A DNA stretch of 64,000 nt from Liolophura sinensis. Taxonomy: Eukaryota; Mollusca; Polyplacophora; Chitonida; Chitonidae. Where the stretch lies: the NCBI RefSeq assembly GCF_032854445.1, contig NC_088304.1, positions 29,397,732 to 29,461,731 of the forward strand, in the 5' to 3' direction. Every line of letters begins with the position of its first letter. Position 1 is the stretch's first letter. The translations under genes were made by a program, and so were the position numbers. The notes below the pieces were generated by a model, which was given only the letters and a program-made list of their open reading frames with translations, had not been told where the DNA came from and ran no database searches. Shown here one piece after another: positions 1-64,000 of this stretch.

Positions 1-130
1 TCGGAATAAAATTCTGACTGAGGAAAACTGAGACCGTATTTCACCGGTTACGTTTGACCGTGTGCCGATCACCACATTGTCATCACTGTTCTGGTCTTAC
101 ATCTGTATGTAATAACCTTTTATATTCAAA

Positions 131-1352
131 ATGGTTCAGGCCTATGAGGACGAAGTTCGGGGGCGTCATGTTGGCGGTGCTCTTAACAAGGACTTAGAGA
201 AATTGTTTGGTGACCTCCGCACGGACAGGGAAGGTCCGGAGGAGAACGCACGCAAACCTAAGGCGAAGACAGTAAAAGCTGCACTGAAGCTGAAACCACC
301 GGCCCTCGCATCTAAGCCCAAGTCGCTAAAGGCTGTGAAATTAGCGAAAGCTAAATCTGGTGCAAGAAAATCTGCGAAATTGGCAAAAAAGGTAGGCTGT
401 CAACGCTGCCGTTGTTCAGTATATTTATGTATATAGACAAAAGTTTTTTTTTTGTCTTGTGCATTAATCTGATGGTTACATTTACATCTGTTGATCTAAG
501 AAGTTCTTGTTTGTTTTTTTTTCTTGGAGTGGGGGACGGGGGGGAGTGGTTGTCTGGTAAAGTGATTAAGTACCTAGGCAAACTCAGTTTCTGGGCAAGT
601 GAGTACAGAATTACAGATCAAAGGGAGACAACTATTCGTGCTATAGTGGTTTTATTGTTGAGAATGCGCTTACCCAATTATGTTTTTGGTTTTCAAGGTA
701 AGGTATTTATTGTGAACCATACAAGCTGTCGTCTCAGTAACCTTCACAAATTCATGAATATTATACCAAATTACATGACGTCTTAAATGTATTATTTTAC
801 TTTCAGAAGAAAACAGTGAGAAAGAAATGTCGTGAAAATGTTTCGGATAAATTGTTCCGCCAACAGTTCCCTAATATTTCCTGGAGTCAGTGGTACCTTG
901 CATTTTCCTCCGAACGCCCGGATGTGGGAAACTGGCTAAAGAGATCTGCGGGGACAAAGCAGGGGTTCCGGAGAAAAGGACATTTTACGTGTAATGCTGA
1001 TGGACCCCGTGTCTTTGAAGTTGGTGTACAGGTCCGACCAAGAGAGAAAATATATGCTACATTTGTTGGCAAGAGGTCAGCCCCAAAGTCCGTTTCAAGC
1101 TGGGGCTTAGGCCTGCTCTCTGCACCTTTGCTGGCGAAGCAAGTGAACGCAGTGCTGTCTGGGAAAGTCCGAGTTTTCGTAAGATTAGGAAAGGCTAATT
1201 TCAAAGGAAAAAAGGCGCAGTCCAGCACGGTTGACAAGACCCAGGCAACTGCAGTGGGGACTTACGATTACGCCTGGATGAAGAGTAGACCCAACAGAAA
1301 ACCCCGATTAGTTAAAAAGGCAGGGACAAAAATATCGTATGACACAGTTTAA
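131..1352 (+). CDS. Lysine-rich basic protein of unknown function, copy 1 (two exons)
   Basis: Exon 1 is 131-391 (87 codons, ends at a GTAGGC donor). Exon 2 is 807-1352 (acceptor TTTACTTTCAG, stop TAA). The intron is phase 0 and the product has 268 residues. The start is the first ATG of the open frame. Residues ~35-87 are a Lys/Ala/Pro-rich tail resembling linker-histone or nucleic-acid-binding arms. Residues ~100-268 form a mixed, Trp-containing domain (SWSQWYLAF, WGLGLLSAP, YDYAWMK) with many Lys/Arg. There is no signal peptide or membrane segment. I do not recognise the family. The basic arm plus compact domain could be a chromatin protein or a domesticated virus-like structural protein, but nothing seen decides this. 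The downstream duplicate differs at four residues, all in exon 2. Confidence 0.72.
392..806 (+). other. Intron of lysine-rich gene, copy 1
   Basis: GTAGGC donor and TTTACTTTCAG acceptor. Open frames inside it are not conserved in start between copies and look like chance. The copy 2 intron is 12301-12716. Confidence 0.75.
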
Positions 1353-1449
1353 CACTGAACACACTTGTAATATTAGAAGAGGGCATACATTATAATGCCG
1401 TGTAGCAAGTGCTAGAAGATAAACCCGCGCAGATGCTGAAGTGTGTTCT

Positions 1450-1455
1450 ATTAAA
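1450..1455 (+). promoter_or_regulatory. Candidate poly(A) signal ATTAAA of copy 1
   Basis: ATTAAA lies about 100 bp after the stop codon. The equivalent in copy 2 (13360-13365) reads ATTAGA, a weaker variant. Position and sequence are the only support. Confidence 0.3.
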
Positions 1456-1982
1456 AGATGACTGTAGTATAGTTAAACGACGAATATTTGGATGAGATCG
1501 TCATTTACAAATTGTAACATGATGCACATGTACACGGGAAATGACATCCATTCAAAGTTTAAACAGTCATATTTATTCCACATTAACGAAACTGAGACTG
1601 ACAAAAGGGCCACGGTATTAATTTCATGGTTTGTCTCTCAATATCATGAGATAAATTGCAAAAATGTGTTCATGCAAGAATGGCCTTGACAACCTTGACA
1701 AGGGTTCAACACCGAACTTATCCTGAAGCAGATGAATTGCTGCTCTATACTACCTGTAACCAAGGCCCAATAGAACTGCACTGAATTACCGCCCTTGATA
1801 CTTTTTAGGAGTGTACTTTGGTTTGGTTAAAAAAGCCTAGGATAAAAGTTTTATACATTTTAAGTAATTTTTAAAATCCCCTAATGAAAATACATATACA
1901 CGAACAACAGATGCATAGTTTCTACGAACACGTCAAATATGTGTATTCTGCCTGAGGCAAAACATATAGGCACACCCTCATA

Positions 1983-2130
1983 GGGATAGGGTTGCCTGGG
2001 TTAGACTTTGCAGCTTTGGACACGCTTGCTTAAATCTGCCATATACCAATAATTCAGCTGAGGCGAGGCATAGCCTGGACATGTGTGTCTCTCACTCCAG
2101 CCTGTCAGAATGGATTCTGTTTCCCTTTAA
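1983..2130. mobile_element. Left-truncated MITE remnant in copy 1
   Basis: Matches 14446-14592 of copy 2 and retains the right terminus ending CCCTTTAA, but the left terminal repeat is missing. The gap coincides with the 553-bp segment present only in copy 2, so copy 1 suffered a deletion. Confidence 0.6.
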
Positions 2131-3512
2131 TTTCAGTTATGAATTTGTACTTTGGAAGGGGGGGGGGGGGGGGGGGTAGAGCGTAAAGGGCGTAATATAT
2201 GGTCACTTTGAGGGGCGGGTACAGGGTCGGGTTCATGGACGTGTTATAAGGCAAGTAAAAGGGCGTACCCACTGCTATGTACCATTAAACTGTATATGTG
2301 ATGAACCATTCAAATGGAGGTAACATCTTATCCATTTTTTCCATTGCATTTATGTCTGCCCACTGGAATTCAACAAATTTTACGGTTTCATTCCCATACA
2401 GGATTTTGTTTTTATTTACGACAAGCCTTCTATAATTCGCTTTGTCCGTCTGTAAGTCGGTCCGTTGGTATATCGTTCGGTTTAACAGTTTGATATCGTA
2501 TCCATTAAGCTGGTCATTCACGTAACGAAGTCGCAGTTATTACGAATTTTCGTCAAGTTTTTTTTTACGTTTTATATTTTTTTCATATTATTAATATTCT
2601 GTTATCTAATGCTCTTACCAGGCGCTGTCTTTGGCTCAGTGGTATGTCGTGTCAGTGTCGGACGACTAAAGGACGACTGATATGAGATTATAATTTTCTG
2701 TTAACTGACCGTAAGATTACATTTCGTTTCCAGGATTAAGGCCTTAAAACAGTTTCATCTGTTGATGTAAGTGTTTTGTGCTTGTTTTTTTGTGTGTGTT
2801 TGAAGACGAGAAAGTTGCTGTGGATAAGTTCATTTAGTTTTAGATACAAGTGTAGGCTACTACAGCAAAGTAGCATTTCTGTTTGGGGAAATATAGTACA
2901 AGATGGTACAAACTCTTTTTAATTTATGTTTGGTGTGATGCCTTTCTTTTCCACGATGTTTGTCTTCTTGCAGCCAGTCTGTTGTTAACAGCTAATTATT
3001 GTAGACTATTTCAAACCAAAAGCCCTGAACTAATGGGATCGCATGATTGAATCCAGCATATACCCATTAACCACAGCACGTGTGCCAGGTACCTGCGTGA
3101 CAAATCATTTAACAACTCAGTAGCGGAACCAGCGAAGACTGGGTTCGACGAGCCTCAATGACGAGAGACTTGGAAAATAGCCAGTATACGACCAGACCGA
3201 CAATGGCCGTCATTGCGAATAAAGTGAGAATTAATGGATGTCGGTGTCAGCAAGGGTGTATGGCGTTACCTGCAAGGAAGAGCCCGTGGTCCACTTTTGA
3301 TAAAAGTCTGTTTCTCACAACTTTTTATACAAAGTATGCTTGCGTTCGAAAAAAGCAGGCCATTAAAGTTGAAGCCATCATTCTAGAAGCGTCATCTAGA
3401 GGCTACAGAGACTGGCTTAGCGATCAAAAACGACCAAAATGTAATTAGATAATAATAAAAGACGTACGGTATAAAGAGTAGAATAACATTAAACTTTGAA
3501 TCTGTGTGTCGA

Positions 3513-3625
3513 AACAGACATTCCTATACCAAACGTCAACCAAGATGGACGTTCCGTGTGAATAATCGCAAGGCCAGCTCCTAAAATAACGTTCAACACA
3601 AACTACCAAAGAATTAAGAAAGTAC
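3513..3625 (+). repeat. Left arm of an inverted-repeat pair, copy 1
   Basis: Reverse-complement similarity to 9317-9438, with shared words such as AAGATGGACGT, AATAATCGCAAGGCCA and AACACAAACTACCA. The counterpart in copy 2 is 15971-16083. Confidence 0.6.
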
Positions 3626-5051
3626 ATGTGTACAAATGTAAGGGTACCACTATCGGAAGGTCAAGATGAGAAACAACTGGCTTGTTTAACCCTCAGATCA
3701 GCGATAGGCCTTACTCCAGAACAAACAAAGAAACACGAAGACGATTGACTTAGTTCAATACATATATCTGAGCTAAGTAGACAAATAATACAACTGATGA
3801 TAATATACAACACAACACAAATAATTACATCTATATAGTATCTTACAGTGTCCTAATCCGGATGGAATGTTCCGGCTTCGAAAGGCTCATCAGTCCACGC
3901 ATAGAATCCACAGTTAAGATGAATTGGATCTCCAGATGACAGTCTGATAAGTGCTTTATTAATAATAATAACTCGGCCATATATAGTGCTAAGTGGGTTT
4001 TTAACTGTCGCTATTCCTATTATACAGGTGTAGTATTATACGACCATGTATTTTGTCCTCCACAAACCCTGGATAATATTGTAAACATTCGCTCACCCCG
4101 TCTGAACACAATTTATGATCGCTCAAGTTTCAGAACCGTCCAAGTATCCCAGAGGACCCGTTCAAATTGTAATCGCTTGACATGCTGTCGGCTAGGAATA
4201 TATAAATTCCGCACTCTTCCTGGCTTTTAAAGGCAACATAGGCATTTTTGTTGTAGACGCACGAGCACTGTCATCAAGGTTGGTGCTGAACTTCCATGGG
4301 ATGGATAGGCGCCATTTTGAGGCCGTTTCCGGCGAATTACGCCTCCTGGTGGAGAAGGTGAGCTCTTCTACATTGCCGCCTGAGGCCGAAAATTCCAACC
4401 AATACACAATATGAATTAAATCGTAAATCTGTATATTCTAAACTGTTCGAGAAAAATAGCCCAAACTGCAGAATTGTACAAACTCCTTTGAATTACCATT
4501 TCGGTAGTGTTTATACATACGTAGCTTGTCATGACTTTACAAGTGCAATTTGACTAATTAATATTTTTTGCCACTTGTTTCCACATTTTGCAACTGTAGT
4601 GATCTCCAATGCAATTGTCGAAGTTGCAATGTATTTATTTGAGCAAAACTGTCAAGTTCTTCTAATGATGAATATATCTGGTAACCGGTCAATATGTAGA
4701 GTGCTTCCAGTGAGAGACATATCATCCATACATGACATGGTTATTTAAAAAATACCGTAACTTTATGTGGGACATACAGCCGGATTCGCTAATGAAAATC
4801 TTTTCTTCGATGAAACCTGCACCTGTAGTTAGAAACCGTTCTCATATGTCAATTTTCCCGTTCAATCAATAGGAGGAAATGTAAAACCGATTTCGCTCAA
4901 CATTTATCGTTGTATATATTCTGTTTTTATACTTTGTTCTTTAACGGTGTATTGTCAAGATGTTTTGACATTTACAATGTAAGTTAGTTTTATGGTTGGA
5001 AGAGAGTCCGCAGTAAACCGTCGATCTTTGGCAAGTTACTGATGATCTTTC

Positions 5052-5518
5052 TTACGTGTGGCGCGTATATACACACTATAGATGACGTGTGGCGCGTATA
5101 TACACACTGTAGGGGATATGTGGCGCGTATATACACACTGTAGGGGATGTGTTCCGTGTATATACACACTGTAGGGGACGTGTGGCGTGTATATACACGC
5201 TGTAGGGGACGTGTGGCGCGTATATACACACTAAAGGTGACGTGTGGCGCGTATATACACACTGTAGGGGCTGTGTGGCGCGTATATACACACTGTAGGG
5301 GACGTGCGGTGTGTATATACACGCTATAGGGGACGTGTGGCGCGTATATACACACTATAGGGGATGTGTGGCGCGTATATACACACTGTAGGGGATGTGT
5401 TCCGTGTATATACACACTGTAGGGAATGTGTGGCGCGTATATACACACTGTTGGAGATGTGTGGCGCGTATACACACACTATAGGGGACGTGTGGCGCGT
5501 ATATACACACTATATGGG
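5052..5518. repeat. 32-bp minisatellite, ~15 copies, only in duplication copy 1
   Basis: The unit is built on GTGTGGCGCGTATATACACA with a GTAGGGGA spacer. Open frames on both strands across it are by-products of the period. It sits in the 5018-5684 segment absent from copy 2. Confidence 0.9.
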
Positions 5519-8164
5519 ATGTATTTATATTTTTTGCACCTCCTGGTGTCTTTCGACACTTGGGCATTCAACATGCAGTTTGTCGAGAATTTAAACTTTC
5601 GAATTTCCGGAATTTTCCGAAATTTGCAAGGAGCAAGGCGTGCTAAATAACCTGGGGCTAACTGAGCTAAGTGTCGATTTCCAAAGTTTTATGTACAGTA
5701 CTGAAACTATCATATTTGAAGGCCAGACATATCCTGATTACTTTCCAGAATTGTTTCATTCCTGACATAATTTTTTTTTTTATGTAAGACCTTATTCTGT
5801 ATGAAAGACAACAAGAGAAGTATCTCACTCAGGTTGAATTTTCTTCGATTACTTCTCTTGTAGACTAAGCAAACCTACTTGTGTCTCACAGTCCCTAAAG
5901 TTTGTATGGTTGTAGCGGAGTGTCGGCCTAGAGTGGTACTTGCGCTGTAAGTAGACAACAAAAAGTATCCTTTTTAAAGTCTTTAGCATCGTTTTTCTGT
6001 TGTATGTGTACCCGGAATAAACCACCGCCCTTTCTCGGGTATTTTCACATTCTGACAAAACCGCATCAGGAACAGTGATGGTTGGATCCAAACAAACGAT
6101 CTTACTGATCGTCGCTGCTACCCAGCGGAGCTCTAATTTGGCTTTTAAGAAAGCACTAATCTAAGATTTAATATACGTACAGATACCTCCACAAATACAA
6201 AGGTACATTTAGTTACCCACCAAGACGTGAAACCAAGTGGACAAATCAAAATGATTTTTTCTACTGATTTATTTTGAAGTTTTAGAGCGACGTCGATCGT
6301 TTATACCCACAAGTTAAGGCCGATCGAAGAGAAGAGAGCGCCAAAATCTATAATTCCCGTAGTATTACCATAATATTTACCCAGCCATTACATCTAGGAA
6401 GTGACATATCTTTTTCCAGAAACAGTAACTGTACATTTTCCATGTTGAGACTTTTAGTCTACGTTTTGAATAAATATATTTCATAAAACCAGCTTTGGAT
6501 AACTTCTCTCTTCAAAGGTCAGATCTTTCCAAGTGTTGCATGTCCTTAAAACTGGTACTTGTTGCTGCCTCGCTTGGCATTGAGAGTTTAGAGCAAGGAA
6601 ACAGAACTGGTTGTGCGGGTGTCAGTACAAGTTAACTGGGTAGGAGGTCATGTCTAGTGTCTTTCGCATGATACTTCAGTGGCGGCGGCGGCGGCTGTGG
6701 CGGCGGAATGAACTTGCCCTGCCACAAAAAAAGAGAGTATTCCTACACAGACCTTATCCATCAAACAAAATATTCTAATAACAGACATCAATCAATTCAG
6801 ACGTTCCAGGTCAATAATCTCAAGGGCAATGTATAATACAAACCACAAATAAACTAAGAAAGTAAATAAAGTCAGTGTTGAAATCGCGTCCTATGCTGGC
6901 ATATAAGTTGCCAATAACAAAATATGTATCTCGGTTGCGCTTCGATTGCAGCTGTTCGTATATCCAACGTGGCGAGCTAATTCAAAATGATGAATATCCA
7001 GCCCCTAGCCCCGGTTTACCATGAACTAGACGCCGTCATCAAGCAGAGCACCAGCAATCCTGGACGCTCAAGAGAATTATACTCGTTGTAAAACTTAAGA
7101 AACTTGGAGTGAAGATGGTGGGATAGCGTTGAAACAGTTTTTGCCATGGAATAAACTTGCGACGTTGTTTGAATTCGTCACACAACACACAGGATCTACC
7201 TGTGCTACAAGGCTATATATGTACACGCCATATGCAGGACCCTTTGGTATATTGCTGTCCAAGTAAGGATAAATTGAAATCTTCACCGTCGTTGTATAAA
7301 TATAGGTCCAGATAAGATGTACCATCTGGAGAGTCCCACCTAAACGGGTACTGCCAAGATGGCGTTGCACCAGGTCTATTTCTTCAATGCTGAGATAATG
7401 ACACTGCAATTTCACGGGAAAGGATGTTGCGACTGTCACTGGAAGATGGAGCCGAACATTCCACAGCTTAAAAAGATATTCCCACTTTTACTTGAAGACA
7501 ACGCTGCCGCATTTAACTGGAAATAAATGTCACTTGAGCAATAAAAAAAACACAAAAAAACAGTCCAGTAACTTTCACATGGAAAAATGATGTTGGCACT
7601 TTTATGTGACTAAGACATCCATAGAGAATGAGGTGTATCATGTCTCTTGAGACATGATAAATTTTCCAAGAGTATGGCATCTCTCTTTCTCTTTTTAAAA
7701 TGGCGCGGCAGCACTGACAGAATAAAGGTTTGCACCTTCGGTTAACAAAGGGCTGTGTAGATTGTCACTCTCATGTGAATAGGATGCTGTAACTCTCACA
7801 GAGAACGATACAGTAACTGTCTCCAGAGAAAGGGGGTATAATTCTCACGACAAGCACTCCTTCCGCTCTCATTTGACCACGCCGTTGTAAATTTAACACA
7901 GAAAGAATGATATAGATATTCTTAAATTTGGATAAGTTGTCATCAAGAATTTATCGATTTACGAAGCCTCAGTCGTCATTAAAAAAAAAAAAACATCTGG
8001 AAAAACATAAATATCGATCACAGCTAGGATTGCACATATACAGCCCCAAGGACGATTGGAGACTTATGGATCTTCTCTACATCTTAAGAAGAACATCCAG
8101 TTAGAGAAATGCAACCGCAAATGATTTATCTATTTGACTGTTGATTAACACCAACATACTAAGA

Positions 8165-8436
8165 GTTTTTGAGGCTTCCGTGGCTCAGTTGGTTAGCACG
8201 CTAGCGCAGCGTAATGTCCCAGAAGCCTCTCTCCAATGCGGTCGCTGTGAGTTAAAGACCAAGTCATGATGAATTCCTCTCCGGCCGTACATGGGAAGGT
8301 TTTCCAACAACCTGTGGATGGTCGTGGGTTTCTCCCTGGCTCTGTCCGGTTTCCTCCCACCATAATGCTGGGCCGCCTTCATATAAGAGAAATAGTCTTG
8401 AGTACGGCGTGAAACACCGGTCAAATAAATAAATAA
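8165..8436 (+). mobile_element. tRNA-derived SINE, full length, copy 1
   Basis: The 5' part has a pol III A-box (TGGCTCAGTTGG at ~8181) and a degenerate B-box (GTGAGTTAAAGACC). A conserved core (CACCATAATGCTGG, TCTTGAGTACGGCGT) and an (AAAT)n tail follow. A 9-bp target-site duplication ATACTAAGA flanks it (8156-8164 and 8437-8445). Its presence in both duplicates dates insertion before the duplication. Confidence 0.82.
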
Positions 8437-9316
8437 ATACTAAGAAATTGTTCACTTACGTGATGGCGGACAACTCCATGGGGTGATTAAATCGGTGCTC
8501 CCGGGATAAACCATAAAAGTTTATCACATTACCAGGGAGGTCTCCCCCCATTTGACATATAGATGTGCATACCTTTGGAAGACAACTGGACTTTAACCGA
8601 CGTTAGATTCCGCAAACGGCCATAAAACGATCACCAATGCCCAACAGGCAGCGAGAGGGGAGGAACAAAGAAATTCTCCGTTCACAGACCGGATTTGATC
8701 CCGCACCTCGTGTGTACTTTAGATCAAGGCTCACTCTCCAGTGGCAAATCAGTATCAATATTCAAGATCCAGACTAACATAACAGTGATCTCCGGTACAT
8801 GTGCCCTTGCAAACTATACTAAGTATTTAATATAATTAAAGACGTACAGCATAGAAAGTAAAACCCGACCAGTGAGGACACTGTGATTGCTGGCAAACGG
8901 TCACACGTAACTGGTGAAATATGGCATCTTATCAATTTACATCAGTCAGGGGTTTATTTTAACCGTTCATGTGCCCCCTAACACCATGTTTTAAGCAGAC
9001 TTAGGTAAAAAAATATGGCGTATCTGACCTCCTTTCAGTTTACCTCGAATGCAAATGCTTCACGACTGTGGTTAATTTCCCTTAATGTGGGATAGAGACT
9101 GTATATTCATCGTGTTGAATCAAAATGGCCACTGGGTATATAACGGTTGCAATCAAAGCGCAACAGATACATATTTTATTGTCGATAACGTATATACTAC
9201 CGTGGTACATGACTTGAATATTGATTTCACCAATTGGCATAGAGTACACCTTGCATCTTTTCAGCATCAATGAAAAGTGTTGATTGCTACGTTTTGCATG
9301 ATCCCGTCGCAGCTTC

Positions 9317-9438
9317 GTACTTTATATTCTTACTAAGTTCCATGGTAGTTTGTGTTAAACGTCGTGTTGGGTATTGGCCTTGCGATTATTGACCGGAAAC
9401 GTCCATCTTGCTTGGCGGCTGGTATACTAATGTCTGTT
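9317..9438 (-). repeat. Right arm of an inverted-repeat pair, copy 1
   Basis: Inverted relative to 3513-3625, with 5.7 kb between arms. The counterpart in copy 2 is 21094-21216. It may be two insertions of one old dispersed repeat rather than ends of one element. Confidence 0.6.
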
Positions 9439-10633
9439 AAGACGCATAGATACAGTCAATTTTTAGTTGTTCCTGCTTAAAACGCCGTATCATTCACTTG
9501 ATATACAACTTCTCAATCAACCGAACTTCGATGCAAGTCTTCGTCGCCATGTTTATGTGATGATCGGTCACAAAAAGACTACCTGAACTTGTGGTGGGGC
9601 ATTTAACTAGCTACTTTAAATCCCTAATGAAAACCTTTTACATATTCAGCGCAGTGGCCACAGGAACACGGAACATAGAATATATGGATAACACGAGTCA
9701 AAGATACCGTACAAACACAGACTGGTTTATTCTTCCCCATCCTATTATGACTACATGTTGGCATAAACATGTTTAAAATCTGAAATAAACGATAATCTCC
9801 TTTTGACGAAAACATCTTACTGGCTTGAATGTACTAGTTTTATGCCATGACTGTGTGCCTTACCTAAATGGATGCGTAACAGTTAGCAAATAGTGCAGCG
9901 CGGAATGAATAAGTTTTTAAATTTCATATACCTTCCTGAAACGAAATTAAAAGTGATATATAATCCAGCAAAGCCTTCACATGTACTTAAACAATCACAC
10001 AAACATATTGTAGATGTAGATTAACCTCTGCCAGATAAGCTATTCGACTGAAGTGGAGTGCAAATAAGAGTTGAACGTTCCAAATATAGCTGGATTAAAT
10101 GTGTTAAGCAGAAAATAGCTAATATGTGCCTAGCAGAATACGTTTAATGAAATTAGTCAGATTTATTCATCGCTGTCAATGCTTAAGTGATTTAAATATG
10201 CAAATCATTTACCCAGTCGACCACGGGTTGGACACCTCTCTTCTGCATGGTCCAGTGAACACGTGTTTAGCGAGTACAGGCTTAATTAAAATAAATTGAA
10301 ATTTAAAGTGCGGTAATTTGTACTTTTTGTTAGCCACACATATTCATATTTTTGCTTAAGTTTTATATTATTTTTTTCTGTTAGCCCGACATTCGTATCA
10401 CGATTCGACCGAAATTTATTCATTATTCAAATTTTGTTTCATATCAACTGAAATTTTTGTCAGGGTTCTGCCAATAAATTATTTTAGCAAAACACCCTGA
10501 CTAAAGAGGATAATTTCTGATGAGCTGCTTATATTATACTCAGTCTTCGAATTCGGCATTCACAGGTCATCACCCCACCGCAGGAGTTCAAGTTGTGCTC
10601 TGTGACATTCAACTTCTGAAGAATAAAAGCACT

Positions 10634-10729
10634 ATGACGGCGCTTGCAGGGGGAGCGAAGAGCGTCGAGAAAGTGTCCAAACCCAAGCGCTTATACGAGG
10701 ACAGCGGTTCAGTATCTGACGGTGTACAG
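10634..10729 (+). CDS. Duplicated first coding exon of the BRICHOS gene (orphan or alternative)
   Basis: Encodes 32 residues starting MTALAGGAKSVEKV and ending DSGSVSDGVQ at a GTAAAA donor, phase 0. It equals 22469-22564 except Gly for Cys at residue 30. No exon 2 homologue lies within copy 1, so it can only be used by splicing over copy 2 to 24186, or it is dead. In copy 1 an in-frame upstream ATG at 10520 (GTG in copy 2) could extend the N-terminus by 38 residues if transcribed. Confidence 0.55.
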
Positions 10730-10751
10730 GTAAAATATCTCTCTCCAAATC

Positions 10752-10782
10752 AAACTCCCGTCGGGTAAGTAGATAAATGAGT
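10752..10782 (+). repeat. SINE tail remnant in copy 1
   Basis: AAACTCCCGTCGGGTAAGTA and following AT-rich tail match the end of the SINE fragment at 22720-22837. The rest of that fragment is missing here, implying a deletion. Confidence 0.55.
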
Positions 10783-11450
10783 AGAGGTTGCTAATTTGCT
10801 GGCGAATGAACTCGGATTTCCTATTACTGTTTAAAGGTACATTTAGCTCAAGCGTATTACCCGTTACAGTGCATGGTAGATAAACTTACAATTTACTTTC
10901 ACCATACATCTGGAACATGAGATCACTAAAGAGAATAAAAACACATTGAAACAACAAATTGCAATTGCAAATAGAACAGACGTTTCATTTGTGTGTTTAT
11001 ACATTGAGTTTAATACATACATCTTCAATATGACAAAATCACACTTGTTTAATCTTCAATAAGCGAAACGCAATGTAACGTACAACCCGAGCAAAAGTTG
11101 CATTTTACAGATTTTCATGGTCTCCATTCAGTGCACATGCCATTCAGTGCACATGCACTAGGTGGTCAAGACAGTATAGGTGCATAATTTGCTCCAGAGC
11201 GCCAGTCGTTCAAACTATGTCATGGCTGACATTTAACTGATTTGGCTGGAGTCATATGCCGTACCCAAGAGTATTTTCACATAGGTTGTGTTTAACACAC
11301 TACAGAATACTAAGCAAAATACATATATGCTTCGATAAAGTATACTTTATCGAAGAATTAAAACATATTCTATTTGTGATGTTGCTAATCGCAGTATGGC
11401 AGTTCAAAGGTAAGGTATCGTATAGTCCGAGGGCGCTGTAGTCGGCGCCA

Positions 11451-11553
11451 TTAAAGGCAAAGAATACACTACAATGAAGTACGGGTATATATGAGTTGAA
11501 ATACCATTAAACACTGTCTAGGAAAATAGTTCGATGTGCTTTTTTACAATTTT
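11451..11553. mobile_element. Truncated left arm of the 425-bp MITE at the duplication junction
   Basis: Begins TTAAAGGCAAAGAATACACT like 23507 and stops abruptly at 11553, where sequence from the left end of the duplicated unit follows. Confidence 0.65.
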
Positions 11554-11562
11554 ACCAGAACA

Positions 11563-11671
11563 ATGGCTGCGCTAACCGACGGGATACACCTTAAGCTTGA
11601 CCAATTCTCCAATATTTTTGACCTGATTATGGCCATTTGTTACAGGGAAGGCGGGTGTCGACCTATTCCAG
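11563..11671 (+). CDS. Weak candidate exon at the left end of the duplicated unit
   Basis: An ATG opens a frame MAALTDGIHLKLDQFSN... that runs to a good donor (CCAG followed by GTAAGA) with no stop before it. No partner exon or domain is recognised, so this may be chance. A second copy should lie just left of the window. Confidence 0.2.
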
Positions 11672-12039
11672 GTAAGAGTTAGCAGTTTGTGGCGCATTTC
11701 ATTGTTTTCCTCGCTGGGGAATGATGTAACCGAATTTTGACGCAGCAGCCGTCTGATTCGTGCTTCTGGAAAATTTCCTTTATTTTAATTCTAGACCAGT
11801 GACGTTTTATAATTGCAACTAAGATCACTGCAGCGTTTATCCTAATTTTGCTTAAGCCATGGTTCCAAGGGACGTGTACATCGCTACTTTTAAGCATATA
11901 CATGAACAGTCGGAATAAAATTCTGACTGAGGAAAACTGAGACCGTATTTCACCGGTTACGTTTGACCGTGTGCCGATCACCACATTGTCATCACTGTTC
12001 TGGTCTTACATCTGTATGTAATAACCTTTTATATTCAAA

Positions 12040-13262
12040 ATGGTTCAGGCCTATGAGGACGAAGTTCGGGGGCGTCATGTTGGCGGTGCTCTTAACAAGG
12101 ACTTAGAGAAATTGTTTGGTGACCTCCGCACGGACAGGGAAGGTCCGGAGGAGAACGCACGCAAACCTAAGGCGAAGACAGTAAAAGCTGCACTGAAGCT
12201 GAAACCACCGGCCCTCGCATCTAAGCCCAAGTCGCTAAAGGCTGTGAAATTAGCGAAAGCTAAATCTGGTGCAAGAAAATCTGCGAAATTGGCAAAAAAG
12301 GTAGGCTGTCAACGCTGCCGTTGTTCAGTATATTTATGTATATAGACAAAAGTTTTTTTTTTGTCTTGTGCATTAATCTGATGGTTACATTTACATCTGT
12401 TGATCTAAGAAGTTCTTGTTTGTTTTTTTTTTCTTGGAGTGGGGGACGGGGGGGAGTGGTTGTCTGGTAAAGTGATTAAGTACCTAGGCAAACTCAGTTT
12501 CTGGGCAAGTGCGTACAGAATTACAGATCAAAGGGAGACAACTATTCGTGCTATAGTGGTTTTATTGTTGAGAATGTGCTTACCCAATTATGTTTTTGGT
12601 TTTCAAGGTAAGGTATTTATTGTGAACCATACAAGCTGTCGTCTCAGTAACCTTCACAAATTCATGAATATTATACCAAATTACATGACGTCTTAAATGT
12701 ATTATTTTACTTTCAGAAGAAAACAGTGAGAAAGAAATGTCGTGAAAATGTTTCGGATAAATTGTTCCGCCAACAGTTCCCTAAGATTTCCTGGAGTCAG
12801 TGGTACCTTGCATTTTCCTCCGAACGCCCGGATGTGGGAAACTGGCTAAAGAGATCTGCGGGGACAAAGCAGGGGTTCCGGAGAAAAGGACATTTTACGT
12901 GTAATGCTGATGGACCCCGTGTCTTTGAAGTTGGTGTACAGGTCCGACCAAGAGGGAAAATATATGCTACATTTGTTGGCAAGAGGTCAGCCCCAAAGTC
13001 CGTTTCAAGCTGGGGCTTAGGCCTGCTCTCTGCACCTTTGCTGGCGAAGCAAGTGAACGCAGTGCTGTCTGGGAAAGTCCGAGTTTTCGTAAGATTAGGA
13101 AAGGCTAATTTCAAAGGAAAAAAGGCGCAGTCCAGCACGGTTGACAAGACCCAGGCAACTGCAGTGGGGACTTACGATTACGCCTGGATGAAGAGTAGAC
13201 CCAACGGAAAACCCCGATTAGTTAAAAAGGCAGGGACAAAAATATCGTATGACACAGCTTAA
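12040..13262 (+). CDS. Lysine-rich basic protein of unknown function, copy 2 (two exons)
   Basis: Exon 1 is 12040-12300 and exon 2 is 12717-13262, with the same phase-0 intron and splice sites as copy 1; the product has 268 residues. Exon 1 is identical to copy 1. Exon 2 has four substitutions, and all change the protein: Asn to Lys in QFPxISW, Glu to Gly in RPRxKI, Arg to Gly in RPNxKPR, and the terminal Val to Ala. Keeping the frame open over 804 coding bases while the surrounding DNA has picked up indels supports a real gene. Function is unknown, as for copy 1. Confidence 0.72.
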
Positions 13263-14405
13263 CACTGAACACACTTGTAATATTAGAAGAGGGCATACAT
13301 TATAATGCCGTGTAGCAAGTGCTAGGCGATAAACCCGCGCAGATGCTGAAGTGTGTTCTATTAGAAGATGACTGTAGTATAGTTAAACGACGAATATTTG
13401 GATGAGATCGTCATCTACAAATTGTAACATGATGCACATGTACACGGGAAATGACATCCATTCAAAGTTTAAACAGTCGTATTTATTCCACATTAACGAA
13501 ACTGAGACTGACAAAAGGGCCACGGTATTAATTTCATGGTTTGTCTCTCAATATCATGAGATAAATTGCAAAAATGTGTTCATGCAAGAATGGCCTTGAC
13601 AACCTTGACAAGGGTTCAACACCGAACTTATCCAGAAGCAGATGAATTGCTGCTCTGTATTACCTGGAACCAAGGCCCAATAGAACTGCACTGAATTACC
13701 GCCCTTGATACTTTTTAGGAATGTACTTTGGTTTGGTTAAAAAAGCCTAGGATAAAAGTTTTATACATTTTAAGTAATTTTTAAAATCCCCTAATGAAAA
13801 TACATATACACGAACAACAGATGCATAGTTTCTACGAACACGTCAAATATGTGTATTCTGCCTGAGGCAAAACATATAGTCACACCCTCAAAGCCTGATG
13901 TCATGTCTTTCCACAGTTTGTTGCCTAGGATACATTTGCCACTGTTGACATAACCTATATACTGGATAGGACTACATGTACCTCAGTAGGCTAGGTCCCG
14001 CTCCCCATAGTTTCACGCCTCAACAACTAATTTCGTTTTATGTCATAGGGGAAGGGATATGGCAAATTACGAAGGGACATTACTAAGGTATTCTGTATCA
14101 ATCATTTTATGTCTTGTGAATTTTGTAGCGTGTGTCATTCTTATCGCGATAAGTGTTTCTGCACATCAACACACAAGAAAGGTTTAGAAAAGTTGTTTGG
14201 ATACCAACCTCAGTACTCATCTAGTGACATATTTATCTGTTAGTCGTTCACGTATTACTTTTCATGGTAAGTCTTGGTTGCCAACACAATGCTACAAACT
14301 TAGCAAGGCTAATACAAAATGAACAACTAGAGTATTATGCATACGTAAACATCTTAATGTGGTTGCACCATACCGCTAATGAGGATTTCGTGTAGTTTGT
14401 TCCGC

Positions 14406-14592
14406 TTAAAGGGACACAGAATACACCCTGATTAGCTGACGGTGGGGATAGGGTTGCCTGGGTTAGACTTTGCAGCTTCGGACACGCTAGCTTAAATCTG
14501 CCATATACCAATAATTCAGCTGAGGCTAGGCATAGCCTGGACATGTGTGTCTCTCACTCCAGCCTGTCAGAATGGATTCTGTTTCCCTTTAA
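14406..14592. mobile_element. 187-bp MITE with TTAAAGGG-type terminal inverted repeats
   Basis: The left end begins TTAAAGGGACACAGAAT. The right end, reverse-complemented, begins TTAAAGGGAAACAGAAT, and the similarity continues for about 33 bp. TTAA at both ends fits a TTAA target-site duplication followed by AGGRR-like termini, as known for T2/Kolobok-type MITEs. It has no coding capacity. A second member lies at 28252-28435. Confidence 0.65.
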
Positions 14593-17500
14593 TTCCAGTT
14601 ATGAATTTGTACTTTGGAAGGGGGGAGGGTGTAGAGCGTAAAGGGCGTAATATATGGTCGCTTTGAGGGGCGGGTACAGGGTCGGGTTCATGGACGTGTT
14701 ATAAGGCAAGTAAAAGGGCGTACCCACTGCTACGTACCATTAAACTGTATATGTGATGAACCATTCAAATGGAGGTAACATCTTATCCGTTTTTTCCCAT
14801 CGCATTTATGTCTGCCCACTGGAATTCAACAAATTTTACGGTTTCATTCCCATACAGGATTTTGTTTTTTATTTACGACAAGCCTTCTATAATATGCTTT
14901 GTCCGTCTGTAAGTCGGTCCGTTGGTATATCGGTCGGTTTAACACTTCGATATCGTATCAATTAAGCTGGTCATTCACGTAACGAAGTCGCAGTTATTAC
15001 GAATTTTCGTCAAGTTTTTTTTTTTACGTTTTATATTTTTTTCATATTATTAATATTCTGTTATCTAATACTCTTACCAGGCGCTCTCTTTGGCTCAGTG
15101 GTATGTCGTGTCAGTGTCGGAGGACTAAAGGACGACTGATATGAGATTATAATTTTCTGTTAACTGACCGTAAGATTACATTTCGTTTCCAGGATTAAGG
15201 CCTTAAAACAGTTTCATCTGTTGATGTGTGTGTTTTGTGCTTGTTTTTTGTGTGTGTTTGAAGACGAGAAAGTTGCTGTGGATAAGTTCATTTAGTTTTA
15301 GATACAAGTGTAGGCTACTACAGCAAAGTAGCATTTCTGTTTGGGGAAATATAGTACAAGATGGTACAAACTCTTTTTAATTTATGTTTGGTGTGATGCC
15401 TTTCTTTTCCACGATGTTAGTCTTCTTGCAGCCAGTCTGTTGTTAACAGCTAATTATTGTAGACTATTTCAAACCAAAAGCCCTGAACTAATGGGATCGC
15501 ATGATTGAATCCAGCATATGCCCATTAACCACAGCACGTGTGCCAGGTACCTGCGTGACAAATCATTTAATAACTCAGTAGCGGAACCAGCGAAGACTGG
15601 GTTCGACGAGCCTCAATGACGAGAGACTTGGAAAATAGCCAGTATACGACCAGACCGACAATGGCCGTCATTGCGAATAAAGTGAGAATTAATGGATGTC
15701 GGTGTCAGCAAGGGTGTATGGCGTTACCTGCAAGGAAGAGCCCGTGGTCCACTTTTGATAAAAGTCTGTTTCTCACAACTTTTTATACAAAGTAGGCTTG
15801 CGTTCGAAAAAAGCAGGCCATTAAAGTTGAAGCCATCATTCTAGAAGCGTCATCTAGAGGCTACAGAGACTGGCTTAGCGATCAAAAACGACCAAAATGT
15901 AATTAGATAATAATAAAAGACGTACAGTATAAAGAGTGGAATAACATTAAACTCTAAATCTGTGTGTCGAAACAGACATTCCTATACCAAACGTCAACCA
16001 AGATGGACGTTCCGTGTGATTAATCGCAAGGCCAGCTTCTAAAATAACGTTCAACACAAACTACCAAAGAATTAAGAAAGTACATGTGTACAAATGTAAG
16101 GGTACCACTATCGGAAAGTCAAGATGAGAAACAACTGGCTTGTTTAACCCTCAGATCAGCGATAGGCCTTACTCCAGAACAAACAAAGAAACACGAAGAC
16201 GACTGACTAAGTTCAATACATATATCTGAGCTAAGTAGACAAATAATACAACTGATGATAATATACAACACAACACAAATAATTACATCTATATAGTATC
16301 TTACAGTGTCCTAATCCGGATGGAATGTTCCGGTTTCCAAAGGCTCATCAGTCCACGCATAGAATCCACAGTTAAGATGAATTCGATCTGCAGATGACAG
16401 TCTGATAAGTGCTTTATTAATAATAATAACTTGGCCATATATAGTGCTAAGTGGGTTTTTAACTGTCGCTATTCCTATTATACAGGTGTAGTATTATACG
16501 ACCATGTATTTTGTTCTCCACAAACCCTGGATAATATTGTAAACATTCGCTCACCCCGTCTGAACACAATTTATGACCGCTCAAGTTTCAGAACCGTCCA
16601 AGTATCCCAGAGGACCCGTTCAAATTGTGATCGCTTGACATGCTGTCGGCTAGGAATATATAAATTCCGAACTCTTCCTGGCTTTTAAAGGCAACATAGG
16701 CGTTTTTGTTGTAGACGCACGAGCACCGTCATCAAGGTTGGTGCTGAACTTCCATGGGATGGATAGGCGCCATTATGAGGCCGTTTCCGGCGAATTACGC
16801 CTCCTGGTGGAGAAGGTGAGCTCTTCTACATTGCCGCCTGAGGCCGAAAATTCCAACAAATACACAATATGAATTAAATCGTAAATCTGTATATTCTAAA
16901 CTCTTCGAGAAAAATAGCCCGAAATGCATAATTGTACGAACTCCTTTGAATTACAGTTTCGGTAGTGTTAATACATATGTAGCTTGTCATGACTTTACAA
17001 GTGCAATTTGACTAATTAATATTTTTGCCACTTGTTTCCACATTTTGCAACTGTAGTGATCTCCAATGGAATTGTCGAAGTTGCAATGTATTTATTTGAG
17101 CAAAACTGTCAAGTTCTTCTAATGATGAATATATCTGGTAACCGGTCAATATGTAGAGTGCTTTCAGTGAGAGATATATCTTCCATACATGACATGGTTA
17201 TTTAAAAAAATACCGTAACTTTATGTGGAACATACAGCCAGATTCGGTAATGAAAATCTTTTCTTCGATAAAACCTGCACCTGTAGGTAGAAACCGTTCT
17301 CATATGTCAATTTTCCCGTTCAATCAATAGAAGGAAATGTAAAACCGATTTCGCTCAACATTTATCGTTGTATATATCCTATTTTTATACTTTGTTCTTT
17401 AACGGCGTATTGTCAAGATGTTTTGACATTTACAATGTAAGTTAGTTTTATGGTTGGAAGAGAATCTGCAGTAAAAAGTTGTATGTACAGTACTGAAACT

Positions 17501-19944
17501 ATCATATTTGAAGGCCAGACATATCCTGATTACTTTCCAGAATTGCTTCATTCCTGACATAAATTTTTTTTATGTAAGACCTTATTCTGTATGAAAGACA
17601 ACAAGAGAAGTATCTCATTCAGGTTGAATTTTCTTCGATTACTTCTCCCGTAGACTAAGCAAACCTACTTGTGTCTCACAGTCCCTAAAGCTTGTATAGT
17701 TGTAGCGGAGTGTCGGCCTAGAGTGGTACTTGCGCTGTAAGTAGACAACAAAAAGTATCCTTTTTAAAGTCTTTAGCATCGTTTTTCTGTTGTATGTGTA
17801 CCCGGAATAAACCACCGCCCTTTCTCGGGTATTTTCACATTCTGACAAAACCGCATCAGGAACAGTGATGGCTGGATCCGAGCAAACGATCTTATTGATC
17901 ATCGCTGCTACCCAGCGAAGCTCTAATTTGGCTTTTAAGAAAGCACTAATCTAAGATTTAATATACGTACAGATACCCCCACAAATACAAAGGTACATTT
18001 AGTTAGCCACCAAGACGTGAAACCAAGTGGACAAATCAAAAGGATTTTTTCTACTGATTTATTCTGAAGTTTTAGAGCGACGTCGGTCGTTTATACCCAC
18101 AAGTTAAGGCCGATCGAAGAGAAGAGACCGCTAAAATCTATAATTCCCGTAGTATTACCATAATATTTACCCAGCCCTTACATCTAGGGAGTGACATAAC
18201 ATTTTTCAGAAACAGTAACTGAACATTTTCCATGTTGAGACTTTTAGTCTACATTTTGTATAAATATATTTCATAAAACCAGCTTTGGATAACTTCTCTC
18301 TTCAAAGGTCAGATCTTTCCAAGTGTTGCATGTCCTTAAAAATGGTACTTGTTGCTGCCTCGCTTGGCATTGAGAGTTTAGAGCAAGGAAACAGAACTGG
18401 TTGACCTAGTGTCAGTACAAGTTAACTGGGTAGGAGGTCATGTCTAGTGTCTTTCGCATGATACTTCAGTGGCGGCGGCGGCTGTGGCGGCGGAATGAAC
18501 TTGCCCTGCCACAAAAAAGAGAGTATTCCTACACAGACCTTATCCATCAAACAAAATATTCTAATAACAGGCATCAATCAATTCAGACGTTCCAGGTCAA
18601 TAATCTCAAGGGCAATGTATAATACAAACCACAAATAAACTAAGAAAGTAAATAAAGTCAGTGTTGAAATCGCGTCCTATGCTGGCATATAAGTTGCCAA
18701 TAACAAAATATGTATCTCGGTTGCGCTTCGATTGCAGCTGTTCGTAAATCCAACGTGGCGAGCTAATTCAAAATGATGAATATCCAGACCCTAGCCCCGG
18801 TTTACCATGAACTAGACGCAGTCATCAAGCAGAGCACCAGCAATCCTGGACGCTCAAGAGAATTATACTCGTTGTAAAACTTAAGAAACTTGGAGTGAAG
18901 ATGGTGGGATAGCGTTGAAACAGTTTTTGCCATGGAATAAACTTGCGACGTTGTTTGAATTCGTCACACAACACACAGGATCTACCTGTGCTACAAGGCT
19001 ATATATGTACACGCCATATGCAGGACCCTTCGGTATATTGCTGTCCAAGTAAGGATAAATTGAAATCTTCACCGTCGTTGTACAAATATAGGTCCAGATA
19101 AGATGTACCATCTGGAGAGTCCCACCTAAACGGGTACTGCCAAGATGGCGTTACACCAGGTCTATTTCTTCAATGCTGAGATTATGACACTGCAATTTCA
19201 CGGGAAAGGATGTTGCGACTATCACTGGAAAATGGAGCCGAACATTCCACAGCTTAAAAAGATATTGCCACTTTTACTTGAAGACAACGCTGCCGCATTT
19301 AACTGGAAATTAATGTCACTTGAGCAATAAAAAAAAACAGTCCAGTTACTTTCACATGGAAAAATGATGTTGACACTTTTATGTGACTAAGACATCCATA
19401 GAGAATGAGGTGTATCATGTCTCTTGAGACATGATAAATTTTCCAAGAGTATGGCATCTCTCTTTCTCTTTTTAAAATGGCGCGGCAGCACTGACAAAAA
19501 AAGGTTTGCACCTTCGGTTAACAAAGGGCTGTGTAGATTGTCACTCTCATGTGAATAGGATGCTGTAACTCTCACAGAGAACGATACAGTAACTGTCTCC
19601 AGAGAAAGGCGGTATAATTCTCACGACTACCACTCCTTCCGCTCTCATTTGACCACGCCGTTGTAAATTTAACACAGAAAGAATGATATAGATATTCTTA
19701 AATTTGGATAAGTTGTCATCAAGAATTTATCGATTTACGAAGCCTCAGTCGTCATTAAAAAAAAAAAAACATCTGGAAAAACATAAATATCGATCACAGC
19801 TAGGATTGCACTTATACAGCCCCAAGGACGATTGGAGACTTATGGGTCTTCTCTACATCTTAAGAAGAACATCCAGCTAGAGAAATGCAACCGCAAATGA
19901 TTTATCTATTTGACTGTTGATTAACACCAACATACTAAGAGTTT

Positions 19945-20218
19945 TTGCGGCTTCCGTGGCTCAGTTGGTTAGCACGCTAGCGCAGCGTAATATCCCAGAA
20001 GCCTCTCTCCAATGCGGTCGCTGTGAGTTAAAGACCAAGTCATGATGAATTCCTCTCCAGCCGTACATGGGAAGGTTTTCCAACAACCTGTGGATGGTCG
20101 TGGGTTTCTCCCTGGCTCTGTCCGGTTTCCTCCCACCATAATGCTGGGCCGCCTTCATATAAGAGAAATAGTCTTGAGTACAGCGTGAAACACCGGTCAA
20201 ATAAATAAATAAAATAAA
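19945..20218 (+). mobile_element. tRNA-derived SINE, full length, copy 2
   Basis: Paralogous copy of the SINE at 8165, with a slightly longer AAAT tail and the same flanking ATACTAAGA duplication. Confidence 0.82.
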
Positions 20219-22468
20219 TACTAAGAAATTGTTCACTTACGTGATGGCGGACAACTCCATGGGGTGATTAAATCGGTGTTCCCGGGATAAACCATAAAAG
20301 TTTATCACATTACCAGGGAGGTCTCCCCCTATTTGACATATAGATGTGTATACCTTTGGAAGACAACTGGACTTTAACCGACGTTATATTCCGCAAACGG
20401 CCATAAAACGATCACCAATGCCCAACAAGCAGCGAGAGGGGAGGAACAAAGAAATTCTCCGTTCCCAGACCAGATTTGATCCCGCACCTCGTGTGTACTT
20501 TAGATCAAGGCTCACTCTCCAGTGGCAAATCAGTATCAATATTCAAGATCCAGACTAACATAACAGTGATCTCCGGTACATGTGCCCTTGCAAACTATAC
20601 TAAGTATTTAATATAATTAAAGACGTACAGCATAGAGAGTAAAACCAGAGCAGTGAGTGTGATTGCTGGCAAACGGTCACACGTAACTGGTGAAATATGG
20701 CATCTTGTCAATTTACATCAGTCAGGGTTTTATTCTAAGTGTTCATGTGCCACCTAACACCATGTTTTAAGCAGACTTAGGTAAAAAAAAAATGGCGTAT
20801 CTGACCTCCTTTCAGTTTACCTCGAATGCAAATGCTTCACGATTGTGGTTAATTTCCCGTAATGTGAGATAGAGAATGTATATTCATCGTGTTCAATCAA
20901 AATGGCCATTGGGTATATAACGGTTGCAATCAAAGCGCAACAGATACATATTTTATTGTCGATAACGTATATACTACCGTGGTACATGACTTGAATATTG
21001 ATTTCACCAGTTGGCATAGAATACACCTTGCATCTTTTCAGCATCAATGAAAAGTGTTGATTGCTACGTTTTGCATGATCTCGTCGAAGCTTCGTACTTT
21101 ATATTATTACTAAGTTCCATGGTAGTTTGTGTTAAACGTCGTGTTGGGTATTGGCCTTGCGATTATTGACCCGAAACGTCCATCTTGGTTGGCGGCTGGT
21201 ATACTAATGTCTGTTAAGACGCACAGATACAGTCAATTTTTAGTTGTTCCTGCTTAAAACGCCGTATCATTCACTTGATATACAACTTCTCAATCAACGG
21301 AACTTCGATGCAAGTCTTCGCCGCCATGTTTATGTGATGATCGGTCACAAAAAGAATACCTGAACTTGTGGTGGGGCATTTAACTGGCTACTTTAAAATC
21401 CCTAATGAAAACTTTTTACATATTCAGCGCAGTGGCCACAGGACCTGACGTCAGTAAGATTGCTAGTATCTGTTTGTCCTTGTTCCTCACGACATGCTAT
21501 GCACGGAACATAGAATATAACGATAACACGAGTCAAAGATACGGTACAAACACATACTGGTTTATTCTTCCCCATCCTATTATGACTACATGTTGGCTTA
21601 AACATGTTTAAAATCTGAAATAAGCGATAATCTCCTTTTGACGAAAACATCTTACTGGCTTGAATGTACTAGTTTTATGCCATGACTTTGTGCCTTACCT
21701 AAATGGATGCGTAACAGTTAGCAAATAGTGCAGCGCGGAATGAATAAGTTTTTGAATTTCATCTACCTTCCTGAAACGAAATTAAAAGTAATATATAATC
21801 CAGCAAAGCCTTCACATATACTTAAACAATCACACAAACATATTGTAGATGTAGATTAACCTCTGCCAGATAAGCTATTCGACTAAAGTGGAGTGCAAAT
21901 AAGAGTTGTACATTCCAAATATAGCTGGATTAAATGTGTTAAGCAGAAAATAGCTAATATGTGCCTAGCAGAATACGTTTAATGAAATTAGTCAGATTTA
22001 TTCATCGCTGTCAATGCTTAAGTGATTTAAATATGCAAATCATTTACCCAGTCGACCACGGGTTGGACACCTCTCTTCTGCATGGTCCAGTGAACACGTG
22101 TTTAGCGAGTACAGGCTTAATTAAAATAAATTGAAATTTAAAGTGCGGTAATTTGTACTTTTTGTTAGCCACACATATTCATATTTTTGCTTAAGTTTTA
22201 TATTATTTTTTTCTGTTAGCCCGACATTCGTATCACGATTCGACCGAAATTTATTCATTATTCAAATTTTGTTTCATATCAACTGAAATTTTTGTCAGGG
22301 TTCTGCCAATAAATTATTTTAGCAAAACACCCTGACTAAAGAGGATAATTTCTGGTGAGCTGCTTATATTATACTCAGTCTTCGAATTCGGCATTCACAG
22401 GTCATCACCCCACCGCAGGAGTTCAAGTTGTGCTCTGTGACATTCACCTTCTGAAGAATAAAAGCACT

Positions 22469-22564
22469 ATGACGGCGCTTGCAGGGGGAGCGAAGAGCGT
22501 CGAGAAAGTGTCCAAACCCAAGCGCTTATACGAGGACAGCGGTTCAGTATCTGACTGTGTACAG
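22469..22564 (+). CDS. BRICHOS gene exon 1 (copy 2, the one beside exon 2)
   Basis: 32 codons ending ...SDCVQ at GTAAAA, phase 0. The preceding base context AGCACT-ATG has no upstream in-frame ATG here, unlike copy 1. Confidence 0.72.
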
Positions 22565-25500
22565 GTAAAATATCTCTCTCCAAATCTTTATTATAAATTA
22601 AAAGTGGGTTGGTTTTATTTTTATCGCTGGTTTAACTTTGCTGTGAACGACGTATTGGGCATATAATCCTCACTCCTCAATGAATGAGCAGCTAGCTAAA
22701 ACAGCAGAGGTCTCTTGATCTTAGGTTTTTCCCGGGTTCTGTCAGGTTCCCTCCCACCAAAATACTGGGTGGCGTTGTATAAGTGAAATATTCTTGAATG
22801 CGGTGTAAAACTCCCGTCGGGTAAGTAGATAAATGAGTAGAGGTTGCTATTTTGCTGGCGAATGAACTCTGATTTCCTATTACTGTTTAAAGGTACATTT
22901 AGCACAAGCGTATTACCCGTTACAGTGCATGGTAGATAAACTTACAATTTACTTTCACCATACATCTGGAACATGAGATTACTAAAGGGAATAAAAATAC
23001 ACTGAAACAACAAATTGCAAATAGAACAGACGTTTCATTTGTGTGTTTATACATTGAGCTTAACACATACATCTTCAATTTGACAAAATCATACTTGTTT
23101 AATCTTTCAATGAGCGAAACGCAAATGTAACGTACAACCTGAGCAAAAGTTGCATTTTACAGACTTTCATGGTCTCCATTCAGTGCACATGCCACTCAGT
23201 GCACATGCACTAGGTGGTCAAGACAGTATAGGTGCATACTTTGCTCCAGAGCGCCAGTCGTTCAAACTATGTCATGGATGACATTTAACTGATTTGGCTG
23301 GAGTCATATGCCGTACCCAAGAGTATTTTCACATAGATTGTGTTTAACACACTACAGAATACTAAGCGAAATACATATATGCTTCGATAAAGTATCCCGA
23401 AGAAAATTTAAAAAGCATAACTTTCTATTTTGTGATGTTGCTAATCGCAGTATGGCAGTTCAAAGGTAAGGTATCGCATAGTCCGAGGACGCTGTAGTCG
23501 GCGCCATTAAAGGCAAAGAATACACTACAATGAAGTACGGGTATATATGAGTTGAAATACCATTAAACACTGTCTACGAAAATAGTTCGATGTGCTTTTT
23601 TACAATTTTTCAAACCGAGTAAAATTGGTTAAAAAAATCCGATTCTAAGGTGGTCTGTAGTGACACAGAGGGTATATGTGACGTCACATCCATATTTTGT
23701 GCTTGAAATATTTTGTCTCAAGGTTAATTTTGCGAATGCATACATGGAACTATATATCTATATGTATTTAGAATGATGAAATCTAGCAGTCCTTGTGTGA
23801 TAAAAAACGAAAACCGAATTTCGTTGGGTTGAACAAATTCTAAAAAATTAAATCCAGCTATTTTTGTGGACAGTGTTTAATGGCCTTTCAGTTGACATAT
23901 ATTTCTCATTAGTGTTTTTCTTTGCCTTTAAAACAAATGAATCATCCTAACGAATATAGGAAACCAACGAGAGATGTGCCGAACAGAAAGTCGGTCGACA
24001 ACCGCGGTGTATTGTATAAGATTCTATATATTCTATTCGACTGATTCCGATTCAAATTCAGATATGTGTAATCTAACAGAACTTTTACGAATGCGGTATA
24101 GGATACCTGTACAGCATGTATTATAGCTGTTGTACAAGTTGTCTAAACGGTCATCAGATATATCTGCTTCTCTCTGGTCTGACAGGTTCCAACCGTTGAT
24201 GATGTCACAGTCCGCACTCGTCGCTTGCTGCTTGTCCTTCCCGGCGTACTGCTCGGTTTCGTCTGCCTTTGTCTGCTCACCGCCTATTTCTGTGTGACAC
24301 AGTCACGCTCAGAGCCAAGTCACAGGAGCAGATCAGATATTCATGAAGAGGTTAGTGCTTTCGCGTGCAGCTTGATTATTTTGTACAATTGTTCTGATAT
24401 TGTTTGTACGGTTCTCGTTGACTGAAATCGATCAAATGATGGTTTTACTCCATATCGACTAGCTTCAAGAAATGTTTTATCTTTTGCGTTTAAACACAAA
24501 GCTACGCGTAATATTAAATTGACTATGGTGTCTTCACGGAGGGGACTGGCGACATTAAGCGACCTTTCAATTCAGCTGCAGATGATGATTGGGCATACGA
24601 AGGGCAGAGTTGGGTTTTAAATGCACAGACCGCCATTCCGCACGCACCGCTATCATGTACGAACCGCCATTATGCAAGGACCGCCATCCTGCATAAAGCC
24701 CAATCCCACGCGGACTGCCATCATGCACGAAGCCCAATCCCACGCGGACTGCCATCATGCACGGAGTCCAGTCCCACGCGGACTGCCATCATGCACGGAG
24801 CCCAGTCCCACGGGGACTGCCATCATGCACGGAGTCCAGTCCCACGCGGACTGCCATCATGCACGGAACCCAGTCCCACGCGGACTGCCATCATGCACGA
24901 AGCCCAATCCCACGCGGACTGCCATCATCCACGGAACCCAGTCCCACGCGAACTGCCATCATGCACGGAGCCTAATCCCACGCGGACTGCCATTCTGCAC
25001 GGAGTCCAGTCCCACGCGGACTGCCATCATGCACGGAGTCCAGTCCCACGCGGACTGCCATCATGCACGGAGTCCAGTCCCACGCGGACTGCCATCATGC
25101 ACGGAACCCAGTCCCACGCGGACCGCCATCCTGCATAAAGCCCAGTCCCACGCGGACTGCCATCATGCACGGACCCCAATCCCAAGCAGGATTAGACCAG
25201 TTAATAAAGAACATGCTCACACATGATCCAGTCAGCGAAGTGTTGGAGATTTTCTGTATTTTTGTCTGTTTCCTAACCTTTCCAGAAATTTCTCCTGGTT
25301 GCTTCACACGATGGTCACCGTACGTGGAATCACGTGACTGTAGACGGAACAACAAACACCGTAGAGGTGGAAGTGCCTACATTTGGCCGTTTCCAGCAGT
25401 CCATTATTATCTATGACTTTGAAGAGGTAAGCCTTCCACAAGTAGCTGAGAGATCTTAGATGGCGGTGGATAGTATTTCTAGCCTTTCCTCAAGTAAATG

Positions 25501-28500
25501 TCTTTCCTCAAACAAATACGGCTGCAGTGTTGCCGAACTGGCGTTATGCCATGCTCATTCGTCCATTCACTGATTCCACAAACAAATCTGAACAGGATTA
25601 TCGACGTTTTAACAAATACATCTCTGGCATTCTCACCTTCCTACATCCCAAGCATTCTCACCTTCCTACATCCCTGGCATTCTCACCATCCTACATCCCA
25701 GGCATTCTCACCTTCCTACATCCCTGGCATTCTCACCTTCCTACATCCCTGTCATTCTCACCTTCCTACATCCCTGGCATTCTCACCTTCCTACATCCCT
25801 GGCATTCTCACCTTCCTACATCCCAGGCATTCTCACCTTCCTACATCCCAGGCATTCTCATCTTCCTACATCCCTGGCATTCTCACCTTCCTACATCCCA
25901 GGCATTCTCACCTTCCTACATCCCTGGCATTCTCACCTTCCTACATCCCTGGCATTCTCACCTTCCTAAATCCCTGGCATTCTCACCTTCCTACATCCCT
26001 GGCATTCTCACCTTCCTACATCCCTTGCATTCTCACCTTCCTACATCCCTGGCATTCTCACCTTCCTACATCCCTGGCATTCTCACCTTCCTACATCCCA
26101 GGCATTCTCACCTTCCTACATCCCTTGCATTCTCACCTTCCTACATCCCTGTCATTCTCACCTTCCTACATCCCAGGCATTCTCACCTTCCTACATCCCT
26201 GGCATTCTCACCTTCCTACATCCCTGGCATTCTCACCTTCCTACATCCCTGGCATTCTCACCTTCCTACCTTCCAGGCATTCTCACCTTCCTACATCCCT
26301 GGCATTCTCACCTTTCTACATCCCAGGCATTCTCACCTTCCTACATCCCAGGCATTCTCACCTTCCTACATCCCTGGCATTCTCACCTTCCTACATCCCA
26401 GGCATTCTCACCTTCCTACATCCCAGGCATTCTCACCTTCCTACATCCCTTGCATTCTCACCTTCGTACATCCCTGGCATTCTCACCTTCCTACATCCCA
26501 GGCATTCTCACCTTCCTACATCCCTGGCATTCTCACCTTCCTACATCCCTGTCATTCTCACCTTCATACATCCCAGGCATTTTCACCTTCCTACATGCCT
26601 GGCATTCTCACCTTCCTACATCCCAGGCATTCTCACCTTCCTACATCCCTTGCATTCTCACCTTCCTACATCCCTGGCATTCTCATCTTCCTACATCCCT
26701 TGCATTCTCACCTTCCTAAATCCCTGGCATTCTCACCTTCCTACATCCCTGGCATTCTCACCTTCCTACATCCCTGTCATTCTCACCTTCCTACATCCCA
26801 GGCATTCTCACCTTCCTACATCCCTGGCATTCTCACCTTCATACATCCCAGGCATTTTCACCTTCCTACATGCCTGGCATTCTCACCTTCCTACATCCCA
26901 GGCATTCTCACCTTCCTACATCCCTTGCATTCTCACCTTCCTACATCCCAGGCATCCTCACCTTCCTACATCCCAGGCATTCTCATCTTCCTACATCCCT
27001 GGCATTCTCACCTTCCTATTTTTCGTCTAGACAAGAGACTACGTGTAGTTGCAAGCCTGTTATCAATACTTCCCTTGATTTAGTCCGCTAGTGGTCTCTT
27101 TTAGTTGCTGTACAGTTACATGTCTATTAGCTTGATCTTCTTTATACAAGGTTAATGCTGTTAAAGAGATTTTTGTCCAAAAATTTATCGGAGGGAATCC
27201 AACCGAATTCGTGCTATTATTTTAGAATATCCCGAATGATTACCTTTCAGAAACTATTAACTTTACTGTAAATCACGTACAGTTTAGCCGATGATTTTTA
27301 AAAAGTGTATCCCATGATTCCTTGTGTCTGGTTGTGATTCTTGGTAATTGGACACAGCGGGGGGTCAGAGGCGTGTGTTCACAATATTGTACACGCCTGT
27401 GACAAAACCAGTAAACAGGCCTCACGCTGAACATGCAACTGTTCGCTCTAGTAGAATCGCTACACAGCTACTGCCCGAATGCACATCTCACGTATGGCGA
27501 GAAGGTACCCGATTTTATAAGGCGGGAAATAGAATTCTTCTGAAATGGGAGGAGAGATTAGATTGTAACGAAATAACACGTGCATGAGACGTGGCAAACT
27601 CCACTTCTATTTTGCGAAAGCTTGGCGACTGATATTTACCAGTCAGACCTATAAGGCTTAAAAAACCTTTGTATGCCGATTTGTTAAATTTATTTACGGG
27701 GCTGTGAACGGACAACACCGTTCTCCGGATAATGGTATCATCGGGTGACCACGTAACCTGAACAATTAAGCATTCACCCATTTAACTGAGGCCAGCAAGT
27801 GTAACACGCAAATTTAGCCTGTCAACCTGAGAAGTAATACACCAAATGGCCTGTTTAGCGTGGACATTTTTGGAATATACAGGTTTCTTCGCTTCACTTT
27901 AATTCATGAGTAAAAAACAAAGGTGTGATTGGTCTAGAAATCTTCAAGCCTCACTGTCAAGTAGTTAAGTTGACCCCCATGCGGTGTGGATTAGCAACCT
28001 AAGCTGTCATGAAGTTTAATGGGGGATAGGTGGAGGGTTGCTAATATCTCACATAACATCTCCCAACTGTGACTCTGTGAAAGTAACCGACCGCGGAAAA
28101 TTTAGGTCATTTTCCGCAAGTTATTTTATGAGTCAAAAAGAAAAAAAATTTCGACGACTAACGGACAATATCAAATATAAATGCACCTATTTCAGACACG
28201 TTTATTATACATGTATTAAAATATACCGAAGGAGGTACAGTAAGCATTCGCTTAAGGGATACAGACCCGACGCTGATTGGCTGGCAGTGGAAATAGCGTT
28301 CCCTTGGCTAAAACTTGCAGCCTTAGTTTCGCTTGAATAAATGTACCATACCTAAAATTAAACTTAGGCAAGGCATATCCTGGACTTGCCTATCTCTCAC
28401 AACAGCCAATCAGAATCGATTCTGTATCCCTTTAACTAAACTAATGGGTATATTTATACTTGCATGACCATTAGACTTCCTTCCTCGGGGCATATGTACT

Positions 28501-29747
28501 AAATCTGTTTTACAAGACAATCTACCATGAAGCAAGCGAGCAAGAAGCAATGAACTGTTAGTGAATCCGTGTCTTGTGTCTTCCTCTAGGGGTTCATGGC
28601 CAACAAGGATATCGACCGGAAAAGATGCTTCATCAAACGAATCCACGAATTCTTGGAAGGTTCTTTGAAAAACCTTGATCGCTTCAAGGTGGGTTTAAAA
28701 CTATGTCCAAGCATACATAAGGTCAGAAATTAAAGTGTCCCCCTTTAAGGTTTCGTTGCCTTCATAATGCTTGGAAGCTAAGAATGACGGGTTCAGATTA
28801 AATGTTTGAACAGAATTATATTCTGTCTTTAACAGATAACCGAGACAATGCATTGAACGCAAGATTTTATGCTGACGATGTCATATGCCATAACGCAACT
28901 GAGGCTACGCCGGAATTACGATTGAGTGTATATGTAAATCTGATATTAAAGCACGGGTGATGTTGCAAATATCAATAACTGACATAGTCGCTATATTCGG
29001 TAACGTAGATTAGCTTACGATAGAGGATTTATTTATTTATTTACGGGAGGAAACCGGGCAGATCTCTGGGGAAACCGCAGGTTGTTGTCAGACCTCCCCA
29101 CGTGCGGCCGGAGAGGAGGCCCGCATGTAGTGATGTAGGAACCTGTGCGTTCATGGCGCGTGATACTGAGTCTTGTAAAAGAAACACTACTCTGACCACG
29201 GTACTTATTCCCTACTATTCTCCCTCTCTATATAATTCCCAGAAACTTGCCAGGGGTTGGTGGTCTTCTCCGGTCACTCCTTGAAAACTGACTTCCATTG
29301 AAAAGAAGTGAAAAATGTTTGAAGAAGGGGCTGTTCAACAATTTAATCAACAAATAAAGCAAAGAAATATCTGCATCTTCTCTCCCATTTAAGCAGGGGA
29401 CCAATACGACGCTCTCCCTGGATGACGTCGCAGTGACGGCACTTCCGGGCCTAATCCCCGAATCCCTACTCCGCTCCACGGTAGGAGCTCGACTCGCTGA
29501 CCTCTGCGCAAACATGGCTTCCTACTGGCTGGTACTACCCACTGTACAGGGTGAGTCACGTCAGATACACGCATCGACCAGCGAGTGTTTTATTTTTTTA
29601 ATTCATCTGTTACGCCAAGACATTTAAAAATATTTTGAAGTACAGGAGGATGTCTCACTGACCCACCAGCGTATGTGTTTTTAAGCGCCTTTCATCGGAA
29701 CGCTATGAACGGTAATGTTTTATGCTTAGGTTCTTTTACCCAAACCA

Positions 29748-29836
<89 letters not shown>

Positions 29837-31157
29837 ACGTACAAAATCAATAGAAGTACATGTACAATGTGGACGTTGGCGTTAGTGTACACAGACTTAC
29901 TATTTATCAGTTTTCAGTTCAGTTAATATTATTTTACAACTACTAAAAGAGCGAAAGCAGATACGGCTGTTTTTGGTGGGTGCAAAACCCTTCTTCCTGC
30001 TGCAAATCACTGCTTTCCTGACGGCCTAATCGTCTGGAAACTTGAAAAAACTACCACCAGGTCTCTCCGACCACATTTTTTTTACGGCCGTGTGTAGAAG
30101 AGCAAACCATTACGTGGAGAAATGCGATATGCTTGATGTCAATTGTTTGACTTTTTAACACTGAACAAAATGGCAATGCTCCGTCAGCTCGTAAAGGCTG
30201 GACTTGTATAACGTAATGCGGCGGAGACTGCCGAGTGTTTGGCGGAAAGAATGCATAAATCTATCCTCATTATCCAAAGATTTTAAGTCTCATATTATTC
30301 AGGCTAATGTACCCCTTGTCCAATATTTTTACACTCAGTTTATCAGTGTATACAGGGGTAGATAACTGTGAATAAATAATAAATCTGAACACTAATCCTG
30401 TAAGGTTCACGCAAATGCTATGCGTCTAATGTTATATGTGTTGGTTCTGTTACACAAATGCTATGCGTCTAATGTTATATGTGTTTGTTCAGTTACACAA
30501 ATGTTGTGCGTCTAATGTTATATGTGTTTGTTCAGTTACACAAATGTTGTGCGTCTAATGTTATATGTGTTTGTTCAGTTACACAAATGTTGTGCGTCTA
30601 ATGTTATATGTGTTGGTTCAGTTACACATGTGCTATGCGTCTAATGTTATATGTGTTGGTTCAGTTACACAAATGCTGTGCGTCTAATGTTATATGTATT
30701 GGTTCAGTTACACAAATGCTGTGCGTCTAATGTTATATGTGTTGGTTATGTTACACAAATGCTATGCGTCTAATGTTTTATCTTTAGGTTCTTTTATCCA
30801 AATGCTATATGGATCTCAATATTTTATGTTTAGGACCTCTTGTCAACACTTTCATTGGCCTTCATATGTTATACAAGCAGGCATGAATGTTTAATGTTTA
30901 ACGTTTCGTCTCTCGTCAACATTTTAATTGTTCGAACGCTTCATAATTACGTTCGTCTGTCAACATTGCACCTAGATATAAAGCAGTCGTGCATATTAGC
31001 ATCCATCTGTTCTGTTACAGGTGGCTTATCAAATAAAACAACTGTCAACTACAGCGTGGGGCGGAGTCCTGTGGTTACCATGGATACCTGTGACGTCAGA
31101 GTGGCGGACATTCTCAGCTCCTCGTTACTCTGTGTAAAGTTTTCCCAAAGCGATTAA
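22469..31157 (+). CDS. BRICHOS-domain type II membrane protein (six exons, 263 aa)
   Basis: Exons 22469-22564, 24186-24350, 25286-25426, 28590-28688, 29397-29550 and 31021-31157 join with GT-AG introns and matching phases (0,0,0,0,1). Residues 1-45 form a charged cytosolic tail, and ~46-70 one hydrophobic segment (LLLVLPGVLLGFVCLCLL) after Arg-Arg, giving type II topology. BRICHOS signatures follow: SIIIYDF (~126), RCFIKR (Cys ~147) and LADLCANMASYWL (Cys ~204), the usual Asp and paired Cys of this proprotein chaperone fold. The C-terminal tail has two more Cys (TCDVRV, LLCVKF). BRICHOS proteins include ITM2/BRI, chondromodulin and annelid antimicrobial precursors; the exact subfamily is undecided. 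The tail is not cationic, which argues against a peptide of the arenicin type. Confidence 0.82.
22720..22837 (+). mobile_element. SINE 3' fragment
   Basis: Contains CTCCCACCAAAATACTGG, GAAATATTCTTGAATGCGG and an AAATGA tail, matching the core of the SINE at 8165. The tRNA-derived head is missing. Confidence 0.65.
23507..23931. mobile_element. 425-bp MITE-like element with long terminal inverted repeats
   Basis: The left end begins TTAAAGGCAAAGAATACACT. The right end, reverse-complemented, begins TTAAAGGCAAAGAAAAACAC. The two arms stay alignable for ~85 bp, including a shared CCATTAAACACTGTC block. TTAA occurs at both ends. The breakpoint of the 12-kb duplication (23609) falls just inside the left arm. 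Confidence 0.65.
24186..24350 (+). CDS. BRICHOS gene exon 2, transmembrane segment
   Basis: 55 codons between a TGACAG acceptor and a GTTAGT donor. Carries the single ~24-residue hydrophobic helix, preceded by RTRR and followed by a Ser/Arg-rich stalk. Confidence 0.82.
24622..25190. repeat. 34-bp minisatellite, ~16 copies, BRICHOS intron 2
   Basis: The unit is built on CACGCGGACTGCCATCATGC plus ACGGAGCCCAGTCC. The first ~70 bp are degenerate half-units. All + frames stay open because 34 is not divisible by 3, giving spurious 34-residue repeats. It lies 95 bp before exon 3. Confidence 0.92.
25286..25426 (+). CDS. BRICHOS gene exon 3
   Basis: 47 codons, CCTTTCCAG acceptor, GTAAGC donor. Beta-rich linker and the first BRICHOS strand ending SIIIYDFEE, containing the conserved Asp. 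Confidence 0.82.
25619..27018. repeat. 25-bp pyrimidine-rich minisatellite, ~56 copies, BRICHOS intron 3
   Basis: The unit is GGCATTCTCACCTTCCTACA followed by TCCCT or TCCCA. All three + frames are open for hundreds of codons. Units ending CCCAGG look like strong splice acceptors (pyrimidine tract plus CAG). Confidence 0.95.
27019..28589. other. Rest of BRICHOS intron 3
   Basis: Apart from the MITE at 28252-28435 nothing is recognised; short open frames lack support. Confidence 0.6.
28252..28435. mobile_element. 184-bp MITE, second member of the TTAAAGGG family
   Basis: The left end TTAAGGGATACAG and the right end TACAG-like CCCTTTAA are inverted copies. The internal sequence (AGGCAAGGCATATCCTGGAC region) resembles 14530-14545. 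It lies in intron 3 of the BRICHOS gene. Confidence 0.6.
28590..28688 (+). CDS. BRICHOS gene exon 4
   Basis: 33 codons, TTCCTCTAG acceptor, GTGGGT donor. Contains RCFIKRIHEF with the first BRICHOS cysteine. Confidence 0.82.
29029..29150 (-). mobile_element. SINE fragment, reverse orientation, BRICHOS intron 4
   Basis: Starts with (ATTT)n, then GGGAGGAAACCGGGCAGA and CGGCCGGAGAGGAGGCCCGC, the complement of the SINE middle; most of the core is deleted. Confidence 0.6.
29397..29550 (+). CDS. BRICHOS gene exon 5
   Basis: 154 bases, acceptor TTTAAGCAG, donor GTGAGT, phase 1 at its end. Contains LADLCANMASYWL with the second BRICHOS cysteine. Confidence 0.82.
29749..29834. repeat. (TA)n microsatellite, ~85 bp, BRICHOS intron 5
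   Basis: Uninterrupted TA dinucleotides. Confidence 0.98.
30395..30790. repeat. 43-bp minisatellite, ~9 copies, BRICHOS intron 5
   Basis: The unit contains TGTTATATGTGTTGGTTCAG, TTACACAAATGC and GTGCGTCTAA. It ends 230 bp before exon 6. Confidence 0.92.
31021..31157 (+). CDS. BRICHOS gene exon 6 with stop codon
   Basis: Acceptor TTCTGTTACAG; reads 44 codons then TAA. Encodes the C-terminal tail with two cysteines 14 residues apart and an N-glycosylation-like NKT/NYS pair. Confidence 0.8.
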
Positions 31158-31193
31158 TCTATTGACTAAGAAAAGAAAAACTCAATAGATTAA
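31154..31193 (+). promoter_or_regulatory. Perfect 12-bp stem-loop spanning the BRICHOS stop codon
   Basis: TTAATCTATTGA (31154-31165) pairs with TCAATAGATTAA (31182-31193) around a 16-base purine-rich loop. The TAA stop is inside the left arm. Function unknown. Confidence 0.5.
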
Positions 31194-31288
31194 ACGGGAT
31201 TTGAAATCTTCTTGATGAAGATTTGAAGTCCGCCATCAGGTAGCGCCAATAGGTATCATAGTCTCAAAGTCTAAAGTGTTAATAATTT

Positions 31289-31294
31289 ATTAAA
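31289..31294 (+). promoter_or_regulatory. Candidate poly(A) signal of BRICHOS gene
   Basis: ATTAAA 132 bases after the stop in AT-rich sequence; positional support only. Confidence 0.25.
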
Positions 31295-31789
31295 TTGAAA
31301 AGTCTGATTTTCACTGCCGGTGGCAAAAATCAACAATCAAGCCTTAATCGCGCACGTGGACCATTGAATATTTCCACATATATAAATGTAGTGACATTTT
31401 CCCACAAAAGCTTTACAATTCTATGCTCATTTTTGTTTGACTTACGACAGAGCTGATTTTGTCGAGCACGCATTTATTAAATTTAAGTCATTAAATTACG
31501 CATTTTTCAATGTTTGATACCCGTCTCTTTATTCTGCTTATAACAGGCTGCTGTCTGTAAATCCGACATTGATCAGTTGATTGGTATACTGACTGATTTG
31601 GTGGGTAATCAAACAAAAAATTGGATGTTAAAACAAATCCATCAAACTGTGCACTTCCGGTTCTAAAAATCAACCTTATAGTGACGTTTCAAATTTCAAC
31701 ACTTCAAAACTTCGAACTTGCGGAATCGACTCTTATGCATGAACCAACGTTATATCATATGGCCTTTATTTAATGAAAAGGTCTGCCAG

Positions 31790-31912
31790 CAATCTGTCTG
31801 GCTCTGTCCGGTTTTCCCCCATTATAAAGCTGGCCACCGTCGATGTAAGTGAAATATTCTTGTCTACGGCCTAAAACACCAATGAAATAAATACAGGTAA
31901 ATAAACAAATCA
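31790..31912 (+). mobile_element. SINE 3' fragment
   Basis: GCTCTGTCCGG, CCCATTATAAAGCTGGCC, AAATATTCTTG and AAACACCAATGAAATAAAT match the SINE core and tail. Confidence 0.65.
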
Positions 31913-32344
31913 TTTGTTAAAAACTTTTTTGAGCGACATTTAAGAAGTTGGTTTGTGAATATATCTAATACATTGTGTATGGATAACAACTTCTTCATTT
32001 GCTGGTGCAGGTAAGGTTATAATATGAACTCTAGCAGTATTGTCAAGTCCTGTGGTATAACAGAGATCTTTTGTTAGAAGTTAAAAATTCAACGAGCAAC
32101 TTGTAACTTCCAACTAGAATAGGTAAAGTAGTTCAAGACTGAATTAAGTTAAAAGTTGGAAGTTATCGTTGACAACTAGATTCTAACCTCTGACCTCCTA
32201 TATCAAGAATCAATGGGCCTCGGCCAGCACAACGTTGCATGATCAGTCGAAAAGGACACTGAGAACGTCGTGTTTGCCTTGTGATGACCAAACATTCACA
32301 CCACAAATACACATACACTGTATGTACCCATATCTCTTATGTAG

Positions 32345-32447
32345 CGTCTATTCTCCCAACCATAATGCTGGCCGCCGTCGTATACGTGTGATATTCTTGA
32401 GTATGGCGTAAAACACCACTCAAAGAAATAAATAAATATATATTGTC
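32345..32447 (+). mobile_element. SINE 3' fragment
   Basis: CATAATGCTGGCCGCCGTCG, ATATTCTTGAGTATGGCGT and an AAATAAATA tail. Confidence 0.7.
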
Positions 32448-32816
32448 TATACTTGAATTATTGTCGTCTTTAGAAACATTAATGACACATGTCGCAGTCA
32501 GAACACCTGTCTAACTTCCCTGTTGACCTATAGGTTAACAGTAATATCCCAATCCACAGACCTCTCCACAAATACCCCAATAGGTTTACACGTATATCGC
32601 CATTACCCTTAGGCCTACTGTATTTTTATACAAACATACTCCTTTCTGATTACTATTTCCACTCAGAAGCTCGAATCAACAATCAAGGAGTTGAAAAATC
32701 AGTAGGCCTACTGGGACATATGTTTTTATTTATCAAATTGGTCGCCATTGCCGTGCCGTACACAATTTTTTTTTCACCTCTGTGAATGCGGTCAAGTTTG
32801 TGGATGGAATTAAAGT

Positions 32817-33042
32817 ATTTATTTATTTATTTATTTATTTGATTGGTGTTTTACGCCGTACCGCACTCAAGACTATTTCACTTATACGCCGGCCAGCATT
32901 ATGGTAGGAGGAAATCGGGCTGAGCCTGCACGAAACCCGCCTTCCCTCGTATGGCTGGAGAGGAAGCCAGTATGAGTTGGACATGAACTCACAGCGACAG
33001 CAATAGTGTGAAGTTCATGGGTCATTGCGCCGCGCTGGAAAG
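32817..33042 (-). mobile_element. SINE, nearly full length, reverse orientation
   Basis: (ATTT)n, then TTGGTGTTTTACGCCGTACC, GCCGGCCAGCATTATGG, CTGGAGAGGAAGCC and TGAACTCACAGCGACAGC; the tRNA-like head is partly retained (CATTGCGCCGCGCTGG). Confidence 0.75.
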
Positions 33043-33984
33043 TAGAGTACCAGACAAAGCAAGACAAAAAAAAACAAAAAAAAAAAAACAAAAAAAAAAA
33101 CAAAAAAACAAAAAAAAAAAGAAAAAGAACAACCATCCCAAGTTGGCCTACGCACGATGCAAAATGGGAACCTCGTGAATCAGGCCTAGGTCAACATGTA
33201 TAAATTGAAAAAAAAAAATCGGCAATAATAAATCGAACAATAATGTTATGGGTGATGCATGTTCCCATATGCCGCAGTGAAATGGAAAGACAGAAAGCAA
33301 ATATTAAGATATGAGCCTCGATCATATGTATACTGCCCTCATCTATCCGCATTAGCAAGGAATTGAATAGTGATAGGCCTACAGCGGTATCCACGTACAT
33401 GTATATGCATGGCGTAAACAGTCAAATAAGACAGTCCATCAATTTTGTGACATTATGATCGATTTACAGCGAAAGATCGTCATGGTTTGACTTTAGAAAT
33501 GTCGAAAACACTTCAAGCAAGTCAGGCAACAAATGTTCCTGATTCAGTCTTATCAAAGCTAACATGGAAGAAGGAAGGGAACTGAAGATTCTGTTCGTGG
33601 ACAATGTTGTGTGTCCACAGTTACGTCCCTTGACTTGATTAAAGTATCAATGGCGGGTAAGTCTGCAAATGAGTTCATCAGGATGAGGTTGACTAAGCAA
33701 ATGACTCGATGTAATTTCTCAGATATTCTATGCAAAGTAGCTTTTTAACATGCATATAAATTCTGGTAATTACCTCCGCATGTATAACCCTTAAACACTG
33801 ATCCTTACCCGAGAAAGCTAGCGAAAAGATCAGTTCGTTGTTGTTGTTGTGATGATTGAACACCCGGTGTTGTCTGTGTTGTTACTTGTTCCGGAATGAT
33901 CGCTCTGAGATCATTTTGAGATGTTATCAGCGTCTCATCCACAATAACAGCTCAGAATAGTTGTACTTTTCATCTTAAACTCAG

Positions 33985-34192
33985 GCTTTGCCTGGTTTCC
34001 CACACCATAATCCTGGATCCCATCGTCTAAGTGAAATATTCTTGAGTACAACGTATACCACCAGTCAGATAAATCAGTGAGTAAATTTGAGAGATCTGCT
34101 GACATTACCCAATACACATACTTAGTGAAATATTCTTGAGTACTGGAACGGTGGAAAACACCAATCATATAGATAAATAAAAGTTCACCACA
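33985..34192 (+). mobile_element. Two adjacent SINE 3' fragments
   Basis: Two copies of GTGAAATATTCTTGAGTAC, at ~34030 and ~34125, each followed by a degraded AAACACCA(A/G)TCA(G/T)ATA-type tail. Confidence 0.6.
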
Positions 34193-34803
34193 CTTTATAT
34201 TAAGTGTCCTCAACTGAAATCTGCCATATGGGCCTGTACATGTATGATATAGCCTCATTATAGCCCAGCATGCAGCTTCCATTCTCCATATATATCACCA
34301 GAATATAGGAGAGTGACATGTACCTAGCATTCTATATCTGTGTAACAGTTTGTAAAATTGTGTTGGAAGAGGACAACACAGAACACCCAAAAACTATATA
34401 TATATATATATATTTTTTCATGAAGATGAAATACTTGAAAGTAAGACTGCACAATGTTCAGCATGCTAATGACATTTGAGTTCATATCCTGTTGACTTAG
34501 TTAAAAATCCAGCCACCAAACCAATTTTTTAACCCAAGAGAATAACAAATGAATCATTTCAAATCATTGTTAATACTTGTTACTAGTTGCTTCTATAATG
34601 GAATTATAATAAAATCTGCATGGTGTAATCCATGCAATCAAACTCAGTGTGGCAAACCTGCAGTCATTTCACTGCTTCAATTCTGAGAAAAATGGGTTTG
34701 ACTGAGTAAGTACTAATTAAATGGAGATAATCAGATTAGGACTCAGTGGATTATCTTCCTTGAATGACCTTTTCTGAGACCACATGAATCACATAATCTA
34801 TTA

Positions 34804-34860
34804 ATATTTATTTATTTATTTTATTTGGTTGGTGTTTTACTCCATACTCAAGAATATGAT
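34804..34860 (-). mobile_element. SINE tail fragment
   Basis: (ATTT)n followed by TTGGTTGGTGTTTTACTCCA and TACTCAAGAATAT. Confidence 0.55.
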
Positions 34861-36302
34861 TTATTAATAAAACAATCAGATGGAGATGAGCTGTTGTACA
34901 TTGTGGTAAATTCAGAATATATTCATGCTCATCCATCATAGTGATGCGATGTTTTCTTACCCCCAAAAATATGAAAGAGGTGGAGGATTAAGTGCGTATT
35001 ATTCATCATGTTTTTCCACTGATTTAGGCTCTTTGAAATTTGTGTCAGAAACCATAAATAAATAGTGATGAATGCCTCGCCCCACCCTCAATCTCACCTG
35101 CCAACCCCCAACCCCATTTCAGTATACCTGTTTAGCTTGAGGTCGTGAACAAGTACATAGGTTATACAAGGCTGTCAGTGTTTTTGTGTGTTTTCTGAAG
35201 CACTGCTATTGAGATATGATTCCCATTTCATCATTCCCATGTTCAGTGTACTTGATCGTGAACCATACAACCTAACATCTGCTCTATGGTACCTCATGCA
35301 TGCAGTCAATATAATATACTTTGAGTTTGCTTGGTGATAGTAAAATGATAGAATATGCCGGCAGGCTATCAGCGATAAGCTTCTACAGCAAGGCAAAATC
35401 CAAGGCTGGAGTCTGTTTGCTTACTCTACAATTATTTTTATCACATGGATGATGAATGGGTCACCTGTGCTGTATGGTACATGTAGGCCTATGTGATGGT
35501 CTGTAGACTGTTTGCGGTTAAGTCTCTGGTACCATCTCCTAATGACTCTGAGATCTGTATTAAAAAAGAAAAAAGCAAAGAGAGGTACATGTATCGAGTT
35601 AATAAGGCACAGAACAAGCATGTAGATGTTTGTCTGACCTCAAAAAATGTGAGCTCCCCATGATGATTCATTCAACCATCTGTAAACAAATATATCAGTG
35701 ACTAATGTCCGTGGACATTATAGATTTATCCTTACTTTTATGTCAGAGCGTCACATAAATTTACGCTTTTTCACTTATTTTCCCGAGATTGTAATTAGCT
35801 TGATCCCATGTAAGGTGAATTTGTAACGCCTTCTCGCATTTATAAAAGCGGTGACGTCCAAAGCTTTGAACTCTATTATTCTTCCTTTGTTACCTCACAA
35901 TTATGGGATCATGTGTGTGTACTTAACCTAGGCACCCCAATTTCTCAGCATTTTCACATGTGAAAATTCATCTTTCAGTGCAACTTATGCACATTTTTCA
36001 TTCAGTTTTGGAGACAAAGCTACATTGGTTGAATTGGTAAACTTCAGGGCTTCACAAAAAGTATTTTTGTTAGGCCATACAGAGTAATACTGCAGTATAT
36101 GGTTAAACCTTACAAACATACCAAAAGTTAAAGAATTACCTTAGTACAGAAGCACCAGAGCATCACAATAGAAATTTACTTTTTTTACAGTAATTTGGAC
36201 TTTGCTTTGTTTTCACTTGCCTGTCTGGGTGTGTGCATGCTTGTTTCTAAAAAACTATTTGGGATAGAGCTTCCAAATTTTGTTCACATATTATCCATTT
36301 TA

Positions 36303-36478
36303 TTGACTTATTTATTTATTTCATTGGTGTGTTATTCTTTATTCAAGAGTATTTCAATTATAAGTACAACTGGAGAGGAATTTACGCGTAGCATGATCCA
36401 CATGTAGATTTGAACTCATGGCAACCTCAGACACCAGAGCCTTGTGTGTCATTAGGCTGTGCTAGCATGCCAGCCATT
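36303..36478 (-). mobile_element. Degraded SINE, reverse orientation
   Basis: (ATTT)n tail, TTCAAGAGTATTTCAATTAT core, GATTTGAACTCATGGC (B-box complement) and TGTGCTAGCATGCCAGCC (A-box region complement). Confidence 0.6.
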
Positions 36479-39134
36479 TGGTCACTTGGTCTTCTCCATT
36501 GTGAACACAAACACAACGTGGTGAACACGAACACAAACTGATTTCACTGTTTAGCAATTTTAAAGAAACAATTAACACTAGTTTGTGGTATCGTCAATGC
36601 CGCTAGCACTGTTGTAGCCTCAGCACAGTCCGTCATTGCTATTCTGCTGGCCCTTTGCCACCTTGTGTGTCTTTATACTGTACACTTAGCTGTTTGTGTG
36701 GGAGGGAGATTTACCTTGTATCTCTTACATTTACCTGTGCTGACAATACAAGGACTAAAGCTGTCTAGGGTAAGTACATTTTCTGTTATGCTGACTTAAG
36801 CATAATGAACTAACTAAGCTCAAATGTCAGTGTTACACCATGTATTATGCAAGTATACGTCTACATTACATGTCCTCAGTGGAAGGGTATTATACAAGAA
36901 TATGTATTAAAAAAGCTTTTTATCAATAATCCACTTATCTAAATGCCAGGCAGAGTGAAAAAAAAAGGAATAACAAGAGTCAAATCCAAAAGAAATAATC
37001 TCCCCAAAACTGTTCATTGGTTCCAAGGTACAGGTGCATGTGTTTACACGCTAAATACAGCTTTTTGGTGTAAGCTCCCTTTTAATAGTCTGACTACAAT
37101 GGGCTGTGTGTAAAATGTATAAAATGATATGCTTTATAGGCAGTTGATGCAACAGCAGTTTTATTGTGTGGTTTAGGGGTGAGCCAATACCAAAAAATTC
37201 AAAAAAAGGGAATAAAAAAATAATGGAGTTCATAAGTTTTATTTTGATATTGATTTTATTATGATTTTCCTGTTTTTTTTTGTTGTTTTTTTAAGCTTTT
37301 TGATCATGTAAATATGACTTCACTAGGAGTGATACATGCCTGGAACAGTTCACATTTTCCAAAAAGTTAATTTTTTTCTTTTATTGAGTTATTTATTTTG
37401 GTTCTCATTCACACAATTTCTTTCCCCTTGAGTGTGCAGGGGAAAGAAAATTCTACACCTGTGGGATGATATTTTTTTAACAATTATTTTATTTTGGAAT
37501 TCAGGCGTGAAATACTAAAATGTGTGCATCATATGGACTAAGTATATGTGAGGAATGTTTATTGACCCTGTACAGAAGGGTCACAGCGCCACATTCATGA
37601 CAGGATGTGTACATTAGCCCTACCTTTGATTCCTAGCTGTCTGCAGTTCCCATTCACAGCCAAACATAACCTACTATTATCACCAAAATTGTAAGAGTGG
37701 ACTATAAATAACCCAGGTGACCCCTGATGCAAGACTCAGCAGCATTTTTTTTTTTTTGGCAGGGTCAGGGAGGGAAGGGGAGGTTACCTTTGAGCCGTTT
37801 GTTCTCTTGTCTTTATATCTGTGTATTGCGAAATTTTTGCTCAGTGCTTCAGATTCTTTTTCTTTTCTAAATCTGAAAGTAGAAAATTTTAATTCTGTCG
37901 TGTTCAATAAATTTGTCATTAAAATAACTGTGCAAGTAAACGGATTATTAATTAATTAAACCTAATCAAAAACATGTAAATGTAATTAAAAGTAATGTAA
38001 TTATTATAAAGCACATGCCACTGAAGGTCACAGACATGTACATGTATTGCATGTGTGCATCTTATTACTGTAATATTTAGAACCATTGCTGGAGAACTTG
38101 GTTTTAACACTCTAGCAGAAAGTAATTTTTTTTTGTTTTTGTTCTTTGAATCAGTGACTGCCTGACCAGTGCCATTACTTAATATTAATTACTGGTAATG
38201 TTGTAATTATAACAACAAGCAAGGATGATAGCCTCAGGCTCTTATCAAGTATAACTAAAAAGACTAAGTGTGTACTAATCAAGACAAACACCTTTAATGT
38301 GTTAGGTTGTGGTGTAAACATTGTTAAGGTTGCCAGGTTTATTGTTGTGTTCGTTTGGCTCACATGTAGTGGCTGTGGTCACCTGTGTACTCGTCCTTGG
38401 TTTGCCCCAGATCAGATCTGTGTCATTTGACAGGCCTGGGCAGAAGTATTCTACCACACAGCGTTTTTGGGGGGCCACTAGATATACGGCTATCTGATGT
38501 CTTCAATACATACACGTGTGGGTTGGAGTTTCAAAGGAAGCTTAAAGCTATTGATAAATAAGGTGGAGTGCCTGTAGATATATAGTTGTTGGCCCCATTA
38601 TTGATACAAGGCTAGCAGGACAGTATTGACACCTGTAGTTACCTGACATTCAGGCTTCAATCACTTGTAGTTCCACAAGCATGACAAGTTGAAGCAACTT
38701 TTTGTGCTGTTAAAAACTTAAAGAAGTGAAGATTGATAGTTTTATCAGCGGATAGCTTTCATTCTTAGCCTCTTATAACTAGAGTATTCAATTTTTTTCT
38801 TCAACAGGAAGGCTGGGACTAATATTTCAGACTGCATGCCTTTGCATATTTGAGAAATAACATTGGATCGAGTGTATCTCCCAGCAGTACACCACTGCAT
38901 GATCACAGGGATCACGCGTTCAGTGTCATGCAGTGATGTAAACTCCAGAAATAAATCATAGCCCAAATCAGGAGACAAGAGGAACAAGTCGTCACATGTT
39001 TGTCTCCTCAACTTCCGAAGTATTGAAACGGGCACGTGCCAGCTACAACCCGAGACAACCAAGACTTCCTGTACCGGCTTAGCTGCCTATTGACAATGCC
39101 AGGAAACCAACACTGGCTATCTGATGAAAATCAA

Positions 39135-39166
39135 CCAATGGCGGGAGCAGGCAGACTATAAAAAGG
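39135..39166 (+). promoter_or_regulatory. CCAAT (39135) and TATAAAAAGG (39157) ahead of the UNC13-family exon
   Basis: The spacing is promoter-like. However, the TATA box is only 26 bases before the first ATG, so a start site ~30 bases downstream would fall at or past ATG 39183. Either translation then begins at a later Met (residue 25 or 29) or this box is not used. Confidence 0.4.
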
Positions 39167-39182
39167 CTGATGAGTTCCGGTC

Positions 39183-39515
39183 ATGATGACAGACCATATC
39201 TCACGCCGGCACAGCTACTGTCGTTCTGTGCCCAATAGTCCAGACATTACTGACATGCTAAATGCGATGTACACATCTCACGTGAGCACTGACAATGGTG
39301 GCAGCAGCACCAGTCTGAGCCCCACATCTCCATCAAGCCTTTTTACCCGTGTTAAGCGTCGCCTCAGCATGCGAGGACGCCACAATTTTGGGCGCCGCAA
39401 AAGTTCGCAGACTTCACTTAATTCTCTGAACTTGGAGGGTTTGTTTGGCGAGGTGGGAAGGAAGCTGAGCTGTGCATCCAGGGATGATCTCTGTAACCTT
39501 CAACTTGATCCTGAG
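39183..39515 (+). CDS. UNC13-family exon 1 (N-terminal)
   Basis: 111 codons from MMTDH to LDPE before GTTAGT, phase 0. An in-frame TGA at 39171 closes the frame upstream, so this is the first coding exon unless an acceptor lies within 39174-39182. It contains KRRLSMRGR and RRKSSQTS, basophilic-kinase-type phosphosites. Confidence 0.72.
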
Positions 39516-42500
39516 GTTAGTCATGCTTTTATTAACATAATTAGCATAATTAACTGAATTCTGAAAAACAAAGGTTGTGATTGTCTTTGTTAGAAAGGAA
39601 ATAATTAATGAAATTTAAACTGCACTATTATATTATAAACTTTTTCCTCTTCTTTTAGTTATTTTGAACATGGTGATTTGAAGGTAATCTGTATGTACCA
39701 TATTTTTCATTGTTCTTATTTTTCGATATTGTAATTTTTTTAATCATTTTTTAACACGGTAGTTTAAAGGTAGTTTTTACCTCAACAAGTCAGTTGTATG
39801 TATGTATTTTTTGTCAGGCAGTCTTATTCTTTCAACATCATTTAAGTGGCTTAAATGAAAGATATGGCATCAATGTGTTTCTGTAAATAACTAATTATTC
39901 CAATAAGTCATTGAGAATTCATTTTTTTTATGTTAATCTCTTGCATTTTACTTTTTGCTGTTGTTACAAATAAGTTGAGTTGTAACAACATTTGAAATTA
40001 TTGTTGAAATCATATTAATTGGAACAGGCTATGTGATTTCAAAATTTGATTTACATAGTGCCACGGGATAAGGAGTTTACCTCCATTTACAGAAGTACAT
40101 ACATGTAAAGGCCTTAAAATGATACCATTTGGCTTAACTAGAGTGAGATTGTCTACAAGTAAACCTTCAAGGCCAAAAAAAAAAAAAAAAATTTTATCAC
40201 GGTTTATGCAGGTAATATAATTGATGCTGTCAGAACTGTAAAATGACACGATTTAGCAGAGTTCACTTTTTATACACAAACACACCCATAATATTCAGTT
40301 GTTTACGGTAAGTATATAAGCTGCAGTCTGCTCACCTTGACACACAGATGTATTTGTTGGGTAGTGACAGTCCACCATAAAGTTGTAACCTTGTATTGAA
40401 TGGCGGAGATGGAATTATATGTATGTGCATGCATGGACACTGGGCACATTTTCCCAACTCATTGTCAAATGTATTGTACAGTTGCATTAGTGATTCATCA
40501 TTTAAAGGGGTTTGGATATACAGTACATGTATATATTGTATAAACATCATTCAGATCTACATGTATTTTGTATGTACAACTCCGTATTAAAAGGTACCGG
40601 TATGTGTGAACACTGGCTTTATTAGGTACGTGTGAACACTATCTTTATTAGGTACGTGTGAACACTGACTTTATTAGGTATGTGTATACATACGTGTGCA
40701 AATTTATGTTAATAGCTGACAGTTCTACACATGATGACCTCCTCATATGAAAGATAGCACAATATGCTATGATGATATGCAAACGCATACTTCACAATCT
40801 ACATGTGATGACCTTCTCATATGAAGGATAACAATATTATATGATGATATATATATATGCATACTTCACAATCTACACGTGATGACCTTCTCTCATGAAG
40901 GATAACACAATATTATGTGATGATATACATGTGCATACTTCACAATCTACATGTGATGACCTTCTCATATGAAGGATAATACAATATTATATGATGATAT
41001 ATATATATGCATACTTCACATTCTACATGTGATGACCTTCTCTCATGAAGGATAACACAATATTATGTGATGACATAGATGTGCATACTTCACATTCTGC
41101 ATGTGATGATCTACTTTGACAATATCGTGATTTTGTGTATTTGAACGAGTTTAAGCTGGATGCCTTCACCGACTGGTGTATATAGCATGATGTCACACAT
41201 GACATCCTGTATGACATCGTATCTTGATGCGTGACATAGGACATGTTAAAGTTGAGTAATTTGTATTATGACATCACTCCGCTGAGCTCAGATTGGAACA
41301 TCATAAAACAAAATGTTTCTTTTTGACGTGATGGCGCCTAGGTGTGTAATAAGAAAAGTGATGTCTCTTCTGGACAGTGAAGTATCACCTTTATCAGTGA
41401 AGGAAATCCTGATATTTCATCTTTATATATAATAATAAATACATGTAATCAACTTAAGCCTATAATTAATTTTCATTATTGCAAAGCATGTTGTCCAGGT
41501 GAGTGGATTGTACATGTATTTATGCCTTCCTTCTCCTGGGGAGGAACTCTGGCAGGAATTACGGTACATGAACATGTGCACAGTCCTGACACGGGGATTT
41601 AGCTCCACACAGGTACATGTGCACAGTCCTGACACGGGGATTTAGCTCTACACAGGTACATGTGCACAGTCCTGACACGGGGATTTAGCTCCACACAGGT
41701 ACATGTGCACAGTCCTGACACGGGGATTTAGCTCCACACAGGTACATGTGCACAGTCCTGACACAGGGATTTAGCTCCACACAGGTACATGTGCACAGTC
41801 CTGGCACGGGGATTTAGCTCCACACAGGTACATGTGCACAGTCCTGACACAGGGATTTAGCTCCACACAGGTACATGTGCACAGTCCTGACATGAGGATT
41901 TAGCTCCACACAGGTACATGTGCACAGTCCTGGCACGGGGATTTAGCTCCACACAGGTACATGTGCACAGTCCTGACACAGGGATTTAGCTCCACACAGG
42001 TACATGTGCACAGTCCTGACACAGGGATTTAGCTCCACACAGGTACATGTGCACAGTCCTGACACAGGGATTTAGCTCCACACAGGTACATGTGCACAGT
42101 CCTGACATGAGGATTTAGCTCCACACAGGTACATGTGCAAAGTCCCGACATGAGGATTTAGCTCCACACAGGTACATGTGCACAGTCCTGACACAGGGAT
42201 TTAACTCCACACATGTATATGTGCACAGTCCTGACACGGGGATTTAGCTCCACACAGGTACATGTGCACAGTCCTGACACTGGGATTTAGCACCACACAG
42301 GTACATGTGCACAGTCCTTACACGGGGATTTAGCTCCACACAGGTATATGTGCACAGTCCTGACACAGGGATTTATCTCCACACAGGTACATGTATAAAG
42401 TCATTCAGTTTTTACTACTATGTAAACACAAGAGAAACACACACACACATACATACAGAACCTGTGTGAAATAGGTATACCCCTACACTTTGGCCTGGCC

Positions 42501-45500
42501 TAGAAATCATACGCACGTCAACAATGTCCTGGCGTAGAGTTTGTATAAGGTGGAGATAGTGTAGGCCTTAAGGACTGACGTTTTACCTGTCCACACCTCT
42601 GAACTTAATTTACGCTATATGCGGCATGTGTATCTAACAAAGGACAACGTTTGCACACCTTTATTTGGACATTTGTCTGGGGATGGTTTCAGCACAGGTA
42701 CATATATGTAACATTATTCTCAACTTCTAGCGATTCGCCAGTACCTGCAGAAATGACACACATGCTTATACATGAGATTTCACGGATATGTTTTACAAGT
42801 CTGGTGCTGGAAGGTTCTTTTTATGTACCGGCACCTGTCAAGAAACGTGCCTTAATGTAAGAATCGTCATAAGTGCTAATTAGCCTTACCACTTGTACCT
42901 GTAACTTAGTGTTAATGAGCCTAATGTAGCAGGATATAGGATTGGCACACAACTAAGAGTGGGGGTGAGGATCTGAGTGTGTTACACACCCATGGAACAG
43001 GTGAGTGCCTGCTTGACTGTACACCCATATGTTCCCCTCTCCAATCTGCCCATATATTCACCATTCACCCATCTAAGCAGTCTTACTTAGGCCTCCATGG
43101 ATAAATAGATGTGCATGCATGCTTGTTGTGAATTAGCACAGAGTGACTTTCCATCACTCAATCTTTGTGCTTAGACTGTCAAATTATGTACATTTAAGGG
43201 TATTTTAGCAGGATTTTTGATGGAGATTCAACTTGCAGGTAAAGTCTCAACAAGAAAAATGGTATGAGGTGAAGGAAAGTTTTACAAGTGTGTTGAGACG
43301 AAGCAATATGTAGATTCAATACATTAAATGGACATCAAGTTCAAAGGCAAGATAATGCATGTTCATGTACATGTGGGTGAAATGGGTTTTTGATGAAATA
43401 TACGCTACACTGAGTATGGAATGCGACTACTTTGGTCCATGTTCATTGAATCAGCCTGTTTGAATTGATCTGACCACAGTGAAATATTCCCCTGAGAATT
43501 GTAGTCATTGTGCCTGTGTGTGTGTGACAGTGAGAACTGTATTCAGTGTCCGTGTGTGTGTGACACTGAGAACTGTAGTCATTGTGCCTGTGTGTGTGTG
43601 GTGACATTGAGAATTGTAGTCATTGTGCCTGTGTGTGTGTGACACTGAGAATTGTAGTCATTGTGCCTGTGTGTGGGTGACACTGAGAATTGTAGTCATT
43701 GTGCCTGTGGGTGTGTGACACTGAGAACTGTATTCAGTGTCCTGTGTGTGTGTGACACTGAGAACTGTATTCAGTGTCCTGTGTGTGTGTGACACTGAGA
43801 ATTGTAGTCATTGTGCCTGTGGGTGTGTGACACTGAGAACTGTATTCAGTGTCCATGTGTGTGTGACACTGAGAACTGTATTCAGTGTCCGTGTGTGTGT
43901 GACACTGAGAATTGTAGTCATTGTGCCTGTGTGTGTGTGACACTGAGAATTGTAGTCATTGTGCCTGTGTGTGTGACACTGACAATTGTAGTCATTGTGC
44001 CTGTGTGTGTGACACTGAGAATTGTAGTCATTGTGCCTGTGTGTGTGTGTGACACTGAGAATTGTAGTCATTGTGCCTGTGTGTGTGTGACACTGAGAAC
44101 TGTATTCAATGTCCGTGTGTGTGTGACACTGAGAATTGTAGTCATTGTGCCTGTGTGTGTGTGACACTGACAATTGTAGTCATTGTGCCTGTGTGTGTGT
44201 GACACTGAGAATTGTAGTCATTGTGCCTGTGTGTGTGTGACAGTGAGAAACTGTATTCAGTGTCCGTGTGTGTGTGACACTGAGAATTGTAGTCATTGTG
44301 CCTGTGTGTGTGTGACACTGAGAACTGTATTCAGTGTCCGTGTGTGTGTGACACTGAGAATTGTATTCAGTGTCCGTGTGTGTGTGACACTGAGAATTGT
44401 AGTCATTGGCCTGTGTGTGTGTGACACTGAGAACTGTATTCAGTGTCCTGTGTGTGTGTGACACTGAGAACTGTATTCAGTGTCCGTGTGTGTGTGACAC
44501 TGAGAATTGTATTCAGTGTCCGTGTCTGTGTGACACTGAGAATTGTAGTCATTGTGCCTGTGTGTGTGTGACACTGAGAATTGTAGTCATTGTGCCTGTG
44601 TGTGTGTGACACTGACAATTGTAGTCATTGTGCCTGTGTGTGTGTGACACTGACAATTGTAGTCATTATGCCTGTGTGTGTGTGTGACACTGAGAATTGT
44701 AGTCATTGTGCCTGTGTGTGTGTGACACTGAGAACTGTATTCAATGTCCGTGTGTGTGTGACACTGAGAATTGTAGTCATTGTGCCTGTGTGTGTGTGAC
44801 ACTGAGAATTGTAGTCATTGTGCCTGTGTGTGTGACACTGAGAATTGTAGTCATTGTGCCTGTGTGTGTGTGACACTGAGAACTGTTTTCAGTGTCCGTG
44901 TGTGTGTGGACACTGAGAACTGTATTCAGTGTCCGTGTGTGTGTGACACTGAGAACTGTATTCAGTGTCCGTGTGTGTGTGACACTGAGAATTGTATTCA
45001 GTGTCCGTGTGTGTGTGACACTGAGAACTGTATTCAGTGTCCCTGTGTGTGTGACCTTTTCTAGCATGGTAAATGACCTAAAATTTTGTGAATTAATTGA
45101 CAAAATTGCACATTTATTGCCCTATTCTGAGAATTCTCTTGACCTTGGAAGGTGTTTTGAGGTTTGTTTGAAATATGCTTGTAGAGTGATATCCAACTAG
45201 AAAAAAGTCTTTCAGTTTTAGCACCAGAAGTATTACTGTACATATATGTTATGAACAATTATTTTTTCTCTGAGATCAGGGATTTTGTTGTCTTTTTGGG
45301 TAAAAGGTTACCCTGGAAAAGTAGCCAGAATGAAATAAGGTAGTAACTTTGGTCAGAATTGGTGGCTAGCTGCTCAAAAAACAGGCTACAGGTAACCCTG
45401 GTGACCTGCTTTCAAGTACTTCCACTGATAGGGCATTTTATGCGGTGAATTTTTAGAACGATTCCAATGAATGCTTGCCACTTACTACACTAATGATACA

Positions 45501-48500
45501 ACCAGATTGACCGTTAAGGTGAATTGTCCAGGACAGTGTGTGCTTCTACCTGAATAGACATTGATAATAGATAACTGAAGTTCCTGTGAGTTACATTTCA
45601 CAGACTGTATTCCACACTATACCATAAATGACCTAAAATTTCGCCCACAAAAGCACATATTTAGAGGCAAATAAATGTCACAAAATATTATTTTTGATGC
45701 TGAAAGTTACAATTTTCCAGTAGAATATCATCTCATGTTCCAATCAAACCTCAAAACAGCTTTCTAAAATCAATGGAATTCTCAAAATCAGGAAAACTGA
45801 TCAAGTTACTCAAGGACGAAATTTGTGGCTAGTATGTCTGTGTAAAATGCAATGATTGGTCCTAATACACACAGCTCTTCACCACAAAGTTCACGCACTA
45901 AGAAAACTATGCTGACTGGAATTTGAGCTACAAAGAACAGATAAACCGTGTCACTGAGATTTTCCCATGACCTTGTACCTTTTCCCTCCCCTTGTAAAAG
46001 GAATGGCTAGGACTCAGTGTAAATACTAAAAGGCATGTCTGTGAACTGGCCCAGTGGTACGTTGAGGGGTGTCAGGTTACTTTTTACAACCATATAGTCA
46101 AGGAAATTATTGCTGACTGTTGTGAAATACCTGAATGGGAAATTTAAAGTTAAGGTTTATCATGTGTCTACTAATTGAGCTCCATGCTCTCAGGTTTCTC
46201 ACATACAGTTCACAACAGTTTATCTTACAGACAGTTTGCAACAGTTTATCATTACATTCATTATGTACAATTATCTTTGTTTAGGCTAGAATCACTGTAA
46301 AAATCACCCTGTACATTTAGAGAAAATTGCACACATAATTTTATATGCCTGTACATGTAATCTCTACAAACAATGCACAGTATGTGTGTTTTAACCTTCA
46401 AACTTACAACATGTTAATACTTTTAATTCTGACATTGTTCCATGGCTGTGAGTAATTTTGTTCTTACATATGTGTGTTTTAACCTTCAAACTTACAACAC
46501 ATTAATACTTTTAATTCTGTCATTGTTCCATGGCTGTGAGTAATTTTGTTCTTACATATGTGTGTTTTAACCTTCAAACTTACAACACATTAATACTTTT
46601 AATTCTGTCATTGTTCCATGGCTGTGAGTAATTTTGTTCTTACATGTGTGTGTTTTAACCTTCAAACTTACAACACATTAATACTTTTAATTCTGACATT
46701 GTTCCATGGCTGTGAGTAATTTTGTTCTTACATGTGTGTGTTTTAACCTTCAAACTTACAACACATTAATACTTTTAATTCTGACATTGTTCCATGGCTG
46801 TGAGTAATTTTGTTCTTACATGTGTGTGTTTTAACCTTCAAACTTACAACACATTAATACTTTTAATTCTGTCATTGTTCCATGGCTGTGAGTAATTTTG
46901 TTCTTACATGTGTGTGTTTTAACCTTCAAACTTACAACACGTTAATACTTTTAATTCTGACATTGTTCCATGGTTGTGAGTAATTTTGCTCTTACATGTG
47001 TGTGTTTTAACCTTCAAACTTACAACACATTAATACTATTATTTCTGGCATTGTTCCATGGCTGTGAGTAATTTTGTTCTTACATGTGTGTGTTTTAACC
47101 TTCAAACTTACAACACATTAATACTTTTAATTCTGACATTGTTCCATGGTTGTGAGTAATTTTGTTCTTACATATGTGTGTTTTAACCTTCAAACTTAGT
47201 ACATGTTAATACTTTTAATTCTGACATGTGCCATGGGCGTAAGTAATGTTTTTCTTGCGTGTGTATGTACCATTATTTGTGCTTGTTTTCATATTTAACA
47301 AAATTGCCCGAAAACAAAATTGGAGTGAGAGTAGGGAGAGTTTGTGCTGTGGAGTATGAATGTACTACATGTAATTAGGCTAAGTACATGTGGGAATAGA
47401 TGCAGTGTATATATAGCATTTTAAATAGTGAAGGTTGTAATCATGCTTCTACCCCACAGGGCTGTCAGTTTAACGCCGTCTATACTGCTTCAAAAATCTT
47501 TCGGCTTACATATGGACCAGTAGGAACAATTGTGCCCGATAGTGAATACATTTTTGTCCCACAAATCTCTTGACTTGTCGCAGCATCGAAAACTGGATCT
47601 GAACCTGTGATATGTCTGTAAATACCTGCTAAGGGAACAACCGTTTTTTTGTCCTCGAAAAGTGTGTTTTTTAAAAGAGGTCAATAAATAGCATTAAATA
47701 TTACTTCTGATACTAAAACTTCCAAACAAATGTTGAAGTTATAGGCCAATATATACAGTTGCATCGTCCAAACAAACTTTGAAGTTATATATATACATCG
47801 TCTAAACAAACTTTGAAGTTATAAATATACATGGTCCAAACAAACTTTGAAGTTATATAAATATACATCGTCCAAACAAATCTTTGCTAATATCACCCGA
47901 ACTTTTCTAAGATCAGTATAGTACTCTTAGAATCATGGCAAATGTGCAACTTATAGTCGAAATGGGGTGATATTTTAGGTCTAGCTTTTACCACTACTAT
48001 GATCACTAGTGTCTCTAAGGTGTGAGAAGATATCCATGCACATTGGACATTCCTTATGATCTTCTGCGTTGTTAGACATGTTACACACCTGGATGTTTTC
48101 TGTTACACACCTGGATGTTTTCTCTCAGGGTTTATAATATTGTGAGACTGTCACACATTCCTAACTCCCACATACTACAGGTGGACAGGTGCCTTAGAGG
48201 CACTGCTTGGTGTGGGAGGGACCCTGTAATCATTGAGGTTCATCCAGGCATGACATATCCCATGCTGTTTGATTCTCTTGTTATAATCTCACACAACTGT
48301 GCACTATCTGGCGGAGCAGAGCAAAATATTTTTCCTTTCACCATGCTTTATTTATTTATTTATTGAGATTTGATCTTTGCCATACCCAAGAATATTTTAC
48401 TTTGTGTACACTGGTGGTTAGTTTTATCTGTGGAGGAAACTGAAGAGGCCGGGATAAACGGCTGAAGCAAGTGATTTCCACGCATAAGATACTAAAGAAA

Positions 48501-49558
48501 ACTTGATCATGCCAGCAACCATCAGCCAGCCATGCCATGAGAACTTGTAGCCATGTCAGAGAACCCTTATCCATGCCATATACGTGTACATGTTTCTAGA
48601 ACACTTTCATTTGAGACGTGCCAGTAAAGCCATAACCGTCCAAAAGAACCTTTTGCAAGAGAAACCTTATCGACATACGAAGGCTGTACGTCATTTCAGG
48701 AAAGCTCAACAACCCTTAAGCCCAACAACATTTGTTGTCGAAAACAGGATTTCTTGACCCAGGCAACAAACAAAAAAAAATGCGGGTAACCACAACTATA
48801 CTTCCTCATCAAGGCTAGTTTGCGTCTGGAATCTTCAAAAACGCATGCTTAGCAAATAAAGAATCTGTAGCCCGGCTGGTACATATAGATAGTGTACATG
48901 TACATAGATTCAGCTCTAGCCTTCAACTGTCATTCGGTGTATTTCTCTGGTATATTCCTAGTGCATTTATGTCTTTATATAGTCCATAAGCTAAGGTGGG
49001 CAATATTTATTGTGTAAAGATTCGATGATTTATTACATTGAAATCCAGTTTCTTCCCACCATAATGCTGGCTGCAGTCATATAAGTGAAATATTCTTGTG
49101 TATGGCGTAAAGCATTAATCAAATAAATTAAATTACATTCTACAAGTGGATTTCATTTTGCCTTTTTTTTGTGTTATTATTTAGTAAATATTGCTGACAA
49201 CTGAAGTAGAATTAATATACATCAAATAGTTCCGTGTAGTAAAATCCCACTGCCAGTGATATATGATAGCAATATGTATGTATCTCCGTATTCTTGTCAC
49301 AGAGGATAATCTATTACACACAGAATAAACAAACTTTTAGGCCAAGCGGAAGTTGACATTTTGTCTGTAGCTGTAATTTTATGGGTATAAAGTCAAGATT
49401 GTGCAATGCTGTATATCGGCTTCTAATTTTATCAGTGTATATGGTTTTCTTCTTATCAGGAAAACTTACTTGAGGTCATACATGTAGTTGTAGATTTATG
49501 TATATAAGGATATAGTTACACTCAAGTGTAACACTATCGTTAATACATGCATTGTGGA

Positions 49559-49628
<70 letters not shown>

Positions 49629-50318
49629 TACATGTACACTGAAACCTTTAGCTCATAGGTGTAGCTAAGTGTAGCCCATCCTGCTTGCATGCAGGTGATA
49701 GCGCCCCCTTAAACACTTTCTGTGTAAGTTAGAGTGAAAAATTGTAGATATAGTTTTTATCTATTCTGTTTTAAACATCAATTTTATTGTCATTTATGGT
49801 TTGCTAGTGTTAAAATAGATGTAGTCTCCCATTGCAGATGAATGGTCTGTCAAGGGCTACCCTAAATCCGGAAGCGTTTTGCATATGAAAGAGCAGTTAT
49901 GCTCCTCTTTAGTTTGGTTTTGGGAACAAACCTACATTGGATGGCTAGCACAATTTCAGGGCTTTACAAAATGTTCAGTTTTCTTGAAATGGTCTGCACA
50001 AAATAATGTCCTCAGAACATGCTTGAGTAAATGTTTTGCAAACACGGAAAAAGGTTGAAGAACTACAAATTAATATGGTTACCAAAAAAAAAACAAACCA
50101 GGCCTGGGATCACCAAGCGATCTTAGACTTAAGTCAAAATTTCCGTCATCAAACTTCCTTTCAGTTATTTTAGCTAAAATTTGTTTTACAATTAGTTCTC
50201 TAGAATAGGGTGAATTTTGGTTTCTACATTTCACTGGTGCCATACACCTGGACTTGGACTCCAGTGAGATAAATAAATATAACTGAATAACAGTTAATTT
50301 GTTTGTCAGTAATGTGTG

Positions 50319-50374
<56 letters not shown>

Positions 50375-53300
50375 GCATCAACAGCAGCAGCAGCAGCACA
50401 GTGAGCTGTGTCTGTATGTGTGTCTGATAACTGAAGTCATCTAAAGCTGGACACAGAAAAAAGGAACTGAAGAAAGACAATGAAATTCTACAACTGTTTT
50501 CTTTTACAGGCCAGCAGATTTTCTTACATACAAGCTCTAACACTATATTAGTTAGCCTCTGCTTCTCTGCTTCAGACGGAACATCTGTACCGAGGGTTAC
50601 TGAGGAGTGTTATCCACCCACTGGGGGCCCCTGATGCCACAATAGGGCTCAGGCCCGGAGACCTGGCCGATCATCTCAGAGAGGTATAACACGTTGCATT
50701 TTGTTGGATTTCTGAACTTTATATCACATTGCCATGCTTTAATTCTGCCTCTGTGACATGCTTGATTTTTCACATTGTCATGATTTCTATTCTTAATATA
50801 AAGCATTTTAGAGTCAAATTTTCTAAAAATGTTGCATACTGTACATGTAGGCCTATACAATACATGGTGTATTATACTGTGTACATGTAGGCCTATACAA
50901 TACATGGTGTATTATACTGTGTACATGTATGCCTGTACAATACATGGTGTATCATACTGTGTACATGTAGGCCTATACAATACATGGTGTATTATACTGT
51001 GTGCATGTAGGCCTGTACAATACATGGTGTATTATACTGTGTACATGTAGGCCTGTACAATACATGGTGTATTATACTGTGTACATGTAGGCCTATACAA
51101 TGCATGGTGTATTATACTGTGTGCATGTAGGCCTGTACAATACATGGTGTATTATACTATGTACATGTAGGCCTGTACAATACATGGTGTATTATACTGT
51201 GTACATGTAGGCCTATACAATACATGGTGTATTATACTGTGTACATGTAGGCCTATACAATACATGGTGTATTATACTGTGTGCATGTAGGCCTGTACAA
51301 TACATGGTGTATTATACTGTGTACATGTAGGCCTATACAATACATGGTGTATTATACTGTGTACATGTAGGCCTATACAATACATGGTGTATTATACTGT
51401 GTACATGTAGGCCTATACAATACATGGTGTATTATACTGTGTGCATGTAGGCCTGTACAATACATGGTGTATTATACTATGTACATGTAGGCCTGTACAA
51501 TACATGGTGTATTATACTGTGTGCATGTAGGCCTGTACAATACATGGTGTATTATACTGTGTACATGTAGGCCTTTACAATACATGGTGTATTATACTGT
51601 GTACATGTAGGCCTATACAATACATGGTGTATTATACTGTGTGCATGTAGGCCTGTACAATACATGGTGTATTATACTGTGTGCATGTAGGCCTGTACAA
51701 TACATGGTGTATTATACTGTGTACATGTAGGCCTGTACAATACATGGTGTATTATACTGTGTACATGTAGGCCTATACAATACATGGTGTATTATACTGT
51801 GTGCATGTAGGCCTGTACAATACATGGTGTATTATACTGTGTACATGTAGGCCTATACAATACATGGTGTATTATACTGTGTGCATGTAGGCCTGTACAA
51901 TACATGGTGTATTATACTGTGTACATGTAGGCCTATACAATACATGGTGTATTATACTGTGTGCATGTAGGCCTGTACAATACATGGTGTATTATACTGT
52001 GTACATGTAGGCCTATACAATACATGGTGTATTATACTGTGTGCATGTAGGCCTGTACAATACATGGTGTACTATACTGTGTACATGTAGGCCTGTACAA
52101 TACATGGTGTATTATACTGTGTACATGTAGGCCTATACAATACATGGTGTATTATACTGTGTGCATGTAGGCCTGTACAATACATGGTGTATTATACTGT
52201 GTACATGTAGGCCTGTACAATACATGGTGTATTATACTGTGTGCATGTAGGCCTGTACAATACATGGTGTATTATACTGTGTGCATGTAGGCCTGTACAA
52301 TACATGGTGTATTATACTGTGTGCATGTAGGCCTGTACAATACATGGTGTATTATACTGTGTACATGTAGGCCTGTACAATACATGGTGTATTATACTGT
52401 GTACATGTAGGCCTATACAATACATGGTGTATTATACTGTGTGCATGTAGGCCTGTACAATACATGGTGTATTATACTGTGTACATGTAGGCCTGTACAA
52501 TACATGGTGTATTATACTGTGTGCATGTAGGCCTATACAATACATGGTGTATTATACTGTGTGCATGTAGGCCTGTACAATACATGGTGTATTATACTGT
52601 GTACATGTAGGCCTGTACAATACATGGTGTATTATACTGTGTGCATGTAGGCCTGTACAATACATGGTGTATTATACTGTGTACATGTAGGCCTGTACAA
52701 TACATGGTGTATTATACTGTGTACATGTAGGCCTATACAATACATGGTGTATTATACTGTGTGCATGTAGGCCTGTACAATACATGGTGTATTATACTGT
52801 GTACATGTAGGCCTGTACAATACATGGTGTATTATACTGTGTGCATGTAGGCCTATACAATACATGGTGTATTATACTGTGTGCATGTAGGCCTGTACAA
52901 TACATGGTGTATTATACTGTGTACATGTAGGCCTGTACAATACATGGTGTATTATACTGTGTGCATGTAGGCCTGTACAATACATGGTGTATTATACTGT
53001 GTGCATGTAGGCCTGTACAATACATGGTGTATTATACTGTGTGCATGTAGGCCTGTACAATACATGGTGTATTATACTGTGTACATGTAGGCCTGTATGT
53101 ATGTAAAACATCAATCAGCATCCATCCAGTTAGATTCTTTCTGATATTATAGAATATATCAAATAATTACCTTTCACAAAATATCGGCCTATTCTGTGCA
53201 AGTCCTACTGAGTTCAAATCCGGTAATAAATGTCCTACAATTTGAAAGGCAGGTCACATTATAATTTTTTTAACCTTGAGAATCATTTTACCAGTATGAA

Positions 53301-56300
53301 GAGTACAGGTAAGAGTCTAATGTTTACTGAAAGGCAATAATCTTTAGCTATTCTTGGTAAATACACAAAGTTAGATTTGATTAGTGAATATGGAAGCTTT
53401 TGCTAAAGATTTCAGGTATCGCCTCTTTGAAGAACTTTCCTGGCCAAATCAAGAATGAATTTTTATGTGTAAAATATAAACAATTTCTTCTAAATATGAG
53501 TTGTAAATTAAGCAATATTGAAGTAGAAATGGGTAGCCTAGCTTCTAACTGAAAATAAAGCTTTCACCATTTATATTGCTGGAGACACAAGTTAGGCGAT
53601 TTCTGGTGAAATAAATGGTGACTAATTTGGGATAAGATGCACATTTTTTAAAATCATTTTCATCCAAAGCACTCAGCCGATGTCATTTGGCCTGTAGAAA
53701 ACCTCCTCCCCGGTACGGCTGCCTGTGTATTGATCTTCAACTCCATACTCTTATTTCAGTTTCCCAAACTTTATTTTCAGATATTTGACTTGGACAGAGA
53801 TGAACATGAAGTGTTCATCAGGGAAGAGCTCATACAAAAGGTAAATGCATCGAATTAAATCATGTTCATCAAATTAATACTTAGTGGATCATTGCCATTG
53901 ATTGACTGACATATTTTATCTACTATAGACTGTATTTGAAACTGTATTTATTATTTGTATAAAGGTTAAATGTCAGGATTTACTTCACTGATAAAAGTGA
54001 TATTTCACTCAGTTATAGAAATCACTTTTGTTGTTACAGTTTGATATTTCACACCCAGATGTCAGGATGTCAAAAAGAACCATTTTGTTTTATGACGCTC
54101 CAATCTGAGTGGGATGGTGTCATAATACAAGTGTAGTAAAGTTTAAGATTCTTACGGCACGCATCCAGACATGGCGTCAGTCATACATGTACCCGATGAA
54201 ACTGTATATTATGGAACGACCGTGTCGTGATTTGAACCAGTGAGGTGTGGGATTGTAATCTGCGCTACTAACCACTGCACTACTATTTGTAATTTTAATA
54301 CAAATTGTAAATGAATTTACATGTATGGTATAATTTAAATGTTTTTTATACCAGCCCCAGGATCTCCGCCTACATTTCACAGTATCAGAGGCCTCCGGTT
54401 TGAGACCTGCAGATAGCTCAAGTAAGGATGCAAATTCACATAATTATGTGTATTTAAGTTTATCAATATTCAGTCAAGCTGTTGATATTGATACATGTAC
54501 CAATACACACATCATCCAATACACACACACATCATCCAATACACACACACATCATCCAATACACACACATCATCCAATACACACATCATCCAGTACACAC
54601 ATCAGCCAATACACACATCATACAGTATACACATCATCCAATACACACACCATCCAATACACACATCATCCAGTACACACATCAGCCAATACACACATCA
54701 TCCAATACACACATCATCCATTACACACGTCATCCAGTACACACGTCATCCAATACACACATCATCCAATACACACGTCATCCAATACACACATCATCCA
54801 GTACACACACATCATCCAGTACACACACAGCATCCAATACACACAGCATCCAATACACACATCATCCAATACACACATCATCCAGTACACACGTCATCCA
54901 ATACACACATCATCCAGTACACACGTCCTCCAATACACACATCATCCAGTACACACGTCATCCAATACACACATCATCCAGTACATACATCATCCAGTAC
55001 ACACACACATCATCCAGTACACACACAGCATCCAGTACACACATCAGCCAATACACACATCATCCAGTACACACGTCATCCAATACACACATCATCCAGT
55101 ATACATGTCATCCAATACACACACCATCCAATACACACATCAGCCAATGCACACATCATCCAGTACACACGTCATTCAATACACACATCATCCAGTACAC
55201 ACATCATCCAGTACACACGTCATCCAATACACACATCATCCAGTATACACATCATCCAGTACACACATCATCCAGTACACACGTCATTCAATACACATCA
55301 TCCAGTACACACATCATCCAGTACACTCGTCATCCAATACACACATCATCCAGTATACACATCATCCAGTACACACATCATCCAGTACACACGTCATCCA
55401 ATACACACATCATCCAGTATACACATCATCCAGTACACACATCATCCAGTACACACGTCATCCAATACACACATCATCCAGTATACACATCATCCAGTAC
55501 ACACATCAGCCAATACACACATCATCCAGTATACACGTCATCCAATACACACATCATCCAGTACACACATCATCCAGTACACACGTCATCCAGTACACAC
55601 ACCATCCAGTACACACATCATCCAATACACACATCATCCAGTACACACGTCATCCAATACACACACCATCCAATGCACACATCATCCAGTACACACGTCA
55701 TCCAATACACACATCATCCAGTACACACATCATCCAGTACACACGTCATCCAATACACACATCATCCAGTACACACGTCATCCAATACACACATCATCCA
55801 GTACACAAATCAGCCAATACACACATCATCCAGTACACACGTCATCCAATACACACATCATCCAGTACACACATCAGCCAATACACACATCATCCAGTAT
55901 ACACGTCATCCAATACACACATCATCCAGTACACCCGTCATCCAATACACACATCATCCAGTACACACATCAGCCAATACACACATCATCCAGTATACAC
56001 GTCATCCAATACACACACCATCCAATACACACATCAGCCAATACACACATCATCCAGTACACACATCATCCAATACACACATTATCCAATACACACATCA
56101 TCCAGTACACATGTCATCCAATACACACATCATCCAATACACACGTCATCCAATACACACATCATCCAGTATACACATCATCCAGTACACACATCAGCCA
56201 ATACACATCATCCAGTATACATGTCATCCAATACACACACCATCCAATACACACATCATCCAATACACACATCATCCAGTACACACGTCATCCAATACAC

Positions 56301-59300
56301 ACATCATCCAGTACACACATCATCCAGTACACACGTCATCCAATACACACATCATCCACTTGATGTTTCATGTAATATACAATTACATATACATCTACAT
56401 GTAAGTGCACAGCTAAAAAACGAAAGCTTGTGCTACATTTTGATGATCAGTATTTCAGAACTGCTGATGGTGGCGAAACTAAATAGCTAAAATTTGAGCC
56501 TTTTGGTAAATATAACCAACCCATACCTTTACTATTTCTCTTTAATCTGACACACTGTACATGCTTCATTGTTTTCAGGCGTGTGCGAACCATACTGCAT
56601 CCTCAGTCTTGTATCCACATCGAAACACGTTTCGCGCTCCCCGAAATCCTCACCCAAAGTATCACCCAAAGGTTCTCCCAAACCCAAGCGGAAGTCCAGT
56701 AACACATCCAATGTGTCCACAGATAGTAGCGAGGTCAGGTACACCCAGTCTGCGAAGGGAGGTAACAACCCACGCTGGAACGAACAGTTTGAATTGTGAG
56801 TACATGTTTCTTTCATGTTAGTAACATACATTTATCAACCTCAACTCTTCAGAAAATATACATGCATATCATCAAACATAGCTTAAAACCATTATTCCTT
56901 TAGCAATCATGCTGCACAAAGTGAAGTCATTTTAGCATTTTATCACTATCATTGTAACCTGTTGAGATTGACAGAAATGTAAAATCTTGAGTTCCTGAGA
57001 AAACAACTTGTCAAAATACTAGCACATTTTACATGGGTACACGAAAACAGCTAGTAATTAAAGTTAGCCATTGTGTGTCAAGATCCTCTGCTGTCTACTC
57101 TATGTTCCAGAGGCAGTGTTGAATAGTTCTCATCAACATTGTTTTGTCTTGTTGTCTTTTTTGTTCAGTGACTTATACGACCACACAGGAGATGAGCTAC
57201 ACGTGTATGTGTGGGACAACACCAAAGACTCTCCGCTCTACGGGACTAACCACTGTGTCCCCTCCACCTCCGAAAAACCACTCGGATTTAAAACGTAACC
57301 ATCCAGTTATTCTTCTGCATGCTTGTTGACGGACAGATTAATTGGCCAATTCTTGGATAATGGGATAACACTTTGGAATTTTATTTCATACCATATTCTC
57401 AAAAGGAATTTAAATGATGTGTCAAAGTCGGTAATAAAGCAAAAGGCCAGGCAAAACTGTCCTAAAATTATATTTCTGTATTTTTTAAACTTTTATTCAG
57501 GACCATGAAAGGCATTACAAAAAATAGTGACCTTTTGATGAGAATTTCACATACAAGGACATTTTGAAAATAATTCCTAGTGCAGAAAAAGAAATTCTGA
57601 TGGCTTTCATTTCAGCATTTATTTGGCTTTATGTACACTTAAATATTTGTTTTTACAGGTCCTGTTTCTTGGTATAATTTATTAATTTACTAATGGCCAT
57701 TTGCACACACACATATGGACAATGCTACATGTACAGCTGTACAATATATTGAGAACTTTACAGCTCAAACTTAAATGTATGTACCTCTTTTTGTTAGCCC
57801 CTGGCATATATACCTATGAGAAAACAGTAGATGGTTTAGTGTTGCTTTTTTTGTCGCCGTTGTTGTTGTTTAATGAGGAATCCTAGCAGGAAGAGCTGGA
57901 TTCAAGCCTGCTGTGCCACACTGATCGAAGACCTGTTTGCCAAGGTGTTGTGATGTTTTAATTAGATCAAACAGTGTTATGTTATCGATGCAGAAAAGCT
58001 AGATTATACAGGTGTGTTTTGCCTGTTTGGGTTGCAGGATATTCCGCTACATCCGTCACAGTGTGGAGCATGGTAAGACGGGACAAGATTACCTTGGCAT
58101 GTGTGTCATACCTCTCAAGGTAAGCCGGGATTTACAATGTTACATGTATCTGCTTATAACCTAATTTGGTAGTTGTTGTTGACTTTTTCAGAATTTGAAA
58201 GCTCAAATTAGCCAGTTGTTCCAGGTGGTGTTTAGAAAACCACTGGTTATCAACTTTTATCAAAATTCAACTGTTTATCAAAATAATAAAGCTAGTTACT
58301 ACCCAGCCTGAGCAGTAGCAAGGATATTCTAATTGCTGTTGATAAATACAGTAGAGGTATGTATGATATGTGATTCATGGGACATTCTGTGATTCTGTTT
58401 GTGGGACATTCTGTTTATACATGTAGGACGTTCTGAGATTCTGTTTGTAAGACATTTCATAATTCTGTTTGTAGGATATTCAGTGATCCTGTTTGTAGGA
58501 CATTCAGTGATTCTGTTTGTAGGATGTTCCATATTTCTGTTTGTAGGATATTCAGTGATTCTGTTGGTAGGACATTTAGTGATTCTGTTTGCAGGATATT
58601 TAGTGATTCTGTTTCTAGGACATTCCATGATTCTGTTGGTTGGACATTCAGCGATTCTGTTTGTAGTATATTCCATATTTCTGTTTGAAGCACATTCCAT
58701 AATTCTGTTGGTTGGACATTCAGCGATTCTGTTTGTAGTATATTCCATATTTCTGTTTGAAGGACATTCCATGATTCTGTTGGTTGGACATTCAGCGATT
58801 CTGTTTGTAGTATATTCCATATTTCTGTTTGAAGGACATTCCATGATTCTGTTGGTTGGACATTCAGCGATTCTGTTTGTAGTATATTCCATATTTCTGT
58901 TTGAAGGACATTCCATGATTCTGTTGGTTGGACATTCAGCGATTCTGTTTGTAGTATATTCCATATTTCTGTTTGAAGGACATTCCATGATTCTGTTGGT
59001 TGGACATTCAGCGATTCTGTTTGTAGTATATTCCATATTTCTGTTTGAAGGACATTCCATGATTCTGTTGGTTGGACATTCAGCGATTCTGTTTGTAGTA
59101 TATTCCATATTTCTGTTTGAAGGACATTCCATGATTCTGTTGGTTGGACATTCAGCGATTCTGTTTGTAGTATATTCCATATTTCTGTTTGAAGGACATT
59201 CCATGATTCTGTTGGTTGGACATTCAGCGATTCTGTTTGTAGTATATTCCATATTTCTGTTTGTAGGACATTCCATGATTCTGTTTGAAGGATATTCCGT

Positions 59301-62300
59301 GATTCTGTTTGTAGTATATTCCATATTTCTGTTTGAAGGACATTCCATGATTCTGTTTGAAGGATATTCCGTGATTCTGTTTGTAGGACATTCCATGATT
59401 CTGTTTGAAGGACATTCCATGATTCTGTTGGTTGGACATTCAGCAATTCTGTTTGTAGTATATTCCATATTTCTGTTTGTAGGACATTCCATGATTCTGT
59501 TGGTTGGACATTCAGCGATTCTGTTTGTAGTATATTCCATAATTCTGTTTGAAGGACTTTCCATGATTCTGTTTGTAGGATATTCCGTGCAATGGTGCAG
59601 AACAGTGGTTTGACTTAACAGACAAGTGTAAAGTGACCGGCAGACTCAAACCAGCTGGTCAGATTAAAATAAAACTATCCATTTCCCCGAGGGAGGTTCA
59701 GGTAGGTCAGGTGCCCTGGTAATTGTGGTGTCTGGGGATGAAGTGTTGGGGGATAAAGTGGAATCTGTGGGTGCTGATGGTGGAGTACTCAGTCAGTGTA
59801 AGAATTCCAGAGTAAAAGTGGATTTATAGAGTGACCCTTAGGTCTTCTGAAATAACTATGGTTAAATTATTTCTTTTCTTTTTTTTTTAAATAATGGTCT
59901 TTTAAATTAATTGTTAATATGATTTTGGAATGTTTACACCTGGTTTATTTCTCTGGAACTGGAGTAACCTTTAAATATCTATCTGTGTCCCTCTGCAGAT
60001 TGATCATGTAGACAGCGTGGACAGTTCTGCCCCATCAGGCAGTGGTTACTCTGCCACGGACAGTTACTTCCACGCCCTCCAGCACATGTTACGCCATTCC
60101 GTCAAGGTGCAACGCATAATGCACCAGTCCGCAGCTGTCAGCACGGAGCAGATTGACGGGTCGCTCAGCACGCAGAAGCGCAGAATCATGGATCTGTTTG
60201 CAGTGTCCTCCAACATCAGCAAACTCTCACAGGCAATGCTGTAAGTACATGAACATGCAAATATGTAGGTCCATAGAGAGATTTTGCTCATTTTGGACCG
60301 ATTTACCAGTGTATTGTGATGTTTTAACTAGATCCTACAGTGTTATGTTATCAATGCAGAAAAGCCAGAGCATTTCAAGTGTGTTCTGCCTGTTTGGGTT
60401 GCACGATATTCCTCTACAAACATCACAATCTGGAGCATGGTGTCATTATGCTCATGTGTCATTAAAGGTGCTTGCTTTTCTATTGATGGGACACAGCGGG
60501 AGCAGGTTCAAACCTGACCTTGGGTGGGAATTTGTAGATTAACCTTCTCTTACTGTTTCTGTGGCGTGGGTGACAATAAGCAGTGGAGGATGCTCTGGTA
60601 TCCATGTGCACGGTCTAACATGTGTTAGAGATCGCTTGTCTTCCAGCAATATCGTGGTAAAGTACGTCAGTTGGTTCCACTCACAGAAGACACAAATGAA
60701 ACTGACTGCCAGGATATGATTAAATTCTTGAGTAAATAAATAAACCAGCTGTCTCCACATTTAACCCATAAACATGTATGTTTCAGGGTTTTTGATATGT
60801 TTTCACTGCATTGAATATTGAAATGAAAGATGTTCATTTCATCTCCCCAACGTGATGAGTTAAAGACCCACATGATTCATGTAATGACGTCCATGATTTT
60901 GGATATGCCCAAATTAAGACCAAAAATTACCCAAAACATCCAAAGCTTAATGTGTCCAAATTGAGGTAATCCAGTACTCTGCATATTTCACTCTTAATTA
61001 TGTCACCTGTCTAAAGTGGCCCCGCAGAACATTTACCTGTGTTGTATTTGTATTTTGCGTAGTCACCTTGTGGTCATCCTGCAGTGGTCTGTGGGACACG
61101 AGAGTTGTCACCTGTCTAAAGTGGCCCCACAGAACATTTACCTGTGTTGTATTTGTATTTTGTGTAGTCACCTTGTGGTCATCCTGCAGTGGTCTGTGGG
61201 ACACGAGAGTTGTCACCTGTCTAAAGTGGCCCCACAGAACATTCACCTGTGTTGTATTTGTATTTTGTGTAGTTACCTTGTGGTCATCCTGCAGTGGTCT
61301 GTGGGACACGAGAGTTGTCACCTGTCTAAAGTGGCCCCACAGAACATTTACCTGTGTTGTATTTGTATTTTGCGTAGTCACCTTGTGGTCATCCTGCAGT
61401 GGTCTGTGGGACACGAGAGTTGTCACCTGTCTAAAGTGGCCCCACAGAACATTTACCTATGTTGTATTTGTATTTTGTGTAGTCACCTTGTGGTCATCCT
61501 GCAGTGGTCTGTGGGACACGAGAGTTGTCACCTGTCTAAAGTGGCCCCGCGGAACATTTACCTGTGTTGTATTTGTATTTTGCGTAGTCACCTTGTGTTC
61601 ATCCTGCAGTGGTCTGTGGGACACGAGAGTTGTCACCTGTCTAAAGTGGCCCCACAGAACATTTACTTGTGTTGTATTTGTATTTTGCGTAGTCACCTTG
61701 TGGTCATCCTGCAGTGGTCTGTGGGACACGAGAGTTGTCACCTGTCTAAAGTGGCCCCGCAGAACATTTACCTGTGTTGTATTTGTATTTTGCGTAGTCA
61801 CCTTGTGGTCATCCTGCAGTGGTCTGTGGGACACGAGAGTTGTCACCTGTCTAAAGTGGCCCCACAGAACATTTACCTATGTTGTATTTGTATTTTGTGT
61901 AGTCACCTTGTGGTCATCCTGCAGTGGTCTGTGGGACACGAGAGTTGTCACCTGTCTAAAGTGGCCCCGCAGAACATTTACCTATGTTGTATTTGTATTT
62001 TGTGTAGTCACCTTGTGGTCATCCTGCAGTGGTCTGTGGGACACGAGAGTTGTCACCTGTCCAAAGTGGCTCTGCAGAAGTCGTTAGAAGCTGTACAGAT
62101 GGCTTGGATCACCATGCAGGTTGGACTCACAGAGGTGTCGGCCAAGATGCCGCTCACTGACAATGAGGTGAGACTAGATTTTCATTACAGTTCAGTCAAT
62201 GTTAGATAAACATGTGTGTTTTTGATCCTCTCTTTCTTACATGTATTTGATATTTTATAAAGATTTGTCTGGGCTTAAAAGCATAGTTTTACCCGCAAAA

Positions 62301-63379
62301 ATTTCTGCTTGGAGGGAGTTATCACAATGTAAGTACATGGTTTAAGGTTTTCACTTCACAATCCTATTAAGGAAATATAAACCCATCTAACCCAAACTAG
62401 CTCTTTAGTGCACAACTTTGATCTCAAATATCTTGTTTGTTTGCAAAATATTTGCTGTGTAATAACAGAATAGGCTTTAATGTCTATACTGTGACTACAG
62501 CCATAATGACTTCTGCTGCATGACTTTTCATAATAAAAGTACACACATACATGTATATTGTACTTAAATTTTCTATGTTTCACATTACAGATTGCCATGT
62601 TCAGAATGACTGCTGGCAAATATTTCAATGCCACAATGAGCAACCTTGAGATTCCGGATCTTTTCCCACCAAATGTGGAGTCTGTGAATGTACTCAAAAA
62701 CAAAATTGGGTAGGTTAATAATATGCTATGTAGCGATTAGTGAAACCGATTAGTGAAATTGATTAGTGGAACTGATTTGTGAAACTGATAAGAGGAATTG
62801 ATTAGTGAAACTGAATAGTGAAATTGATTTGTGAAACCGATTAGTGGAATTGATCAGTAGAGCTGATTTGTGAAACTGATTAGTGGAGTTGATCATTGGA
62901 ATTGATATATGAAACTGATTAGTGGAATTGATTAGTGGAATTGATTTGTTAGACTGATTAGTAGAATTGATCAGTGGAACTGATTCATGAAACTGCTTAG
63001 TGGAATTCATCATTTGAGTTGATTAGTGAAATTGATTAGTGGAACTGACTCGTGAAACTGATTAGTGGAATTGATCAGTGGAATTGATCAGTGAAACTGA
63101 TGAGTGAAACTGATTAGTGAAATTGCTTAACTGAAGGCTGTATGTGTACATCTCTGAGCCTGAAATTTGTGTGAGAAACCATGTCTTATGGTTGCCACTC
63201 TTGAATATGTACACTTGTAAATTAACTGTGATTGGAATGTCTAGCAACAGACTTTGAATTATTGTATTTTGTGATTGGTCTCTTTCAGTGTTTTAATCCA
63301 GCTTTCTGATTTTGACCTGTGGGATAAAAAATCATTCCCACTGAAGGAGCTGACAGCTGTCGTTGTAGGTAAAATACAG
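39183..63379 (+). CDS. BAIAP3/UNC13D-like: UNC13-family protein, BAIAP3/Munc13-4 type (12 exons seen, 3' end outside window)
   Basis: Twelve exons join in frame (576 codons): 39183-39515, 50576-50683, 53781-53840, 54355-54421, 56579-56795, 57169-57294, 58038-58119, 59579-59701, 59999-60240, 62008-62167, 62591-62709 and 63289-63379. Family members are Ca2+-dependent priming factors that tether and prime secretory granules or dense-core vesicles through a MUN domain flanked by C2 domains. Visible: a Ser/Arg-rich N-terminus (1-111), the conserved segment HLYRGLLRSVIHPLG (~113), a C2A domain (~170-366) ending QWFDL...GQIKIKLS, then helical sequence (ISKLSQAM, ILQWSVGHESC) that in this family leads to MUN. 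The MUN core and second C2 domain must lie beyond 64000. Assignment within the family rests on remembered similarity; the paralogue is not settled. Confidence 0.82.
40596..40690. repeat. ~27-bp tandem repeat, 3 copies
   Basis: GTACGTGTGAACACT...CTTTATTAG repeated. Confidence 0.8.
40725..41110. repeat. ~74-bp tandem repeat, ~5 copies
   Basis: The unit contains CTTCACAATCTACATGTGAT, GACCTTCTCATATGAAGG and ATTATATGATGATAT; starts at 40791, 40864, 40938 and 41014. Confidence 0.85.
41557..42395. repeat. 43-bp minisatellite, ~19 copies
   Basis: The unit contains CACAGGTACATGTGCACAGT and GGGATTTAGCTC. It is highly homogeneous, with a few diverged units near 42130-42220. Confidence 0.95.
43480..45055. 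repeat. 38-bp minisatellite, ~41 copies, two unit types
   Basis: (GT)n plus GACACTGAGAA followed by either TTGTAGTCATTGTGCCT or CTGTATTCAGTGTCCGT. GT-tract length varies by one or two dinucleotides, shifting frame along the array. Confidence 0.95.
46383..47240. repeat. 88-bp minisatellite, ~10 copies
   Basis: The unit contains TTTTAACCTTCAAACTTACA and TGTTCCATGGCTGTGAGTAA. Period measured between 46383, 46471 and 46559. Confidence 0.95.
47764..47885. repeat. ~34-bp tandem repeat, 4 copies
   Basis: TCCAAACAAACTTTGAAGTT followed by an AT-rich ATATACATCG spacer. Confidence 0.8.
48347..48440 (-). mobile_element. Degraded SINE tail fragment
   Basis: (ATTT)n followed by TTTGCCATACCCAAGAATAT, the complement of the SINE end. 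Confidence 0.5.
49043..49135 (+). mobile_element. SINE 3' fragment
   Basis: TTCCCACCATAATGCTGGC, AAGTGAAATATTCTTGTGTA and an AATCAAATAAATT tail. Confidence 0.7.
49567..49625. repeat. (TA)n microsatellite
   Basis: ~58 bp of TA dinucleotides preceded by a short GT run. Confidence 0.97.
50320..50397. repeat. (ATC)n followed by (AGC)n microsatellites
   Basis: About 18 ATC units to 50373, then CAACAGCAGCAGCAGCAGC. A poly-Met frame on the complement is an artefact. Confidence 0.97.
50576..50683 (+). CDS. UNC13-family exon 2
   Basis: 36 codons, acceptor CTGCTTCAG, donor GTATAA, phase 0/0. Encodes HLYRGLLRSVIHPLG, the conserved helix preceding C2A in BAIAP3/Munc13-4. Confidence 0.85.
50839..53096. 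repeat. 40-bp minisatellite, ~56 copies, intron 2
   Basis: The unit is GTACATGTAGGCCTATACAA plus TACATGGTGTATTATACTGT. Nearly all variation is A/G at unit positions 3 and 15. Units 52361-52680 and 52681-53000 are the same 8-unit block in tandem. Confidence 0.97.
53097..53780. other. Rest of intron 2
   Basis: Nothing recognised beyond AT-rich sequence and the pyrimidine tract of exon 3. Confidence 0.6.
53781..53840 (+). CDS. UNC13-family exon 3
   Basis: 20 codons (IFDLDRDEHEVFIREELIQK), acceptor TTATTTTCAG, donor GTAAAT. Short helical linker into C2A. Confidence 0.82.
54225..54295 (-). repeat. tRNA-like pseudogene or SINE head, intron 3
   Basis: On the minus strand, GTAGTGCAGTGGTTAG (A-box-like) is followed ~35 bp later by GGTTCAAATC (B-box). 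No acceptor stem pairs, so not a working tRNA. Confidence 0.5.
54355..54421 (+). CDS. UNC13-family exon 4, start of C2A
   Basis: 67 bases, phase 0 in and 1 out, donor GTAAGG. Encodes LRLHFTVSEASGLRPADSS, the first C2 strands and part of Ca2+ loop 1. Confidence 0.82.
54500..56362. repeat. 16-bp minisatellite, ~116 copies, intron 4
   Basis: The unit is CATCATCCA(A/G)TACACA with variants. All three + frames are open for over 600 codons because 16 bp has no stop in any register. Starts about 80 bp after the exon 4 donor. Confidence 0.96.
56579..56795 (+). CDS. UNC13-family exon 5, C2A with basic Ser/Pro insertion
   Basis: 217 bases, acceptor TGTTTTCAG, donor GTGAGT. Encodes CEPYCILSL, a ~45-residue Ser/Pro/Lys-rich loop, then NNPRWNEQFEF typical of C2 domains. 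Confidence 0.85.
57169..57294 (+). CDS. UNC13-family exon 6, C2A
   Basis: 126 bases, acceptor TTTTTTGTTCAG, donor GTAACC. Encodes LYDHTGDELHVYVWDNTKDS, the C2 loop-3 Asp cluster. Confidence 0.83.
58038..58119 (+). CDS. UNC13-family exon 7, C2A
   Basis: 82 bases, acceptor GGGTTGCAG, donor GTAAGC. Encodes IFRYIRHSVEH...YLGMCVIPLK. A degraded duplicate of this exon is at 60405-60467. Confidence 0.83.
58376..59590. repeat. 24-bp array in 72-bp higher-order units, intron 7, ending at exon 8 acceptor
   Basis: The basic unit is GATTCTGTTTGTAGGACATT plus CCAT. The middle is homogenised as 72-bp trimers (period measured 58645 to 58717). The final unit supplies the acceptor and first bases of exon 8. 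Confidence 0.95.
59579..59701 (+). CDS. UNC13-family exon 8, C2A end
   Basis: 41 codons, acceptor TCTGTTTGTAG, donor GTAGGT. Encodes DIPCNGAEQWFDL and the last C2 strand. Its acceptor and first bases are the last unit of a 24-bp array. Confidence 0.83.
59999..60240 (+). CDS. UNC13-family exon 9
   Basis: 242 bases, acceptor CCCTCTGCAG, donor GTAAGT, phase 0 in and 2 out. Encodes DSYFHALQHMLRHSVKVQRI and ISKLSQAM, helical. Confidence 0.83.
60290..60467 (+). pseudogene. Degraded duplicate of exon 7 with its upstream intron
   Basis: 60311-60400 resembles 57947-58037 (GTGTTATGTTATC, CTGCCTGTTTGGGTTGCA) and 60405-60467 resembles exon 7 (GATATTCC, CTGGAGCATGGT, CATGTGTCAT). The acceptor AG is now AC at 60403-60404 and ~20 bases are lost, so it cannot be spliced as exon 7 is. 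Confidence 0.75.
61006..62075. repeat. 105-bp array, 10 units, containing exon 10 acceptor and 5' coding part
   Basis: Each unit has CACCTGTCTAAAGTGGCCCC, TTGTATTTGTATTTTG(C/T)G, TAG, then TCACCTTGTGGTCATCCTGC and GTGGGACACGAGAGTTG. The period is 35 codons and the exon 10 frame is open through all units. Confidence 0.96.
62008..62167 (+). CDS. UNC13-family exon 10 (acceptor inside 105-bp array)
   Basis: 160 bases from the last-array-unit acceptor TTTTGTGTAG to the GTGAGA donor. The phase-2 carry-over from exon 9 (CT) plus T gives Leu, then HLVVILQWSVGHESCHLSKV. Nine upstream phase-compatible acceptors exist at 105-bp steps back to 61063, so the true 5' end could differ. Confidence 0.78.
62591..62709 (+). 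CDS. UNC13-family exon 11
   Basis: 119 bases, acceptor TCACATTACAG, donor GTAGGT, phase 0 in and 2 out. Encodes IAMFRMTAGKYF and FPPNVESVNVLKNK. Confidence 0.82.
62735..63125. repeat. 13-bp minisatellite, ~30 diverged copies, intron 11
   Basis: Units such as GAAACTGATTAGT and GGAATTGATCAGT. Starts ~25 bp after the exon 11 donor. Confidence 0.9.
63289..63379 (+). CDS. UNC13-family exon 12
   Basis: 91 bases from acceptor CTCTTTCAG to CAG before GTGAGG. Encodes VLIQLSDFDLWDKKSF. A second possible donor (GTAG before GTAAAA, ending at 63368) is 11 bases earlier and would change the phase. The donor region is copied into the 33-bp array that follows. Confidence 0.75.
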
Positions 63380-64000
63380 GTGAGGAACAATACACATTGA
63401 CGGTAAAATACAGGTGGGGGAACATGAGGTTATGGGTAAAATACAGGTCAGGGAACATGACATTATGGGTGAAATACAGGTCAGGGAACATGACGTTATG
63501 GATAAAATACAGGTCAGGGAACATAACATTATGAGTAAAATACAGGTGAGGGAACATGAGGTTATGGGTAAAATACAGGTGAGGAACAATACACATTGAC
63601 GGTAAAATACAGGTGAGGGAACATAACATTATGGGTAAAATACAGGTGAGGGAACATGAGGTTATGGGTAAAATACAGGTGAGGAACAATACACATTGAC
63701 GGTAAAATACAGGTGAGGGAACATGAGGTTATGGGTAAAATACAGGTGAGGGAACATGAGGTTATGGGTAAAATACAGGTGAGGGAACATGACATTATGG
63801 GTGAAATACAGGTGAGGGAACATGACGTTATGGATAAAATACAGGTGAGGGAACATAACATTATGGGTAAAATACAGGTGAGGGAACATGACATTATGGG
63901 TGAAATACAGGTGAGGGAACATGACATTATGGGTAAAATACAGGTGAGGGAACATGACATTATGGGTGAAATACAAGAGAGGGAACTTCATGCTTTACGG
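63368..64000. repeat. 33-bp array starting at the exon 12 donor, runs out of window
   Basis: The unit is GGTAAAATACAGGTGAGGGA plus ACATGACATTATG. The first unit is the last codons and donor of exon 12; ~19 units are seen. Confidence 0.95.

Follow-up and report, generated by a model that had tools for sequence, protein, structure and literature searches.

A ten-unit minisatellite carrying the splice acceptor of an UNC13D-like chiton gene, and comparable arrays at other splice sites of the genome

What happens to a gene when the start of one of its exons, splice acceptor included, is repeated ten times in tandem? The question is raised by a 105-bp array in the chiton Liolophura sinensis (renamed from Liolophura japonica in a correction; PMC12441733), within the 64,000-nt stretch of DNA that we analyzed as a whole and refer to as the window. 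The initial annotation saw in this array a possible generator of protein isoforms or of length alleles. We favor, with a probability of roughly 0.8, the reading that a tandem duplication arose by chance over the splice site and is tolerated as the copy that touches the exon dominates, a choice of acceptor that we infer from the arrangement of the sites.

The ten exons of the host gene found in the window (Table 1) form a single open frame when joined, and 11 further exons carry this frame onward in the next 10 kb, while a motif search upstream of them returned no match for the first exons of the gene. The joined protein contains a Pfam C2 match at residues 26-134 (E 4.9e-14), and UNC13D (PDB 9la9) is its top solved relative (E 3.1e-11, best of 33 sequences). 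For the 548 later residues, UNC13D is the sole sequence at E <= 0.001 (E 1.1e-17). Over 913 residues, the Pfam MUN/MHD model gave no match, and C2 (PF00168) was alone at E <= 0.01. A C2 domain followed by an UNC13D-homologous region is the arrangement that defines an UNC13D/Munc13-4-like protein, and homology thus predicts that the host gene encodes a Munc13-4-like (UNC13D-like) secretion protein of the vesicle-priming type, a vesicle-priming protein being what the initial annotation had proposed. The same annotation had located the array at the start of exon 10, with the additional residues inserted just after C2A. The array does lie at an exon start, the exon being number 8 of those found; the insertion point has to be moved, as the exon 7-8 junction falls at about residue 306, well beyond C2A, in a stretch that aligns with the helical portion of UNC13D.

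At the array itself, TRF run on the window reports a period of 105, 10.2 copies, 97% matches and a score of 2014, which places the existence of the array far beyond chance. TAG/T is present in 10/10 units, with exon starts recurring every 105 bp from 61063 to 62008 (61063 + 105n, n = 0-9), and since 62008 belongs to a chain of 10 exons with one open frame, it is the frame-consistent exon start. Two bases of an incomplete codon precede the donor at 60240, and joining exon 59999-60240 to each acceptor and reading on to 62167 gives an open frame in 10/10 cases, each extra unit contributing 35 residues, in the commonest form HLVVILQWSVGHESCHLSKVAPQNIYLCCICILRS. The units vary at nine sites, in mixed order, and have a mean pairwise identity of 97.4%. 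Much of the first description of the array is borne out by these results, namely a tandem duplication of an exon start that includes the tract, the TAG and about 70 coding bases, ten phase-matched acceptors free of stops in the exon frame, and recent homogenization of the units. Every unit also contains TTTAC (TTCAC in the third), the A of which lies 28 bases before the exon start and may be a branch point. The array is a boundary-spanning minisatellite, with short tandem units, a splice signal inside them, and homogenization from which the edge copy is excluded.

Table 1. Features of the host gene and splice-site arrays at myosin exons. Positions of host-gene features are those of the window; positions given for myosin loci are those of the locus named.
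Feature	Locus	Positions	Strand	Unit x copies	Basis or remark
UNC13D-like host gene, ten exons found in the window	window	53781..63379	+		joined frame, homology
Sister array with copies of the exon 6 (59579-59701) acceptor	window	58426..59585	+	24/72-bp units	TRF, frame
Exon 7 (of those found), phase-2 donor CT/GTAAGT at its end	window	59999..60240	+		frame
Ten units, each with a tract rich in pyrimidines, a TAG acceptor and ~70 bases from exon 8	window	61001..62070	+	105 bp x ten	TRF
Nine upstream candidate decoy acceptors (61063, 61168, 61273, 61378, 61483, 61588, 61693, 61798, 61903)	window	61063..61972	+		exon-like starts
Exon 8 proper, TAG at 62005-62007, donor at 62168	window	62008..62167	+		frame, homology
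Second, out-of-frame acceptor, CATCCTGCAGTGG junction, exon start 62030	window	62008..62030	+		acceptor scoring
Sister array with copies of the exon 10 (63289-63379) donor	window	63368..63986	+	33/34-bp units	TRF, frame
Myosin array, donor	L033			31 bp x 18	
Myosin array, donor	L040			66 bp x 6.3	
Myosin array, acceptor	L042			32 bp x 12.7	
Myosin array, acceptor	L052			95 bp x 3.1	
Myosin array, donor and most of the myosin exon's end	L062	462-995		124 bp x 4.3	units 97% alike
Myosin array, donor	L076	283-474		31 bp x 6.2	muscle-type myosin heavy chain gene

The edges of the array give some indication of how it arose. Each unit joins exon position ~ +70 to +74 to intron position ~ -31 to -35; the sequence is GTGGCTCTGCAGAAGTCG in the exon and GTGGCCCCRCAGAACATT in the units, with GCGG replacing GCAG in one unit. 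The presence of GCAGAA at the join makes a duplication at a short match plausible. The left edge of the array begins in mid-exon sequence, at about exon +44, and one clean duplication would be insufficient to produce it; the simplest additional step would be a subsequent deletion there. Only the right-edge copy differs at +55 and has GCTCTG where the units have GCCCCR, differences that are expected if edge copies escape homogenization.

Under the reading that we favor, a minisatellite duplication would by chance have covered the 3' splice site of exon 8, and unequal exchange or slippage would then have expanded it to ten units. Because the copy adjoining the real exon body is intact, the protein need not change, and the nine upstream copies, roughly equal in sequence, would act as decoy acceptors. 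Differences between the units at the acceptor are too slight for site strength to account for a preference for the last copy, and position must decide among sites that are nearly equal. Exon definition favors the copy that makes the shortest exon: an acceptor paired with the donor at 62168 gives an exon of 160 nt from the last copy and of 265 to 1105 nt from the upstream copies, and the last copy would most likely be dominant. By the same rule, the first copy would be chosen in arrays that copy a donor. In all nine arrays of Table 1, we take as authentic the copy adjoining the exon body, which is also the one that yields the shortest exon. In cis-competition, however, nearer acceptors can win, which would favor the upstream copies. 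Leaky use of these copies would presumably be low, yet some use of upstream acceptors, giving extended isoforms, is possible, and length alleles of the 105-bp array are plausible. With 62008 as the acceptor, the alignment to UNC13D runs across the exon 7-8 junction and shows a 3-residue gap but no 35-residue insert. The last acceptor therefore yields a protein that has a homologue, and steps of 35 residues would be new insertions inside the aligned region.

The same junction bears on the isoform ladder of the initial annotation, in which several of the ten acceptors are used normally, every unit adds its residues to the protein, and the number of units becomes a source of variation. We regard this as unlikely. 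That all ten joins are open is what first suggests it, but an open phase is not hard to obtain: with random 35-nt pieces of this gene's introns as the intron part, the unit was open in 5,723 of 11,636 draws (49%), and a length divisible by 3 being expected one time in three, about 16% of such arrays would have an open phase by chance. The 105-bp array is open in two of the three forward frames, and four of its nine variable sites are silent (P = 0.42 against the transition expectation), all of which indicates that the open frame is probably not special, chance giving as much. Decoys and authentic acceptor hardly differ in sequence, each decoy is preceded by a possible branch point, and nearer acceptors can be favored as a general matter; against this, an out-of-frame CAG with a better score accompanies the TAG in 10/10 units, UNC13D has no insert at the exon 7-8 junction, and the sister arrays could not be used in this way, since their extended exon frame is stopped. 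Among the nine verified boundary-spanning arrays, only the 105-bp one is both in frame and open, where 1.5 would be expected. The ladder is probably not the main product of the array.

The out-of-frame CAG could itself be put to use, and upstream acceptors, chiefly those of the CAG type, might often be spliced, leading to premature stops and to an expression that falls with unit number. The CATCCTGCAGTGG acceptor is found 22 bases past the TAG in all ten units (61085 + 105n), and the CAG sites score 6.2-7.0 bits versus 1.0-4.0 for the TAG sites, on a matrix built from only 19 acceptors of the gene. The authentic TAG scores 3.8, a value reached or exceeded by 17 of the 19 authentic acceptors. 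Use of a CAG acceptor shifts the frame, which then terminates at a stop inside the exon (62085-62087). Two considerations make such a harmful or regulatory decoy quite improbable to us: from the candidate branch point, the TAG is met before the CAG, and the site matrices, built from only 19 acceptors and 20 donors, prefer other AGs over the authentic TAG. We also considered the CAG with exon start 62030 as the true acceptor and rejected it; it scores higher, but the joined frame runs into the same stop and the aligned exon is lost. Within the inner units, the best GT (AAAGTGGCC) scores 2.8 bits on the 20-donor matrix and is a weak candidate for the donor of a cassette exon; 19/20 authentic donors score at least 2.8 and 17/20 at least 4.9. 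Finally, near-identical repeats tend to collapse or expand in assemblies, but an error in the array or in its unit number is very improbable here, given that the assembly is described as HiFi-based in the genome paper (PMC11068029), that the units differ at nine sites in mixed order, and that like arrays occur in other genes.

Chance duplication with tolerance is also favored by two sister arrays of the same gene, which the initial annotation had overlooked. The list from the exon at 53781 to just past the stop codon, with two-copy TRF rows left out, holds eight arrays, 3 of them containing a splice junction. The array at exon 6 has its 24-bp units in a 72-bp higher-order form, and the exon frame read from the seven upstream TAG/GA sites tested meets stops in 7/7 cases. 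The donor array at exon 10 contains 18 CAG/GT sites, the authentic one included, and its frame meets a stop within the first extra unit.

A separate duplication lies nearby. The stretch 57930-58074, covering the exon 5 acceptor and the beginning of that exon, recurs at 84% identity inside intron 7 (60296-60441), where AC replaces the AG. A genome search placed this stretch in at least two places, both within the host gene. Judging from its sequence, the pair seems to go back to a local duplication, long ago, of the start of an exon, and we discarded a mobile element as its source, the places reported (at least two) being all in this gene.

To what extent are splice sites elsewhere in the genome covered by such arrays? 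We searched 609,464,459 bases in 632 contigs, taking matches to myosin-head exons as a sample selected without regard to repeats. Of 81 matches found, 67 were taken with their flanks (56, plus 11 with shorter flanks) and 14 were left out; exon edges were judged by eye. TRF flagged 9/56 and 2/11 of these matches, and an array copies the splice site at 6 of the 67, that is, at 6/134 edges (95% interval 1.7 to 9.5%; the matches fall in ~19 gene clusters), a rough figure, since the ends of the matches and the exon edges do not coincide in every case. In 5 of the 6 myosin arrays, including L076, where one extra unit is enough, use of the closest decoy found would cause a frameshift, and the decoy of L040 is in frame but meets a stop. 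Efficient use of these decoys would thus damage the genes that carry them. Three further matches flagged by TRF (L032, L057 and L067) were not counted, as the splice site is not copied, a judgment made by eye for L032 and L057. Also uncounted are arrays at L046 (8-391) and L056 (70-373), which begin close to the donor of the myosin exon and whose units only partly resemble it; judging by this partial resemblance, they are possibly old, decayed boundary-spanning arrays.

When duplicated segments were placed at random over the myosin loci, 3.4 edges were expected versus the 6 observed (P(>=6) = 0.13), or 3.1 once the period of one array was corrected (P(>=6) = 0.10). Splice-site arrays at myosin edges show no sign of depletion, and an enrichment is not clear. 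The nine array periods (24/72, 105, 33/34, 31, 66, 32, 95, 124 and 31) include three or four multiples of 3, as by chance.

Competition between identical splice sites within one transcript has an experimental counterpart in the work of Reed and Maniatis, who in 1986 reportedly used duplicated splice sites in cis-competition experiments. Unlike those constructs, the chiton arrays are natural, comprise up to 18 copies, and have a real exon at their far end.

The closest known relatives of these arrays are the "mirage" minisatellites of lancelets, described for Adh3, BflGb6, BflGb9, TnC and PGBD5 (PMC3087553, PMC3902484). As presented in these papers, mirages share with the chiton arrays tandem units that span an exon-intron boundary together with its splice signal, an effect on both acceptors and donors, units of tens to ~160 bp, and concerted evolution from which the edge copy is excluded (PMC3087553, PMC3902484). 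The chiton differs in that the host is a mollusc, the mirage cases considered here being all from cephalochordates, in having ten nearly identical units and three arrays in one gene, and in that 6/134 sampled edges are affected in another gene family. Regarding splicing, the lancelet globin, with haplotypes of 6 and 3 units, is reported to be spliced regularly by RT-PCR, and somatic instability is cited for the Adh3 array (PMC3087553). The Adh and TnC arrays are said to produce no aberrant mRNAs, whereas for PGBD5 this absence was merely inferred by the authors, who set aside a predicted exon in 108-bp repeats for want of cDNA (PMC3902484). On structural grounds, the chiton arrays are mirages of the lancelet kind, and normal splicing would be expected here by analogy. 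Tandem genomic duplication has also been linked to intron gain, in a potato RdRp gene (PMC4974935) and in Drosophila (PMC2891723), cases that likewise involve tandem duplication with splice signals in genes. Those duplications create new introns, whereas the chiton arrays lengthen an intron that is already there and multiply its edge. Among the matches listed in openly licensed PMC texts, we found no boundary-spanning array from chitons or other molluscs.

The mirage structure, described so far for a few lancelet genes, is in this way extended to a mollusc, and the sampled edges suggest that boundary-spanning arrays are common in this genome. It is tempting to hypothesize, although we hold this only tentatively and would not bet on it at even odds, that chiton minisatellites engulf a few per cent of all splice sites and that position alone picks the copy touching the exon. 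If true, the genome would hold thousands of natural splice-site competitions, with up to ~18 near-identical sites and in essential genes as well, and an imperfect choice would let repeat-number alleles feed new isoforms and introns. The 105-bp array would then be the frame-preserving case, able to add 35-residue steps, and the share of splice sites taken up by arrays is to us a more interesting point than this case itself. Near-identical competing sites pose the question of how the spliceosome chooses among equals by position, and boundary-spanning arrays flag places where gene structure can change fast.

In 20 sampled 10-kb stretches of the genome, the share of tandem arrays ranges from 0 to 34%; in the window it is 22%. 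According to the genome paper, repeats account for 27.89% of the genome and unclassified ones, at 14.04%, for half of that share, with simple repeats, microsatellites and RNA reaching 0.08% together; the word "tandem" does not occur in its main text (PMC11068029). Set against these 0.08% and 14.04%, the share found in the window indicates that minisatellites may be under-reported. A SINE-like element at positions 4260-4540 of the 10-kb stretch that follows the window (L002) gave 52 BLAST hits in 284 kb of genome; two short sequence words taken from it had no match in paper texts.

Three observations concern the organism. The lancelet precedent had raised the suspicion of a lancelet source; the GFP family gave 0 matches in this genome, a result of little weight because the 14 control genomes gave none either. 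Eight hemocyanin functional units stand in a row on one contig (C8), which agrees with a mollusc and points to a chiton. A best myosin match is to PDB 3i5f, from squid, and likewise agrees with a mollusc.
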